DNA of 64,000 nt from Deltaproteobacteria bacterium (lineage in GTDB: Bacteria > Myxococcota_A > Polyangia > HGW-17), in assembly GCA_016937155.1 (NCBI GenBank), contig JAFGWM010000079.1, forward strand, positions 1 through 64,000, given 5' to 3'. Position numbers and translations under genes: made by a program. Of this stretch, positions 1 to 64,000 are shown piece after piece. The number at the start of each line of letters is the position of its first letter. Within the stretch, counting starts at the first letter, position 1. Below the pieces are notes generated by a model that saw only the letters and a program-made list of their open reading frames with translations, was not told the origin of the DNA and ran no database searches.

Positions 1-150
1 ACCTGGGTGGGTTAGAAGAGAGGAGGGAAAAGAGGAAAAGAAACTAACCTGGGTGGGTTAGAAGAGAGGAGGGAAAAGAGGAAAAAAACTAACCTGGGTG
101 GGTTAGAAGAGAGGAGGGAAAAGAGGAAAAAAACTAACCAAGGGTGGGTA
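1..150. repeat. 45-bp-period tandem repeat array A (left end cut by window)
   Basis: Three near-perfect head-to-tail units begin at 1, 47 and 92, with a decayed fourth at 137, so the spacing is 46, 45 and 45 bases. Each unit carries AACCTGGGTGGGTTAG followed by an almost pure purine run that ends in A7 and CTA. The array begins at or before the window edge, so its true length is unknown. Its core and period match the arrays at 4822-4890 and 40106-40524. The stretch from 151 to 280, before the biotin ligase start, is AT-rich and holds nothing else I recognise. Confidence 0.95.
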
Positions 151-280
151 GCAACAAAACAAAAATATTTCTGCAAATTATTTTTTGTTTTTTTTCTCGA
201 TATAGTTGATCATTTGTAAATATTTGTATAGTTTTGCCACGGGATGTACCTTTCAATTAAATTGGTACTCACGGAATTTG

Positions 281-1015
281 ATGGTAAAACCCTCAGCAGT
301 GCATTTCAGTGAAATTGATTCTACTAATTCATTCCTGAAGTTAAGGATAAAAGAAGGGGATTTTCGGTATAATGTTGTTTCTGCGGCTGTTCAAACCAGG
401 GGTCGTGGAAGAGGTGAAAATTCATGGATATCCTTGTCTGGAAATATTCATTTTAGTGTTGCAATTCAAATCGCTGATTCATCCTTAGCAAAATACATGG
501 GTCCATGGTGTTCGTATTGTACATCCAGATTACTGGAAGAGACATTCAATTTTCAGCCTGAATTGAAATGGCCAAATGATCTTCTTTTTAACGGTAAAAA
601 GTTAGGTGGATTTCTATTGGAGTTTGTCACAACACCCCAGAATACAGAGTTCATTATCTGTGGAGTTGGAATAAATGCTAATATCACACCTACTCAAGTT
701 AAAGATTTCTCATTTGCTCCGGTTTCCATAAAGGAAATTTCGGATAAGCCGGTTGAAACTGAAAATATTATCCTAAATCTGTCTAGTGAAATTCTTAAAT
801 TCACGCCGACTCCTAAAGTACTGGAAATAATCCATCATTTTGCCGTTAACAATACGTCAACTCTTGGAAAATTTGTTTCTGTAAAACTTCCTGGAAACAA
901 AATAATATCAGGTACAGCGATTAAAATTACAGATACTTTCTCTCTCATAGTTGACACGGGGAAAGAATTTGTTGAAATTACCGGGGGTGATTTAAATCAC
1001 TCCTCAGGGAGATAA
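281..1015 (+). CDS. birA: Biotin--[acetyl-CoA-carboxylase] ligase, class I (no DNA-binding domain)
   Basis: This enzyme activates biotin with ATP and attaches it to the lysine of biotin acceptor domains. The catalytic core is visible: ST(N)S near residue 14, the biotinyl-AMP loop GRGRGENSW, and KWPNDLLFNGKKLGG, where the WPND segment and following lysines bind biotin and ATP. A small C-terminal beta domain follows. There is no N-terminal helix-turn-helix, so it should not repress transcription as E. coli BirA does. I place the start at ATG 281; an upstream in-frame extension to 206 encodes 25 residues unlike the family. It sits 1 base before oadG, and the acceptor of its product reaction is probably OadA, two genes downstream. 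Confidence 0.9.
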   Translation: MVKPSAVHFSEIDSTNSFLKLRIKEGDFRYNVVSAAVQTRGRGRGENSWISLSGNIHFSVAIQIADSSLAKYMGPWCSYCTSRLLEETFNFQPELKWPNDLLFNGKKLGGFLLEFVTTPQNTEFIICGVGINANITPTQVKDFSFAPVSIKEISDKPVETENIILNLSSEILKFTPTPKVLEIIHHFAVNNTSTLGKFVSVKLPGNKIISGTAIKITDTFSLIVDTGKEFVEITGGDLNHSSGR

Positions 1016-1016
1016 A

Positions 1017-1286
1017 ATGCAAACTGGCTTTAATCTGACAATAATGGGTATGGGTGTTGTATTTCTGGTTCTATCAGCCATTTGGTTATCGGTTGTTATT
1101 CTTGGCTATTTTGAGAAAAAATTTCCTGTTTCTGATACTGGAAATAATAATAAATTAGTCGGAAACAGATTACCTGTAATTGATACCGGAATTACTGAGT
1201 TAGAAATAGCTGTGATAAAAGCTGCAATTTCGCAACATACCGGTAAGCAACCTGATTCATTTGATATTAAAGTTAAAAATAAATAA
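1017..1286 (+). CDS. oadG: Oxaloacetate decarboxylase gamma subunit (sodium pump)
   Basis: A small 89-residue membrane protein with one N-terminal transmembrane helix (about residues 9-31) and a short polar tail. This is the shape of OadG, which anchors the alpha subunit to the beta channel and assists assembly of the Na+-translocating decarboxylase. Sequence identity in this family is low, so the call rests on size, topology and position between a biotin ligase and the alpha subunit. Translation is probably coupled to birA, because the start follows its stop by one base. The next gene begins 13 bases after its stop. Confidence 0.8.
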   Translation: MQTGFNLTIMGMGVVFLVLSAIWLSVVILGYFEKKFPVSDTGNNNKLVGNRLPVIDTGITELEIAVIKAAISQHTGKQPDSFDIKVKNK

Positions 1287-1299
1287 ACAGGAGATTATC

Positions 1300-3021
1300 A
1301 TGGTAAAAATTACTGAAACCATTCTCAGGGATGCGCATCAATCACTTATAGCCACCAGAATGAGACTGGAAGATATGCTGGATGCTCTGGAAGATCTGGA
1401 CGATGTAGGTTATCACAGCCTTGAAGTCTGGGGAGGAGCTACATTTGACAGTTGTTTAAGATTTCTTAATGAAGATCCATGGGAACGATTGCGCATTATC
1501 AGAAAACATGTGAAGAAAACCAAACTTCAAATGTTATTAAGAGGCCAAAACCTGGTTGGATATAGGCATTATGCTGATGATGTCCTTGAAAAGTTTATTG
1601 AACTTGCAGCAAAAAACGGGATTGACATATTCAGAATATTTGACGCTCTCAATGACATGAGAAACATTGGAAAAGCTATTGAAAAAGCTAAAACAACCGG
1701 AAAAGAGGTTCAGGGTTGTATTTCGTACACAATAAGTCCTGTTCACACAGAGGATAAATATCTGAGCTTTGCAAAAGAATTGAAGAGTGCCGGCTGTGAT
1801 TCACTGGCAATAAAAGATATGGCTGGACTACTTGATCCAGCAGCTGCCAAAAGTCTTGTCAGTCGCCTTAAAAAAGAGGTTGAATTACCTGTTCAAGTTC
1901 ATACACATTGTACCAGCGGCCTTGCAATGATGACCTACTACGCTGCGGCTCAAGCAGGAGCTGATGTACTTGATTGTGCCCTGTCTCCTCTTAGCTGGGG
2001 AACTTCCCAACCACCCACTGAAAGTATTGTTTATGCTTTGAGAGGTACTGAACTTGATACAAAAATCGACCCTTCAAAGTTTGCGCCGATTACCTCACAC
2101 TTTAAAAAAGTGCGTGAAAAATATAGTGCTTTAATAAATCCGATCAGTGAGCGACTTGATGTTGATGTGCTTGCTTATCAGATCCCTGGAGGAATGCTTT
2201 CCAACCTTGTGAGCCAACTTGAAAAACAAAAGAAACTGGACAAATACGATGAGGTTCTAGCTGAAGTTCCTGTATGCCGAGCTGAACTTGGTTACCCACC
2301 TCTGGTGACACCAACCAGTCAAATAGTAGGTACTCAGGCAGTAATGAATGTTATTGCAGGAGAACGATATAAAATGGTTACCAAGGAGACAAAAGACCTA
2401 GTTAGAGGAATGTATGGAACAACTCCGGCAAAAATTTCCGATGAATTCCGAAAAAGGATTATAGGTGATGATCCAATTGTCACAAGTAGACCTGCTGACA
2501 ATCTTGAACCGGAATTGCCCCAGGTTCAAAAAACATATTCAGATCTGATAACAAAACCAGAGGATGCAGTGTCACTTGCCCTCTATCAGGAAGTAGCTGC
2601 TAAATTCCTTAGGGGAGAAGCTGTTGCGGAAGAAATTCCCTCTAAGGAAATATCCACAAAACAGCCTGAATCAAGTGGTTCATCTAACCCGGGTTCTGGC
2701 TCATATGATGTTACAGTAAACGGTCGTGTTTTTCACGTCGATGTCGTACCTGCAGGCTCTAGTTCATCTGTTACATCAATACAAAGTTCTATATCAACTC
2801 CCTCTACCGGAAAGACTGTGCCCAGTCCATTACAGGGCACAGTCTTTAAAATCCTTAAGAAACAGGGAGACACTGTAAAATCGGGAGAAACTATTATTAT
2901 TCTTGAAGCTATGAAGATGGAGAATGAAATTAGTTCACCATATGATGGTACAATTGGTGCGATTCTGGTTAATGAAGGACAAAGTGTTGAGTCTGACACA
3001 CCACTGGCAACAATTAATTGA
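1300..3021 (+). CDS. oadA: Oxaloacetate decarboxylase alpha subunit / pyruvate carboxylase subunit B, biotin-containing
   Basis: A 573-residue carboxyltransferase that moves CO2 from oxaloacetate to biotin. The N-terminal HMGL-like barrel carries LRDAHQS (metal and substrate site, residues 8-14) and HTHCTSG. The central region is the conserved PYC/OADA domain. A Ser/Pro/Gly-rich linker (about residues 455-500) leads to a C-terminal biotinyl domain with the AMKMEN motif, whose lysine is residue 539. I choose ATG 1300 because AGGAG lies 8 bases upstream; the longer reading frame from 1261 overlaps oadG and adds residues unlike the family. Pyruvate carboxylase subunit B is the alternative name, but the adjacent OadG and OadB favour the sodium-pump decarboxylase. 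Confidence 0.92.
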   Translation: MVKITETILRDAHQSLIATRMRLEDMLDALEDLDDVGYHSLEVWGGATFDSCLRFLNEDPWERLRIIRKHVKKTKLQMLLRGQNLVGYRHYADDVLEKFIELAAKNGIDIFRIFDALNDMRNIGKAIEKAKTTGKEVQGCISYTISPVHTEDKYLSFAKELKSAGCDSLAIKDMAGLLDPAAAKSLVSRLKKEVELPVQVHTHCTSGLAMMTYYAAAQAGADVLDCALSPLSWGTSQPPTESIVYALRGTELDTKIDPSKFAPITSHFKKVREKYSALINPISERLDVDVLAYQIPGGMLSNLVSQLEKQKKLDKYDEVLAEVPVCRAELGYPPLVTPTSQIVGTQAVMNVIAGERYKMVTKETKDLVRGMYGTTPAKISDEFRKRIIGDDPIVTSRPADNLEPELPQVQKTYSDLITKPEDAVSLALYQEVAAKFLRGEAVAEEIPSKEISTKQPESSGSSNPGSGSYDVTVNGRVFHVDVVPAGSSSSVTSIQSSISTPSTGKTVPSPLQGTVFKILKKQGDTVKSGETIIILEAMKMENEISSPYDGTIGAILVNEGQSVESDTPLATIN

Positions 3022-3032
3022 AAGGTCTTTAA

Positions 3033-4196
3033 ATGCAAGGCTTTGATAAAATAATAAATTCGATGGGCGTCACCAACCTGACAATGGGTCAGATTGGTAT
3101 GCTTTTTATAGGTATGATACTGCTCTATCTGGGTATTAAGCGTGGGTTTGAACCACTTTTATTAATCCCTATAGCAATGGGAGTAATTTTTGCGAATGCT
3201 CCTCTTGCAGATGTGATGGGGCACCCTAGCCTAAACCAGTCCTTTGTGCCTGAAAAGATTTCAAGTTGGGGCGTTATTTATGTTGTTTATTTTTGGGGTA
3301 TAAAATCAGGACTTTTCCCCCTGCTGATTTTTATGGGTGTTGGAGCCATGACTGATTTTGGACCCCTGATTGCAAATCCTAAAACAATTTTCCTTGGTGC
3401 TGCCGCTCAATTTGGAATTTTTGCAACCCTTTTAGGAGCACTCTTTCTTGGATTTACCCTTCCAGAGGCTGCTAGCATTGGTATTATCGGTGGAGCTGAT
3501 GGCCCCACTGCCATTTTCACGACATCCAAACTTGCCCCTCATTTGTTAGGACCAATTGCAGTGGCTGCATACAGTTATATGGCTCTTGTTCCAATAATAC
3601 AGCCGCCCATTATGCGACTTCTGACAACTGAAAAAGAGCGGAAAACTCCGATGTCTCAACTCAGAACGGTTAGCAAACGAACCAAGATACTTTTCCCTAT
3701 TATTGTCACCATTGTCACACTTCTTCTCATACCCAGTGCTGTTCCCCTTATAGGAATGCTCATGTTTGGTAATCTTTTAAAAGAATGTGGTGTTGTTGAC
3801 AGATTATCTAAAACCGCAGCAAATGAACTGATAAATATTGTTACTATACTTCTTGGTATATGCGTTGGTGCAACTATGGATGCCCCTACATTTCTTAACA
3901 CGAATACAATAAAAATTATCCTTTTAGGTCTTGCTGCTTTTAGCGTAGGCACAGCTTCTGGATTATTATTTGGTAAAGCTATGTATAAATTTTCTGGAGG
4001 AAAGGTGAATCCGCTTATAGGAGCCGCTGGAGTTAGTGCTGTTCCAATGGCAGCGAGGGTTGCCCAAAAAGTAGGCAGAGAATCCGATCCAAATAATTAT
4101 CTATTAATGCATGCCATGGGTCCAAACGTTAGCGGTGTTATCGGAAGCGCAATTGCTGCCGGAGTTCTTATCGCTGTTGTTGGTTCGGTTCTATAA
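3033..4196 (+). CDS. oadB: Oxaloacetate decarboxylase beta subunit, Na+ channel
   Basis: An integral membrane protein of 387 residues with about nine to ten hydrophobic segments. It decarboxylates carboxy-biotin and couples this to Na+ export. Family hallmarks are present: [17 protein letters not shown] in a re-entrant region, the [13 protein letters not shown] helix, and a C-terminal [13 protein letters not shown] segment. Length matches the family. It starts 11 bases after oadA in what looks like a single transcript. Together with OadG and OadA it would give the cell a primary sodium pump and a route from oxaloacetate to pyruvate. A methylmalonyl-CoA decarboxylase beta subunit is related, but the HMGL-type alpha subunit next door argues for oxaloacetate. 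Confidence 0.93.
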
Positions 4197-4213
4197 AATT
4201 CAAGAAGGCAGAT

Positions 4214-4789
4214 ATGGACAAACAGGTTATTCTTGCATCACAAAGTGCATATAAAAAAGCTCAGTTTGAAACTCTTAGAATTCCATTTGAAACGTTTTCA
4301 CCGGATATTGATGAAACAAGAAATGAAAATGAAACACCTGCAGATTTCGTAAGAAGACTTTCTGTGGAAAAAGCTCGTAAAGCGTCAGAACTTTTTCCGG
4401 AAGCAATATGTATTGGAGCTGATCAGTGCGTGAGTATAGGTAATGACATTCTTGGAAAAAGCGGCACTTACGAAGGCGCAGCCAAAAACCTTTTAAAACT
4501 TCAGGGAAAAACACATCAACTTTTCACTGGAGTATGCGTTATAAGTGGGGTTTCAGAAATTTATGATGTTGAAATTCATAACATGCACATGAGAAAACTA
4601 TTAAGGGATGAAATTGCCAGATATGTAGTATCAGAGCAACCATTTGACTGTGCGGGAAGCTATAAAATTGAAGGTCTGGGAATATCCCTTTTTGAAAAAA
4701 TTGAAGGAAATGATCCCAGAGCAATAATTGGGCTGCCTTTAATGAAGATCGTCGGGATTTTCAATCAAATAAATTTCAATATTCCCTAA
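4214..4789 (+). CDS. Maf/YceF-type nucleotide pyrophosphatase
   Basis: This 191-residue protein belongs to the Maf/HAM1 fold family, which hydrolyses unusual or modified nucleoside triphosphates. It opens with LASQSAYKKAQFE; the usual family motif is S-x-S-P-R-R, so the Pro-Arg-Arg part is replaced here by Ala-Tyr-Lys. The catalytic GADQ (residues 74-77) has Gln, as in YceF-like members (7-methyl-GTP type), rather than Thr. The C-terminal GSYKIEGLG and GLPL motifs are intact. It follows oadB by 17 bases and may be the last gene of the operon. It converges on the metal permease across repeat array B. Confidence 0.85.
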   Translation: MDKQVILASQSAYKKAQFETLRIPFETFSPDIDETRNENETPADFVRRLSVEKARKASELFPEAICIGADQCVSIGNDILGKSGTYEGAAKNLLKLQGKTHQLFTGVCVISGVSEIYDVEIHNMHMRKLLRDEIARYVVSEQPFDCAGSYKIEGLGISLFEKIEGNDPRAIIGLPLMKIVGIFNQINFNIP

Positions 4790-4821
4790 ACTTTTCAAAA
4801 CATTAAAGCAATTAGTCACTA

Positions 4822-4890
4822 CCCTCCCAGGTTAGTTTTTTGGGGAGTAATTCTCGTTTTACCTTTCCCTCCCAGGTTAGTTTTTTGGGG
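4822..4890 (-). repeat. 45-bp-period repeat array B (two copies)
   Basis: Two identical 24-base cores at 4822-4845 and 4867-4890 read CCCTCCCAGGTTAG followed by T6 and G4. They start exactly 45 bases apart, with an unrelated 21-base spacer. On the minus strand the core reads CCCC-A6-CTAACCTGGG, matching array A. The array fills the gap between the convergent maf-type gene and the permease, and the second copy overlaps the permease 3' end. CTCCCA and TGGGGAG could form a weak stem within the first copy, so a termination role is possible but not shown. Confidence 0.9.
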
Positions 4891-6160
4891 GTGTCTGGGG
4901 GTTATCAAGAGGAGTATAGCCTCCATCCTTTAGATTCCGAATCGCCAGATTTAATTCAAAATCATTCTCGCAATTAAATTTTGCAGTATGAGATGGGATA
5001 TCTATTTCAACTGATGAAACGCCCGGTATTTGCGATAAAATATTTGTTACGTTCATTTTACAATGATTACAAGTCATATCTGGAATATTTAAAATATGTG
5101 ATGGCATTTGCTGCTCACTCTCTTTTGTTACGGTTTTTTGAAAAAGTTTCTGATAAAACTCAGAACCGGTAACGGCGTGATAGAAAAGTAATCCAAAAAG
5201 AACCACACCAGAGGCATAGTCGGTAAAATTTGCCCCGGAATGTGAGTGATTTTTTACATGCAGCGAAATATCAATATTGAACAATTCTATTATTTTATCG
5301 AAAGCAATAGCACTCAATGTGCTTCCCATAAATATTACAGAGAGATAAATAATTAAATTCTTATTTCCAAGAAGTTTTCTGATTGTGGTTATTGCAACTG
5401 CATTTGTAGCCGGTCCCGCAATCAAAAAAGCCAGAGTAGCTCCTGGTGAAAAACCTGAAACTGCCATTGCTGCTGCAATTGGAATAGATCCTGTAGCACA
5501 AACGTATACTGGTATAGCAATGATAACACTGATCAAAATTCCCCAAATTCCTGTTCCTATGTGCTCATGAATAAAACCGGGGGGAATCAGTGTTGTTATA
5601 AGACCGCCTATTAACAGACCTAAAAGAATACTTGAAGCAATCGTTGATGGGAGCTCAATAAACGTGTAATTAATAATTTCTTTGAGTCTACCAGAACTGC
5701 TTTCCGGCTTATTACTTGAGATTTCAGAATTCTCTTCAGTTGAATCTTCCACTTCGGAGAAAATACTTATTAACCCTGCCACCAACCCTATAATAATACT
5801 CACGATAAGTCGGCCAAGGGTGAAAAACCATCCCATGAATGCCCATGTAGCTGCAATTGAATCGACACCTGTTACCGGGGTGGTTACCAGAAAAGTGAGA
5901 ACACTTGGCTTAGATGCCCCTGCGCGTCTGAGGGATGTAGCTACTGGTAAAACACTGCATGAGCATAGTGGTAGTGGTATTCCAATTACTCCGGCTTTTA
6001 AAACTCCTCCCACATTAGACGACCCCAGATGTTTTCTGATATAAGAAAACGGAATCAGAACATGAAGCAAAGCAGCAATAAAAAAACCACCCAATAGCCA
6101 CAATGCCATTTGATAGCCCAAAATCCAGGTGTTTTTTAATATATCCATAAAAATATTCAT
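4877..6160 (-). CDS. SO_0444-like permease with C-terminal heavy-metal-associated domain
   Basis: A 427-residue polytopic permease of the DUF318/SO_0444 type, a family associated with Cu/Zn or arsenical efflux. The diagnostic segment GIPLPLCSCSVLPVAT (about residues 55-70) has a Cys-Ser-Cys pair, and a second pore half has YVCATGSIPIAAAMAVSG. Between them lies a short acidic, Ser-rich cytoplasmic loop. The C-terminus (about residues 355-415) is an HMA ferredoxin-like domain with MTCNHC. GTGGTGA precedes ATG 6160. The last four codons and the TAA stop lie inside repeat array B. A 24-bp palindrome starts 16 bases upstream of the start codon and could be a metalloregulator site. Confidence 0.85.
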   Translation of the reverse strand: MNIFMDILKNTWILGYQMALWLLGGFFIAALLHVLIPFSYIRKHLGSSNVGGVLKAGVIGIPLPLCSCSVLPVATSLRRAGASKPSVLTFLVTTPVTGVDSIAATWAFMGWFFTLGRLIVSIIIGLVAGLISIFSEVEDSTEENSEISSNKPESSSGRLKEIINYTFIELPSTIASSILLGLLIGGLITTLIPPGFIHEHIGTGIWGILISVIIAIPVYVCATGSIPIAAAMAVSGFSPGATLAFLIAGPATNAVAITTIRKLLGNKNLIIYLSVIFMGSTLSAIAFDKIIELFNIDISLHVKNHSHSGANFTDYASGVVLFGLLFYHAVTGSEFYQKLFQKTVTKESEQQMPSHILNIPDMTCNHCKMNVTNILSQIPGVSSVEIDIPSHTAKFNCENDFELNLAIRNLKDGGYTPLDNPQTPPKN

Positions 6161-6176
6161 GCATCACCACCACAGT

Positions 6177-6200
6177 AATTGTAAGCCATGACTTACAATT
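6177..6200. promoter_or_regulatory. Candidate operator, 24-bp palindrome upstream of metal permease
   Basis: Two perfect 9-base arms, AATTGTAAG (6177-6185) and CTTACAATT (6192-6200), are separated by 6 bases. It lies just upstream of the permease start codon at 6160, where a repressor would block initiation. The size and AT-rich dyad resemble sites of small winged-helix metal sensors such as the ArsR or DtxR type, but no such regulator gene is in the window, so the regulator class is inference. Confidence 0.5.
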
Positions 6201-6278
6201 TGCAACTCATCTTACTACATAACTATAACATTTTGTTATCAAAGGATTTTCATAAAGATATTTTTAGTGGTAATAAAA

Positions 6279-6899
6279 CTACTTCAGGGTGGTTTTCACA
6301 AACCATACTTTTTTGCCCATTCTGTACTCAACAGCTGCAAATATAACGCCCTTCTTCTCTTTGAATGATGGAGTAATTGATGCTCTTATATATGTATCAA
6401 ACGGTTTGCGTTTTTGATGATCAGATTTTCTTACTTTTATTTTTTTGATAATTTTCTTTTTTCTAAATATCGTGACCGACCTGATTCTACCCCTAGCAGG
6501 AAATTTCTTAAGATTTTTCGAGGACAAAGTCAGTTCCAACTTCTTTATACGTCTCCATCTTTTTTTCTCTGTTTTCATTTCAACTCTGAGATTTAACTGA
6601 CCTGCTACAGGTACTGTAATCTCCTCAGGAAGATCCATTAACTGTGTAAGTGTAAGTTTTTTACCAGGAGCTACCCATGGAGTAATTTCTTTTACCGGAG
6701 CCTTGGAGACACCCGTGACGATACTTATTTTTCCGCCTTTAGGCTTTCGGGAATCCTTTGTTACTTCTGCAAATTTACCATCAGTTTTGTCTTTTTTTGT
6801 TTTCTTAAACCCCGGAGTAGTCCGGCGGATCATGGCTTCGTGAGGCTGTTCACATCCCCCCAAAAAAACCAGTCCAAAAAATATTATGTAAAACTTCAT
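6279..6899 (-). CDS. Lys-rich lipoprotein of unknown function
   Basis: I do not recognise this 206-residue protein. It begins with a lipoprotein signal peptide (MKFYIIFFGLVFLGGC; lipobox LGGC, Cys 16). The mature part is very rich in lysine and arginine, with a Gly/Lys-rich linker to about residue 80 and then a compact beta-looking domain of about 120 residues with alternating hydrophobic strands. The start at 6899 has AAGGGTG just upstream. It is monocistronic: the permease lies downstream on the same strand after 118 bases that include the palindrome, and a strong inverted repeat lies upstream at 6927-6953. Confidence 0.75.
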   Translation of the reverse strand: MKFYIIFFGLVFLGGCEQPHEAMIRRTTPGFKKTKKDKTDGKFAEVTKDSRKPKGGKISIVTGVSKAPVKEITPWVAPGKKLTLTQLMDLPEEITVPVAGQLNLRVEMKTEKKRWRRIKKLELTLSSKNLKKFPARGRIRSVTIFRKKKIIKKIKVRKSDHQKRKPFDTYIRASITPSFKEKKGVIFAAVEYRMGKKVWFVKTTLK

Positions 6900-6926
6900 A
6901 TAACACCCTTATTTTTTATATCCAGG

Positions 6927-6953
6927 TTTGCGCCCAAATAGAAGTGGCGCAAA
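6927..6953. promoter_or_regulatory. Inverted repeat in the leader of the Lys-rich lipoprotein
   Basis: Eight-base perfect arms, TTTGCGCC and GGCGCAAA, are separated by 11 bases. The pairing could be extended by a further AGGTTT/AAACCT after a bulge. It sits 28-54 bases upstream of the lipoprotein start codon. The T-run on the minus strand precedes rather than follows the hairpin, so it is not a classical terminator for that strand. A 5' leader hairpin or an operator is more likely. Confidence 0.4.
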
Positions 6954-7097
6954 AAAACCTGTGTTAAACATTCATAACAGCAATTGTAAAAATATGTCTA
7001 CAATATTATTATGTTACTTTCATTTTTATGGTTTTTTTCGTAATCTGAACCATATTTGATTAATGATTTATGGATAAAAATACAGGAGATTACAAAG

Positions 7098-8210
7098 ATG
7101 AATGACAAACCCTACAACCTTGACCGTCTGGTACGACTGATCATAACTCTTGTCTTAATTGCTTCCGGACTGTGGCTCCTCAATTACCTGAGTGATGTCC
7201 TCATTCCCTTTGCAATTGCGTTTCTTCTTGCATACCTCATCAATCCTCTTGTCATACTTTATCAGAAGAAAATAAAAAGCCGAAGCAGTGCAAGCATACT
7301 GGCAATTCTAACTGTGGTTATTATTTTCACTGGTATTTTCTGGATAACAATACCACAGATTACCTCAGAAATTAAATCAATGGGCAAACTAGTACACAAA
7401 CTTTTAACCAGTGCTCAGATAGCCCAAAGAGCACAGGAAAAACTTCCGGATGATATATGGAAGGCGATGAAAGACTACACCAGTAAAAAGGAGTTTCAGG
7501 ATTTTCTAAAAAATGATGATTTCCTTAAAATCACCCAGGTAGTTGTTCCCAAATTACTCCCTGGCATTAAGGGTCTGGTAAACGGGGCCGCAAGTCTCAT
7601 AGGTTTTCTTCTTGGGATTACACTGATTTTTCTTTATCTGATTTTTCTTTTAATCGACTTTCAGAGAGTGAGATCGTCCTGGAAGGAACTCATTCCCATT
7701 CCATTGAGACCGAAAATACTCTCATTTGTTGAGGACTTTAAACAGGCAATGAACCGATATTTTAGAGCTCAGGCTATGATTGCCCTTATAGTCGGAATTT
7801 TGCATGCCATAGGTTTTCTGATAGTCGGACTTCCTCTTGCTATAATCCTTGGTCTTTTAGTCGGAGTCCTGAACATGGTACCCTATCTTCAGTTGATTAC
7901 ACTTATTCCTGCCGCCCTCTTATCAATAATGGCCGCCCTCGAAAGTGGACGGGATATCTGGGTCCAGTTAATCATGACAGGAACTGTATTCTTAGTAATC
8001 CAAATGATTCAGGATCTTTTCCTTGTTCCAAAAATAATGGGTAAATTCACAGGATTAAGCCCTGCAATGATATTACTTTCATTGAGTATATGGGGAAAAC
8101 TTTTAGGATTCCTTGGTTTAATTATTGCTATACCTGCATCATGTCTTTGCCTTGCTTATTACAAGCAGTTTCTGGATAGAACTGAAAAACATCACGAAAA
8201 ATCAGTTTGA
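7098..8210 (+). CDS. AI-2E family transporter (TqsA/YhhT-like permease)
   Basis: A 370-residue polytopic membrane protein of the AI-2E transporter family (PF01594), whose members export small solutes or signals or exchange ions. Typical features are the N-terminal ALAYLINPLV-like segment (FLLAYLINPLVILYQKK), a long amphipathic periplasmic or cytoplasmic region (about residues 85-160), and the C-terminal block with GLLVGVLNMVPYLQ and PKIMGKFTGLSP. I choose ATG 7098, preceded by CAGGAGATT; an upstream in-frame ATG at 7056 has no such site. The amidohydrolase gene begins at or just after its stop, suggesting co-transcription. Confidence 0.88.
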   Translation: MNDKPYNLDRLVRLIITLVLIASGLWLLNYLSDVLIPFAIAFLLAYLINPLVILYQKKIKSRSSASILAILTVVIIFTGIFWITIPQITSEIKSMGKLVHKLLTSAQIAQRAQEKLPDDIWKAMKDYTSKKEFQDFLKNDDFLKITQVVVPKLLPGIKGLVNGAASLIGFLLGITLIFLYLIFLLIDFQRVRSSWKELIPIPLRPKILSFVEDFKQAMNRYFRAQAMIALIVGILHAIGFLIVGLPLAIILGLLVGVLNMVPYLQLITLIPAALLSIMAALESGRDIWVQLIMTGTVFLVIQMIQDLFLVPKIMGKFTGLSPAMILLSLSIWGKLLGFLGLIIAIPASCLCLAYYKQFLDRTEKHHEKSV

Positions 8211-8230
8211 TACAGACGAAAGCGAACACA

Positions 8231-9763
8231 ATGAAAACTGAAAATCAACCACCCCTTGTAAGTGATACTCCACCGGAAATCTCTCATCATAAGGAAATAG
8301 TTTTTAGAAATGCCTCCATTGTAAATCCTGATGGCACCATCAGTAAGGATATGGATATTTTCTGCAAAGAGGGAAAAATATTTAAAATAGGAAAAAACCT
8401 TAAAGGAATATCTGCTTTTTCAAAAAACGTATCTGGAAAGTGGGTAATTCCATCCATTTTTAACACACACTGCCATATGCAGTTGAACATGCCCTCAATG
8501 CTTATGAACATTTCAGATTTAAAACATATGAAGACGTCAGCATCAAAACAGCAGATGCAACAACTTGCGGATATGTTTTCTCTGGGAATTTTCAATGTCA
8601 GGGACGCAGTCACCAATGATATTAGTGATAATGAGTATCTTCTGTCACGAGCAGCATTATTACCATTTGGAAATATTTTCATTCATCGCTCAGTGGCTGT
8701 TTCTATGCTGGGAAGCTGCTGGACTCCTAAAATTTCTTTTCGGGATAAATTAATTAAAAAATTCGCCGGGATAAAAACACTGGCTTATGATAATTCCCTG
8801 AGTGGAGCGGTAGTATTTTCTCCTGATTCCACACCCTCACAGGTCAGAGATGCGGTAAATATTGCAATCGATGAGAGAGGAGCTGAATATATAAAAATAT
8901 ATGAACAGAGGCATAAACTCGTTGATTTCAAACCTGGAATTCCTCTGATGACCTTAAGTCAGTTAGAAACAATAACAGATCAGGCCAGAAAAAGAGGAAT
9001 CAGAACAATGATGCATCACTTCAGTCTTGAATCCTTTCAACGAGGAATTCTTGCGGGTGTTGATACTTTCAGCCACATTGTTATTGATGAATTGATTCCA
9101 GATAAGGATCTGCTGAACTTCTCCAGACTCAATTGTACAATAGAACCTACTTTATCCCTTGCGTTTTCTCTGTCGCATTGGCGTCCCAATGGAAAAATAA
9201 ATACAAACAGGAATCTGGCCCGGTTGGATAAATTCAGGAATAAGGAATTTGATAAAATGACTGATTCCTTCTGGGTTGAAGATCTCAGAGAAGCCGTGAA
9301 AAGAGGATTTGATCGAATTAAACGAAACCAGTTTACGCTGTTTGGCTTAAAAAACATGACAGCACCCTTTGAATTTCATGAAACAATACTTACAACAGGT
9401 GTAGAAAATCTCAATAATCTCATTTCAGCAGGTGCCACTATAAGCACTGGTAATGATGGTGGAATTCCGCCACTTCCCCCTAGCGCTCTTTGGTATGAAA
9501 TGGCCCTGCTTGAACTTTTCACAGACATCCCACAGGATCAAAAAGGAATTTTTATTCTTAATGCCTCAACACTCAACGGTGCAAAAGCCCTAGGTCTTGA
9601 TGAAAGCATGGGAAGCATCTCTCAGGGTAAAAAAGCATCCATGATTTTTCTGAATAAAAATCCTCTCAAATACCCGGAAATTATCGGCAGACTCCCGGAA
9701 CTGATTTTCAACTATGATATTATGGGAGTTAATCCTATAACTGTTCCTGAAAACCTGACCTGA
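8231..9763 (+). CDS. Amidohydrolase superfamily metal-dependent hydrolase
   Basis: A 511-residue protein of the imidazolonepropionase/prolidase-like branch of the amidohydrolases. The metal-site pattern is complete: N-terminal NTHCHM (HxH), a lysine in YIKIYEQ that could be the carboxylated bridge, MMHHFS, FSH, and the late aspartate in TGNDGG. The small composite domain is formed from residues before the HxH and after about residue 450. No signal peptide is visible, so it is likely cytoplasmic. The substrate cannot be predicted from sequence. ATG 8231 is used here; a TTG at 8207 overlapping the stop of the previous gene would add eight residues. Confidence 0.85.
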   Translation: MKTENQPPLVSDTPPEISHHKEIVFRNASIVNPDGTISKDMDIFCKEGKIFKIGKNLKGISAFSKNVSGKWVIPSIFNTHCHMQLNMPSMLMNISDLKHMKTSASKQQMQQLADMFSLGIFNVRDAVTNDISDNEYLLSRAALLPFGNIFIHRSVAVSMLGSCWTPKISFRDKLIKKFAGIKTLAYDNSLSGAVVFSPDSTPSQVRDAVNIAIDERGAEYIKIYEQRHKLVDFKPGIPLMTLSQLETITDQARKRGIRTMMHHFSLESFQRGILAGVDTFSHIVIDELIPDKDLLNFSRLNCTIEPTLSLAFSLSHWRPNGKINTNRNLARLDKFRNKEFDKMTDSFWVEDLREAVKRGFDRIKRNQFTLFGLKNMTAPFEFHETILTTGVENLNNLISAGATISTGNDGGIPPLPPSALWYEMALLELFTDIPQDQKGIFILNASTLNGAKALGLDESMGSISQGKKASMIFLNKNPLKYPEIIGRLPELIFNYDIMGVNPITVPENLT

Positions 9764-9769
9764 ATCTAT

Positions 9770-10903
9770 TCAAATAAACTTCGGAATAATTTTTGTTTTT
9801 TCGGAAATTCTACTGTATCCAGTGACCAAAACTATGTCACCTTCCTCTAAACTACCCTCCACAAGATAATTATTTTCATGCAGCAGTATAATTCGGATTT
9901 CTTTCTTTTCTACCGATTTTTTATTATCGAGAACCCTTAAAAAATGCTTATTTCCAGACCGTGTGACGCTATCCACCGGCACAAAAAATCCTTTCAGGGG
10001 GTTTCTTGAAAAAGTTACTGAAGCTGTCATACCTTCAATGATTTCCCATTTTCCGCTGTTGCTGGATGTTTTCGAATTCATTTCAAAACCTGAATTTTTA
10101 ACCTCAATAATAACCGGAAAAGTACCTGTCAGTTGCTCTGCAGACGGACTGATAAATTTAACTACTCCAATAAATTTTTTTCTTTTCGTCGCATTTATCG
10201 TAACTTTAACCTTACTTCCTATGGATACCGCCTGCAGATCACTCTCAATTACTCCCACCTTTATTCTAATCGTACTCAAATCCACGAGTCTTCCAAGGGG
10301 TGTTCCCATTCCCACAAAATTACCATTACTCTGAGCGACAGCTGTAACATGACCACTAAAAGGCGCTTTCAGAACCGTTCCTGAGAGATTTTCACCTATC
10401 TGACCCAGGTTAGCTTTAGCCATATCCAGTTGTGATTTTTGAGTTTTCAATTGTAACTCCTGAAGTTCAAATTCTCTTGAAGTAATTACTCCCTGTTTAC
10501 TCAATAATTTCATTTTGCTGTAATCTCTTGTTACCTGCTCCAGTGAAGTTTTGATTTCATTCACTCTGGAAGATGCCTGCTTCCTCTGTGACCATAAGCC
10601 CAAAGTTCTGACTCTTGCTATCACCTGATTTTTCTTAACAAAATCTCCAGGCTCAATATCAAAATTTTTAAGTTTTCCTGCCATTTCCATACTTAAAACC
10701 ACTTCCATATTTGGGCCGGTTTTCCCAATGGTTGAAAACTCAGGAACAAACACAGTTTTCTGAATTTTTTTCACCAGAATATGCTGGGGGGGTTGTTTTT
10801 TTTTTCTGGATTCAGCATTTGCTCCTGAAGAACATCCGGATAATTGAACTACAAAAATGGATGAAGATATTATTAAAAGCGGAATAAAAAATGTTTTCTT
10901 CAT
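9770..10903 (-). CDS. RND-type efflux periplasmic adaptor lipoprotein (HlyD/AcrA family)
   Basis: A 377-residue membrane-fusion protein that links an inner-membrane pump to an outer-membrane channel. It has a lipobox (LSGC), split lipoyl halves (near VVLSMEMAGKLKNFDIEPGDFVKKNQ and GTVLKAPFSGHVTAV), an intervening alpha-helical hairpin (about residues 100-165) and a beta-barrel and C-terminal domain ending EEGDIVLVTGYSRI. I choose ATG 10903, with AAAGGAAC upstream, over a start nine codons earlier. No pump or TolC-like gene is adjacent: it converges on the amidohydrolase with a 6-base gap and diverges from a kinase-like gene, so its partner must be elsewhere. Confidence 0.88.
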   Translation of the reverse strand: MKKTFFIPLLIISSSIFVVQLSGCSSGANAESRKKKQPPQHILVKKIQKTVFVPEFSTIGKTGPNMEVVLSMEMAGKLKNFDIEPGDFVKKNQVIARVRTLGLWSQRKQASSRVNEIKTSLEQVTRDYSKMKLLSKQGVITSREFELQELQLKTQKSQLDMAKANLGQIGENLSGTVLKAPFSGHVTAVAQSNGNFVGMGTPLGRLVDLSTIRIKVGVIESDLQAVSIGSKVKVTINATKRKKFIGVVKFISPSAEQLTGTFPVIIEVKNSGFEMNSKTSSNSGKWEIIEGMTASVTFSRNPLKGFFVPVDSVTRSGNKHFLRVLDNKKSVEKKEIRIILLHENNYLVEGSLEEGDIVLVTGYSRISEKTKIIPKFI

Positions 10904-11096
10904 GTCAAGTTCCTTTCTGAAAATATTCACAAAGATCTAATTACCCCTTTATCTTTTGTATTTCATTTTCAGTTCGGTCATTGTCATAAAAAACAGGACG
11001 GAAACAATACATTCCGGTAAAACCCGTGTTTTCATCGGTAAACCACAACAGATCATCATGTATTCATGCTTCCGGAATCTAACATGATTTATATGG

Positions 11097-11108
11097 AACC
11101 ATATGGTT
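11097..11108. promoter_or_regulatory. Perfect 12-bp palindrome between divergent genes
   Basis: AACCATATGGTT is perfectly self-complementary. It lies 55 bases before the pseudokinase start in the 260-base gap between the divergent adaptor and pseudokinase genes. Position suits an operator, but a 12-base AT-rich palindrome can arise by chance. I see no convincing -35/-10 pair next to it. Confidence 0.2.
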
Positions 11109-11163
11109 TAATATAGATTATTTTCAATTTGATGATAGACTCAGCGCCGGAGAATTTCTGTAT

Positions 11164-12837
11164 ATGACACTTGTGAAACCTATTAAAATTGATAATTACC
11201 TCGTTGTAGAGGGTTTCCAAATTGGTCATTCCACAGAAATTTTCAGATGTATTGATACAAAATCCGATTTTTTCGATGATTTTCAGGTTCTTCACAAGAT
11301 TCACTCAAATGTCAGGGATGTTAAAAAAGCATCCCATCGAATGTTTCGGGAAATTAAAACTCTTCAATCATTGTCTCACAGGGGCATTCCCAGACTTATT
11401 CACTCTGGAAAAATAAAGAATTCAAATTATTTTACCAGAGAGTACACTTGGGGAAAGAGTCTTCTTCAACTTTTCCGCCAGCTTCGTGATCATCGTAAAC
11501 TAATGGCACCTCATCAGGCAGTAATTATTGCCAATGGGATAGCCAGAATCCTCGAGTATGCTCATCGTGTTCATCTGGACTGGGATGAAAATAATCTGGT
11601 GGTTCATCGAAATCTGAACCCCAGAAACATAATTATATCCTACGAGGGGGAAGTTAGAATAAATGGTTTTGGGATGGCACCTCTGAACATCAGTTCAACC
11701 CATCTGGACAAGTATGATTTCAGAACTATCGGGTATCTTGCCCCGGAGCAGACCAGAGATTTTTTTTCAGATAAACGTTCAGATATATTCAGTGTTGGCG
11801 CCATATTGTACGAAATGCTTACCGGAATGCCGGCATTTCTGGACAAAAACGCAAGAAATGTAATTTCCCGTTTGAGATCTGGAAGTTATGTAAGCCCAGA
11901 TAAGATTGTTCCCGATATTGATCCAACTTTATGCGCAATAATTAATAAATGCTTGTCAAAAAACCCTGATGATCGTTATGAAACCGCTTCGGAGCTTTCC
12001 AGAGAATTTGAAGCATACATGATTAGAACCCGTCCTGGATATGGCAAGGGCAATGTATCAAGACTAATAAAAGGCCTGTTTATTAACGATGTAAAAAATG
12101 AAATTAAGGTTTTTTATGAACAGTTTTACGAATGGAAAGGGGAAGGCGCTCAGTTACTGAAAGCTATCCCTGTTCTTTTATATCAGCGTTTTAACAGCAT
12201 GCCCAGAGAAGTTACTGCTCCTCCAACCCTTGAGGAGGAGGAAAAAACTCGAGAAATGATTGCGCATGTTGATGATGATATAGAGGATAATGAGGAAACA
12301 AGACTTTTAGGGGAAGATCCTGACTATTACAGAGATGAAGTTAATCCGAGCTTTGAAAAAGCCACAAAAATTGGGATCATTCGTAAAAATCAAAACGCCC
12401 TAGATACTGCAGTGGATGATGATGGAAAAACCCTTCCTGTTTTAGCTGAAGAAACCAAAATGCTTGACGATATGGAGGATATTTTTGCTGATGAACCTTC
12501 TACTGTGAGTGAAGATTTTGATGAATTTGGAGATGAAGAAACTGTACTTGATGATGAATCTCACGGGCGTTACAAACGAAGACCAACACTGTATTTTAAA
12601 GCTGATGATCAACTTCAGAAAACACATCAGGAAATTATTGCAAGTCGGAATACATTCAATAAGCCTCCAGCCAGACCCTCATCACCACCTCCCTCTCTTA
12701 GGCAAAATCGGCAACCGGTAAGGGTGAAAAACTCTCGTATAAACACAAAAGTTGTAGCCACTGCAATTATTGCATCAGTACTTGGATTGGGACTCTTTTT
12801 CCTGACAATATGGATCCTTACTAATTTTGTTGGATAA
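11164..12837 (+). CDS. Membrane-anchored protein kinase-like protein, predicted catalytically dead
   Basis: A 557-residue protein with a bacterial Ser/Thr kinase fold (about residues 10-290), a long acidic linker and one C-terminal transmembrane helix (about 532-555). The fold is recognisable (EQTR after LAP, SDIFSVGAILYEMLTG, DDRYETASEL), but the catalytic residues are gone. The ATP-binding lysine position is Gln 41, HRD is HRN (Asn 150), the following lysine is Asn 152, and DFG is GFG (168-170). The glycine loop is also decayed. The alphaC glutamate (63) and APE motif remain. The linker repeats Glu-Thr-basic-Leu/Met motifs near 380, 430 and 460. GGAG precedes the ATG. It is probably a scaffold or allosteric partner. 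Confidence 0.85.
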   Translation: MTLVKPIKIDNYLVVEGFQIGHSTEIFRCIDTKSDFFDDFQVLHKIHSNVRDVKKASHRMFREIKTLQSLSHRGIPRLIHSGKIKNSNYFTREYTWGKSLLQLFRQLRDHRKLMAPHQAVIIANGIARILEYAHRVHLDWDENNLVVHRNLNPRNIIISYEGEVRINGFGMAPLNISSTHLDKYDFRTIGYLAPEQTRDFFSDKRSDIFSVGAILYEMLTGMPAFLDKNARNVISRLRSGSYVSPDKIVPDIDPTLCAIINKCLSKNPDDRYETASELSREFEAYMIRTRPGYGKGNVSRLIKGLFINDVKNEIKVFYEQFYEWKGEGAQLLKAIPVLLYQRFNSMPREVTAPPTLEEEEKTREMIAHVDDDIEDNEETRLLGEDPDYYRDEVNPSFEKATKIGIIRKNQNALDTAVDDDGKTLPVLAEETKMLDDMEDIFADEPSTVSEDFDEFGDEETVLDDESHGRYKRRPTLYFKADDQLQKTHQEIIASRNTFNKPPARPSSPPPSLRQNRQPVRVKNSRINTKVVATAIIASVLGLGLFFLTIWILTNFVG

Positions 12838-12853
12838 AATCCTTCATCTGAAT

Positions 12854-13591
12854 TCAAAGTAACCTGATAAGTTTACTGTATCCAGTCTTTGATACTGAGA
12901 GTTCTGTTCCATCCTTTAGAACAGCAATTTTTGAATCTCTTGTCATGGGTTCAATCCTAACCAGGTAATTGATATTAAGTATGAACGATCTATGTATTCT
13001 TACAAAATCTCTTGCGGGCAGAACATCCGCCAGATTGCTTACAGTATCATTTTTAAGATAACTTCCATTTCTGGTGACAATGAGCACATAATCGTCCTGG
13101 GCTTCAATATGTGAAATCTCATCAACGGGCACAATATTAACAGTTGCACCATCTCTGATTACAATTCTATCAAGTTTTTCCGTATAACGACTTTCAAGAA
13201 CATTTCTATAATCGGGATGTTTGCCGCCAGAAATATCAGAGGCTATTTTAGTGACACATTCTCTGAGTCGCTCTTCTTCAACAGGCTTCAGAATATAATC
13301 AACGGCATGAACCTCAAACGCCCTCAAAGCAAATTCGTCATACGCCGTAACAAATACGATAACCGGGGTATTGTCTCCCAATAGACTTACCACATCAAAT
13401 CCGTCCAGTTTTGGCATCTGGATATCAAGAAAAACAATATCCACTGGAGAACTCTGAACCATTCTGACAGCATCGAATCCATTACTACCCATCCCAACAA
13501 TTTCGATCTCTTCAAAATTTTCAAGTAGTTCCTTTAAAGACTCTCTGGCCAGTTCCTCATCATCAATTATAAGTGTTTTTAGCTTTTTCAT
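12854..13591 (-). CDS. LytTR-family response regulator
   Basis: A 245-residue two-component regulator. The N-terminal receiver domain (about 1-120) has the acidic pair IDDEE, the phospho-acceptor aspartate in DIVFLDIQMPKLDGF and the switch lysine in YILKPVE. The C-terminal LytTR DNA-binding domain (about 145-245) has IEAQDDYVLI and FVRIHRSFILNINYL, the family signature. LytTR proteins bind direct repeats upstream of target genes and often control extracellular or envelope functions. It overlaps the upstream sensor kinase by four bases (ATGA), so the pair is translationally coupled. It ends convergently 16 bases from the pseudokinase. Confidence 0.93.
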   Translation of the reverse strand: MKKLKTLIIDDEELARESLKELLENFEEIEIVGMGSNGFDAVRMVQSSPVDIVFLDIQMPKLDGFDVVSLLGDNTPVIVFVTAYDEFALRAFEVHAVDYILKPVEEERLRECVTKIASDISGGKHPDYRNVLESRYTEKLDRIVIRDGATVNIVPVDEISHIEAQDDYVLIVTRNGSYLKNDTVSNLADVLPARDFVRIHRSFILNINYLVRIEPMTRDSKIAVLKDGTELSVSKTGYSKLIRLL

Positions 13592-14667
13592 TTTCCATTA
13601 TCTCCAGAAATTTTCAGTGGGATTTTCAGAACTACAAGGAATTGAGTTCCAGTATTTTCAACTGTCATCTCCGCCTCAATTCCATAGATGGCATTTAACT
13701 GACCTTTTACTGCATTCAATCCTATACCTTCACCATTGAGACGGGCACTGTCTCTTTCAAATGGATTTTTTACTGATATTTCCAGATAATCCGCAAAATC
13801 CAATACTGAAATTTCAACTTTTCCACCATCAACAATTTGTTGAATACCGTGTTTTACCGCGTTTTCAACAAGAGGGAGAAGGATCAGAGTTGGTATCATA
13901 AGGTTTTCAGTACTACTCTCAATAAAGAACTCCCATTCCAGCCTTTTTCCAAATCGAATTTTTTCAATATTCAGATAATCTTCTATGTGGGATATTTCCT
14001 CTCTGACACTTATCAACTCACTGCTAGCGTGTTTCAAAGAGTATCTCAAAAAGGTACTTAACTTTTGTGTTAGTTTGCGCGCAGACTCAGGATCCTTCTT
14101 AATCAATGTAGATAAGGCATTTAGGGAGTTAAATAAAAAGTGAGGATGTATTGTGGTTTTTATTCCTTTAAGTTCAGCCTTTGAAAGTTCCAGACTCTTT
14201 TCCACTGCATGGTTTTCAGCTTTAACTGCATTCTCAAAATATATCACTGTGTAGTGAAACAGCACTGCTACAAAAGCATAAAGTGTCCCAACTGCACCGG
14301 TAACCAGACGAAATCTGATTATGGAATTTTTATAAATATCCTCTTCAAAAACAAAATCCAGAATTCTCGACCATCCCTGTAGTGAAAATATCCATACAGA
14401 TTGAATTATAATCAGACTGATCATAAAAATCACAATCATTCTGGTAATTGAAGTTTTTCCAAGGGGATAAGCTTTGCAAACATGCCTCAAACTTAACAAT
14501 TGAAGCAGTTCAATAACCATAGGAATACTCATCACCAGAAGGGTTCTGGCAAGTATCATTCCTGATGAAACATGAAGCAATATGGAAATCTGCAGTGTAA
14601 GGGGGAGCCATATCAGGCTGAAAATGAGAAAGCTTTTCCTGGAGTAGGGAAGTGCAATATTATTCAT
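13588..14667 (-). CDS. LytS/YpdA-type sensor histidine kinase
   Basis: A 359-residue kinase with four or so N-terminal transmembrane helices (to about residue 150) and no obvious extracellular domain. The dimerisation region carries the His_kinase family motif HPHFLFNSLNALSTL (phospho-acceptor His in the HPHF segment), and the ATPase domain has PLVENAVKHGI and GEGIGLNAV. This class pairs with LytTR regulators, and the partner gene overlaps it by four bases. The stop of the upstream LiaF-like gene overlaps its start codon. Lack of an external sensing domain suggests it reads a membrane signal or is controlled by the LiaF-like protein. Confidence 0.92.
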   Translation of the reverse strand: MNNIALPYSRKSFLIFSLIWLPLTLQISILLHVSSGMILARTLLVMSIPMVIELLQLLSLRHVCKAYPLGKTSITRMIVIFMISLIIIQSVWIFSLQGWSRILDFVFEEDIYKNSIIRFRLVTGAVGTLYAFVAVLFHYTVIYFENAVKAENHAVEKSLELSKAELKGIKTTIHPHFLFNSLNALSTLIKKDPESARKLTQKLSTFLRYSLKHASSELISVREEISHIEDYLNIEKIRFGKRLEWEFFIESSTENLMIPTLILLPLVENAVKHGIQQIVDGGKVEISVLDFADYLEISVKNPFERDSARLNGEGIGLNAVKGQLNAIYGIEAEMTVENTGTQFLVVLKIPLKISGDNGK

Positions 14668-15362
14668 CAGTTTTTAACTTCAACTCCACCCATTATCACC
14701 ATACCGGTAATATTAAGTATTTTATTTTTTTCAGATTTTTTTGTTCCTGCAAATCTGGTTTTATTTTCCATTCCACCTAAAAGAGGAGATCCATCCATGT
14801 TTACATCCCATTCCTCTGGCACTCTCATACTTATTCCACCCCACATTGCAAAAACATCGATAGTTATTTCATTTCCCATCATTTCGGATTTCCTCAGATC
14901 CAGTTCCACTCCGCCCATGATAACACTGATTTTACCTCCGGAAAGTTCCTTTGAATTATTTTGAAATTCTCCACCACCCATCACAACATTAAAATCAACA
15001 GAGGCTTCACTGATATTTTTAGCACTTTTACCAAATACTGTATGAATGACTATTGCAATACCCCCAAAGATCAGAATAAAAGGCCAAAGCTGTCTGTATG
15101 TAATTACGATTATTCCAATATTTTTCAAAAGGAGAACTGTTCCGGTACCCGTAAAAAAAATAAAGTGAATTATTTTTTTAAAGTCAAATGGTCGTCCCAG
15201 ATTTCCGATTCCGGCAAGAATCAGCACCACCGGCCAGAATCTCCACAATTCGAAATTCCCTAACAGACCCATGTTTTTTAAAAGGAATAATACCCCAACA
15301 GTGATAAAAGCTACTCCTGCAAATACCCTTGCTCCCTGCGTGTGCTTTCTTCTACCATGCAT
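14667..15362 (-). CDS. LiaF/YvqF-like membrane protein (cell-wall stress)
   Basis: A 231-residue protein with paired hydrophobic helices in the first 110 residues (FAGVAFITVGVLFLLKNMG, FWPVVLILAGIG, LWPFILIFGGIA) and a C-terminal beta-helix-like domain with the recurring pattern IMGG-x-E/V. That combination is the DUF5668 plus cell-wall-active-antibiotic-response arrangement of LiaF. In Firmicutes LiaF inhibits its cognate sensor kinase. Here the stop codon overlaps the kinase start, giving a three-gene operon. The partner is LytS/LytTR type rather than the NarL type seen with classical LiaF, so the regulatory wiring is inferred. Confidence 0.85.
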   Translation of the reverse strand: MHGRRKHTQGARVFAGVAFITVGVLFLLKNMGLLGNFELWRFWPVVLILAGIGNLGRPFDFKKIIHFIFFTGTGTVLLLKNIGIIVITYRQLWPFILIFGGIAIVIHTVFGKSAKNISEASVDFNVVMGGGEFQNNSKELSGGKISVIMGGVELDLRKSEMMGNEITIDVFAMWGGISMRVPEEWDVNMDGSPLLGGMENKTRFAGTKKSEKNKILNITGMVIMGGVEVKN

Positions 15363-15488
15363 TGTTCACCTTCTTTCATCCGAAAAAATTCCTGTTGCCA
15401 GGATTCTATAGCCCATGAATATTTATTTGCGGAATCAATTTTCGGTGAATTACGGAAATATACCGGTAGAAAACTCATCAAATTTTAT

Positions 15489-16280
15489 TTATCGCAGATA
15501 GACCGTGCTGTATGAAATTTTTGAATTCGCAAGTTTGTATATTCTGTATGAGCTCTGCCTTCCCCAGTATGTTGCTATTGAAGGACCGGAATAGATGTTC
15601 ACACCATCCAGATTATGAATTTCACACCGATGGAGATGACCTGTAATGACAGCTATTACATTAGTATAGCCTCTTATTATCTTCCATATTTTCTGATTAC
15701 GATGCCAAACTTCATGAACGGAGTTTTTGTAAAAATCAGGAACCATTGGAGCATGATGAAATATAATCTTTTTTTTGGATGTACTCAGAAGAGAAATCAT
15801 TTCAACAAGAGAGTGAGATTCAATCTTCCTCAGAGGTCTTCGCAGCACTTCTGAAAACAGAAAAACAAATCTTGTTTCATTAATATCAGTATAAGTGTTA
15901 TGAGGACCGAAAAGATGCGTGAAATAACTGTTATCATCATCAAAGGAATCAGGGTTAATATCATGATTTCCAGGAAGAACAAAGAGGGGAAACTTTAATT
16001 TTTTTAATGCATTCCCCTGCTCCCTTATTTTTTTCTGCTGAATATTGTCGGAAAATATATCTCCTGTAACAGCAACAAATTCAATTTTAAAAGGCAAGTG
16101 GTTAATGGAATCTATTGCCTTGATCAGATTGATGTAATGTTCCTTTTTTCCAAGATGGATATCCGATAACTGCACAAAATATATCGTTTCATTTGATTCA
16201 GAAGAAGGTTCATTACATGAAAAAATAAATAACAATAATACAATTGAGATACGTTTTGGAAGTTTTTTAATGAATTTCAT
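15489..16280 (-). CDS. Calcineurin-like metallophosphoesterase lipoprotein
   Basis: A 263-residue phosphoesterase with all dimetal-site motifs in order: QLSDIHLG, VTGDIFS, LPGNHD, HHAPM and TGHLHRCE. The N-terminus is a short hydrophobic segment ending in FIFSC, a plausible lipobox with Cys 22, so it is probably attached to the membrane on the outer side of the inner membrane or in the periplasm. The substrate could be a nucleotide, a phospholipid or a phosphoprotein. It lies upstream of the LiaF-like operon on the same strand with a 126-base gap, and diverges from a Ser/Thr kinase gene 135 bases away. Confidence 0.85.
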   Translation of the reverse strand: MKFIKKLPKRISIVLLLFIFSCNEPSSESNETIYFVQLSDIHLGKKEHYINLIKAIDSINHLPFKIEFVAVTGDIFSDNIQQKKIREQGNALKKLKFPLFVLPGNHDINPDSFDDDNSYFTHLFGPHNTYTDINETRFVFLFSEVLRRPLRKIESHSLVEMISLLSTSKKKIIFHHAPMVPDFYKNSVHEVWHRNQKIWKIIRGYTNVIAVITGHLHRCEIHNLDGVNIYSGPSIATYWGRQSSYRIYKLANSKISYSTVYLR

Positions 16281-16415
16281 TTACTCACCAGGAAAAATAA
16301 ATCTGGAATTACCCACTGGTTTGTTTTTTTAATAACTGGAGTTGCCAAAAACCAAAGGGAAATAAACTTACACAACAGTGCTTTCTATGATATTTTCTCA
16401 GGAAAAGGAATTAAA

Positions 16416-17252
16416 ATGAATAACTATTCCCCACCGTTAACCATAAGTCATTTTGACAATGTATATAATATGGGTCCGGAAATTGGCAGGGGTGGATATG
16501 GTATTGTCTATGAATGCACCGATGCATGGCAAAATGATCTCGTTGCAAAACAGATTATTCCACTTTCAGGAGATACTCAGGAAACAGTTTATGCCAGATG
16601 GATGGATGAAAGTAAAAAACTGATTCTGATGAGACACCCCAATATAACCTTTCTCCACGATGCCTTTTTTTGTGATGGCCATTTCTATCTGATAATAGAA
16701 AAATGTGATTTAACCCTCTGGCAGATACTCAACAATCCCAAAATATCAACTCCCCAGCTTCTTTACCCTGTGGCAAGATGTATTCTTCAGGCTGCGGATT
16801 TCATGCATAAAAACGGTTATGTTCACAAGGATCTGCATCCTGGAAATGTATTCGCAACTTTTATCAAGGACGAACTTCACCCTGGAAATAAGAATGCTGT
16901 TACCTTCAAGGTTGGTGATCTGGGGATTTCCCGATTAATGAATGAGGTTAATGCCTTCAATACACTTTTAGCTCCATGGATGCTGCCACCTGAATATATA
17001 TCCCCTGAAAAATTCGGTAAAATTGGATCCGGTACTGATATCTACCACACAGGTCTTATTCTACTTGGTCTTTTAGCCTCAAGTCCACTGATGTTCACAA
17101 ATGACCAGATTTTGTCAGGATATCCCATGAATTTTTCAGCTAACAACTTTGGATTAGAAGGACAGGTCATCGCGAGAGCACTGGAACCGGAAATGTCAAA
17201 AAGATATCCCAGCGCACTTGAATTCTGGAAAGAACTGAAATCACTTATTTGA
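16416..17252 (+). CDS. Serine/threonine protein kinase, probably active
   Basis: A 278-residue soluble kinase consisting of little more than the catalytic domain. The glycine loop GRGGYGIVYE, the ATP lysine in VAKQI (Lys 45), an alphaC glutamate (65), the HRD equivalent HKD (Asp 139) with HPGN following, and DLG in place of DFG (168-170) keep every essential acidic residue and the lysine. The usual lysine two residues after the catalytic aspartate is His 141, a deviation also seen in some active bacterial kinases. TDIYHTGLILLGLL is helix F. It has no transmembrane or sensor domain. AGGAAAAGGAA precedes the ATG. It could act on or with the pseudokinase 3.6 kb upstream. Confidence 0.87.
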   Translation: MNNYSPPLTISHFDNVYNMGPEIGRGGYGIVYECTDAWQNDLVAKQIIPLSGDTQETVYARWMDESKKLILMRHPNITFLHDAFFCDGHFYLIIEKCDLTLWQILNNPKISTPQLLYPVARCILQAADFMHKNGYVHKDLHPGNVFATFIKDELHPGNKNAVTFKVGDLGISRLMNEVNAFNTLLAPWMLPPEYISPEKFGKIGSGTDIYHTGLILLGLLASSPLMFTNDQILSGYPMNFSANNFGLEGQVIARALEPEMSKRYPSALEFWKELKSLI

Positions 17253-17253
17253 A

Positions 17254-17670
17254 CTACTCACCAATTATTTTAACGAGCACTCGTTTTCTTCTTCTGCCAT
17301 CGAACTCACCATAAAAAATCTGTTCCCATGGTCCGAAATGTAGCTTGCCATCAGTTATTGCAATAACCACTTCTCTACCCATGACCTGACGCTTCAGATG
17401 AGCATCACCATTATCTTCACCTGTCATGTTGTGATTATACAGATCCGGATTATGAGGAGCAATTTTTTCCAGCCATGCATGGTAGTCCTTGTGCAGCCCT
17501 CTCTCATCATCATTTATGAAAACACTTGCTGTAATATGCATTGCATTTACAAGACACAGACCTTCTTTCACATTGCTTTCTGAAAGCACATCTTCAACAT
17601 CTCTGGTTATATTGATAAACTGGTAACGACTTTCAGTGTTAAACCAGAGTTCACGAGTACATGATTTCAT
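17254..17670 (-). CDS. YjbQ family protein (UPF0047)
   Basis: A 138-residue member of the YjbQ/UPF0047 family. The conserved core is seen in [24 protein letters not shown] and HLKRQVMG followed by [16 protein letters not shown]. Family members form small trimers with a His/Asp-lined pocket, and some show weak thiamine phosphate synthase activity; the physiological role is not settled. The length is normal and no residue looks lost. It converges on the kinase gene with a single base between stops, and lies 12 bases downstream of an unknown membrane-protein gene on the same strand, so the two may be co-transcribed. Confidence 0.9.
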
Positions 17671-17682
17671 AATTAACTCCTT

Positions 17683-18444
17683 TTACTTCATACCCCATTT
17701 ACCACCCCGCATCCCCCATAGCCTTGGTTTCTTCTTTCTGCCTATGAGATCAAATAAAAATTTTCTATCAAAGAAATGAACAGCCAAAAACCACGTAAAC
17801 CCCATACCCAAAATAGTCACTATACTGTTCCCTTTTATTAAAGATACAAGTAAGGATACTCCCAGTCCTCCACCAATTAGCCATGGAATATGTTTAATAT
17901 CTCCAATGGCATATCGACCCCATACAAATGGTCTTGCCGGATAAATACGATACTGGGACCATGCTATGGCGATGGCAAGATTCGGAGCAATCATAAGTGT
18001 TTCCGGTTTGAGGATAAAAGAAAGCCCTATATTAAATGGAATTACTGGTAGAATTGTAAAAAGTAAATACCTGTAATATCTTGTGGCCCCCATTCTAAAC
18101 CTTGAATCTGTATCAAAAAACCAGATAACCCCTGATGATATTAAAAGTGAGAAAACATTTATCTGCAGATTATTCCCGAATACTATCGGCAAAAACACAG
18201 CCTGAAGAGGATTAAATTTCTGCATAAAAGGTACCCAGGTTATTTTTCCAAGAAAATCCGGAAAAAAGACTACAATCAGAAGGAAAAAAATCCACCCTCC
18301 AAGAATCACTCGACTGAAGCCCAATGGTTTCCTGTTTTTCAAATCAATGTAGTAAGATCCATAGGTGTACATATCAGGCAGTATAATCATCGATGATACA
18401 AAAACAACTTTCAAACCCTTAATTTCAAACACTGGCAAAAACAT
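17683..18444 (-). CDS. Integral membrane protein of unknown function
   Basis: I do not recognise a family. The 253-residue product has about six hydrophobic segments separated by short basic loops, for example VILGGWIFFLLIVVFF and IKGNSIVTILGMGFTWFLAVHFF. The tail is very basic (GRKKKPRLWGMRGGKWGMK). No catalytic motif is visible. The start at 18444 is uncertain because no well-spaced ribosome site precedes it; internal methionines at residues 20 and 25 are alternatives. It is followed closely by yjbQ. Upstream, a 25-bp near-palindrome lies in the gap shared with the divergent macroglobulin gene. Confidence 0.65.
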   Translation of the reverse strand: MFLPVFEIKGLKVVFVSSMIILPDMYTYGSYYIDLKNRKPLGFSRVILGGWIFFLLIVVFFPDFLGKITWVPFMQKFNPLQAVFLPIVFGNNLQINVFSLLISSGVIWFFDTDSRFRMGATRYYRYLLFTILPVIPFNIGLSFILKPETLMIAPNLAIAIAWSQYRIYPARPFVWGRYAIGDIKHIPWLIGGGLGVSLLVSLIKGNSIVTILGMGFTWFLAVHFFDRKFLFDLIGRKKKPRLWGMRGGKWGMK

Positions 18445-18492
18445 CCCTGAGATAACATCATTATAAGACTGATACCTAGGGATAAGGGAAAC

Positions 18493-18517
18493 CAGTAGAT
18501 AAAAATTTTATCCACTG
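18493..18517. promoter_or_regulatory. 25-bp near-perfect palindrome between divergent genes
   Basis: The sequence is CAGTAGATAAAA, a central A, then TTTTATCCACTG. The arms are 12 bases with one mismatch. It lies in the 160-base gap between the unknown membrane protein (minus strand) and the alpha-2-macroglobulin (plus strand). TATAAT follows directly at 18521-18526, about 80 bases before the macroglobulin start, and would be a reasonable -10 element, although I find no good -35 for it. Confidence 0.45.
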
Positions 18518-18604
18518 CCGTATAATTGAAGGTTTTGGACATTGCATGGTTCAGGATAATTGTGCATAATCGCGATGAAATATTAAAGATTCAGGAGGTT
18601 TGGT

Positions 18605-21600
18605 GTGAAAAAATTACTTGTGACCGCAATAGTAATGACAGGTTTGTCAATTGGCAGTGGCTGTAGTAAATCAGAAAAAAAGACAGAAAAGACACATGAG
18701 AAAAAAATCGTAAGAAAAGTTATTCCTCCCGTTAGTCAGGTGAAAGGCAAATCCACCACAAAAAAAGGATTGATCTTTCTCCTTGAAAACGGCTCCGGGG
18801 CATTCGATTCTTCGAATGCAAACCAGTACATACCAGGAAAACCACTTTCTGAAACCGAAACCAAAAATCTCCTGAAAAAAATACCTGGCAAAATTGATAG
18901 CACGGATCTCAAAAAGGCTTTTGCTTTCAGATCCCGGACACTTCCGGCTCCAAGACCGGGAAAAACCATTGAAACACCCTTCCCTCCTGATGCAGTGAAA
19001 GAAAAACCTGATATCAAGTCTGGTTCACAGAAACTTACTGTACTCAGAGCAACTCCGGCAACTGATGTTTATATTGCACCCAACATTGGTGTAACTTTTT
19101 CACTGCCGATGATTCCTGTTACAAGTCACGATGAGGCTGTATCAAAAATTCCAGTTAAAATATCTCCTGATATAAAAGGGAAATGGCGCTGGATGGGAAC
19201 AAAAACTCTGGTATTTGAGAGCGAACTTAAGAGACTGCCTAAATCAACGAACTACAAAATAACCATTCCGGCAGGAATCAAATCCGATTCGGGAAAAACT
19301 CTGGAAAAGGAATACTCCTGGGAATTTTCCACCCCAACACTCAATGTTGAAAGTTTTTACCCCGAGAGTGGGCCTCATAATCTTAGCCCTGTTTTCTATA
19401 TCAGATTTGATCAGAGAATAAATCCGGACGCGGTTATTAAAACCATGAAAATGGAAGCAATTAACGGAACCTATGTTCCAATACGAATTGCCACCGAACA
19501 AGAGATTAAATCTGATAAGAATGTAAGCGACCTGGTTAATAATTCCAAAAAAGAATACAAAAACCGTTTTTTTGCATTTAAACCAGTTCAGAGTCTTGTT
19601 CCTGCAATGACATATAATATTAAAATCGGACCGGGAACACCCTCTGAAGAAGGCCCTGCAAAAACAAAAAATTATGCTGTTCATTCCATGTACACATATA
19701 AACCACTTTCTATCTCCTGGAGAAACTGCAAATCCGGATATAAATGTCGTCCTCCCTATTCAATGAATCTGCAGTTCAATAATAATCTGGATGAAAAATC
19801 ATTTTCCCCTGATATGGTTAAGGTTACACCGGATTTCCCTAAAATGAGCATTACAGCTGTTGGACGCTCCATTATTATTTCCGGGACAATTCGCGGACAG
19901 CAAAACTATACTGTTGAAGTTTCTGAAAAACTTAAGGACATTTACAACCAGACTCTCGGAAATCAGGAAAAACGTGTTTTCCATTACCGTGAAGCATATC
20001 CTTCACTACAAAGTAACTACAAAACTCTTTCAGTTGCGGATCCATCCGGAAAACCAGAAATAAAATTCCATTCACTGAATATTCCAAAAATAAAAGTTAA
20101 ACTTTTCAAAGTGAAACCTGAGGATTATAAAGTTTATCTGGAATATTCAAGAAAGTATCGGTACGACCCTTCACCTCCACCTCATCCGGGAAAAGCTGTT
20201 TTCGAAAAAATATATTCATATGATGGGAAATCAGATGAAATGGTGGAAACCATTGTAAGTGTCGGAAAGTTCCTGAATTCCTCAATGCATGGGCATCTGG
20301 TTGTACAGGTTTCTCAGGATCCTGTTCCAGATAAGCGCTATCGCTGGAAAACTTTTATTGCATGGATTCAGTTTACAAATCTGGGGATTGACGCTCACCT
20401 CGACAACACTAAACTTCTCGGACTTGTTACATCACTCAAAACCGGTAAAGCAATATCAGGAGCTTCAGTAAGAATCCTGGCTGGACCTTCAGGCAGTACT
20501 GATAAATCCGGACTGGTTTCAATTGATTTACCACAAAAAATAGATTCACCCCTTGGTTCTGTTCTTGTGGCATCCACTGCCGAAGATGTAGCTATGCTTC
20601 CCAAAAGTATGTACAGTTACTGGGGACGATATGGAAAATTTGTCAGTTCAACTTCTCCAGGAAATGTAATGAAATTCTTCACTTTCGATGACAGAAAGCT
20701 GTACAAGCCGAAAGAGACAGTAAATATAAAAGGTTATATGAGAATCGCAGGAATGGGTGCCGATGCTTCACTGACACTTCCCAAAGGAGTTAACCAAATA
20801 TCATTCAAGGTTATGGATCCAAGGAATAACAAAATAGCTGAAGGCAGTACCGGGGTAAATCTTCTGGGTGGTTTCAATTTTAAATTCACATTGCCTGACA
20901 ATGCTAACCTTGGAAACTCTACAGTTATCATCAAGGATAATGCAGGTAATACACATTCTCATTATTTCAAAACAGCTGAGTTCAGAAAACCTGAATTTGA
21001 GGTTTCAATAAAAAGCTCAGAAGGTCCATTTATTCTCGGAGGAACAGCTGATCTGACTCTCAGCGCCGATTACTTCTCAGGGGGTGGACTTCCAGGTGCT
21101 GAAGTTAACTGGAGTGCATCTGCTTCCACAGGATATTTTTCTCCTGCGGGACACGGTGATTGGTCATTTGGTGATTCTTCAATGAGATGGTGGTGGTATT
21201 CCTACTCCAGCAGTAACAGTACATACAAAAATCTTACCGGGATTACAGATTCAAGGGGGAAGCACAATGTAAAACTGACTTTTAAAAATGCAGATCCAAC
21301 TGTTCCCTACACGGTGAGTGTAAATTCAACGGTTATGGATGTAAATCGTCAGTCCTGGACATCCAGAAAAAGCCTTATAGTTCACCCATCCAGTCTATAT
21401 GTAGGACTCAAGACTGAACGTTTCTTTATAAACAAAGGAAAACCCTTAAATGTCAAAGCCATTACAGTTGATATTGATGGGAAAACAGTTCCATCGACAG
21501 ATGTTCTGATTACGTGTGAAAAAGAAGAATGGAAATATCAGAAAGGCAAATATAGAAAAGTCAATACCTCCAGAGAGGAGTGTAAAACACGTTCCGGTAA

Positions 21601-24600
21601 GGATGGAGAGGCTAAGTGCGAATTCAAACCGGAAGAAGGTGGAAGCTATATCATCTCTGCCAGAGTAAAGGACTCTGCGGGAAGAGAAAATCTGACAAAA
21701 ATCACCAGATGGGTATCCGGAGGAGGATTACCCCCGGTAAGGAAGGTTGACAGAGAAAAACTTCAACTGATATCTGATAAGAAATCGTATGAACCCGGTG
21801 ATACTGCAGAAATCTTTATACAGTCACCATTTTATCCTGCAACAGGTGTATGGTTCACTAAACATGCCGGAATAAAGAAGGTTACTCCTTTCAAAATGGA
21901 TTCCCCCACTCATGTTATAAAAATTCCTCTTTCGGAATATCATATGCCGGGTACAGAGGTACAGGTTGAAATCACAGGAACCTCACCCAGGCTTGATGAT
22001 TCAGGAAAAGCACTACCTAAGCTTCCAGCAAGGCCAGCCTATGCAGGAGGAACATTGCGACTTGGAGTTTCCCTCAAAAGCAGAATTTTAAATCTGAAAA
22101 TCACTCCTCAGGATTCAATGCTAAAACCAGGGGGAAAAACAGCAATAAAACTGAATGTCACGGATTACAAAGGAAAGCCGGTAAAAAATTCTGAAATTGC
22201 TCTGGTAGCTGTGGATGAATCAGTACTTGCCCTGACCGGTTACAAACTGAGTAACCCTATAGGAATTTTTTATCCTTCGAGGATCAGGAGTATACTCTCC
22301 ATCTATCTCAGATCTCAGATCCAACTGGAGGATCCACTAAAACTTTCCAGAGAACTACTGGATGCGGATAATGCGATTCAGACGCAAACATTGAAATCAT
22401 TTTCTGTTGGTAATGGACCTGCTGGAGCAAAATTTGACAAAGCCCCACCCCGTCCCCGTAAAAGTGCTTCAAAGGGTATGAGAAGAAAAGAGAAAAGGAA
22501 GGCTGAATTATCCAAGGGAGACATGGAGGAACAAAGTGACGAGAGTTCTAATGATAATTCAGAAGCAGTAAAGATGAGAAGTAATTTTAATGCCCTCGCT
22601 CTTTTCGCACCAGAAGTTACCACTGATGACAGTGGAAATGCAACGGTTGAACTTGCGCTGCCTGATAATCTTACCAGATACAGACTTATGGCTGTTGCTG
22701 TAAGTGGTGCTGACAAGTATGGTAATGCCGAAAAACAGGTGGTTGCCAGATTACCTATTCAGGTGAGGCCATCACCACCACGTTTCCTTAATTTCGGTGA
22801 TGAAATGGAACTTCCTGTTGTAGTTCATAACCAGACACTAAAGGAGCAACAAGTCAGCGTGGCTATTCGAGGCAGCAATATAAAATGGCGTGGCCCTCAG
22901 GGAATGAAAATAACAATCCCACCTCAGGACAGACGAGAGTTGAGATTTTCAGCTTCTACAGATATGCCGGGAAAAGCAAAATTTAATGTTGTAGCTTCGA
23001 GTGCAGAAGGTCAGGATGCTGCTTCTTTTGAATTCCCTGTCTGGACCCCTGCCACTACAGAAGGCTTTGCCACCTATGGTACAGTTGACAAAGGTGCTGT
23101 TTCTCAGAATATCAAGGTTCCGAGAAATGTTGTTATGGAATTCGGTGGTCTGAATATTCAGACTTCATCAACTCAACTTCAGGCTCTTACAGATGCAGTT
23201 TTATATCTTTATTCATACCCTTATGAATGTGCAGAACAACTGAGTTCAAGAATACTGTCGATTGCAGCTCTGAAGGATGTATTGAAAGCTTTTCAGACTT
23301 CAGGCCTACCGGATGATGAAAAAATTAAGGCTGCGGTGAATCGGGATCTTGGAAAACTAAGAAATATGCAAAATTATGATGGGGGCTTTGGCTTCTGGAT
23401 AAGAGGACAGGAAAGCTGGCCATTTTTAACAATTCATGTTGCCCATGCCCTCCTCAGAGCAAAGGAAAAAGGATATTCAGTAAATTCATCCATGATGTCA
23501 AAAGCTCTGAATTATCTGAAGTATATAGAGAGACATATTCCATCTCATTATCCGCTTTGGGTAAGAAGATCCCTTGTTGCACACAGCCTGTTTGTGAGAA
23601 ATCTTGCTGGAGATAATGATCTGGACAAAGCTGTTGAACTCTATCCACATTTTGCTGATAAAAAGCAGCCATATATGGAAGGAATTGGATGGATCTATCC
23701 TGTATTTATTAAAGCAAAAGATACTAATCACCTTGGCAAAATCAGAAAATTGCTTTTGAACCGTGTTTCTGAAACTGCAGGGATGGCAAACTTCATTACT
23801 CATGCAAGTGATGGTGCTTACCTGATACTTCACTCATCACGAAGAGTTGATGCACTTATTTTGTCAGGTCTCATGCTGGATCAGCCTAAAAGCGATCTAA
23901 TACCCAAACTGGTGGCCGGTCTTCTGGCTCACAAGAAAAAAGGCAGATGGACAAATACACAGGAAAGCGTATGGGTTTTGCTGGCAATGGATCAGTATTT
24001 CGCTAAATATGAGAATGTTACTCCAAATTTTGTCTCACGTGTATGGCTGGGCAACCAGTATGCAGGAGAACACAAATTCAAGGGGCGAACCACTGAGAGA
24101 CATCTGATTAAGATACCTATGCTTTCAATTGGGAAACCCGGTTCAGTAAAAAATCTTCTTCTTCAGAAAACAGGTCAGGGAAGACTTTACTACAGAATTG
24201 GCATGGATTACGCTCTTTCAGACCTCAGACCCCCAGCAGCGGATCACGGGTTTACACTGAAGCGCGAGTATTTAGCCGTATCCGATAAGGATCAGGTTAA
24301 AAAACGTCCTGACGGCACATGGGAGATTAAAGCAGGAAGCAGAGTAAGAGTAAAACTTACCATGGTTGCTCCATCAAGAAGGTATCATGTTGCCTTGGTG
24401 GATCCTCTACCTGCAGGTCTCGAACCAGAAAATGCATCATTACTCGGTGCCCCTCCAAGTTCGATGAATAAATCAGGTTCATCCTACGGCAAACGTGGGC
24501 GTTATGGAAGAAGAAGCTATAGATGGTGGTGGAGAATGTGGGGACGCTGGCACGAACACCATAATATCAGGGATGAGAGAGTTGAGGCATTCACATCACT

Positions 24601-24748
24601 TCTTTATGCAGGTATTCATACATTTGAATATACTGCAAGAGCTACAACTCCTGGAAAATTTGTAGTACCTCCCCTTAAGGCTGAAGAAATGTATTCTCCG
24701 GAAACTTTCGGCCGTTCCCGCGGTGATAAAGTAATCGTCATCCCCTAG
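18605..24748 (+). CDS. Bacterial alpha-2-macroglobulin family lipoprotein with thioester
   Basis: A 2047-residue protease-trapping protein, tethered in the periplasm by a lipobox (GSGC, Cys 20). A low-complexity, Lys-rich linker precedes Ig/macroglobulin-like domains (about 150 onward). The MG2-type segment DDRKLYKPKETVNIKGY is near 695, the A2M segment ALFAPEVTTDDSGNATVEL near 1328, and the thioester CAEQ at Cys 1542 is followed by the alpha/alpha-toroid repeats (NYDGGFGFW) to about 1800. The C-terminal receptor-like domain has RDERVEAF. The thioester pair Cys-Gln is intact, so covalent trapping is expected. GTG is the start, with AGGAGG seven bases upstream. Unlike E. coli yfhM, no pbpC gene is adjacent. 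A Trp/Arg/His-rich insert lies near 1960-1985. Confidence 0.93.
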   Translation: MKKLLVTAIVMTGLSIGSGCSKSEKKTEKTHEKKIVRKVIPPVSQVKGKSTTKKGLIFLLENGSGAFDSSNANQYIPGKPLSETETKNLLKKIPGKIDSTDLKKAFAFRSRTLPAPRPGKTIETPFPPDAVKEKPDIKSGSQKLTVLRATPATDVYIAPNIGVTFSLPMIPVTSHDEAVSKIPVKISPDIKGKWRWMGTKTLVFESELKRLPKSTNYKITIPAGIKSDSGKTLEKEYSWEFSTPTLNVESFYPESGPHNLSPVFYIRFDQRINPDAVIKTMKMEAINGTYVPIRIATEQEIKSDKNVSDLVNNSKKEYKNRFFAFKPVQSLVPAMTYNIKIGPGTPSEEGPAKTKNYAVHSMYTYKPLSISWRNCKSGYKCRPPYSMNLQFNNNLDEKSFSPDMVKVTPDFPKMSITAVGRSIIISGTIRGQQNYTVEVSEKLKDIYNQTLGNQEKRVFHYREAYPSLQSNYKTLSVADPSGKPEIKFHSLNIPKIKVKLFKVKPEDYKVYLEYSRKYRYDPSPPPHPGKAVFEKIYSYDGKSDEMVETIVSVGKFLNSSMHGHLVVQVSQDPVPDKRYRWKTFIAWIQFTNLGIDAHLDNTKLLGLVTSLKTGKAISGASVRILAGPSGSTDKSGLVSIDLPQKIDSPLGSVLVASTAEDVAMLPKSMYSYWGRYGKFVSSTSPGNVMKFFTFDDRKLYKPKETVNIKGYMRIAGMGADASLTLPKGVNQISFKVMDPRNNKIAEGSTGVNLLGGFNFKFTLPDNANLGNSTVIIKDNAGNTHSHYFKTAEFRKPEFEVSIKSSEGPFILGGTADLTLSADYFSGGGLPGAEVNWSASASTGYFSPAGHGDWSFGDSSMRWWWYSYSSSNSTYKNLTGITDSRGKHNVKLTFKNADPTVPYTVSVNSTVMDVNRQSWTSRKSLIVHPSSLYVGLKTERFFINKGKPLNVKAITVDIDGKTVPSTDVLITCEKEEWKYQKGKYRKVNTSREECKTRSGKDGEAKCEFKPEEGGSYIISARVKDSAGRENLTKITRWVSGGGLPPVRKVDREKLQLISDKKSYEPGDTAEIFIQSPFYPATGVWFTKHAGIKKVTPFKMDSPTHVIKIPLSEYHMPGTEVQVEITGTSPRLDDSGKALPKLPARPAYAGGTLRLGVSLKSRILNLKITPQDSMLKPGGKTAIKLNVTDYKGKPVKNSEIALVAVDESVLALTGYKLSNPIGIFYPSRIRSILSIYLRSQIQLEDPLKLSRELLDADNAIQTQTLKSFSVGNGPAGAKFDKAPPRPRKSASKGMRRKEKRKAELSKGDMEEQSDESSNDNSEAVKMRSNFNALALFAPEVTTDDSGNATVELALPDNLTRYRLMAVAVSGADKYGNAEKQVVARLPIQVRPSPPRFLNFGDEMELPVVVHNQTLKEQQVSVAIRGSNIKWRGPQGMKITIPPQDRRELRFSASTDMPGKAKFNVVASSAEGQDAASFEFPVWTPATTEGFATYGTVDKGAVSQNIKVPRNVVMEFGGLNIQTSSTQLQALTDAVLYLYSYPYECAEQLSSRILSIAALKDVLKAFQTSGLPDDEKIKAAVNRDLGKLRNMQNYDGGFGFWIRGQESWPFLTIHVAHALLRAKEKGYSVNSSMMSKALNYLKYIERHIPSHYPLWVRRSLVAHSLFVRNLAGDNDLDKAVELYPHFADKKQPYMEGIGWIYPVFIKAKDTNHLGKIRKLLLNRVSETAGMANFITHASDGAYLILHSSRRVDALILSGLMLDQPKSDLIPKLVAGLLAHKKKGRWTNTQESVWVLLAMDQYFAKYENVTPNFVSRVWLGNQYAGEHKFKGRTTERHLIKIPMLSIGKPGSVKNLLLQKTGQGRLYYRIGMDYALSDLRPPAADHGFTLKREYLAVSDKDQVKKRPDGTWEIKAGSRVRVKLTMVAPSRRYHVALVDPLPAGLEPENASLLGAPPSSMNKSGSSYGKRGRYGRRSYRWWWRMWGRWHEHHNIRDERVEAFTSLLYAGIHTFEYTARATTPGKFVVPPLKAEEMYSPETFGRSRGDKVIVIP

Positions 24749-24783
24749 CACCAACGCATATTTCTTTTCACTGCTCATTCTAA

Positions 24784-24802
24784 TTCTTGATCAATTCAAG
24801 AA
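24784..24802. promoter_or_regulatory. Inverted repeat downstream of macroglobulin gene
   Basis: TTCTTGA and TCAAGAA are separated by five bases. It lies 36 bases after the macroglobulin stop and 59 bases before the PAS/GAF gene. There is no T-run after the second arm, so it is either a weak transcript-end stem or a binding site for the next gene. Confidence 0.25.
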
Positions 24803-24860
24803 ATTCCGATTAACAGTCGATGTAGTATTTATTAAGTGTACACTCACCGGGGAATAATTC

Positions 24861-26891
24861 ATGTCTGAAAATAAAACGCACCTTTTGAATCATCTGCCTG
24901 TCGGAGTTATAGAATTTTCACTTACTCATAATTCACACCATGCTCTCACTGATTTCAAAATTATTTATTCAAACCCCCAGTTTCAAAAGATTTCTGGACA
25001 TACTGAATCTGAGTTGAATGATCTGACCATGAAAGATCTCTTCTCTCCGGTAAACCAGGACAAATTTGAATGGGGTGAACTTCTTACCACTGTATCATTC
25101 AGTGGAGAAAATCAGGAATTTGAGAAATTCTTTAAATCCATCCACTCATGGTTTAGCATAGCTGTTTCATTCATTGAAACAGACAGGATGCTTATCACTA
25201 TAATGGATATTTCACTTCACAAACACAGATCATCTGAGCAGCAGGCATATCTTTCTCTGACTGATAATATAACTGCGTCTACAGATTATACAGGCACTTT
25301 TAGATTCATAAACCGAAGGTGGGCGCCGGTTTTGGGTTGGACTGCAGGAAGCATTATCCATAATAATTTTTTGGATTTTGTGCACATTGAAGATCGTATT
25401 TCAGTTAAAAAAGCCATTGAATCTGCATCAGCAAATTCAGATGCGAAAACATTTTTGTGCCGAATGAAACATAAATCAGGAACCTTCAGATGGATTGAAT
25501 GGAGAGTGAAATCAGTTCAGTTTTATCTTCATTATACTGGCAGAGATGTAACCCCGATTAAAACCAGCCGGGAGCTTAATACAATTCAGGAAAAAGAACT
25601 TTCCCTTGCAATTAAACGCCAGGAAGTTCTATCTGAATTCTCACTTGAGTTTACTTCAGATAGAGATTTTAGTGATAAAATGCCAAGAGCACTGGCTTTA
25701 GTTGGAAACCATCTGAATTTAAGCAGGGTCTATGTTTTTGAGGATGATGAGGGTGGAGAAACAACAAGTAACACCTTTGAGTGGTGCAACACTGATATCG
25801 AACCACAGATGGAAACCCTTCAGAATGTTCCGTATGAATTAATCCCCTCATACCGGAAAATACTTCATGAACATGGTTATATTTATTCTAAAAATATAGA
25901 TGAACTTCCAGTTGACCTGAGGAATATTCTTGAACCTCAGGGAATAAAGTCGATACTGATCTTCCCTCTTGTCAGAAATGGTCAGATTGTTGGTTTTACA
26001 GGCTTTGATGAGTGTCTGTATTACCGGAAGTGGTCAAAATCTGAATTTGAATTAATACGTACCCTGACTGGAATTATTACAAATGTCATCACCCACAACA
26101 AACATCTGAAAGAATTGAAAAAAAGTGAAGAGAATTTCCGTATGATGTTTGAGACGATTGAAGATCTTCTGGTAATTGGCAACTCAAAGGGGGATATAAT
26201 TCATTGCAATTCAAGTGTGTCCAGTGAGCTCGGATATTCATTCGATGAACTAATGAAAATGAAAACCAGTGACCTCATTCCTGACAACTGGAAAGATCAG
26301 TATCAGATATCAATGGATGAAGTTTTCACTGGAAGACGTGATCATTTCGTCATCCCTTTTCTAAAAAGCGATGGAACACAGTATTCAACAAAAACTCAGG
26401 TGTGGCTTGGTTTCTGGAATGGTGATATAAGTATTTTCCAGTTGAGTGACACTGGCTCTAAAATCACAATTACTAAAGAAACTGATGTTAACAGAGTTAT
26501 TAAAATAGAACATGATCTCTATATCCAGGATATCAAACTTAAAAATATTATTGAAGCATCCGAAGCAGGAACCTGGGAATGGAATATAAAAACAGGAGAG
26601 ATCACTGTAAATAAAAGGTGGAAGGAAATCATCGGATTTGAAGAAGATGAAATGAAGGAAATTGATATTAAAACATGGCTTTCCCTGGTTCATAAAGAAG
26701 ACTTAAAAAAATCAAATCTGAATCTCAAAAACCATTTTGATGGAAAGTCTAAATATTATAAGTGTAATTGTAGAATAAGACACAAGGATGGACACTATAT
26801 TCGCGTTCTCAACCACGGTATGGTGATATCCAGAAATCTTGATGGTACCCCTTCTTTCATGTCGGGGATAAATCTCGTATTATCATCATGA
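24861..26891 (+). CDS. PAS/GAF multidomain sensor protein lacking an output domain
   Basis: A 676-residue soluble protein built only of sensory modules. There is a PAS near 10-115, a PAS/PAC near 130-235 (GTFRWIEWRVKSVQFYLHYTGRDVT), a GAF near 255-405 (VYVFEDDEGGETTSNTFEWCN), a PAS near 415-535 and a last PAS/PAC near 550-675 (GTWEWNIKTGEITVNKRWKEIIGF). The stop follows the last PAC directly. No kinase, GGDEF, EAL, receiver or DNA-binding domain is present. The GAF is a close relative of the stand-alone GAF at 31510-31998. GGGGAA precedes the ATG. It may be a truncated sensor kinase or a genuine sensory adaptor for one of the two hybrid kinases nearby. Confidence 0.87.
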   Translation: MSENKTHLLNHLPVGVIEFSLTHNSHHALTDFKIIYSNPQFQKISGHTESELNDLTMKDLFSPVNQDKFEWGELLTTVSFSGENQEFEKFFKSIHSWFSIAVSFIETDRMLITIMDISLHKHRSSEQQAYLSLTDNITASTDYTGTFRFINRRWAPVLGWTAGSIIHNNFLDFVHIEDRISVKKAIESASANSDAKTFLCRMKHKSGTFRWIEWRVKSVQFYLHYTGRDVTPIKTSRELNTIQEKELSLAIKRQEVLSEFSLEFTSDRDFSDKMPRALALVGNHLNLSRVYVFEDDEGGETTSNTFEWCNTDIEPQMETLQNVPYELIPSYRKILHEHGYIYSKNIDELPVDLRNILEPQGIKSILIFPLVRNGQIVGFTGFDECLYYRKWSKSEFELIRTLTGIITNVITHNKHLKELKKSEENFRMMFETIEDLLVIGNSKGDIIHCNSSVSSELGYSFDELMKMKTSDLIPDNWKDQYQISMDEVFTGRRDHFVIPFLKSDGTQYSTKTQVWLGFWNGDISIFQLSDTGSKITITKETDVNRVIKIEHDLYIQDIKLKNIIEASEAGTWEWNIKTGEITVNKRWKEIIGFEEDEMKEIDIKTWLSLVHKEDLKKSNLNLKNHFDGKSKYYKCNCRIRHKDGHYIRVLNHGMVISRNLDGTPSFMSGINLVLSS

Positions 26892-26951
26892 ACAGTCTTG
26901 TTCTTTATGTACATCAATGATAATCAGTAACCAGTTTTACACTTGATTTAA

Positions 26952-26975
26952 CTTAGGAGATACCTTAGGAGATAC
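26952..26975 (+). repeat. 12-bp tandem duplication in the cupin leader
   Basis: CTTAGGAGATAC occurs twice without a gap, each copy containing AGGAG. A third purine-rich site, AAAGGAGA, follows at the proper distance from the cupin ATG at 26992. Only the last one is placed to serve as the ribosome site; the duplicated ones sit too far upstream. Confidence 0.6.
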
Positions 26976-26991
26976 CTGAAAAGGAGAATCC

Positions 26992-27336
26992 ATGATAACA
27001 AAAAAACTTATTGAAACAGTTGTGATGGATAACGCTCACAATGTAGATGCAAGAAATCTTTATGATACTCCTGATGCGATGATCACCATCATTACTTTAA
27101 AGCCCGGTCAATCGCTAAAAAGACATATTACACCTGTGAACGTGGCCTTTTATGTGATTGAAGGCAGCGGAGAAGTTGAAATAGGAGAAGAGCGTTTGAA
27201 AGTTGACCGTGATACACTGGTGGAGAGTCCTGCCAATATTGTTCATTGCTGGTATAATACATCTGAAAAACCGCTGAAGTTTATGGTGGTAAAAGCACCC
27301 AAACCTGCAAAAAAGACTGTTTTCATAAGTGACTAA
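26992..27336 (+). CDS. Small cupin-domain protein
   Basis: A 114-residue single-domain cupin. The conserved beta-barrel motifs are visible: motif 1 around LKPGQSLKRHITPVNVAFYV with EGSGEVEIG, and motif 2 around PANIVHCWYN with a following KFMVVKAP strand. Only one histidine is kept in motif 1, so a full metal site of the usual two His, one Glu, one His is doubtful. Such proteins act as sugar epimerases, dioxygenases or ligand sensors, and the sequence does not decide between these. It stands alone between two signalling genes. Three AGGAG-like sites precede it, two of them within a 12-bp tandem duplication. Confidence 0.85.
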   Translation: MITKKLIETVVMDNAHNVDARNLYDTPDAMITIITLKPGQSLKRHITPVNVAFYVIEGSGEVEIGEERLKVDRDTLVESPANIVHCWYNTSEKPLKFMVVKAPKPAKKTVFISD

Positions 27337-27473
27337 TCATCATTTGTGATTTCTTCTATTTCATATACAATTCGCAATTCATTCTATCTGGAGATTAGCC
27401 TATAAGGGTTCCCAACTCTTATGTTTCAGGCTATAATTCATTCACCTTAAAACATGGAGTCGAAAAAAATAAA

Positions 27474-30400
27474 ATGCAAAGTGGACTATTCGCTGTAATT
27501 ATAAACGATGACTCTATCCAGTTGAAACTGATTTCCTCAATATTAAAAAAAGCCGGTTTTAAAACTGCTGAATTTTCTATGGGCAGCGATGCACTGGATT
27601 TTCTGAAGGAAAATACTCCTGATTTAATAATTACAGATCTTTATATGCCTGAAATTGATGGGTGGCAAATCTGCAGACAAATTAAAACCAGTGTATATCA
27701 TCATCTTCATAAAACACCAGTCTGCATAACAAGTGCCACCTTTTCCGGTATGGACAGTTATACCAACCATCCTGGAATCCCTGGCGCTGATCTATTTATT
27801 TCATTTCCAATTAATTCAAGGGAGATGATAAAAAAAATTAATTCCCTTATGATAAATCATTCTGACAATGGACAGACCATAGATATTTTATTGGGTATTT
27901 CCGATGAGGATGTCCTCCATGATCTCTCACACTCAATTTCTTTTGGAAATCTAAAAGCTCACAGTTTCCAGGATGTAAATGAGTTTTATGGGGAAATTCA
28001 AACCGGAAAATACTCTCTGATTATTGCTGATCACACTATACTCATGTCTAATAACACCAGTTCAGACTTCGATAAAACTCCTGTGCTGGGAATTCTTAAC
28101 TGGTATGATGGTGAAAAAGTAAAAGATTTCTGGAACAAGGGTATTACTAATTTTGCGGTTCATCCTTTTGATAAGAATTATATCAAACAGTTATGTTTAT
28201 TTCTTCTCCAGAAGAAAGATTCTCTGGATCTGGAAAAACTTCTGGATTCAAGAACCAGAGAACTTTCAATATCAACATCAATTCTTTCAGAAATTCAAAA
28301 TGTTGCCCATATCGGAAACTGGAAATTCAATTCAAAATCTCACAATCTTTTCTGGTCTGAAGAGGTGTACCGTATTTTCGGGATCCGCAATGATGAAACT
28401 CTTATTACCTACAGCAAATTACTATCTTTAATACATCCTGAAGATCTTGAATCTTTCAAGCACCTTTGCTCGGAATCCACATATTTAAAAGGTGTATCTA
28501 ATGAATTTGAACACCGGATAGTACGTGAAAATGATGGAGAAATCAGAACAGTTATTGAGAAATTTTTTAATGAATCCGCAAATGATGGGTCAGTGGATAC
28601 AGTTGGCATAGTTTACGACATAACTGAAAAACGAACAGTGGAAAACGAGCTTACCAGAAGCATTTCAACCCTTAATGAGAATGCTCAGGTCATGAAAATT
28701 GTTCTTGATACTACTGATATTCATGTTGCTTTTCTTGATACTGATTTTAATTTCATCTGGGTCAATAGAATTTATGCTGAAAAAAACAACTCTGACCCTC
28801 AATATTTTCAAGGAAAAAATCATTTTGAGCTGTTTCCTGATGAAGAAAACATAAAAATTTTCAAGAGTGTTATTGATACCGGAAAACCATATATAGCAAA
28901 TGCCCGCAAATTCATTTTAAAACAAAATGAAACCGAAATTACCTCATGGTGGGACTGGAGTCTGATTCCTGTAAGAACTGATGAATCAATCACAGGCCTT
29001 GTGCTTTCCCTCAGGGAAGTTACTTCACAGGTTCTTGAACAACAAAAGGAAAAGAAAACATCTGTAAGACAACAAAAAGAAAACATGATAATTGCTCAGA
29101 TTGCAACATCAGATGAACTCGCCACAGGTGATATCAAAAAACTGGCTGAGAAAATTACAGAAGAGGTTTGTACCAAAATGGGTGTATCCCGTGTTGGGAT
29201 ATGGCTTTTCACTGAAGATGAGACAACACTCAAATGCCTTGACAATTTCTCATTGAAGGCAGAAATACACGAAAAAGATGCAGTGCTTCTGGAAAATGAT
29301 TTCAGAAATGAGTTTTCACATCTTAAAATGGAGAAATTCGTTGATGCACATGATGCATGGGCGGATCCAAGAACTCATGGTTACCTGGAAAGTTATTTAA
29401 AACCACATAATATCAGGTCAATGCTGGATACAGTCATCAGATCCGGTGGAAAAACGCTAGGAACAATCTGCCTTGAATATACGGATAAAATACATCACTG
29501 GGAAGAAGACGAGATTTCATTCGGGTGCCAGTTAGCTGATCAGTTTGCTCTGGCAATTTCCAATATGGAACTTCAGAAGGCTACCGAAAGGTGGAAAGAA
29601 GCCAGAAATATGGCGAAAATTGGAGACTGGGAATATTCAACTTCAACAGATACACTGAAAGGCAGTGAAGAACTGTTTAAAATCATCGGAATTCCAGTGG
29701 ATATTGAGAAAAACCCATCCTTCATTGTGCCATACGCAGAATTTGAGAGTTCAGTTAAGAATTTCAGCAACGTCGTTCCTTATCTAAAAAAAGTCAGTTC
29801 AGAAAACGGTAAAATTGATATCGAATTTGAAATTATTAATCAAATCACAGGAGAGACTCACTTCTTACATACGCTGGGTAAACATAAAGAAGGCACTGAC
29901 GGAGTTTCTAGAGTAATTACAGGAACAATACAGGATATCACAGAAAAAAAACTGAGAGAGAAAGCACTTCAGGAAAGTGAACACAAACTCAGATCTGTTT
30001 TCGATAACAGTGTAGATTTTCTAATGCTTCTAGATAAGGAACATCGGATAACCATGATTAACAGACCTGAAGAAGGTCTTAAAAGTGAAAGTCTTGTCAA
30101 CAAACCTCTTTTCACCCTAGTTGAACCAAAAGATCAACAAAGGGTAAAACAACATCTTGATGCAGCATTGAACGGTGAAGGTGTTCAAACATATGAGACT
30201 GTATACCAAAGACCTTCGGGAGAAACGGTATATTTCAGTTCAATTGCATCCCCGGTTATATTTGATGGAGAAATAAGTGGTTTAGTTATTTCCTCTAGGG
30301 ATATTACAGAACGTATAAATTTACTTGAGAAAAATAAAATCCTTGAAAAGCAGTATTTTCAGGCTCAGAAAATGGAGGCTGTCGGAAGACTTGCAGGGGG

Positions 30401-31502
30401 GGTTGCCCATGATTTCAATAATGTGCTCTGTGCAATTTCAGGAAACACATCATTACTTTTGGATGACATTTCAGAACATCATCCATTCAGAGAATCAATA
30501 TCCGAAATTCATGATGCGGCGAAAAGAGCCGGGGATTTAACAAAACAACTGTTACTGTTTTCAAGCAGACAGGTTATCGAACCCACCAATTTGAATTTAA
30601 ATTCACTTATTAAAAATATTATACCAATGCTGAATAGGCTCCTTGGAGAAAAAATAACTCTTGAGACAAATTTCAAATCGTCAGAAACAAGCATTTCCGG
30701 TGATATAGCACAGATGGAGCAGATTCTTTTAAATCTTATAATTAACGCCAGAGACGCCATGCCCGATGGTGGAAAAATTGCTATTGAAACCGGTGTTGAG
30801 GAAAAACAGAGTGTGGTCACTGCTACAGGATTACTTCCCGAAGGTCTTTACTCGGTTTTAACTGTAGAGGATACAGGACATGGAATAGAGAGAGAAATAC
30901 TTGATAAAATTTTTGATCCTTTCTTTACAACCAAGGAAACAGGAAAAGGAACAGGTCTTGGCCTTTCAACAGTGCTGGGAATTGTGAAGCAGAACAGTGC
31001 AGGAATTGATGTTATAACAAAACATCAACTGGGGACAAAATTCATAATTTATTTCCCGTTCAAATCACCTGAGATATCACAAAGCAGGTCCCGTACTAAA
31101 AGCTCATTTCAAAAAGGCCATGAGACCATTCTTCTGGTAGAGGATGAAGATATTGTAAGAAATGTAGGCAGGAGAATACTTGAAAATTATGGTTACAGGG
31201 TTCTGGAGGCAGAATCGGGAATAGAAGCCATTGAAATTTCCAGAAATTATTCCGGAAAGATAGACTTACTGCTTACTGATGTTGTAATGCCTGATATCAA
31301 TGGAAAAGAACTAAGCGAGAAGCTATATTTAACAAGACCTGATATGGAAATACTGTTCACATCAGGTTATACTCAGAATGTCATTGCACAGCATGGAATA
31401 CTGGAAAAAGGAATTAATTTTATTCCCAAACCCTACAGTGTTGAAACTTTAACTGTGAAAGTCAGAAAAATTCTGGATAAAAAACAGGAAAATTCTGAAT
31501 AA
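27474..31502 (+). CDS. Hybrid sensor histidine kinase, REC-(degenerate REC)-PAS-PAS-GAF-PAS-PAS-HisKA-HATPase-REC
   Basis: A 1342-residue cytoplasmic phosphorelay protein. The first receiver (about 4-127) has [15 protein letters not shown] second receiver-like domain (about 135-255) lacks that aspartate motif. Two PAS domains (about 265-515), a GAF (about 540-700) and two PAS domains (about 705-960) follow. The kinase has GGVAHDFNN with phospho-acceptor His 979, and an ATPase domain with [20 protein letters not shown] and [11 protein letters not shown]. The C-terminal receiver (about 1218-1335) has [14 protein letters not shown]. No transmembrane helix is seen. The HDFNN motif places it with the large NtrB-like hybrid kinases common in delta-proteobacteria. 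Its paralogue is at 40614-43475. Confidence 0.92.
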
Positions 31503-31509
31503 ATACTTT

Positions 31510-31998
31510 CTAGAAAATTTCCCTGGTCAGTAATTCTGCAAGAGTTTTTAAAAAAGTAAGTTCTGTATCGAGCCATTTGCGCTTGATACAGCATTCATCA
31601 AAACCTACAAATCCCAGTATTTCATTATTTTTCACACAGGGATATACAACAAGAGATTTTATACCCTGTGGCATTAAAACATCTATCAGGTCTTCAGGTA
31701 ACTTAAAAATATCCTCACAATAGATCCTACCATCCTTTTTCAAAAATTTTCTCCAAGATGGAATCACTCTGTAGGAAATATTCTGAAGCACTTCTTTCTG
31801 AGGTAAAATTCCTGTATTGCACCACTCGTAGGTATTTGAAGTGGATCCCCCTTTATCATCATCCTCAAAAATATAAACTCTGCTGACGCCAAGTAGTTTT
31901 CCTATTTTTTCCAGTACAGTGTTGATTTTGTAATCCAGTTCCCCTGATTCAATAAAAATCTGTTCAACCTGTTTAAAAAAATTATCCTCTGTCAGCAT
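31510..31998 (-). CDS. Stand-alone GAF-domain protein
   Basis: A GAF module of about 162 residues with nothing attached. The sequence SRVYIFEDDDKGGSTSNTYE and later MPQGIKSLVVYP and GFVGFDECC track the GAF of the PAS/GAF protein at 24861-26891 almost position by position, so the two are recent paralogues. Ligand identity is unknown; two cysteines in the FDECC segment are notable. The gene converges on the hybrid kinase with a seven-base gap. ATG 31998 has AGAAGG upstream; a TTG at 32025 with AAGGTG upstream is an alternative start that adds nine residues. Confidence 0.75.
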   Translation of the reverse strand: MLTEDNFFKQVEQIFIESGELDYKINTVLEKIGKLLGVSRVYIFEDDDKGGSTSNTYEWCNTGILPQKEVLQNISYRVIPSWRKFLKKDGRIYCEDIFKLPEDLIDVLMPQGIKSLVVYPCVKNNEILGFVGFDECCIKRKWLDTELTFLKTLAELLTREIF

Positions 31999-32161
31999 TC
32001 CGAATACCTTCTGAAACTCTCTCAAATAAACACCTTATCGACAATGCACTACTGTAATAAAATACTACGATAAAAATACGCTTAATTATTTTAATTAGGT
32101 CAAAATATTTAAAAGTCAACCCCATGTCTTTCGGTTTTTGCTGATTTACAGAATACTGAAT

Positions 32162-34405
32162 TTATAGATCTATAATTTTATTAAGGGTAAGACTCGGTCT
32201 CATCGCCTTTGATGCAAGTATTTCATCCGGTTTATAATATCCACCTATATCCACAACCTGTCCCTGAGATGAATTAAGTTCATCAATAATTTTCAATTCA
32301 TTTGCGATCAGTTCAGTTGCAACACCAGTGAATTTTTCCTTCAACTGAATGTCTTCATTCTGGTTTGCAAGCTCCTGTGCCCAGTACATAGCCAGATAAA
32401 AATGACTCCCCCTGTTATCAATTTCGTTAACCTTCCTTGATGGCGATTTATTATTTTCAAGGAACAACCCGGTTGCCCTGTCCAGACTTTTAGCAAGAAC
32501 AGCAGCCTTTGGATTATTGAATTTCATAGAAAGATGTTCGAGTGATGCCGCAAGTGCAAGGAACTCACCAAGAGAATCCCATCTCAAATGACCTTCCTCC
32601 TGAAACTGTTGCACGTGTTTGGGAGCACTTCCACCGGCTCCTGTCTCGAAAAGACCTCCACCATTCATCAGTGGAACAATAGATAACATTTTCGCGCTGG
32701 TTCCAACTTCAAGAATCGGAAACAGATCTGTCAGATAATCCCTGAGGACATTACCTGTAACACTGATGGTATCAAGGCCGTTTGAAAGTCGCCTGCATGA
32801 ATAAAGAGTGGCTTCCGCCGGTGATTTTATAAGTATTTCCAGACCTTCAGTATCATAATTCTTGAGGTATTTTTCCACCTTCTTTATTAACTGATTATCA
32901 TGAGCTCTTTCACTGTCCAGCCAGAAAACTGCCGGACTTTTTGAAAGGCGGGCTCTGTTCACCCCAAGCTTAACCCAATCCTGAATGGGGAGATCCTTAA
33001 CCTGACACATTCTGAAAATATCATTTTTTTCCAGTTCCTGTTCAAGAAGTACATTTCCAGACTGGCTCACAATCCTTATTGTACCGTCTTCCGGACTAAG
33101 GAAAGTTTTATCATGTGAACCATATTCTTCAGCTTTCTGAGCCATAAGACCAACATTCTGAACACTGCCCATTGTCACTGGATTAAATGCACCGTATTTT
33201 TTACAGTAATCAATCACAGTGGAATATACACCGGCATATGAACTGTCAGGAATCACAAACTTGGTATCATGAGCTTTACCGTCCCTACCCCACATTTTTC
33301 CTGAATTTCGTATTGCGGCGGGCATTGACGCATCAATGATCACATCACTGGGCACGTGCAGATTGGTAATACCCTTGTCTGAATTAACCATTGCCAGTTC
33401 AGGCATTTTCTCATAGCACGCCATGAGATCCTTTTCGATCTCTGTTCTTTTCAATTCATCCAGTTCACTCAGGTGCGAGTACAGGTCACCAAGCCCGTTG
33501 TTGGGATTTACTCCCAGTTTTTTAAAATCATCACTGTACTTTTCAAATACATCACGGAAAAATACACTTACAACGTGTCCGAAAATTACCGGATCACTGA
33601 CTTTCATCATTGTAGCTTTAAGATGCACACTAAATAGAATACCTTTTGCTTTGGCATCAGCAATCTGTTCCGCGATAAATTCCCTAAGCGCCCTGATACT
33701 CATGTAGCTTGAATCCACAACCTCGCCATCAAGCAAATTGATTCCATCTTTCAGAACTGTAATTTTACCATCGGAAGTCACATGTTCAATGCGGCATTGA
33801 CCAGCATCGGCAGACGTAACCGTGGTTGATTTTTCATTTGATCTGAGGTCGCCATGAGTCATGTGAGAAACATGGGATAGAGAATCAGCACTCCAGGGCC
33901 CCATTGAGTGGGGATGATTTCTTGCATAGTTTTTAACGCTGGAGGGAGCTCTTCTATCCGAATTACCTTCTCGTAAAACCGGGTTTACAGCACTACCCTT
34001 TATTTTATCAAAGATGGCTTTATTTTTTCTTTCCTCATCATTTGCAGGTTCTTCAATATACTCGGGAATATCATAACCTTTTCCCTGAAGTTCCCTTATT
34101 GTGGCTTTCAACTGGGGAATTGATGCACTGATACAGGGAAGCTTGATAACATTTGCTTCGGGCTGCTTAACCAGATGCCCGAGTTCATCAAGATCATCTG
34201 TCTGACGTAATTCCTCTTTTAATCTTTCAGAAAATTTTGCTATGGTCCTTCCAGCTAATGAGATATCTCTTGTTTCCACTGAAATTCCAGCTGCTCTGGT
34301 AAAAGACCTGATTATCGGGAGCAGTGAATAGGTGGCCAATGCGGGAGCCTCATCTACAACTGTGTAGATAATCTTTGCGCTCTTTGAATCTAATTGATCG
34401 GTCAT
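32162..34405 (-). CDS. icd: Isocitrate dehydrogenase (NADP+), monomeric type
   Basis: A 747-residue enzyme, the normal length for the monomeric class, that oxidatively decarboxylates isocitrate to 2-oxoglutarate in the TCA cycle. The family signature is strong throughout: [18 protein letters not shown] at the start, [55 protein letters not shown], and near the end [27 protein letters not shown] lies just upstream of ATG 34405. It is monocistronic on the minus strand, between the stand-alone GAF gene and a divergent lipoprotein. It is unrelated in sequence to the common dimeric Icd. Confidence 0.97.
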
Positions 34406-34519
34406 GAATTCTTCTCCTTAAATTTGGTTAAAGGTCAATTTTCTCTCTACATCATTTTCACAATTGATATCAACCAAAATCGACAAATCTTACAATGAAA
34501 GTTTTATCTCTTCTGTTTA

Positions 34520-34542
34520 CTGTCCCGGGTTAATTTTTTCAG
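34520..34542 (-). repeat. Solitary copy of the 45-bp repeat core (element D)
   Basis: On the minus strand the element reads CTG-A6-TTAACCCGGGACAG, close to the core of array B (A6-CTAACCTGGGAGGG). It is a single copy in the 327-base gap between the divergent icd and RCC1-lipoprotein genes (34406-34732). The rest of that gap is AT-rich; I see no clear terminator or promoter pair in it. Confidence 0.6.
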
Positions 34543-34732
34543 AACAAAACTGGATAACCATACTTCAGGGACACCAATTCCGGTTACAACTCCAAGTAAT
34601 TGTAACAGATGATATTTAATCAACTATTTCAGTATCCACACATATTTTGCTAACCATCAGCTTTACTCTTAAACGATTTTGAGTCAGATTAAAGAGATCT
34701 CAATGTGGCTGTATACTTTAAAGGTGGTTTAT

Positions 34733-36460
34733 ATGAAAAATTTATTTATGATTATGGTGGCCTTACTTCTGGTATTGATTTCGGGTTGTTCCGAAGAGAA
34801 AGCTAAAAGTTGTGGTAACGGCATTGTGGATACAGGGGAGGAATGTGATCCAAATGCTCTTTTGCAGGAGCAGTGCAATGATGTGGGATTCTATGGCGGA
34901 AATCTTTCATGCAATGAAGATTGTACCTACAACACATCAGGTTGCAGTGGTTCCTGTGGTGATGGAATTATAGATGTCACTGACGGGGAAGAATGTGATT
35001 CAGGAATTTCCGAAGAAGTGAACTGTGAATCCATTGGTTATTATAGAGGAAATCTTAGCTGCAATTCAGAGTGCAGATTTGATATTTCTGAATGCGAAAG
35101 ATGCGGTGATGGTGTCGTAAACGAAGATGACGGAGAAGAGTGCGAGCCTGAAACAGGTGTTTCAATGACCTGTGAAGACTTCAGTTACTACGGAGGAAAT
35201 CTTTCTTGTTCCGATGAATGCAAAATGGATTTTTCATCTTGTGATGAATACGGATACTGTGGTGATAATGTTCTTCAGGGTGACTATGAAGAATGTGACA
35301 CTGTTCCTGTGAACACTGAATGCAGAATTGAGGGACATCATGATGGTGAACTTGAATGTGATTCGGGGTGCTCTGTAAATTCAGACTCCTGTATTGACAT
35401 TATACAGGTTGCCACAGGAATGACTCACACATGTATTCTTACCAACATGGGTGATGTTTATTGTTTTGGTGAAAACAATCATGGTGAACTTGGAAACTTA
35501 AGTGCTGGTACATTCTCGATAGTACCAGTCATGGCAAACTTACCACAGCCGGCAATAAAAATCTCAACAGGAATCAGTTACACATGTGCGGTGCTGAATG
35601 ATCACTCTGTATACTGCTGGGGATGGAACTATGCCGGACAACTGGGAAACGGGAATACGGAAGATGCACACGAACCTGTGCAAACAAGTCTTGTTGCAGC
35701 AGCTGAAAATATTGATTGTGGCAGCTCACATACATGCGCCCTGTTAAGTAGTGGTCAAATTAGTTGCTGGGGTTCCAATTATTCAGGAGAACTTGGTAAA
35801 GGAGATACTGGAAATACTTCATCAACCCCGACTCTTGTAACGGGAATAAACAATGGGATTATAGTGAAAAATGGCAGCGGATTTTCATGCGCGGTGAGAA
35901 GTGACAATACCCTCTGGTGCTGGGGTTCCAATAGTGATGAACAGTTGGGAAATGGCCAAAGCGAAGGTTCAAACGTTCCGGTTCAGGTGTCAAACGGGGA
36001 AGTATACCTCAGTAATGTGACAGATGTTGACTGTGGAGAAAGACACGCTTGCGCGATTTATTCAAATAATGTTGCCTGCTGGGGTGATGGTACTGATTAT
36101 AAACTTGGAAATGGTACTGAAGACGATGAGAGTTTTGCAAATCCGGTAAGCGACATCGAAAATCCTTCAAAAGTCGTATGTGGCACCTCATCAACTTTCG
36201 TCAAATCCAGCGATGGAAAATTCTACGTATGGGGTTCGAACTACATGGGGCAACTTGGTTTGGGAATAATCCAGAATTACTCCATTCTTCCATCTGAACT
36301 CACATCCATCAGTGGTATCACAGGATTTGACAGTGGAACCGATCACACCTGTGCATTTATCTCAAGCGGAATGGGATACTGCTGGGGCAACAATTCGCAG
36401 GGTCAGTTGGGAACCGGAAATCAGATTACCGAATCTGCCCCCACCCCTATTATTCCATGA
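34733..36460 (+). CDS. Lipoprotein with DUF4215 Cys-rich stalk and seven-repeat RCC1 propeller
   Basis: A 575-residue surface-type lipoprotein. The signal peptide ends in the lipobox ISGC. Four Cys-rich DUF4215-type modules follow (about residues 28-215), each opening like CGNGIVDTGEECD and closing with a GGNLSCN-type pair of cysteines. Then come seven RCC1-like repeats (about 225-575), each with a THTCAL-type strand, a CWG motif and a final QLGNG turn, enough for one closed seven-bladed propeller. Most blades carry a cysteine pair, suggesting disulfides and export. ATG 34733 is chosen because AAAGGTGG precedes it. The role is probably binding or adhesion at the cell surface. The 60849-58702 lipoprotein has the same plan with a different propeller. 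Confidence 0.88.
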   Translation: MKNLFMIMVALLLVLISGCSEEKAKSCGNGIVDTGEECDPNALLQEQCNDVGFYGGNLSCNEDCTYNTSGCSGSCGDGIIDVTDGEECDSGISEEVNCESIGYYRGNLSCNSECRFDISECERCGDGVVNEDDGEECEPETGVSMTCEDFSYYGGNLSCSDECKMDFSSCDEYGYCGDNVLQGDYEECDTVPVNTECRIEGHHDGELECDSGCSVNSDSCIDIIQVATGMTHTCILTNMGDVYCFGENNHGELGNLSAGTFSIVPVMANLPQPAIKISTGISYTCAVLNDHSVYCWGWNYAGQLGNGNTEDAHEPVQTSLVAAAENIDCGSSHTCALLSSGQISCWGSNYSGELGKGDTGNTSSTPTLVTGINNGIIVKNGSGFSCAVRSDNTLWCWGSNSDEQLGNGQSEGSNVPVQVSNGEVYLSNVTDVDCGERHACAIYSNNVACWGDGTDYKLGNGTEDDESFANPVSDIENPSKVVCGTSSTFVKSSDGKFYVWGSNYMGQLGLGIIQNYSILPSELTSISGITGFDSGTDHTCAFISSGMGYCWGNNSQGQLGTGNQITESAPTPIIP

Positions 36461-36594
36461 TATAGTCCAGACTCTGAAGTTATATCTTTTTTCCATTTTC
36501 GAAAAATACCTGAATGATTATCAAACCACAGAATACCTTATGAAGCTCAAACCTGTGTAAGACACACAAAATATATCCTAAAAACCATGGAAAC

Positions 36595-36622
36595 GGGATT
36601 TTCATATAATCCCAAATTTTTT
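36595..36622 (+). terminator. Rho-independent terminator after the RCC1 lipoprotein
   Basis: GGGATT (36595-36600) and AATCCC (36608-36613) form a six-base-pair stem with a seven-base loop, followed by AAA and six T residues. It lies 134 bases after the lipoprotein stop and 53 bases before the convergent barrel-protein stop. The stem is short, so strength is uncertain. Confidence 0.5.
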
Positions 36623-36674
36623 ATTTCATTGAGCTTTTAGTTAAAAACTTTTCCATAATTTCAATAATATAATA

Positions 36675-37499
36675 TTATTTTATTGACAGATAAAGAGCAG
36701 GTGAAGCTTTGATCTTTGTTGATTCGGCATCTGTTCCATAATCCATTGAGCTTGTACCAAAACCGAATGCAACCCACCAGTCCTTGTAGAACCGGTAACT
36801 GCCATATAGAGCAACGTATGTGAGATTTAACTTATACTTGCACAAGGAGGTATCCTCCTGAGTGTCATCACAGAAATTTGCCCCTCTTGTGGCACCTTCA
36901 GAAAAAATTCCTATTTTCCATCTGTGGTTGATTTTATAGCCGAAATCCACATATCCTTCAATTATGTCATCACCATTACTCCCGGCTATGGAAAAAAGAA
37001 TATCCAGATAATAACGCCCTGGAGTCCATCTTAAACCAAGACTGGTGCCAGCTCCCCCTCTTGTACTGCTTACCACTTCCTCCTCAGTGACGTTAAGTTC
37101 TCTGACATCGTTTGAATAAAAAACGCCTGCATGTAAATCAATAGACAATACCAGATCCCTGTCCGGATTGCGGTAGAGATATCCAGCTCTTATGACTTTT
37201 ACATACAAAGTATGGATGTACATTTTCTTCTCATTTCCTTCATCATCCTTTCTTCTGAAAATGTTATTTCCCATCATTTGAACATCACCTGTACTGAAAT
37301 AAAAATTCCTGAACCACAGAAAACCCGGATGAGCCTTTATGTATTCACTACCTTCAAAACTTAGAAAAGTAACAGAAGGGGTTGAATAACCAAAATCTGA
37401 AGAAAAAATATAATTATCCTTTTTCATTTCAAGAGGAGAAGCTCCATATGAAATTCCGGACGAAAACAAAATATATGTTATAACCAAGCTCCTAAACAT
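36675..37499 (-). CDS. Predicted outer-membrane beta-barrel protein of unknown function
   Basis: No family is recognised. The 274-residue product has a cleavable signal peptide (MFRSLVITYILFSSGISYGA) and then a run of amphipathic strands with alternating aromatic residues, separated by polar turns, for example YLYRNPDRDLVLSIDLHAGVFY and YYLDILFSIAGSNGDDIIEGYVDFGYKIN. The C-terminal residues ALYLSIK fit a final strand without a terminal aromatic. Two cysteines (about residues 218 and 226) may form a loop disulfide. ATG 37499 has AAAGGTGG upstream and gives a cleaner signal peptide than the upstream start at 37523. It diverges from the FadL-like gene. Confidence 0.7.
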   Translation of the reverse strand: MFRSLVITYILFSSGISYGASPLEMKKDNYIFSSDFGYSTPSVTFLSFEGSEYIKAHPGFLWFRNFYFSTGDVQMMGNNIFRRKDDEGNEKKMYIHTLYVKVIRAGYLYRNPDRDLVLSIDLHAGVFYSNDVRELNVTEEEVVSSTRGGAGTSLGLRWTPGRYYLDILFSIAGSNGDDIIEGYVDFGYKINHRWKIGIFSEGATRGANFCDDTQEDTSLCKYKLNLTYVALYGSYRFYKDWWVAFGFGTSSMDYGTDAESTKIKASPALYLSIK

Positions 37500-37719
37500 A
37501 TTTTTCCACCTTTGATTAACCACAATGCAATATACAATTTTTTTGATAACACTTTTCGCCAGAACTGTACATCCATAGATTTTCCTGCTATAAGCTGACC
37601 GTGTTTAGAATTGTACTTAAAATGATGATACTGAAAAACCCATCGAATTTGATGAAGTATTTTGCAATTGGGGAATTGCTTACGGAGATAACTTTAGATA
37701 CTATGTCCGGAGAAATTTT

Positions 37720-39165
37720 ATGAAAATAACTATTCGTATTATTCTGTTTATTTCAATATTTTCTTATTCATCAATTGTTACGGCGGGATACTATGATTAT
37801 CTTGGTTCTCCTGATTCTGTAAATCCGTTGACCACAAGAAGCTCGGGAACAGGTCACTCTTCTGTTTATTTCAATCCAGCTGCAATTGCCGGTTTTCGTA
37901 CCGGAATAAGCTTCGGTATAAGTTACTCCCTTTTGAGACCTAATATCTCATATATGTCAAAAGATTCGAGTTTTGATATTCCGGGAATAATCTTTGAATC
38001 AATTCCTGCATCAACGGCTACAGACAATACATACATTCGACCTCTTCCCACGGAGAGACTCAGAAATCCCAGAGGTAACTCCTCAACTTTTTCTCAGACA
38101 GCTCACTTTCACATCGGTGCTGTTGCCAGCATTCACGAAAACAGGGTTGCAATTGGTTTTCTGGCATTACTTCCACTTTCCAGTTTTCAAACACAATCAC
38201 CATTTTTTTCTGATGAAAGAGAACAGTTTTTTTCAAACAGTCTTCATCACGAAATGCATGGAGATCGTATTGAAAATAACATGTTCAGTTTTGCAATTGC
38301 AGGTAAAATAACTGAATGGCTTACCCTTGGCGCCGGACTGACTATGACAACAAGTGCAAAGAGCAATACAGATTTGTATCTCCCCGATGCCTCAAATCAG
38401 GAAGAAAGCTACCTTAACTCAAGTGTAAAAGTTGGAACAAGTTTCGTTCCCCATTTCAGTGCACTCTTTCCTGTCAGCAGAAATTTTTCAATTAATGCAA
38501 CAGTTCATTTTGAATCACTTTCCAGAACTCAGGGGGAAAGCTATATTCAGTTCTGGAATTACCAGGAGGATGCTGAACCGACTGTACAGAAATTCAATTT
38601 TGTATATGGATTTGAACCACTTAGAGCAAGTACAGGAATTAAATATGATTTCAAATCGGATGGTTTAAAAATTTCCACTTTTTCCAATATTATTTTCTCT
38701 AAATGGTCAGATTATATTGATAGACACGGAGAAAAGCCCCTTGACTCGTGGAATGACACTGTCAGTATTTCTACTGGCTTAAAAACAACATTTGGTATTC
38801 ATAGTTTGGGGTTTGATCTCGCTTTTGTTCCCACTCCAGTCCCTCTCCAGGATGGCAGAACCAACTATGTTGACAACTCAAGGATAGTTTTCGGAGGTGG
38901 ATATGAGTACCAATTCAGTATGGGAGGAAAATCTCTTTCCTTTACAGTGTATGGTGTTGCACATTTGCTGCTGAAAGAGACTGTATCTAAAAATCCCGCA
39001 TCATCAAATCCTGTGATTGATGAATTTCCAGACTCAGTAAATATTTTCACAGATGAAGATGTAGCTGAAAGTCACGGATTTCAGACAAACAATCCTGGAT
39101 TTCCAGGGTATACAACCGATGGATGGATTTTTACGGCGGGAGCTTCTTTGAAAATGCTTTTTTAA
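37720..39165 (+). CDS. OmpP1/FadL-type outer-membrane transport protein
   Basis: A 481-residue outer-membrane protein resembling the FadL/TodX channels for hydrophobic compounds. A signal peptide (ending near TAGYYDY) is followed by the N-terminal hatch-like segment TRSSGTGHSSVYFNPAAIAGF, where the NPA motif is typical of the family. Long barrel strands then follow, including TEWLTLGAGLTM, GLKTTFGIHSLGFDLAFVP and a last strand TAGASLKMLF ending in Phe, the usual outer-membrane insertion signal. The substrate is unknown, as remote members vary widely. It lies 25 bases before a lipoprotein gene on the same strand, so the two are likely co-expressed. Confidence 0.8.
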   Translation: MKITIRIILFISIFSYSSIVTAGYYDYLGSPDSVNPLTTRSSGTGHSSVYFNPAAIAGFRTGISFGISYSLLRPNISYMSKDSSFDIPGIIFESIPASTATDNTYIRPLPTERLRNPRGNSSTFSQTAHFHIGAVASIHENRVAIGFLALLPLSSFQTQSPFFSDEREQFFSNSLHHEMHGDRIENNMFSFAIAGKITEWLTLGAGLTMTTSAKSNTDLYLPDASNQEESYLNSSVKVGTSFVPHFSALFPVSRNFSINATVHFESLSRTQGESYIQFWNYQEDAEPTVQKFNFVYGFEPLRASTGIKYDFKSDGLKISTFSNIIFSKWSDYIDRHGEKPLDSWNDTVSISTGLKTTFGIHSLGFDLAFVPTPVPLQDGRTNYVDNSRIVFGGGYEYQFSMGGKSLSFTVYGVAHLLLKETVSKNPASSNPVIDEFPDSVNIFTDEDVAESHGFQTNNPGFPGYTTDGWIFTAGASLKMLF

Positions 39166-39190
39166 TATTTACATTTATTGGGAGTTAAAA

Positions 39191-40099
39191 ATGAAATTTA
39201 TTTCAAAATTAATAAGTTACATGATACTGACCTTTTCATTAATTCTTGTTTCCGGTTGTGATGACTCAGAGAACAAAACTTATGACTGGGTTGACTCAGG
39301 AAATGACGCGGGGGAAGATACAGGCTCTGACGCAGGTACAGATAATGTAAATAATGACATTTCTGATGCAGGTGATGATGCTGATATTATTGTAGTACAG
39401 GATCCACCACCTAATATTGAAGGAACATGGGCATATCTTAATATCAGGGCTTCAATTATCAATTACCCAATGATTGGTCTGGTGAACAACAGAATCATAA
39501 GTCTACTTAAATACGAAATTACACAGGATGGCACATCAATAAATTCCGCTGAGACTGTATGCGAAATTATTGTGGACAGTTCAAATGACAGTATCACCAC
39601 AATTATGCCGGATGCCTTCGTTACTTCAATGCCTGAAGAAATAAGAGAAAACACTCTTTCATACACTGACGGTAACTGGGGGTATTCACAACCCAAATAC
39701 TGGACAACCCAAGGGGTGGTTTTAACTGATGTGGAAAATGAAGAATTGCCGGGAGACCCTGAAGACCCCAGAGTAGTTGATCAGGATGAAGATGGTCACC
39801 CTGGAATGACTGTGAGACTTACGGGTTCCTTAAGTGGAGAACTCTATGTTGTCCAGAAAGGATGGACTGTTCTGGAGCCTGGCTCAGCTAATGAAACTGA
39901 AATGGAAGGTCTTGTCACCTGGGCTGATTATCAGGTTACCGTTGATGCTTCAACCCCCGTACTCAAAATTAATCCTGAAACAAATCCCAACCCTGATCCG
40001 GAAGAAAGTTATTACAAATTTGTAAAAATCACAGCAGATTACTCCTGTCAGGATATTTCAGATCAAAAAGAAACACTCTTTCCCCTCGAAACCTTCTAG
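39191..40099 (+). CDS. Lipoprotein with Asp/Gly-rich linker, unknown function
   Basis: A 302-residue lipoprotein (lipobox VSGC, Cys 23). The first 70 mature residues are a low-complexity Asp/Gly/Ala/Asn linker with repeated DAG motifs, which could bind calcium or act as a spacer, as in many myxobacterial surface proteins. The rest is a globular beta-rich domain starting near NIEGTWAYLNIR. A central segment has DQDEDGHPGMTVRLTGSL, an EF-hand-like Asp cluster. I do not recognise the domain. GGGAG precedes the ATG. It follows the FadL-like gene and is followed seven bases after its stop by repeat array C. Confidence 0.75.
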   Translation: MKFISKLISYMILTFSLILVSGCDDSENKTYDWVDSGNDAGEDTGSDAGTDNVNNDISDAGDDADIIVVQDPPPNIEGTWAYLNIRASIINYPMIGLVNNRIISLLKYEITQDGTSINSAETVCEIIVDSSNDSITTIMPDAFVTSMPEEIRENTLSYTDGNWGYSQPKYWTTQGVVLTDVENEELPGDPEDPRVVDQDEDGHPGMTVRLTGSLSGELYVVQKGWTVLEPGSANETEMEGLVTWADYQVTVDASTPVLKINPETNPNPDPEESYYKFVKITADYSCQDISDQKETLFPLETF

Positions 40100-40105
40100 G
40101 CAATT

Positions 40106-40524
40106 ATTAACCCCGGTGAGTCGTCTGTCTCCATGCTTTTTCCTCTAAAAATTAACCCCGGTGGTTTACTTTTTCCCAGCATTTTTCCCCAAATTATTAA
40201 CCCCGGTAGTTTACTTTTCCCCAGCATTTTTCCCTAAATTATTAACCCCGGTAGTTTACTTTTCCCCAGCATTTTTCTCCTAAATATTAACCCCGGTAGT
40301 TTACTTTTCCCCAGCATTTTTCCCCAAATTATTAACCCCGGTAGTTTACTTTTCCCCAGATTTTTCCCCTAAAAATTAACCCCGGTGGTTTACTTTTCCC
40401 CAGCATTTTTCCCCAAATTATTAACCCCGGTAGTTTACTTTTCTCCGGATTTTTTCCCCAAATTATTAACCCCGGTAGTTTACTTTTCCCCAGCATTTTT
40501 CCCCAAATTATTAACCCCGGTGAG
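40106..40524 (+). repeat. 45-bp tandem repeat array C, ten copies
   Basis: Ten copies of ATTAACCCCGG start at 40106, 40151, 40196, 40241, 40286, 40331, 40375, 40420, 40465 and 40510: a period of 45 with a single 44-base step. Internal units continue as TAGTTTACTTTTCCCCAGC and T5-CCCC-AAATT. The first and last copies carry GGTGAGT after the core, while internal ones have GGTAGT or GGTGGT. It fills the 514-base gap between the lipoprotein and the hybrid kinase (40100-40613). The remaining 90 bases before the kinase are AT-rich and probably hold its promoter, though no clear pair of boxes is visible. Confidence 0.98.
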
Positions 40525-40613
40525 TATTTCTTTTAAGTTTTTTTCAATTATACTCACATCTTAGTTCTTTTATTCAGTTTACTTTTATTGTAGAATCCCC
40601 CTTGGAGATTATA

Positions 40614-43475
40614 ATGACCAAAAAGCGGCGGCCCCTAAACTATTATAAAAGTGTAGTTATAAGTGTAAATTCTTCAGATGAATTTGAGGCTTTAACAGAC
40701 TTGCTTGAAGTTAATAACTTTGCATATTCCATTGATGATGTAAAAATGAAAAATCAAAGTTCAGCAGCCCGAGATATTACTGAGAACAGATTAAAAGAAG
40801 AGGAACTAATAAAATTAAAAAGCTTGGTTCTTGAACAAATTCAGGATCTGGTGACAATCACTGATCTGAAGGGAACTATAACTTATGTTAACAACGCACA
40901 GAAACTGATTCTCGGAAGAGATATCGAAGAATTAATAGGAAAAACCACTTCGATTTATGGTGAAAATGAAGATTTTGGTGAAACTCAGGAGAATATAGTT
41001 AAAAAAACACTGAAAGATGGATTCTGGAGAGGGGAAGTTGCAAATTATGATTCTGCTGGAAATCTCCATATAATGGACTGCAGATGTCAAGTGGTAAATG
41101 ATAATAAAGGAAATCCGGCAGTATTGTCAGGTATTGCAACCGATATCACTAAATATAAAAATTTCCAGAATGCAATCACTGCAAGCGAGGAAAAATTCAG
41201 GTCCATCACAGAAAACAGTGCAGATGTGATTGCTTTGACTGATGTCAATGGAATTATCACATATGCCTCAAAAAGAACAATTGAAATGTTCCTGATTGAG
41301 CCTGATAAAATGACCGGAAGACACTTCACTGATTTCCTGGATAATTCCAGTAAGAAAAAAGCTGTAGAAGCATTCATTTCATCCTTTAAAACCGGAACCG
41401 GGGTTAAAAATCTGGAACTGTTAATGAAGAAAAATGATGGAAGCACATTTTATGGAGAATTGAGTGGAACTGAATTTAATACAACAGGGGAGAAGGGTTC
41501 ACTCGTAGTCATAAGAGATATTAATGATAGAAAGGAAAACGAAAAGGCTCTACAGTTAAGTCTGAACAGGTGGAATGAGGCTCAAAAGGCATCTGCTACA
41601 GGCAACTGGGAATATGATATTGAATCAAATCAGTACTGGGGAAGTGATGAAGCTTTCCGTATCCTCGGATGGGATGAACAGTTTATAAAGGGAAATAACA
41701 ATACAATTCCATCAAGTACATATGAAAAAATTCTGGTGGATAAAGAAAAAGCACTGAGGCCTTTGCTCGAGTTGATAAAATACAACCATCCCTTTGATAT
41801 TGAATTTGAAATTCGCAGTGTTGTGGATGGGCAGAGAAGATTTATGAGTAGCCGAGCTCAACTGGAGGATGTGTCAGATGGAAAACCCAAAAAGGTCTAT
41901 GGAACCATACAGGATGTTACTGAAAAATATCTGAACAACAGGGCACTCATTGAAAATGAACATCGGCTTAAAAGTATTTTCTCATATTTCCCTGACAAAC
42001 TGATTCTTCTTGATTCAGAGAACAGAATTGTACTGCTCAACCACAGAATTAAAGTTACAACTGTTGAAGATTCAATAGGAAGACCGATACTTGATGTAAT
42101 ACCTGAAGAATTCATTCAACCTCTCTCGCAAACAATCAGCCGGGTTATAAAAACAGGTATCTCTGAATCATTTGATCTGGAAACCAGTCCTGATACAAAC
42201 ATCAGGTTCGTGAACATTCTAATTGCTCCGGTAAAAATAATGGATGATGTTAGCGGAACTCTTCTAAGCATCAGGGATATTTCAGAACAGAAGCAGCTTC
42301 AAAAATCCAATGAGGAGCTTAAAATTCAATATTTTCAGGCTCAGAAAATGGAAGCTATCGGCCGACTCGCAGGTGGTATCGCACATGATTTCAATAACAT
42401 AATGTGTGCAATATCAGGAAATATTTCACTTATCATGGGTGAATCATCACTGGAAAACAGCTGCACTGAATACCTTGAGGAAATTTCAAAAGCATCTGAA
42501 CGTGCAACACAACTGACAAAACAGCTGCTTGCATTTTCAAGGAAGCAGATAATGGACCCCGGAAGAATAGATTTTCTGGCGGTTGTAACCCAACTTAAAC
42601 CTATGCTTGAAAGACTTCTTGGAGAAAATATGGTGCTGAAACTCTCTGAAAAAAGTACGCCATCATTTTTCACCGGGGATCAGGGCCAGATAGAACAGAT
42701 TCTTGTGAATCTTGTGGTTAATGCACGTGATGCACTTCCTGAATCAGGTGGAGTAATATCAATTTACACAGAAAAGTTTCATTGTTTAAACCGAACCCGA
42801 GTGACAAGTGGTTTTCTGGAACCAGGAAACTATTCAGTACTCAGTGTCCTAGATAATGGTACAGGGATAGAAAGTGAAATATCTGAACATATTTTTGAAC
42901 CATTTTTCACGACAAAGGAAGTTGGTAAGGGTTCAGGACTTGGATTATCAACTGTTTTAGGAATCACCGAGCAAAATAGTGGATATATTGACCTGATTTC
43001 AGAAGTTGGGAAAGGTTCGGAATTCAGAATTTTTTTCCCGTCAACTGAGAACGCTAAATCTCAACAGAAGTTGAGTACCACCACAACAAGAGCGGATTCA
43101 AGCGGAACAGAAACAATTCTTGTGGTTGAAGACGACCCCATGGTCAGAAAACTCTCCGAAAAAATTCTAAGAAAACAGGGTTACAATGTTATTTCAGCTG
43201 CATCCGGCATAGACGCACTGGATACCATAAAAAATAATAATTATGAGATCCAAGTTCTGCTGACAGATGTAATTATGCCACATATGAACGGTAGGGAACT
43301 GGCTGAAAAAATCTTGGAGATTTTTCCAGAGTTGAGAGTTCTTTACACTTCGGGGTACACCCGGGATGTTATCGCAAAACACGGAATTCTGGAAAGTGAT
43401 ATCAATTTTATATCCAAGCCCTATTCAATCAGAGAACTGGGAGAAAAAATAAGAAGTCTTCTGGATAACACCTGA
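40614..43475 (+). CDS. Hybrid sensor histidine kinase, multi-PAS-HisKA-HATPase-REC
   Basis: A 953-residue cytoplasmic hybrid kinase. After a short N-terminal segment come about four PAS/PAC domains (roughly 60-180, 190-310, 310-440, 450-570). The kinase core has GGIAHDFNN with phospho-acceptor His 591, and NLVVNARDALPESGG, DNGTGI and GKGSGLGLSTV in the ATPase domain. The receiver (about 825-945) has VLLTDVIMPHMNG. Core and receiver are clearly paralogous to the 27474-31502 kinase, but this one lacks the N-terminal receivers and GAF. ATG 40614 is preceded by GGAG; a TTG at 40602 overlaps that site and is unlikely. Its phosphotransfer partner is not evident in the window. Confidence 0.92.
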   Translation: MTKKRRPLNYYKSVVISVNSSDEFEALTDLLEVNNFAYSIDDVKMKNQSSAARDITENRLKEEELIKLKSLVLEQIQDLVTITDLKGTITYVNNAQKLILGRDIEELIGKTTSIYGENEDFGETQENIVKKTLKDGFWRGEVANYDSAGNLHIMDCRCQVVNDNKGNPAVLSGIATDITKYKNFQNAITASEEKFRSITENSADVIALTDVNGIITYASKRTIEMFLIEPDKMTGRHFTDFLDNSSKKKAVEAFISSFKTGTGVKNLELLMKKNDGSTFYGELSGTEFNTTGEKGSLVVIRDINDRKENEKALQLSLNRWNEAQKASATGNWEYDIESNQYWGSDEAFRILGWDEQFIKGNNNTIPSSTYEKILVDKEKALRPLLELIKYNHPFDIEFEIRSVVDGQRRFMSSRAQLEDVSDGKPKKVYGTIQDVTEKYLNNRALIENEHRLKSIFSYFPDKLILLDSENRIVLLNHRIKVTTVEDSIGRPILDVIPEEFIQPLSQTISRVIKTGISESFDLETSPDTNIRFVNILIAPVKIMDDVSGTLLSIRDISEQKQLQKSNEELKIQYFQAQKMEAIGRLAGGIAHDFNNIMCAISGNISLIMGESSLENSCTEYLEEISKASERATQLTKQLLAFSRKQIMDPGRIDFLAVVTQLKPMLERLLGENMVLKLSEKSTPSFFTGDQGQIEQILVNLVVNARDALPESGGVISIYTEKFHCLNRTRVTSGFLEPGNYSVLSVLDNGTGIESEISEHIFEPFFTTKEVGKGSGLGLSTVLGITEQNSGYIDLISEVGKGSEFRIFFPSTENAKSQQKLSTTTTRADSSGTETILVVEDDPMVRKLSEKILRKQGYNVISAASGIDALDTIKNNNYEIQVLLTDVIMPHMNGRELAEKILEIFPELRVLYTSGYTRDVIAKHGILESDINFISKPYSIRELGEKIRSLLDNT

Positions 43476-43667
43476 TTAGCACAATTCATATTGGGATAAA
43501 AATTCCCAAAAGTGTAACCTTCAACGGTGATGTTCCTGCAATTTGGCATATTTCAAAAAATCCAGTTATTGAATTTTAAACACGATGAAATAATATGGTT
43601 ATTTTTAATAAGTGTGTTAAATACCTCTACCGGTTTAATTGTTACATTGTAATCGCTGGAATAGTAA

Positions 43668-45080
43668 ATGTTCTTCAACTCAGTAATATTTTTTGTATTT
43701 TTATCAGTAATCTTCTCCGTTTTCTCATTTGCAAAAAGCAGATTGTCCCAAAATTTAGTTCTTTTACTGGGAAGCTATATATTTTATGGTTTCTGGGACT
43801 GGAGATTTCTGTTTCTGATATTTTTTGTTTCCAGTATGGATTTTTTCATTTCGACATCAATTGAAAAATCGACTGTTAAAGCAAGACAAAAGTCACTGCT
43901 GATACTAAGCATTGCTGTCAACTTATTGATTTTAGGCACTTTTAAGTACTTCAATTTTTTTACACATAATTTCATAAACCTGCTTAGTTCCATCGGATTT
44001 AAAACTAATTATTCAGTTATAAAAATAATTCTACCTGTCGGTATCAGTTTTTTTACATTTCAATCAATGTCACACACTATTGATGTATATAAGGGCACAG
44101 CAAAAGCTCCTAAAAACATTCTTGATTACCTCTTGTTTGTTTCTTTTTTCCCTCAACTGGTTGCCGGTCCAATCATGCGTAGCCGGGATCTTTTACCTCA
44201 AATTGAAAACCTTAAGACACCCAAGCCATCTGATTTATACTTTGGTTTACAGATAATCTTATGGGGATTATTCAAAAAAGTGGCAGTTGCTGACAACTTA
44301 TCTGTTTATGTTGATGCAGTTTATTCAAATTCATCAATGATGAGCTCCTCTTCATTAATTTTAGCTACTTATCTTTTTGCAATTCAGATTTATTGTGATT
44401 TTTCAGGTTATTCGGATATGGCAGTAGGCATTGGCAGAATTTTTGGAATAAAACTGGATTGGAATTTTAATACGCCCTATTTTTCTCAATCATTTAATGA
44501 ATTCTGGAAAAGATGGCACATCACCCTCTCTTCCTGGTTCAGAGATTACATATATATTCCTCTTGGAGGAAGCAGAGTGGCTCTATCCAGACATCTATTA
44601 AATCTGACAATTACTTTTCTGATTAGTGGCCTCTGGCATGGAGCAGCATGGAATTACATCTTCTGGGGATTTTTGCATTCTATCTACTTAATTCTGGAAA
44701 ATTTAATTTCCAGGCTCATTAAATCAGACCGGAAAATAGCATCTATTCCCCATCGGGTGGCAAAAATTTTTATCGTATTTAATTTAACCACTTTAGCATG
44801 GATATTTTTCAGATCCCAATCCATGAGCCAGTCATTTTCAATTATAAGGGGTATTGCATCCTTTAAGGGGAGTATTTTGATTGATAACATTTTATGGATA
44901 AGTACAATTCCGTTGTTGATCCTGATATTCATTGAATTACTAAAATTTCCTCTACAGACGGACGACTTTTTCAAAAAAATTTCTCCTTTTACCCATTTTC
45001 TAATTATGAGTACTTTAACCTTAACTATTTTACTTTTTGGAGCTGATTCCGGTGCCCAGTTCATCTATTTCAAATTCTGA
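43668..45080 (+). CDS. MBOAT family membrane O-acyltransferase (AlgI-like)
   Basis: A 470-residue polytopic enzyme that brings acyl groups, usually acetyl, across the membrane for O-acylation of an exported polymer. MBOAT hallmarks are present: an N-terminal hydrophobic run, FFPQLVAGPIMR, FGIKLDWNFNTPYFSQSFNEFWKRWHI and the catalytic histidine in SGLWHGAAWNY (His 324). Length is as expected for AlgI. The next gene, an SGNH-like protein, overlaps it by 29 bases and is a natural transfer partner on the far side of the membrane. The pair lies just upstream of the glycan gene cluster, so the sugar polymer made there is a plausible acceptor. Confidence 0.92.
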   Translation: MFFNSVIFFVFLSVIFSVFSFAKSRLSQNLVLLLGSYIFYGFWDWRFLFLIFFVSSMDFFISTSIEKSTVKARQKSLLILSIAVNLLILGTFKYFNFFTHNFINLLSSIGFKTNYSVIKIILPVGISFFTFQSMSHTIDVYKGTAKAPKNILDYLLFVSFFPQLVAGPIMRSRDLLPQIENLKTPKPSDLYFGLQIILWGLFKKVAVADNLSVYVDAVYSNSSMMSSSSLILATYLFAIQIYCDFSGYSDMAVGIGRIFGIKLDWNFNTPYFSQSFNEFWKRWHITLSSWFRDYIYIPLGGSRVALSRHLLNLTITFLISGLWHGAAWNYIFWGFLHSIYLILENLISRLIKSDRKIASIPHRVAKIFIVFNLTTLAWIFFRSQSMSQSFSIIRGIASFKGSILIDNILWISTIPLLILIFIELLKFPLQTDDFFKKISPFTHFLIMSTLTLTILLFGADSGAQFIYFKF

Positions 45081-45975
45081 TTTCTCACTTAAAACAGTGA
45101 TAATCAGAATTTCATTTTTTATTATTTTTTTTATAATCGCAGATCTGCTTTTGGGAACAGCTCTTTTGAAAGTTCACCATAGGGTTAAAGCAGGGCAAAA
45201 TGCAGGCCTGATAAACAATGCTATTAAAAGAAAAAGTAATATTCTGATACTGGGCTCAAGTAGAGCCCGACATACGTATAATGATAAATTTCTATCGGAT
45301 AAGCTCAGGAAAAAAGTCTATAATGCCGGAAACGATGGAATGGGAATTTTATACGCCACAGGTCTACTGTCCCTTGTTGTAAAATATCAAAAGCCTGAAC
45401 TTATCATCCTTGAATTAAGCTCTTTTGGCCACAAGGAAAGAACCGCTGCCAGAATACTTATGCCATACTTTGGGCAATCACCAGAATTGGATAATATTTT
45501 GGCAGATAGTTGGGAAAACAGGCTTCTTTTGCACAGCAGACTGTACAGATTAAATGGTATTTTCCTTTCAGTTTTAAAAAATTATTTCAAGCGCGGACCT
45601 GCATGGGGATTTTTTCCCCTCAATGAAACTTACAGGGAGAATCCTGAGCTTGAAAAAAGTGGACCGCTGTCCTCTAAAATCAGGGATTACTACTTTACTT
45701 TTTTCAATCTGGTAAAGAAGCATAATATTAAATTGCTTGTTGTTAATTCGCCCTCTCTTAATGATGTCCGGAAAAACAATCTTTCTGAATTTATTGCGGA
45801 CTATTGTAATAAGAATAAAATTAAGTATCTACCATTTTATTCCTATAAATATAAACATTTCCAGAACATTAGCCTTTTCAAGGATCAGATTCACCTGAAC
45901 AAAAAAGGGACAAAACTATTCAATCCTCTTTTTCTGGAAAAGTTTCTCGAATATTTTCCAGAGTACAGAAAGTGA
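45052..45975 (+). CDS. SGNH/GDSL-like protein, partner of the MBOAT acyltransferase
   Basis: A 307-residue protein with one N-terminal transmembrane helix (about residues 14-35) and a periplasmic domain. The SGNH-type catalytic set is visible: GSSR with Ser 70 as nucleophile candidate, and the late DQIH motif with Asp 278 and His 281. Similar membrane-anchored SGNH proteins act with MBOAT proteins in alginate and peptidoglycan O-acetylation. The start is best set at GTG 45052, with GGAG nine bases upstream; a TTG at 45037 is part of that same site. The start lies inside the end of the MBOAT gene, implying coupled translation. Confidence 0.8.
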   Translation: MPSSSISNSDFSLKTVIIRISFFIIFFIIADLLLGTALLKVHHRVKAGQNAGLINNAIKRKSNILILGSSRARHTYNDKFLSDKLRKKVYNAGNDGMGILYATGLLSLVVKYQKPELIILELSSFGHKERTAARILMPYFGQSPELDNILADSWENRLLLHSRLYRLNGIFLSVLKNYFKRGPAWGFFPLNETYRENPELEKSGPLSSKIRDYYFTFFNLVKKHNIKLLVVNSPSLNDVRKNNLSEFIADYCNKNKIKYLPFYSYKYKHFQNISLFKDQIHLNKKGTKLFNPLFLEKFLEYFPEYRK

Positions 45976-46062
45976 TATTTATTGTCTCTTATCCAATCCC
46001 TATATGAGCCACACCCATTTTCGGAAGGTTTAAAAACATTGAATTTCCTGAAGAGAACAACT

Positions 46063-46089
46063 TTGACTTGACTAATTTGTTTTTATACA
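46063..46089 (+). promoter_or_regulatory. Weak sigma-70-like promoter candidate before the glycan operon
   Basis: TTGACT (46063-46068) and TATACA (46084-46089) are separated by 15 bases, shorter than the ideal 17. They lie 40 bases before the first glycosyltransferase start in a 153-base gap. Both boxes are near consensus, but the spacing is poor. Confidence 0.25.
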
Positions 46090-46128
46090 AGATATCAAAT
46101 CAGTATCCTTTTTGAATACGGAGTCTAA

Positions 46129-47223
46129 ATGAAACTTGCTTTACTAATAAACAGTCTTGCCGGGGGTGGTGCAGAAAAACTGGTATGTGATCTTGCACTA
46201 AATTATTCACAGAAAAAAATAGATTTTGATATCATCGTACTAACTGATTATGAGCAGATTTTTCATAATACCATTACTAAAAAAGGCATCAATATCATTA
46301 CTCTTTCACATGGGAAGCAGCTTTTTTCAGTTAAACTACTCCTGCGTCTGGCGAAAATTCTGGAAAACTACACCACCGTACATGCACATCTTTTTCCATC
46401 TGAATACTACGCATCCATATGCGGTTTTTTACAGCCTAACCTCAATGTAATAACCACCATACATTACACATCCACCAGAAGAAGAACATGGATGTACAGA
46501 TATCTGGAAAAAGCAATATCATCGAGAGTAGACACGTATATATCCATCAGTTCATCCGTTGAAAACGAAGCAGCAAAATGGCTGCCTGAAATCAAAACAA
46601 AATCGGTAATGATAAACAACGGAATAAATATTGAACTAATAGAAAATGCCCCAAGATTTGATCGTAATTCAATTGGTTTCAATGAGAATGATTTTATAAT
46701 TTTAATGACGGCAAGGTTTAATAAACTGAAAGATCACGCTACGTTGATAAAAGCTATTTCTCTTCTGCCAGCTAAATACAAACTTGCCCTTGCGGGTACT
46801 GGAGAAGAGATTTCAAGTGCTATAAATCTATGTGATGAACTAAATATTTCCCATCGGGTTTCTTTTCTGGGTTTTTTTGATAACATTCCATCTTTACTTA
46901 AAACCTGTGATGTTGCAGTATTATCTTCCCATTCTGAAGGGTTGCCATTATCCTCAATCGAAGCAATGGCTGCCGGAATTCCCTTTCTTGGTTCAGATAT
47001 TCCAACTATAAGAGAAGTGGTTGGCCGAAAACAACTTTTATTTAATTACATGGATCCTGAAGATCTTGCTAGGAAAATTAAGATGACCTGTGAAAACAGT
47101 GATTTTCGTAGTGAATCTATTTTGTATGGTAAAAAAAGAGTGAAACTTTTCAGTATAGACAAAATAGCAGACAGACATATAGATTTGTATTTTAAAAACT
47201 CATATAGACAGGAATTATTATAA
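46129..47223 (+). CDS. Glycosyltransferase family 4
   Basis: A 364-residue GT-B glycosyltransferase. The N-terminal acceptor domain opens with LLINSLAGGGAEKLV, a typical GT4 glycine-rich start, and the C-terminal nucleotide-sugar domain has TARFNKLKDHATLIKAISLL, a VSFLGFFDNIP loop and the EX7E-type motif SSHSEGLPLSSIEAMAAGIP. It probably acts in the cytoplasm, adding a sugar to the lipid-linked repeat unit. GGAG precedes the ATG. It overlaps the next gene by one base in TAATG, the same junction used elsewhere in the operon, so the cluster is tightly coupled. Confidence 0.92.
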   Translation: MKLALLINSLAGGGAEKLVCDLALNYSQKKIDFDIIVLTDYEQIFHNTITKKGINIITLSHGKQLFSVKLLLRLAKILENYTTVHAHLFPSEYYASICGFLQPNLNVITTIHYTSTRRRTWMYRYLEKAISSRVDTYISISSSVENEAAKWLPEIKTKSVMINNGINIELIENAPRFDRNSIGFNENDFIILMTARFNKLKDHATLIKAISLLPAKYKLALAGTGEEISSAINLCDELNISHRVSFLGFFDNIPSLLKTCDVAVLSSHSEGLPLSSIEAMAAGIPFLGSDIPTIREVVGRKQLLFNYMDPEDLARKIKMTCENSDFRSESILYGKKRVKLFSIDKIADRHIDLYFKNSYRQELL

Positions 47224-48368
47224 TGAAGATTGTTTACTGCATTGCTCAAACCTTTGTGCCCGGTGGAACTGCCCGGGTTCTTGCAAATAAAATAAACTAT
47301 CTTTCCAGAATTGATCCTGATTATGAATTTCACATAGTAACAACAGATCAGCATGGCAGACAACCTTTCTTCCCAATGGAGGGAAATGTCACCCATCATG
47401 ATCTGGAAATAAATTATGACACTTATCCAAGTGGGAATTCCATAAAAAAAATACTGCCTGCTCTGAAAAAGAGGTCTCTGCATTTTAAGAGGTTAAAGAA
47501 ACTAATTTTCGAACTACAACCAGATATAATTACATCTTTTGGAGGCGCCGAAGCTGTTTTTTTAAAATTGATAAGTGAAAAAACAAAACTGGTATTTGAA
47601 AGTCACTTCCATAGATATTACAAAATTCAGGCTACACAAAATATAGATTCAATTGTTCGTGTCCGCTACTTTTTTGAAAAATTTTTTGAAGAAACTTATC
47701 TTAGAAAATTTGACAAAGTTGTACTTCTCACGAAAAAAGATCAAAAAAACTACCCTGATTTAACAAATACCATTGTAATACCTAATTCACTACACAAAAT
47801 ACCTGCTATCTCATCCATGTTAACAAATAAAAAAGTACTGGCTATCGGAAGACTAAACCATCAAAAGGGATTTGATTATTTAATTCAGGCGTGGAGTATT
47901 GTTATTAAATCTGCTCCTGACTGGAAACTGGTCATTGTGGGTTCAGGTGAAGATAAACTCCTCCTTCAGAATATGATCCGAAATTTGAGACTGGAAGATT
48001 CTATAACAATAAAACCTCCAACAGATAAAATTGAGAATGAGTATTTGGAAAGTTCTATATTTGTACTCTCATCAAGATACGAGGGGTTTGGTCTGGTACT
48101 TATTGAAGCAATGAGTTATGGCGTACCGTGTGTATCCTTTGACTGTCCTTGTGGACCAGATGAAATTATTCAAGATAAAATCGATGGATTATTGGTTCCA
48201 GTTGAAAATCTTACAAAACTTGCTGATGAACTGATATTGTTGATGAATAATAGGGATCTGCTGATAAAAATGGGAAAAAAAGCAAAAGAGAATGTAACGA
48301 GATTCAAGGATGATATAATCCTCGAGAAATGGATTTCTTTATACAATTCTATTATTGGAAACAGCTAA
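47223..48368 (+). CDS. Glycosyltransferase family 4
   Basis: A 381-residue GT-B enzyme similar in plan to its upstream neighbour but divergent in sequence. The N-terminus has IAQTFVPGGTARVLANKINYL. The C-terminal domain has AIGRLNHQKGFDYLIQAWSIV, an IVGSGEDKLLLQNMI stretch and SSRYEGFGLVLIEAMSYGVP, the donor-binding EX7E motif, followed by FDCPCGPDEII, which is typical of GT4 enzymes acting on GalNAc-like residues. The acceptor sugar cannot be read from sequence. It starts within the stop of the previous gene and is followed immediately by an unknown gene. Confidence 0.92.
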   Translation: MKIVYCIAQTFVPGGTARVLANKINYLSRIDPDYEFHIVTTDQHGRQPFFPMEGNVTHHDLEINYDTYPSGNSIKKILPALKKRSLHFKRLKKLIFELQPDIITSFGGAEAVFLKLISEKTKLVFESHFHRYYKIQATQNIDSIVRVRYFFEKFFEETYLRKFDKVVLLTKKDQKNYPDLTNTIVIPNSLHKIPAISSMLTNKKVLAIGRLNHQKGFDYLIQAWSIVIKSAPDWKLVIVGSGEDKLLLQNMIRNLRLEDSITIKPPTDKIENEYLESSIFVLSSRYEGFGLVLIEAMSYGVPCVSFDCPCGPDEIIQDKIDGLLVPVENLTKLADELILLMNNRDLLIKMGKKAKENVTRFKDDIILEKWISLYNSIIGNS

Positions 48369-49349
48369 ATGATGAAAATTATCTGGAGAAAATTATCATA
48401 CCGGTATCCAACTATTAGGTGTATTTACAATAAATCTAAAATACTGTTTTTTATAAAAGATAAAATTCATAAAAGAAGATTGAGAGATAAAACTATATTT
48501 AATTTTCTTGAGTTATCTCAAGATTACCCATTTTATACTACTGAATGTTATGGCCAAAATGAATTATACGGTAACAATATGGCAGTGAAGGCTTTTCTGA
48601 AGCTCCCCAGACACAAAAGCCTGAATGGCATTATTGAGCATGGACTTTATTTCGGTGAATATTTTTATGAGGATGAAGTAAATTTCAACGGAAGTGGTAA
48701 GTATTTCACTTTTAGTGATTATCGCAGGGCGGCTCTCGAAAAAGGAGGAATTTCTGCTGAAAATATTACAGTGGTTGGTCCATATATAGTTCATACACCT
48801 TCATTAATAGAAACTCCCTGGTTCAAAAGAACTAAAGAAGAATTAAAAAAGACTCTGACTGTTTTTGCTGCTCACTCCATAGATGGTTTCAACTCTGATT
48901 ATGAAGCACAAGAATTGATAACAGAAATTGAAAAGATTAAAAATACCGGCAGTTTTGACACAGTGTTAATCTGTCTTTACTGGAAAGACATACAGGATAA
49001 AAAATACATTCCCTTTGAAAACGCCGGATATAAAATTGTTACTGCCGGTCATCAAAATGATAGTGAGTTTTTATCAAGACTAAGGTTAATCATTGAACTT
49101 TCTGACTCCACAATGTCAAACCTTTTGGGAACACACCTCGGTTACTGTATTGCTTTGGGAAAACCTCACTACTATTTTGCACATATGGTTGTTCAGACTG
49201 GACCAAAGGTTGATGCGGCATTTGAAGGAGAACGAGGGCAACTGATTGCTCAGGAAAAAAAACTTTTTGCTGAAATGTTCGGAAAATATTCAGAAAAAAT
49301 TACCACTGAGCAGTTAAAACTGGTTCACAGATACTGGGGTCCATTTTAG
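48369..49349 (+). CDS. Unknown protein of the glycan cluster, possible glycosyltransferase
   Basis: I do not recognise a family for this 326-residue protein. It has a basic N-terminal region without a signal peptide, so it is probably cytoplasmic. The middle has alternating strands and helices (TVFAAHSIDGFNSDY, DTVLICLYWKDI, YKIVTAGHQNDSEFL), and near the C-terminus there is LLGTHLGYCIALGKPHYYF. That late segment resembles the donor-site region of GT-B enzymes of the sialyl/Kdo-transferase kind. Given its place directly before the nonulosonic acid genes, a transferase for that acid is a reasonable guess only. Start and stop abut the neighbouring genes. Confidence 0.6.
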   Translation: MMKIIWRKLSYRYPTIRCIYNKSKILFFIKDKIHKRRLRDKTIFNFLELSQDYPFYTTECYGQNELYGNNMAVKAFLKLPRHKSLNGIIEHGLYFGEYFYEDEVNFNGSGKYFTFSDYRRAALEKGGISAENITVVGPYIVHTPSLIETPWFKRTKEELKKTLTVFAAHSIDGFNSDYEAQELITEIEKIKNTGSFDTVLICLYWKDIQDKKYIPFENAGYKIVTAGHQNDSEFLSRLRLIIELSDSTMSNLLGTHLGYCIALGKPHYYFAHMVVQTGPKVDAAFEGERGQLIAQEKKLFAEMFGKYSEKITTEQLKLVHRYWGPF

Positions 49350-49360
49350 AAAGGAAGAAA

Positions 49361-50374
49361 ATGCTAAACAATAGTTCGATTCTCGTTACCGGAGGAACAG
49401 GTTCTTTTGGAAAAACCTTTACATCCTGGGCTTTGGAAAACTATGATCCAGCAAGAATAATAATTTTTTCCAGAGATGAATTTAAGCAGGATCTCATGTT
49501 TAAAACATTTTTGAAAAAATACGGTGAGGAAAAAACAAAAAAACTCAGATTTTTCATCGGTGATGTCAGAGATAAGGACAGGCTTTACAGAGCATTCAAG
49601 GGAGTTGACTATGTTGTCCATGCTGCTGCTCTCAAGCAGGTTCCAGCCTGTGAATACAACCCTTTTGAAGCCATTAAAACAAATATTCACGGGGCTCAGA
49701 ATGTGATTGATGCAGCACTTGATCGTGGTGTTAAAAAGGTTGTTGCACTGTCGACTGATAAAGCTGTTAACCCCATTAATCTTTATGGTGGAACAAAACT
49801 TGTATCAGATAAATTATTTATTTCTGCAAATGCATACACTGGAAAGTCAGGCACACTATTTTGTGTTGTTCGGTACGGAAATGTTTCAGGAAGCAGGGGC
49901 AGTGTAATTCCATTTTTTATGCAGCTTCTGAAACAGGGCAGAACTTCACTTCCAATCACTCATGCTCAGATGACTCGTTTCTGGATGACACTGGATGATG
50001 CAGTTATTCTGGTAGTTAAAGCCCTTACGGAAAGCAAAGGTGGGGAAGTTTATGTTCATAAAAACCCCAGCTACAGGGTTATTGACATAGCAAAAGCATT
50101 AAATCCCGATGGAACAATTGAAGATATCGGCATTCGTGAGGGAGAGAAAATTCATGAGTGCATGATAACGAGTGAAGACTCAGTCAGAACTTATGAATAC
50201 GGCAATTTTTATATTATATACCCTAATTTTTCCTGGTGGAAAAATGAACTGCATTTTACTCAGGGTGGCAAACCTATCCAGGAAGGCTGGGAATATAACT
50301 CAGGTACAAACACAGTCTGGTTGGATGCAGACGAGTTAAGAACCAGAATAAACAAACTTGATATTGAAATCTGA
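49361..50374 (+). CDS. pseB: UDP-GlcNAc 4,6-dehydratase (inverting), first step of pseudaminic acid synthesis
   Basis: A 337-residue short-chain dehydrogenase/reductase of the PseB/FlaA1 group, which turns UDP-GlcNAc into the 4-keto-L-altro sugar. The NAD loop is TGGTGSFGK, followed by RDEFKQDLMF and the ALKQVPACEYNPFEAIKTN segment. STDKAVNPINLYGGTK has the catalytic Tyr-x-x-x-Lys pair. The C-terminal IREGEKIHECMIT is characteristic of PseB rather than of LegB or WbpM. AAAGGAAG precedes the ATG. It begins the six-gene pathway segment that ends with the aminotransferase at 54078. Confidence 0.92.
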   Translation: MLNNSSILVTGGTGSFGKTFTSWALENYDPARIIIFSRDEFKQDLMFKTFLKKYGEEKTKKLRFFIGDVRDKDRLYRAFKGVDYVVHAAALKQVPACEYNPFEAIKTNIHGAQNVIDAALDRGVKKVVALSTDKAVNPINLYGGTKLVSDKLFISANAYTGKSGTLFCVVRYGNVSGSRGSVIPFFMQLLKQGRTSLPITHAQMTRFWMTLDDAVILVVKALTESKGGEVYVHKNPSYRVIDIAKALNPDGTIEDIGIREGEKIHECMITSEDSVRTYEYGNFYIIYPNFSWWKNELHFTQGGKPIQEGWEYNSGTNTVWLDADELRTRINKLDIEI

Positions 50375-50390
50375 AATCACAGGAATAACA

Positions 50391-51218
50391 ATGAAAACAG
50401 GATGTATTATACAAACAAGAATGACTTCCAGCCGTTTACCGGGAAAAGTGCTTCTTCCTCTTCTGGTAAATGATTCAAAAACTGTTCTTGAACATGTAAT
50501 TACCCGCATTAAAAAAGCAAAAAAAATTGATGATGTTATCATAGCCACAACCACCAATGACACCGATTTGCCAATTGTGGAATTTTGCGAAAATCACAGT
50601 GTGAAATATTTCAGAGGCTCAGAAGATAATGTGCTTTCCAGATACTATCAGACTGCCAAAGCATATAATTTATCTAAAATAGTAAGAGTAACAAGCGACT
50701 GTCCCTGTGTAGACTGGAATGTCCTTGATGAACTCATAACACTTCATGAAAACGAAAAAAATGATTATACATCAAACACCCTTGAACGAACTTTTCCCCA
50801 TGGAATTGATGCCGAAGTGTTTGATTTTGAAATTCTTGAAGAAGCTTATCTTAATGCAAACCAGAAGTATGAAACAGAGCATGTGACTCCATACATTTAT
50901 AAAACACATCCTGATAATTTTAAAATTGGTCAACTGAAGGCAGATGAAAAGAGATATGGACCTGAAATAAGAATTACTCTTGATACACGGGAAGATTACA
51001 CACTTTTACAGGGTGTATTTGATCTTTTAGCCTCTGAATTCACTACAGTTGATATTATAAAACTTTTTACGGAGAAACCATGGCTGCGAGGGATAAACTC
51101 CCGGATAGTACAAAAGAAAGTTCTAGGTACACTTGATGAGGAACTGGAAGAGTGTATATCTCTTTGTAAAACTCAGGATCTGCTGAAAGCCGCGAAATTC
51201 ATAACTGAGGCCAGATAA
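50391..51218 (+). CDS. SpsF/PseF-type cytidylyltransferase
   Basis: A 275-residue nucleotidyltransferase that would activate the nonulosonic acid as its CMP derivative. The N-terminus has GCIIQTRMTSSRLPGKVL, the SpsF version of the CTP-binding loop, then IIATTTNDTDLPI and RVTSDCPCVD, with Asp residues for the metal. It is somewhat longer than typical PseF (about 230 residues), with a helical C-terminal extension (about 230-275). ATG 50391 is preceded by AGGAA; the upstream ATG 50358 lies inside pseB. It shares one base with the next gene. It could instead serve a related sugar acid, but the neighbours fit PseF. Confidence 0.85.
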   Translation: MKTGCIIQTRMTSSRLPGKVLLPLLVNDSKTVLEHVITRIKKAKKIDDVIIATTTNDTDLPIVEFCENHSVKYFRGSEDNVLSRYYQTAKAYNLSKIVRVTSDCPCVDWNVLDELITLHENEKNDYTSNTLERTFPHGIDAEVFDFEILEEAYLNANQKYETEHVTPYIYKTHPDNFKIGQLKADEKRYGPEIRITLDTREDYTLLQGVFDLLASEFTTVDIIKLFTEKPWLRGINSRIVQKKVLGTLDEELEECISLCKTQDLLKAAKFITEAR

Positions 51219-52177
51219 TGAAAGAAGTCTTTATACTGACCGAAGGTGGAAGCAAATACGGATATGGCCACATAACAAGATGCAGTGCCCTTTATGATGA
51301 AATCTTAAAACAGGGAGCCAACCCGGTATTTTACCTTAGAGGGGATCCTGAACCATCCTACACCGGAAAAAGAACAACTAATTTTACTGATTGGAATGAC
51401 AAGAATTTCATTAAAAATATCAGCAGTGATACTTATATTATCATTGATTCCTATAACGCTGACTATCAATTCTGCAATGAACTTGTGATACAGGCAAAAA
51501 GAGTTCTATTCATAGATGACAACAACAGGCTGGATTATCCTGGGGGGATTATAGTCAATCCATCTCTTTACGGTAAAAATATTGATTACACTGAAAGTAA
51601 AACTCAGGATCTGCTACTTGGACCTGAATACATTATTCTCAGACCGGAATTTACATCCTCCCCAAGGAAATTTAATCAAAAAGTATCCAGAGTTCTGATA
51701 ACTATGGGGGGAGCTGATATCAGAAACCTCACGCCATTGTTCTTAAATATGATAAATGATATTTCAAACGATATCATTATTGATGTCGTTATCGGTCCAG
51801 GTTTTGAGAATGTGGATAAGATCACAAAAGCATCAACCCGGTTAACCAATCTTCATTTCAATGTTGACTCTTCCCAAATGAGTGAACTGATGAAAATTTC
51901 AGATTTTGCCATTTCAGCATCCGGCCAGACTATTCATGAATTGTTATTCAATAAAATTCCTTTTATTGCTGTTAACGTCATTGATAATCAAAATAATAAT
52001 TTTAATGCTCTTAAATCCATCTCCTCAGGTAATATTTTTACATATTATCATAATGAGATCCTAAGTATCGACTTGAACCAAATATTTAACTCTATAAATT
52101 TTAACACTGCGCCCTCATCAATTGAAATTGATAATAAAGGCACTTTCAGGATTATTAAAAAACTGCTGGAGATATAA
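51218..52177 (+). CDS. pseG: UDP-2,4-diacetamido-2,4,6-trideoxy-L-altrose hydrolase (PseG)
   Basis: A 319-residue GT-B-fold nucleotide-sugar hydrolase that releases UDP to free the 2,4-diacylamino sugar for the synthase. Diagnostic segments are GYGHITRCSALYDEI near the N-terminus (with the catalytic His of GHITR), DSYNADYQFC, ITMGGADIRNLT and ISASGQTIHELLFNKIPFIAV, followed by an Asn/Gln run (DNQNNN) close to the family pattern. It overlaps both neighbours by one base in TAATG junctions. Since the next gene encodes a formyltransferase, its natural substrate may carry an N-formyl rather than N-acetyl group at C4. Confidence 0.9.
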   Translation: MKEVFILTEGGSKYGYGHITRCSALYDEILKQGANPVFYLRGDPEPSYTGKRTTNFTDWNDKNFIKNISSDTYIIIDSYNADYQFCNELVIQAKRVLFIDDNNRLDYPGGIIVNPSLYGKNIDYTESKTQDLLLGPEYIILRPEFTSSPRKFNQKVSRVLITMGGADIRNLTPLFLNMINDISNDIIIDVVIGPGFENVDKITKASTRLTNLHFNVDSSQMSELMKISDFAISASGQTIHELLFNKIPFIAVNVIDNQNNNFNALKSISSGNIFTYYHNEILSIDLNQIFNSINFNTAPSSIEIDNKGTFRIIKKLLEI

Positions 52178-53031
52178 TGGAAAAAAACGTTCTATTTTGC
52201 GGCTTTGGCAAACTCGGACTGGATTGTGCTCAAACCCTGCATAAAAATGGATACTGCTTAAGATATATATTGTCACATAAGGATGAAAGCGAGACATCTC
52301 TCAAATACTTTGCAGACAACATCAGTTCAGGTTTTTCTGCATTTAACATTAAAAGCAAAGTGCAAAAAACCCTAAGTCTGATTGATGAATATCAAATAGA
52401 TTATCTTATTAGTATAAACTACCGATATATAATTCCCGAAGAGATAATCAGTTCAGTAAAATTTAAAGTTAATATACACGGCAGTCTTTTACCCAGATAC
52501 AGAGGAAGAACGCCTCATGTATGGTCAATAATTAACGGTGAAAAACAGACAGGAATTACAGCTCATGTTATGACTAAAGGCGTTGATACAGGTGATATCA
52601 TTTACCAGAAGGTGATTCCAATTGGAAATGATGATACAGGTGCATCACTTTTAGAAAAATACGAAAAGTTATATCCTGATATACTGCTAACTGCATTACA
52701 TAATTTGGAAATTTCCGCACCTCTAAAAAAACAGAATGAAGAAGAAGCCACATACTTTGGGAAGAGAATTCCTGAAATGGGCTACATCAATTTTCGGGCC
52801 AACTCAACTGAAATAATTAATTTTGTAAGAGCTCAGGCTTATCCTTATCCTGGAGCATATTATTATCTGCCTGATGGAAAAAAGATAATAATAGACAAAA
52901 TACAAATTCTGGAAAACCATCAAACACTTCATTCTTTTACACCAGAGTACGGGATAATAGTATATTCCGATGATAGATATCTGGTAAGATGCTTTGATTC
53001 AATTCTCGAGGTCAAAGATTTTAGGATTTAA
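52177..53031 (+). CDS. Sugar N-formyltransferase
   Basis: A 284-residue folate-dependent formyltransferase of the Fmt/ArnA/WbtJ type. The catalytic triad is visible: Asn 99 and His 101 in NIHGSLLPRYRG, and Asp 137 in GVDTGD. A C-terminal subdomain (about 205-284) resembles the OB-like region of Fmt, but the protein is shorter than methionyl-tRNA formyltransferase and lies between PseG and PseI genes. The likely substrate is the 4-amino group of the UDP-trideoxy-altrose intermediate, which in the classical pathway is acetylated by PseH. No PseH-like gene is present here. The donor would be 10-formyl-tetrahydrofolate. Confidence 0.85.
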   Translation: MEKNVLFCGFGKLGLDCAQTLHKNGYCLRYILSHKDESETSLKYFADNISSGFSAFNIKSKVQKTLSLIDEYQIDYLISINYRYIIPEEIISSVKFKVNIHGSLLPRYRGRTPHVWSIINGEKQTGITAHVMTKGVDTGDIIYQKVIPIGNDDTGASLLEKYEKLYPDILLTALHNLEISAPLKKQNEEEATYFGKRIPEMGYINFRANSTEIINFVRAQAYPYPGAYYYLPDGKKIIIDKIQILENHQTLHSFTPEYGIIVYSDDRYLVRCFDSILEVKDFRI

Positions 53032-53033
53032 AA

Positions 53034-54065
53034 ATGAATTCTCCCATATTTGAAGACAAAACATTTATTGTTGCAGAACTCAGCGCGAATCATGGTTTTG
53101 ATATAAATGTTGCAAAAAAAACAATACTTGCAGCCAGAGATTCCGGTGCAGATGCAATAAAAATTCAGACGTATACACCTGATACTCTAACAATTGATTG
53201 CAGGAATGAACATTTTATGGTGAGCGGGGGAACCTTATGGGACGGACAGTCTCTTTATGAGCTTTATAAAACTGCTTTCACTCCATGGGAATGGACAGGA
53301 GAACTTAAAGAATACTCTGAAAGTATTGGTCTCATATTTTTTTCAACTCCCTTTGATAGGACATCGGTTGATTTTCTGGAAGACCATAATGTTCCTTTAT
53401 ATAAAATAGCCTCCTTTGAAATTACGGATCTGGAATTAATCGAGTATGTTGCATCAAAAGGAAAGCCTGTTCTGATTTCTACAGGAATTGCAACACCTGA
53501 GGAGATGGAGGATGCTGTTAATACCTGCCGAAACATTGGAAATAATAATATATTTTTGTTGAAATGTACTTCTCAGTATCCTTCCATGGTAGAAGACGCA
53601 AATCTGAATACAATGGTTGATATACAAAAGAGATTCAATGTGGCAGTCGGACTGAGTGATCATTCTGAAGGCTATATTGTTCCTGTAACAGCTGTTGCCA
53701 TGGGCGCTAAAATAGTTGAAAAACACTTTGTCCTGAATAGAGATATAGGTGGACCTGATGCTTCCTTTTCAATGTTACCTGATGATTTTAAGGAAATGGT
53801 GGAAAAAATAAGACAGGTGGAAAAAGCCCTGGGGAAAGTCTCCTACACTTTGACAGATAAAATTCAGGCTAGCAGATTGTTTGCCAGATCACTTTTCATA
53901 GTACAGGATATGCATGAGGGAGACATTTTCACAAGAGATAATATCCGCAGTATCCGTCCGGGAAAAGGACTTGCCCCTAAGTATCTATCGTCATTTCTTG
54001 GAAAAAGGATTAAATCTGATGTAAAAAGAGGAACCCCTGTTTCATGGTCCATGCTGGATCAATAA
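53034..54065 (+). CDS. pseI: Pseudaminic acid synthase
   Basis: A 343-residue NeuB-family enzyme that condenses phosphoenolpyruvate with the six-carbon diamino sugar to give the nine-carbon acid. The barrel has VAELSANHGFDINVAKK, DAIKIQTYTPDTLTID and a metal-binding FSTPFDRTSVDFL segment. TSQYPS and VGLSDHSEG follow, and the C-terminal antifreeze-like SAF domain runs from about 285 (ARSLFIVQDMHEGD) to the end. Sequence and neighbours favour PseI over NeuB or LegI. It starts two bases after the formyltransferase stop. Confidence 0.93.
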   Translation: MNSPIFEDKTFIVAELSANHGFDINVAKKTILAARDSGADAIKIQTYTPDTLTIDCRNEHFMVSGGTLWDGQSLYELYKTAFTPWEWTGELKEYSESIGLIFFSTPFDRTSVDFLEDHNVPLYKIASFEITDLELIEYVASKGKPVLISTGIATPEEMEDAVNTCRNIGNNNIFLLKCTSQYPSMVEDANLNTMVDIQKRFNVAVGLSDHSEGYIVPVTAVAMGAKIVEKHFVLNRDIGGPDASFSMLPDDFKEMVEKIRQVEKALGKVSYTLTDKIQASRLFARSLFIVQDMHEGDIFTRDNIRSIRPGKGLAPKYLSSFLGKRIKSDVKRGTPVSWSMLDQ

Positions 54066-54077
54066 AAGGATTTTTTT

Positions 54078-55265
54078 ATGGCGAAATACTCAATTCCTTA
54101 CGGAAGACAGACAATTGATGATGATGATATAAATGCGGTTATAGAGACACTTAAATCAGATTTTATGACTCAGGGTCCAAAAATTTCTGAATTTGAAAGA
54201 GCAGTCGCAGATTTCCATAATTCCAGATATGCAATTGCTTTTTCAAACGGAACATCGGCTCTGCATGGTTGCTACCATGCCTGTGGAATCAAACCAGGTG
54301 AAGAATTTATTACCTCTCCGATTACCTTTGCCGCATCAGCTAATGCCGGATTATACGTTGGTGCCACACCAAAATTTGTTGATATAAATTCCAGTAACTA
54401 CTGTATTGATATTTCCTCACTTGAAAAATCAATTACCGATAGAACACGAGTAATTACACCAGTATCTTTTGCCGGCTATCCTGTTAATATTAAAGAAATT
54501 AGAAACATTATCGGTGACAGAAAAATCACTATCATACATGATGCAGCCCACGCAATAGGTTCCTTAAGAGATAACGCCCATGTATCCGAACTAGCTGATA
54601 TGACAGTACTTTCATTTCATCCTGTTAAACATGTAGCCACTGGTGAAGGTGGTATGGTTTTAACTGATAGTGAAGATTTAAGAGATAAATTATCCAGATT
54701 CAGAACACACGGTATAACAAAGGATCCTGCACATCTCAGTAAAAATGATGGTCTTTGGTACTATGAGATGGTTGAACTTGGTTTCAATTATAGAATTACC
54801 GATCTTCAGTGTGCTCTGGGTATCACACAGTTGAAAAAATTAAAGAAATCACTATTTAGAAGAAATCAGATTGCGTATTTCTACAATAAAGAACTCAGTA
54901 ATATTTCGTGGCTTGATATTCCGGATTACGATTTTGACCCTTCATGGGTAAGAGATGTTTCATTTGAGAATTTAAATTCTTTTCCAGCAAATCTACACTC
55001 CTATCACCTTTATCCTATTAAACTCAAAACACCTGAATTGAGATTAAAATTATACGATCATCTCAGGGATAACGGAATTTTTTCCCAGGTTCACTATATC
55101 CCGCTACATCTTATGCCTTACTACAGAAACAATTTTTCCTTTAAGGATGGAGATTTTCCCACTGCAGAAGATTTTTATTCAAAAGAATTAAGTCTTCCAA
55201 TGTTTCCTGATCTAAACGATGACCAGTTAGAATATATAGTTGATACCATAAAGGATTTTCGTTAG
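54078..55265 (+). CDS. pseC: UDP-4-amino-4,6-dideoxy-L-altrose aminotransferase (PseC)
   Basis: A 395-residue PLP-dependent DegT/DnrJ/EryC1-type aminotransferase, the second pathway step, converting the 4-keto sugar from PseB to the 4-amino sugar. It opens with IPYGRQTIDDDDINAV, characteristic of PseC. The PLP site is SFHPVKHVATGEGG, with Lys 184 forming the Schiff base, and HDAAHAIG holds the ring-contacting Asp. The C-terminal GIFSQVHYIPLHLMPYYR is conserved. Its position at the end of the cluster rather than next to pseB is unusual but not rare. It is followed after nine bases by the flippase gene. Confidence 0.92.
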   Translation: MAKYSIPYGRQTIDDDDINAVIETLKSDFMTQGPKISEFERAVADFHNSRYAIAFSNGTSALHGCYHACGIKPGEEFITSPITFAASANAGLYVGATPKFVDINSSNYCIDISSLEKSITDRTRVITPVSFAGYPVNIKEIRNIIGDRKITIIHDAAHAIGSLRDNAHVSELADMTVLSFHPVKHVATGEGGMVLTDSEDLRDKLSRFRTHGITKDPAHLSKNDGLWYYEMVELGFNYRITDLQCALGITQLKKLKKSLFRRNQIAYFYNKELSNISWLDIPDYDFDPSWVRDVSFENLNSFPANLHSYHLYPIKLKTPELRLKLYDHLRDNGIFSQVHYIPLHLMPYYRNNFSFKDGDFPTAEDFYSKELSLPMFPDLNDDQLEYIVDTIKDFR

Positions 55266-55274
55266 GTCAGAAAA

Positions 55275-56708
55275 TTGAAATTAGTCCATCGAATTAAAGC
55301 ACTGAATAAAATTGAATTTGTAAGACACGGTAAAAATTATCTTGCCGGTAATTTTATGGTACAGGGACTTACATTTTTATCCATTCCAGTTTTCACACGA
55401 CTTCTCAATCCTGATGACTATGGAACAATAGCAGTATTTACATCAATTGTTGCTGTTTTTTCAATTCTTCTTGGTCTGAATTTCAATGGCTCGGTTACAA
55501 GAAAATACTACGAAAATGATTCTACATTTGGCGAGTTTATTTACTCTATAACAAGGTTTATTGGCGTATTTGCTTTTTCTGCATCACTGCTTTCCCTGAT
55601 TTTTTCCACATTGCTTGCATCCTTTTTTGAAATTCCAATACTGGTCTTTATTATGGCCATCGGAGTAAGTTTTTTTTCAGTATTTGTCAACATGTACCTC
55701 TCATATCTACAGGCAAGTATGCAGAGCAAAAGATATGCTACTATCTCATTTATCCAGGCTCTTCTAATACTGACAATAAGTATATGTCTTATCCTGTGGC
55801 TGAATGAGAAAAGATATCTTGGTAAAATTATTGCTCAACTTCTGGTGATTTCAGTTTTAGCCATTTATTCGCTCCTCCTATTGAGAAAACTGGAAAAACC
55901 GTTGTGGGACAAATCCCACATAAAGTATTCACTGAAATTTGGTGTTCCTCTTATTCCCCATACACTTTCTCATTTCGTACTTTCTTCTTTCGATAGAATT
56001 GTGATTAATCAACTTACAAACGCAACTCAGACTGGACTTTATTCTCTGGCTTATAATGTTGGTTCAATTCTCATGATTATTGTCAGTGGCCTTAACAATG
56101 CCTGGGTACCCATACTGTTCAGAAATCTTAATGAGGCTAAATACAATGATATTCAGAAAAAATCCGATCTTTATACCATTGTCATTGTTTACATTGCATT
56201 TGTTCTGGCTCTTTTTTCCCGTGAAGCCGTAATGATAATGGCCAGTACAAAATACTATGCAGCTCTTACCATAATTCCTGTTATCATACTCAGCACAGTT
56301 TTTATATTTCTGTATCAATTATGTGTTAATTACACCTTCTACCTGAAAAAAAACATCTGGATTTCCATCAACACTTTTATCTGTGGTGGACTTAATCTGG
56401 CGATGAATTACGTCTTTATACCGAAATATGGATATCAAGCTGCAGCGTGGACAACTCTGATGAGTTATATCGCACTGTTTGTTCTCAACTATATTACTGC
56501 GAGACAATTGATGAAGGAAAAATTAATGAATTTCAGATTCAAGTTATTTTTTCTTGCTTTGATCATCGCAGTCTATTTTTTGTCACACATTATCTCATTA
56601 AATCTGCATTTCTATTTACTACAGTTGCTGAATAAATTTGTGTTTATGGTCATTACCGGTTTAGGAATATTTTTTATGTTCAAAAGAAGGTTTAATTTGC
56701 ATTTTTAA
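55275..56708 (+). CDS. Polysaccharide flippase of the MOP/Wzx family
   Basis: A 477-residue membrane protein with about twelve to fourteen helices, of the type that flips lipid-linked repeat units. The first helix region NFMVQGLTFLSIPVFTRLLNPDDYG is the standard opening of Wzx proteins, and FGVPLIPHTLSHFVLSSFDRIVIN the typical middle. The start appears to be TTG 55275, since no ATG or GTG lies near the expected N-terminus and AGGTC sits upstream. It is the last gene of the plus-strand cluster. No Wzy polymerase or O-antigen ligase is visible, so polymerisation may rely on genes elsewhere, or the glycan may be a single unit. Confidence 0.9.
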   Translation: MKLVHRIKALNKIEFVRHGKNYLAGNFMVQGLTFLSIPVFTRLLNPDDYGTIAVFTSIVAVFSILLGLNFNGSVTRKYYENDSTFGEFIYSITRFIGVFAFSASLLSLIFSTLLASFFEIPILVFIMAIGVSFFSVFVNMYLSYLQASMQSKRYATISFIQALLILTISICLILWLNEKRYLGKIIAQLLVISVLAIYSLLLLRKLEKPLWDKSHIKYSLKFGVPLIPHTLSHFVLSSFDRIVINQLTNATQTGLYSLAYNVGSILMIIVSGLNNAWVPILFRNLNEAKYNDIQKKSDLYTIVIVYIAFVLALFSREAVMIMASTKYYAALTIIPVIILSTVFIFLYQLCVNYTFYLKKNIWISINTFICGGLNLAMNYVFIPKYGYQAAAWTTLMSYIALFVLNYITARQLMKEKLMNFRFKLFFLALIIAVYFLSHIISLNLHFYLLQLLNKFVFMVITGLGIFFMFKRRFNLHF

Positions 56709-56816
56709 GAATTAGGAATAAAAAAAAATCAGTTACATAACATAATGTGCCAGTTAAAAAAGTACCATTTGGATATATTTCAAATAAAATGCTAAACTTT
56801 TGCATCCTTATGGAAT

Positions 56817-57569
56817 TTATTTTGATATAAAGATCATAAAATCCGAACTGATCCACTCCTTGTTTATATTAAATCCTGAGATCCATTTTGCGAGTCTAAT
56901 TGAAAAAGATGGAAATATTCGACTCGCCGGGAAAAAAGTGTGGTTCAACCATTTGATATTCTGCACATTAAAATCAGGTTGAATTATTTCCTGAACTTCA
57001 TCTGTAGTGTAAAAAAACTTCTTAAACTTCTGGTTGGCAATCCGTTCCTTGCCGCCTATTACCTTAACAGGTATTTTTAGCAGATTCCTTGTTAGATTAT
57101 CTATACTTAATTTATTGGTAAAAGTTATAATCGCAACACCGTCAGTTGTTAGCTTTTCTTTAATAAACTGGAGATTTCGGGTTAGAATATCTTTTTCCAT
57201 ATATGTTGTTACACCAAGCATAAAAATCAGATTAAACTGATGATCTGAAAGTTCAGTATCCCAGACGTTTCCAACAAATCTGTTATCATATGGTATATTA
57301 CTCGATTCAATCATCCCACTGGAAATGTCACATCCATAGTAGGATTCAAAATTCAATTCTTCTGAAATGAGATAATCATACAGACCACCAGTACCACAAC
57401 CTATATCAAGAATCTTTTTTTCTTCGAGTTCCAGATTTAGTAAGGCATTCTCCAGTCTTTCAAAGAAAAAATAGTTATAAAATTCATCATGAGATTTATA
57501 TTTTTTTGCATAATTTGGTGCATGCTTATCAAAAAATGACTTTACCTGTTCAGATTGTTTTTCCAGCAT
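56817..57569 (-). CDS. Class I SAM-dependent methyltransferase
   Basis: A 250-residue methyltransferase with a Rossmann fold. Motif I is KILDIGCGTGGLYDYL, the acidic residue of motif II lies in YYGCDIS, and LIFMLGVTTYM is motif IV. The C-terminal part (FKKFFYTTDEVQEII) is typical of small-molecule methyltransferases. Sugar or quinone-like substrates are both possible; location beside galE and the glycan cluster favours a sugar. GGAGAAG precedes ATG 57569. It lies 23 bases downstream of galE on the same strand and probably shares its transcript. It converges on the flippase gene. Confidence 0.88.
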   Translation of the reverse strand: MLEKQSEQVKSFFDKHAPNYAKKYKSHDEFYNYFFFERLENALLNLELEEKKILDIGCGTGGLYDYLISEELNFESYYGCDISSGMIESSNIPYDNRFVGNVWDTELSDHQFNLIFMLGVTTYMEKDILTRNLQFIKEKLTTDGVAIITFTNKLSIDNLTRNLLKIPVKVIGGKERIANQKFKKFFYTTDEVQEIIQPDFNVQNIKWLNHTFFPASRIFPSFSIRLAKWISGFNINKEWISSDFMIFISK

Positions 57570-57592
57570 TTACTTCTCCAAAATATCCTGTT

Positions 57593-58603
57593 CTAGTCTT
57601 CATACCCATTCGGGTTCTGGTTTTGCCAACGCCAGATATCAGTACACATCCTGTTTATATCAAATTCAGCCTGCCAGTTTAAAATCTCTTTAGCATATGA
57701 TACGTCTGCGTAACAAACTGAAATATCGCCAGTTCTTCTCTGAGTTACCACAAATGGAATAGTCTTTTTTGATGCGATCTCGAAAGCTCTTAATACTTCA
57801 AAAACACTGTAACCATTTCCTGTACCAAGGTTCACTGTGATCAACCCCTTTAAAACTTTCATCTTTTCTAAAGCTTTTATATGCCCACGAGCCAGATCCA
57901 CAACATGGATATAGTCTCTTATCCCTGTTCCATCAGGAGTGTCATAATCATCACCAAAAACCTTAAGCTTTGAAAGTTTTCCTGCGGCAACTTTTGATAT
58001 ATATGGAAGAAGATTGTTTGGTATCCCTCTGGGGTCCTCACCTATCCTCCCAGATTCATGTGCACCAATTGGATTGAAATAACGCAGGAGAGAAACTGAC
58101 CAGCTATGATCAGCACTGGAAATATCTTTGAGAATATCTTCAATATGCCGTTTTGTATTTCCATAAGGATTGGTAGGAGCCAAAGGAAAATTTTCATGTA
58201 CAGGAACAGTTTTTACCTCACCATACACAGTTGCACTGGAGCTAAATACCAGATTTTTACAACTGAATTTATCCATTATTTTAAAAAGGTTAATTGAGCC
58301 AGTAACGTTATTCTCATAATATAAATGGGGATTATCAACCGATTCTCCAACTGACTTCAAACCTGCAAAGTGAATTACTGCATCAATATTGTGTTCAGAA
58401 AATATCCTGTTCAATATCTGTGGGTCTCTAATATCTCCTTCATAAAAAATAATCTCAGTTCCTGTCAGATGTTCGACTCTTTTTAAGGATTCGGAAGAAG
58501 AGTTTGAGAGATTATCAATCACTGTAACTTCATATCCTGAATTTAGTAACTCCAGACAGGTATGAGAACCGATATAACCCGCACCTCCTGTAACCAGAAT
58601 CAT
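57593..58603 (-). CDS. galE: UDP-glucose 4-epimerase
   Basis: A 336-residue extended SDR enzyme interconverting UDP-glucose and UDP-galactose (possibly the N-acetyl forms). The NAD loop is VTGGAGYIGSHTCLEL, followed by DNLSNSS, IHFAGLKSVGES, the catalytic SSSATVYG with a downstream Tyr-x-x-x-Lys (PYGNTK), and LRYFNPIGAHESGRIGEDP, a standard GalE block. Length is normal. ATG 58603, preceded by AAAGGAG, is better than the upstream 58636 start. It would feed galactose-type precursors to the neighbouring glycan pathway. Confidence 0.96.
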   Translation of the reverse strand: MILVTGGAGYIGSHTCLELLNSGYEVTVIDNLSNSSSESLKRVEHLTGTEIIFYEGDIRDPQILNRIFSEHNIDAVIHFAGLKSVGESVDNPHLYYENNVTGSINLFKIMDKFSCKNLVFSSSATVYGEVKTVPVHENFPLAPTNPYGNTKRHIEDILKDISSADHSWSVSLLRYFNPIGAHESGRIGEDPRGIPNNLLPYISKVAAGKLSKLKVFGDDYDTPDGTGIRDYIHVVDLARGHIKALEKMKVLKGLITVNLGTGNGYSVFEVLRAFEIASKKTIPFVVTQRRTGDISVCYADVSYAKEILNWQAEFDINRMCTDIWRWQNQNPNGYED

Positions 58604-58701
58604 AAGAAATCTCCTTTCGATAACATAATTTTTCAACCAGTCTTAATCCTGAATATCTTACTTTTTAAGAAAAATCTATCTCTGAAAATTGTACAATAGT
58701 G

Positions 58702-60849
58702 CTAGGGAATATACCTTGCTATCCAGAGGTCCATAGCTCCTTCGCTGTATATTGTCTGGTTCAGCATTGTTACTGTGGAATCATACTGTCCTGTAAGGTA
58801 TGGAGTCCCATCCGGAGCAACTGCAATTCGGGGAGGCTCGGCTCCATCGTTTCCTGAACTTCCATCATTTGTTATCCAGATGAGGTTACCGTCAGAATCG
58901 TATTTTATCAGATACCAGTCCTCAGCTCCATTTGAAGTAATCGGATTCCCATCGAAATCTGCTGATGTATTGAAAACACCTGTGACATAAAGAAAGCCTG
59001 AAGGAGAAGCTGACACATTTGCTCCCACTTCACTTCCGGAGCCACCACCGCTTTTAAGCCACAAGGCTGTGCCATCAGTGTTCATTTTAAGAACATATAC
59101 GTCATGGCCACCATTTGAAGTTACACTGTATCCATCAAATTCAGCTGAACCTGAGAAAGAGCCACTTGCGTAAATATTGTCGCTTGAATCAACTGACAAA
59201 GATGAGCCTGACTTTCCATTGGAATCATCGGATGACTTTGCCCATATAAAACTACCTGAGGAGTCAAACTTTGCAAAATAAACATCAGGTCCACTGGGGG
59301 AATCAAGGATATGACTTCCAAGTGTAATTCCCCCGAAATAGTTTCCGGATATTATTACTTTATCATGTAAATCCACAACCAGATCCGTGGGGCTATTGTT
59401 CAAAGGCCCCTGAATACTGGTTAACCATTGAGGTATTCCTGAAGACGCAATCTTAATAATATAAGTTGCGCTAGCAGGAGTTACAGTAGTGGAAAAAATA
59501 CCATCGAATGTGATGGTCATGTTGAATCTGCCAGCGGCGTATACAGTTCCTGTGCTGTCAACGGCTATGGCATTGCCATCAAAATAGCTGTCACCGTTGG
59601 GTCCACCTCCGCTAACCACCCACAGGGCGGTTCCGGATGCATCATATTTAGCTATAAAAACATCACTGCTTGAAGAATTACTGACAACAGTTTTTGAAAA
59701 AGCGCCAAAAGTTGCTGTGCCCATGAAATTTCCAGTCATATAAATATTTCCAATTGAATCCGTTGCTAAATCAAACGGAAAATCCGTTCCGCTTCCCCCT
59801 GCAGATTTTATCCACAGACAGTTACCCTGAGGATCAAACTTTGCCAGAAAAATATCATAGCTTCCATCACCAGAAACACTTTTAAATGAGCTGTCACCAG
59901 CATAAAAACCTATAGTATTTTGAAAATATCCGGCAACAATGAGGTTTCCTACGGAATCAACAGTGATTGCCCTCCCCTGATCATTAAGTTCATCACCACC
60001 GGAAAGAACCCAGCTCGACTGACTGCAGACACTGTAATCAAGAGCACACTCAACACATTGCGGGAAGCCGGTGTACCAGCCTTCATCGGCACACTCTGCT
60101 CCCGCTAAAAGGTCCCCATCACATGATTCAACTGATTGTAAAGATCCGTCGCCACATTTTCCATAAGTTTCACAATTTGACAGATCGAATTCACATTGAG
60201 AATTACAACTCAACATTCCACCGTAATATCCGAGACTTTCACATGATTTTCCACTGAGATTTCCTATTTCGCAAAGCTCATAATCAATTTCTATTGTTCC
60301 ATCACCACAGAAACCGAAGCAACTGGTTTCATTAAATGTACAGTTATCATTACAACTCAAAGTCCCATGGTAATAACCTCTAGTGAAACAATTCTCGTCA
60401 CCAAGTTCGTTTCCATCACACTGCTCCCCTTCATCAAGTTGAAGATTTCCGCATGTCTCAGGAACACAGTCACCTCTGTTCCATGTACAGTCATCGCTAC
60501 AACTTGCATTATCTCCCGTTAGCCCCAGACTTTCACATGTCACCGGATTGGAAACACCGGGTTCACATTCTTCATAGTCTCCCTGAAGAGTTCCGTCCCC
60601 GCATTTTCCATAATTTTCACAGTCAGATATGTCATACATACAACTGCTAAGACACCCCAGAGACCCTGCGTTAAAACCAACACTTCTACAGGTTTCATCT
60701 GCATTCAGAGATGCATTCACATCACATTCTTCACCGATATCAACTATCCCGTTGCCACAATTGTCCGACGATGAATCATCATCACATGACAGGGTAAAAC
60801 AAAATGCCCATGAGACTATACACAGTAAAAAACAATTTTTAATTTTCAT
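58702..60849 (-). CDS. Lipoprotein with DUF4215 Cys-rich stalk and SBBP beta-propeller
   Basis: A 715-residue lipoprotein (lipobox TLSC). About five Cys-rich DUF4215-type modules occupy residues 25-275, with openings such as CGNGIVDIGEECD and CGDGTLQGDYEECE. They are followed by seven SBBP-type repeats, each with a WxxS GGxG turn, an IAVDSxGNxYxxGxF strand pair and an F-A-K-F/Y-D strand. The final blade is completed by LWIARYIP at the C-terminus, as in a closed seven-bladed propeller. ATG 60849 follows GGGAGCGG and gives a clean signal peptide. The plan matches the RCC1 lipoprotein at 34733-36460. It is probably a surface-exposed binding protein. Confidence 0.88.
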   Translation of the reverse strand: MKIKNCFLLCIVSWAFCFTLSCDDDSSSDNCGNGIVDIGEECDVNASLNADETCRSVGFNAGSLGCLSSCMYDISDCENYGKCGDGTLQGDYEECEPGVSNPVTCESLGLTGDNASCSDDCTWNRGDCVPETCGNLQLDEGEQCDGNELGDENCFTRGYYHGTLSCNDNCTFNETSCFGFCGDGTIEIDYELCEIGNLSGKSCESLGYYGGMLSCNSQCEFDLSNCETYGKCGDGSLQSVESCDGDLLAGAECADEGWYTGFPQCVECALDYSVCSQSSWVLSGGDELNDQGRAITVDSVGNLIVAGYFQNTIGFYAGDSSFKSVSGDGSYDIFLAKFDPQGNCLWIKSAGGSGTDFPFDLATDSIGNIYMTGNFMGTATFGAFSKTVVSNSSSSDVFIAKYDASGTALWVVSGGGPNGDSYFDGNAIAVDSTGTVYAAGRFNMTITFDGIFSTTVTPASATYIIKIASSGIPQWLTSIQGPLNNSPTDLVVDLHDKVIISGNYFGGITLGSHILDSPSGPDVYFAKFDSSGSFIWAKSSDDSNGKSGSSLSVDSSDNIYASGSFSGSAEFDGYSVTSNGGHDVYVLKMNTDGTALWLKSGGGSGSEVGANVSASPSGFLYVTGVFNTSADFDGNPITSNGAEDWYLIKYDSDGNLIWITNDGSSGNDGAEPPRIAVAPDGTPYLTGQYDSTVTMLNQTIYSEGAMDLWIARYIP

Positions 60850-61040
60850 ATAAACCGCTCCCAAAAGAGTTGAAGTAGTCATTTTCATTACAGGATAGCC
60901 ATTAGAAAATTCTTTCTGTTTAAATTTATACGTAACAACAGGTTTTTCAAGCAGTTTGTAACTACAGGTTAGCTATAAGACATATCACATCGTTTTTATG
61001 AAGTATTTTACGTTTTCACTAATTCTTTTTTGCAGCCATA

Positions 61041-61892
61041 TCAATGTCTGGATTTTTTAGGATTGTACCTTTTTCTGGCTCTGGCGGCTTTCTTTCTCAG
61101 GAAATTCCGGTTTTTCCGGTAACGGGACTTCATAACTCTATATACCCGTTTCCGGGATGGATACCCCCTCCTTGATCTTTTTTTTACCCATTTTTTCCCA
61201 AAATGCTGTGGTTCAAGCAATACCGTACGGTTGCGTCTTTTTCTTTTTTCACCACTTTTATAAATTGAAATATGAAAATGATCCTGATGATCCCTGTCTG
61301 AATCGGGTGTCAATATTGCCCTGAAATAGTGTGTATCATCAAGATCACATGCCAACTGCCTCAATAAGCGTCCACCTCTCTTTTTTGGATTTCCCTCACA
61401 GCTCTTTCCTTTTCCAAGACCATGCTCATAATCTGAAGAAACCATGTATGTCCGGCCATTTTTTGTTTTTACTCCATAGATATCAACAGCCAGTCCACTT
61501 GCATGTCTGGAAAGCCTAGCTGAATTCTTCACATATCGATAGGAATAGAAATTACCAACTATTAAAGTATCAATTCCACCATTAGCTGAGAAAATTCTCC
61601 CTGTTCTATAAAGAGCCCATGCAGTGCGACAATCCATCCGCGGCCTTGCCATTTTTGACCCATTCATCAGTTTTATGCGCCCGATTCTTCCATTCAGTAT
61701 CGTCACAGGAGTTCGCACATTTTTTAGTCGGGGACCACGGCGAAAACTTATACCTGCATTTCTCAACGCTCTGATACACCACATCTCCGGCCTGGGGCCA
61801 GAATGCTTTTTTCGTTTTTTTGATTCAACTGATTCTGGAAGTGATACCAATGCTAATAGAGAAATTAAAAACGTTGTAAGATCTAGTCTCAT
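61041..61892 (-). CDS. Extensin-like C-terminal domain protein, predicted peptidoglycan D,D-peptidase
   Basis: A 283-residue secreted protein. After a signal peptide (MRLDLTTFLISLLALVSLPES) comes a domain of the extensin-like/VanY-related zinc peptidase type. CRTAWALYR, RYVKNSARLSRHASGLAVDIYG (His and Asp zinc ligands) and DHFHIS are the family motifs in order. The last 70 residues are extremely rich in Arg and Lys and should bind the polyanionic wall or membrane. It starts four bases after the stop of the L,D-transpeptidase gene, so the two enzymes are made together and may cut and re-join peptide stems. Confidence 0.82.
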   Translation of the reverse strand: MRLDLTTFLISLLALVSLPESVESKKRKKHSGPRPEMWCIRALRNAGISFRRGPRLKNVRTPVTILNGRIGRIKLMNGSKMARPRMDCRTAWALYRTGRIFSANGGIDTLIVGNFYSYRYVKNSARLSRHASGLAVDIYGVKTKNGRTYMVSSDYEHGLGKGKSCEGNPKKRGGRLLRQLACDLDDTHYFRAILTPDSDRDHQDHFHISIYKSGEKRKRRNRTVLLEPQHFGKKWVKKRSRRGYPSRKRVYRVMKSRYRKNRNFLRKKAARARKRYNPKKSRH

Positions 61893-61896
61893 TGTC

Positions 61897-63027
61897 TCAA
61901 CCCACTATCCTCACACGACTTCCCATTCCCTTTCTGGATCTTAATTCTATATATCCACGTGGGAATACAGGAGACATAAAAGTAAACAGCCAGCGGGCAT
62001 CCTTCATCGAAAGGTTTATGCATCCATGTGTCTCATGGATGGGGAAATTATCATGCCAGTATGCTGCATGTATAGCGAACCCTTTGTTATAATAAAGAAC
62101 ATAGGGAACAGCTTCCAGAAAATAACCATCTGAGACATTCTGCAGATCATAATTCTGATATACACGTTTCAGAAAAATACGGTGAATTCCCTTCATCGTT
62201 TTCCTTGAGGCTGCAAAAAGCATAATTCTAACAGGATTCTTTCCTTTCATGGCATACATTATTTTTTCAGATATATCCACATGCAGCCAGTGCTCATCTT
62301 CTTTAACACCACTAAGTAATTGGGGTATTTTTGGTGCAACTGTAATATCCGACGGTTTTAAAAAAGCAAAAGGAGCGTATTTTACAGAATACCAGCCATC
62401 TGAATGTTTCACGACAGGCCTGACACTGTATTTAGCAATACTCTTCCAGGGCACATAACTTCCACCAGATTTTTTATATAACTTCGCCTGACTGGAAATG
62501 ATAAAAGCAACCGGAAAATCATCACTTTTAACATTGAGTCCCATTAGAGAGGATGGCTTTAAAGGTTTAATACTTCGGCTGGAAACATACCCCCCTGAGA
62601 ATGTTTTTACATATGGCTCTTGACCAAGCAAAAATTTATATGAAGGTAAAAATCCGCGAAGTTGTGATAATTTTCTCCATTTGCCATTTTTAATTTTTTT
62701 CAGACTAACTCCCAGGTGTGTAAGATTTCCGGTTCCAGAAAAATATTGTCTGTTAAACATGTGATCTATCCAGTTTTTAAGTCCACCTGGAGATTTTTTG
62801 GAAGTTATAAAATATGGACTGCAAACCCAGTGACCTGTAGAAAGTTGGTACCAGTATGCACCTGAGCATCTACCACCTTTTTGCAGAATTTTATACCTTC
62901 CGCCTCCTGAAATTGCCCCTGCTTTTTCAACTGATTTATGCTGACTGTTATAGACCCATATTGAACCTTTATGTATATAACCTGAAGTAACTGAAAGTAA
63001 CAAAAACACACGGAATACCAAAAACAT
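61897..63027 (-). CDS. L,D-transpeptidase (YkuD family) with SH3-like N-terminal region
   Basis: A 376-residue exported enzyme forming 3-3 peptidoglycan cross-links or attaching proteins to the wall. It has a signal peptide, a region of about 210 residues with SH3-like or wall-binding strands (for example SVRPVVKHSDGWYSVKYAPF), and a C-terminal YkuD domain. The catalytic motif is HAAYWHDNFPIHETHGCINL: nucleophile Cys 336 in HGC with the upstream HAAYWH histidines. The Ser before HGC in the common SHGC motif is Thr here. It is the middle gene of a minus-strand wall operon. Confidence 0.9.
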   Translation of the reverse strand: MFLVFRVFLLLSVTSGYIHKGSIWVYNSQHKSVEKAGAISGGGRYKILQKGGRCSGAYWYQLSTGHWVCSPYFITSKKSPGGLKNWIDHMFNRQYFSGTGNLTHLGVSLKKIKNGKWRKLSQLRGFLPSYKFLLGQEPYVKTFSGGYVSSRSIKPLKPSSLMGLNVKSDDFPVAFIISSQAKLYKKSGGSYVPWKSIAKYSVRPVVKHSDGWYSVKYAPFAFLKPSDITVAPKIPQLLSGVKEDEHWLHVDISEKIMYAMKGKNPVRIMLFAASRKTMKGIHRIFLKRVYQNYDLQNVSDGYFLEAVPYVLYYNKGFAIHAAYWHDNFPIHETHGCINLSMKDARWLFTFMSPVFPRGYIELRSRKGMGSRVRIVG

Positions 63028-63054
63028 ACTTCTCCCTTGGAAAGTTTAAGTGTT

Positions 63055-63100
63055 TCACCTGTGTATCAGGAAATACAAACCTGAAACAACTGACAGGTGA
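63055..63100. promoter_or_regulatory. Nested inverted repeats upstream of the L,D-transpeptidase
   Basis: Outer arms TCACCTGT (63055-63062) and ACAGGTGA (63093-63100) enclose inner arms TCAGG (63066-63070) and CCTGA (63080-63084). They lie 28-73 bases before the transpeptidase start and 185 bases after the stop of the upstream gene. No T-run follows on the minus strand. The rest of the 257-base gap (63028-63284) shows nothing I recognise. Confidence 0.35.
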
Positions 63101-63284
63101 TCATAGCAATACATTACCAGTATACATATCAGGGTGGAGCCAGACGGGGAGAAACAATAAGGAAAGTTCTTCGACTTTTAAAATACCTGACAAAAAACCT
63201 GTGAATCTGCAGAAAAACCATGGGGTCAATCATACCAACGGAAAACTGAAATGCAACCCCTGTTAAAATTTCATAAAAAGCAGC

Positions 63285-64000
63285 TCAATTTGATGGGCTG
63301 AAGTCCTCCATTGAAAGCTTGGTGTATTTCCTGATTTTCCATGTCTTGTCGTAATTTGAAATATAGTGTGTCTGAGAAGATGACTGGTCAAAAGAATCCA
63401 GAAGATACGTCAGTGTGGATGAACGGGAGTTGTAATATCCTCTTCCGAAAACGATCTCAAAAAGTATACCGTCGGTTTTTTTGAAAAAAAGAACAGGAGT
63501 ACCTTTCCTGATGTACATCTGAACAGTCCCTCCATTTGAATCACTGTAAAGAGTTTTTGGTCTGTTCAGTTTAAACTGCCCACCAAACCAACTGGGTGAA
63601 ACAGGACTTGGAGAGCGAAATGAATACTGGTAACTGTAGTAATAATGAGGTTTCTTGCCAACACGGGAAGACTCCACCCAGCCCCGAAATTTAATATCGT
63701 AATCACTAGGAGACGCTATTTGGGTCATTTTACCCTGAGTTCTTTCCACCTTGAATTTTGAATCATCTGTAAGAAAAGCTGTAATAACTTTTTTGTCAGT
63801 TCCTTCATAAATGGCACCCTTTTTTACTTCATAAATATTTCGCTTCCATTTGGAATAGTATTTATACTTTACATACCGGTATCGTTCAAATTTCAAACCC
63901 ACATCTATTGATTCCACCCAGACTCTGAGAGGAACGTAGTGATTCAGTTCGACCAGTGAGAATTTACCCTGCTTTTTTATCTCCCTGACAATTACTCCCT
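63285..64000 (-). CDS. SH3-like repeat protein, 5' end beyond window
   Basis: The reading frame stays open past a GTG at 63917 to the window edge, so this is the C-terminal part (about 238 residues seen) of a longer protein. Two similar units are visible, around LRVWVESIDVGLKFERY and FRGWVESSRVGKKPHYY, each followed by a Tyr/Lys-rich strand segment. This looks like paired bacterial SH3 domains of the wall-binding kind. No enzyme motif is present in the visible part. It precedes the L,D-transpeptidase gene on the same strand and probably helps target or regulate wall remodelling. Confidence 0.7.
   Translation of the reverse strand, partial: GVIVREIKKQGKFSLVELNHYVPLRVWVESIDVGLKFERYRYVKYKYYSKWKRNIYEVKKGAIYEGTDKKVITAFLTDDSKFKVERTQGKMTQIASPSDYDIKFRGWVESSRVGKKPHYYYSYQYSFRSPSPVSPSWFGGQFKLNRPKTLYSDSNGGTVQMYIRKGTPVLFFKKTDGILFEIVFGRGYYNSRSSTLTYLLDSFDQSSSQTHYISNYDKTWKIRKYTKLSMEDFSPSN

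Follow-up and report, generated by a model that had tools for sequence, protein, structure and literature searches.

The window, the 64,000-nucleotide stretch of DNA analysed here, contains a gene for a kinase-fold protein at 11164-12837 (+ strand). The open reading frame runs uninterrupted by internal stops over 557 aa, as the first-pass annotation of the sequence had claimed, and its product matches the protein kinase domain of Pfam (PF00069, E=7e-31) and no other Pfam domain. An AlphaFold2 model built with 32 related sequences places the kinase domain and extra C-lobe helices confidently up to residue 344 (pLDDT mostly >90), and residues 1-345 (11164-12198) can accordingly be described as a kinase-fold domain with a conserved C-lobe helical extension. 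The nearest solved folds found by Foldseek are PknB kinases, the best being M. tuberculosis PknB (6b2p, target TM 0.90). Persistence of the APE, helix F and helix I regions, noted in the initial reading, is borne out by A193-P194-E195, the helix-F aspartate D207 and the invariant Arg271, all of which are kept. The domain is followed by a juxtamembrane linker (about residues 346-525; 12199-12738) that is predicted to be disordered (pLDDT <50 over most of it, at about residues 379-481) and that is acidic, as had been proposed, with 44 acidic against 26 basic residues. The C-terminal membrane helix, likewise anticipated, is supported by a hydrophobic KD peak at residues 534-552 and a confidently modelled helix at 528-555 (12745-12828), with just two residues beyond it.

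Alignment to PknB and to the nearest active relatives places Asn150 (11611-11613) at the catalytic aspartate of HRD and Gly168 (11665-11667) at the aspartate of DFG, upholding both substitutions that had been called from the sequence. The lost ATP lysine had been assigned to Gln41; the position is instead His44 (11293-11295), where QVLH aligns without gaps to the xAIK of active relatives, and Lys45 follows directly. The further substitution at Asn152 is present but is weak evidence of inactivity, because Ser or Thr occupies this position in the nearest active relatives (HRDVSPQN/HRDVTPQN), which also do without that lysine. The glycine loop is degraded. The activation segment is nearly full length, one residue shorter before APE than in active relatives, and carries a motif, [D/E/S]-Phe186-Arg187 (11716-11724), specific to the clade of pseudokinases described below, in which F186 and R187 are invariant whereas 22 of 22 active relatives have L and K; F40, S99 and R105 are likewise clade-specific and invariant or nearly so. 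This protein thus combines the two general marks of a bacterial Ser/Thr pseudokinase, a eukaryotic-like kinase fold and loss of the expected residues at H44, N150 and G168. Catalytic inactivity is the natural reading of these losses, which do not strictly exclude nucleotide binding or other activity.

The surrounding genes include a LytTR response regulator, a sensor histidine kinase (His_kinase, PF06580) and a LiaF-like membrane protein at 12854-15362, a run kept in a second genome of the genus (G001). Within the genus, HlyD-like, LytTR regulator, histidine kinase, LiaF-like, phosphoesterase, kinase and UPF0047 genes are collinear, and amid them the pseudokinase gene is inverted as a single gene relative to L060 (4230-6026); a search for flanking inverted repeats as a possible cause of the inversion gave nothing convincing. 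Synteny around the pseudokinase gene is seen within the genus only and is weakly tested beyond it, the contigs of other single-domain homologues spanning just 4-13 kb, and no FHA protein or common neighbour was tied to the gene. Elsewhere in the window lie a PAS/GAF protein and, next to it, a large hybrid histidine kinase of PAS-GAF type that has two receiver domains (24861-31502), and a protein with six matches to RCC1 repeats, a eukaryote-like beta-propeller (34679-36460).

The orthologue in G001 is 49% identical over the full protein and 56-58% over the domain, keeps the 'M[TS]LVKP' start and shows the same three losses (VALH, HLN and GFG). A profile built from 13 such pseudokinase domains and searched in 193 genomes of the class recovered 17 members at 363-517 bits, all in one family and present in 8 of 8 of its genomes; the next matches in these 193 genomes scored <=294 bits, and those examined were active kinases. 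Over the stretch compared, the contig of one family member (G004:C40) is identical to JAHITJ010000165.1 from a Myxococcota bacterium, which places the window in a genome of this phylum. A scan of named genomes with a weakly specific pattern returned mostly generic kinases, and a search of a phage collection gave just distant generic kinase matches. A defence kinase assignment (PD-T4-6 / MADS6) was rejected: the MADS6 score was 98 bits against an NCBIfam cut-off of 460, and the PADLOC matches reflect generic kinase similarity.

The 17 domains form one clade (support 100/100), although its long branches call for caution on where it attaches. Two architectures occur within it. Type A proteins, like the one studied here, consist of the kinase fold, an acidic linker and a terminal membrane helix (6 of 6 proteins). 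Type B proteins (L003, L065, L066, L067, L069, L070, L071, L072 and L073) have no membrane helix; in them the pseudokinase domain, with HGN (in two), HYN, HKN or HHN in place of HRD, is joined by a linker to a second kinase domain in which VAIK, HRDLKP and DFG are intact. This genome carries a type B copy itself (L003, 133-2520, - strand, on contig G000:C77), and genomes of genus g4 hold up to three copies of the tandem gene. Because type B is nested within a paraphyletic type A, the tandem form looks derived, provided that the root lies among active kinases. We delineate a new and well-defined clade at family level, with a tandem form as its sister, within a class of proteins that is already known; a literature search of limited scope turned up no report of a pseudokinase-kinase tandem in bacteria, which is weak evidence of novelty.

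The distribution of residue losses across the clade suggests an order of events. The HRD aspartate is absent in 17 of 17 members (Asn in 15, Ser in 2), while the DFG aspartate is kept in 6 of 17, with Gly or Ser in the others, and the beta-3 lysine, where the available sequence covers it, is present in all members but the two of this genus, which have His. L061, L062, L064, L065, L069 and L073 keep both the lysine and the DFG aspartate, and most of them also keep the catalytic-loop Asn. Since the catalytic aspartate is missing throughout while the other two residues persist in relatives, its loss is, judged from these sequences, most simply ancestral, with the DFG aspartate and beta-3 lysine lost later in sub-lineages. 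The first-pass annotation had held that close relatives keeping Lys, Asp and DFG would point to recent decay rather than to a selected pseudokinase, and had suggested aligning orthologues to see whether the substitutions are fixed. The comparison gives a mixed picture: all three losses recur in the genus orthologue and the catalytic aspartate is never seen (0 of 17), but Lys and the DFG aspartate survive in several relatives within the family, a pattern that does not imply recent decay.

In close type B pairs, omega over the pseudokinase domain is 0.07, 0.10 and 0.24; the type A pair L061/L062 gives 0.12 with dS already >1, and synonymous sites are saturated between the two genus members. The one observation that could suggest decay is that, between the genus members, the pseudokinase domain has diverged faster than the kinase domain of an active paralogue (56% against 91% amino-acid identity). 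Against it, the pseudokinase is about as conserved as its neighbours in the same comparison (48-70% identity), clade genes are intact wherever they are not cut by a contig end, omega lies well below 1 and the clade-specific residues are invariant. Recent decay is rejected on omega and clade-wide conservation, and we give a decaying gene hardly any credence. The earlier proposal of a selected pseudokinase stands, with same-genus losses, the clade-wide absence of the HRD aspartate and low dN/dS (0.07-0.24) in agreement: the comparative sequence data describe an old pseudokinase lineage with stepwise residue loss, kept by purifying selection, and the product of this gene as a real, selected and probably inactive membrane-anchored pseudokinase.

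The linker had been described as carrying repeated Glu-Thr-basic-Leu motifs. Repeated Glu-Thr sites are indeed present, but they are not strictly followed by basic-Leu (EETRLL, EETKML, EETVLD); across relatives the pattern is [acidic]-T-x-hydrophobic-hydrophobic-[D/E]. The first site, EETRLLG (Thr379; 12292-12312), is kept in the genus orthologue as EETRLLGEDPDYY; the second, EETKMLD (Thr431; 12448-12468), has E430 and T431 invariant in six aligned type A proteins; and the third, EETVLDD (Thr460; 12535-12555), has the counterpart DETRLLD in the genus orthologue. In this protein, [DE][DEST]T-x-hydrophobic is found 3 times, where shuffled sequences would give 0.30 (p=0.004), a value that is descriptive, as are all p-values here, since the pattern was defined after viewing the sequences. 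The stricter T-x-hydrophobic-hydrophobic-[DE] is enriched in the group and not significantly in this protein alone: type A linkers contain 12 against 1.05 expected (six proteins) and the linkers of active transmembrane relatives 24 against 0.62 (nine proteins), totals that include near relatives, so that the counts are not independent, and that cover the loci gathered for the other comparisons. Tandem-clade linkers contain 4 against 0.64 expected, mostly at different sites. From sequence, the threonine motifs are best seen as a juxtamembrane array common to the linkers of active transmembrane kinases, and the sharing of this array between type A and active linkers argues for a common linker function. 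The linker threonines may also resemble FHA-binding phosphothreonine sites, and 25 FHA-domain matches occur in this genome.

An active relative with this organization, L002 (G000:C5), is encoded in the same genome and consists of a kinase, an acidic linker, a membrane helix and a further C-terminal part. The linkers of L002, L074, L075 and L038 each hold 3-5 acidic T-x-hydrophobic-hydrophobic-acidic motifs, far above chance; in these active kinases the motifs are candidate autophosphorylation and FHA docking sites. Such transmembrane Ser/Thr kinases of the HRDVSPQN type, found in Myxococcota, resemble the present protein in having an N-terminal kinase domain, a C-lobe extension, an acidic linker with T motifs and a membrane helix, and differ from it in keeping all catalytic residues and a C-terminal part beyond the membrane helix.

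With moderate confidence, we favour a role as a non-catalytic, membrane-tethered platform for phospho-dependent docking. The C-terminal helix would anchor the inactive Ser/Thr kinase domain in the inner membrane, leaving the fold and the linker on the cytosolic side. Its ancestor was probably an HRDVSPQN-type transmembrane kinase from which the catalytic aspartate and the periplasmic part disappeared, while the fold, the membrane helix and the acidic, Thr-rich linker next to it remained. The pseudokinase domain would bind an active kinase through kinase-kinase contact, this partner would phosphorylate the linker threonines, and the phosphothreonines would in turn bring FHA-domain proteins to the membrane. 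A kinase partner is suggested by the sister clade, in which this pseudokinase domain and an intact kinase share one chain. A scaffold phosphorylated by the kinase encoded at 16416-17252 had been proposed at the outset; the scaffold remains plausible and gains comparative support from the threonine array common to active transmembrane kinases, but that choice of partner does not hold. The kinase has intact catalytic residues (VAK, HKD and DLG, read from sequence) and a 70% identical counterpart in G001, but a search of the other six genomes of the family, several of them incomplete, gave no orthologue at E<=1e-40. With an orthologue in two genomes of the genus only, against 8 of 8 family genomes for the pseudokinase clade, it probably does not serve the clade as a whole and was rejected as a conserved partner. 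Better candidates would be an L002-type active transmembrane kinase, whose linker bears the same motifs, or a type B tandem kinase.

The nearest competitor to a docking platform, which we consider unlikely but worth serious attention, is an allosteric regulator: the domain would switch an active kinase by direct contact, as JAK JH2 acts on JH1, and the linker threonines would be incidental or feedback sites. The sister clade lends this weight, since there the domain stands in cis on the N-terminal side of an intact kinase, with HGN instead of HRD in two proteins, and the residues F40, S99, R105, F186 and R187 suggest a conserved surface. However, this gene has no fused kinase, an AlphaFold2 model of a tandem protein (pTM 0.46) yields no reliable inter-domain placement or interface, and conservation of the threonine array in type A linkers clearly exceeds what chance would give. 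We can offer only as a doubtful conjecture that a single module exists in two forms per cell: in one, a dead kinase tethered to the membrane would act in trans; in the other, part of a cytosolic tandem, the module would control an intact kinase in cis. This would be a bacterial counterpart of JAK that arose once and was duplicated. More improbable still is a nucleotide-binding sensor or alternative catalyst of the kind exemplified by SelO or SidJ, with their altered kinase folds; several members do keep the beta-3 lysine and DFG aspartate, most also with the catalytic-loop Asn, but this protein lacks the lysine as well as the DFG aspartate and has a degraded glycine loop. Unorthodox catalysis by a still active kinase, through WNK-like lysine relocation, would fit Lys45 after His44 and the lysine kept by clade members outside the genus, but WNK kinases, unlike this clade, retain the HRD aspartate, which 17 of 17 members here do not, and we dismiss it as highly improbable.

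Bacterial pseudokinases are common and little characterised. The present clade offers an ordered series, loss of the catalytic aspartate followed by DFG and beta-3 lysine, and it comes with a tandem sister and, in this very genome, an active transmembrane relative. The conversion of a receptor kinase into a scaffold, and the existence of JAK-type pseudokinase-kinase allostery in bacteria, can thereby be put to the test. In the JAK family, the JH2 pseudokinase lies N-terminal to the active JH1 kinase. The sister clade, in L003, L065, L066, L067, L069, L070 and others, shares this order and, in two members, has HGN for HRD; the likeness, presumably convergent, lies in the kinase fold, and the gene studied here encodes no such tandem. 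In this phylum, a pseudokinase is unsurprising in itself, because 11 pseudokinases among 99 Ser/Thr kinases have been reported in M. xanthus (PMC6791715).

A 2025 review distinguishes the bacterial pseudokinase families ActPs1-3, GLW, CP1, DYD and DLHK (PMC12599244). Judged by residues and architecture, the clade appears to fall outside the defining features of ActPs2, ActPs3, GLW, CP1, DYD and DLHK. Of the three marks of ActPs2 (beta-3 Lys to Arg, HRD Asp to Asn, DFG deletion), this protein shows one, having His44, Asn150 and GFG. GLW pseudokinases are bacterial too and have a membrane helix on the C-terminal side of the domain, but they have GLW for HRD and LLLL/W at beta 3 (Leu or Trp at the lysine), where this protein has HRN (an HxN motif) and QVLH with His44 (PMC12599244). 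CP1 proteins have no membrane helix and a linked COG3899 ATPase domain, whereas here there is a membrane helix and no other Pfam domain; DLHK proteins keep the HRD aspartate and have no membrane helix, against Asn150 and a membrane helix here; and DYD proteins, from actinobacteria and firmicutes, have a canonical HRD and/or DFG, against HRN and GFG in a member of the Myxococcota. The closest functional likeness is to MviN (MurJ) of M. tuberculosis, an ActPs3 protein that also has a dead kinase domain in a membrane protein and whose C-terminal pseudokinase tail, once phosphorylated by PknB, recruits the FHA protein FhaA (PMC12599244). ActPs3 domains are marked by deletions in the activation loop and elsewhere and by complete replacement of HRD (Lsidhpsr), whereas the domain here is N-terminal and almost full length, with a nearly complete activation segment and HRN kept in outline; MviN also has a MurJ part, where this protein has none and a free linker instead. 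By this analogy, the best reading of the protein is that it may function in the manner of MviN-FhaA.
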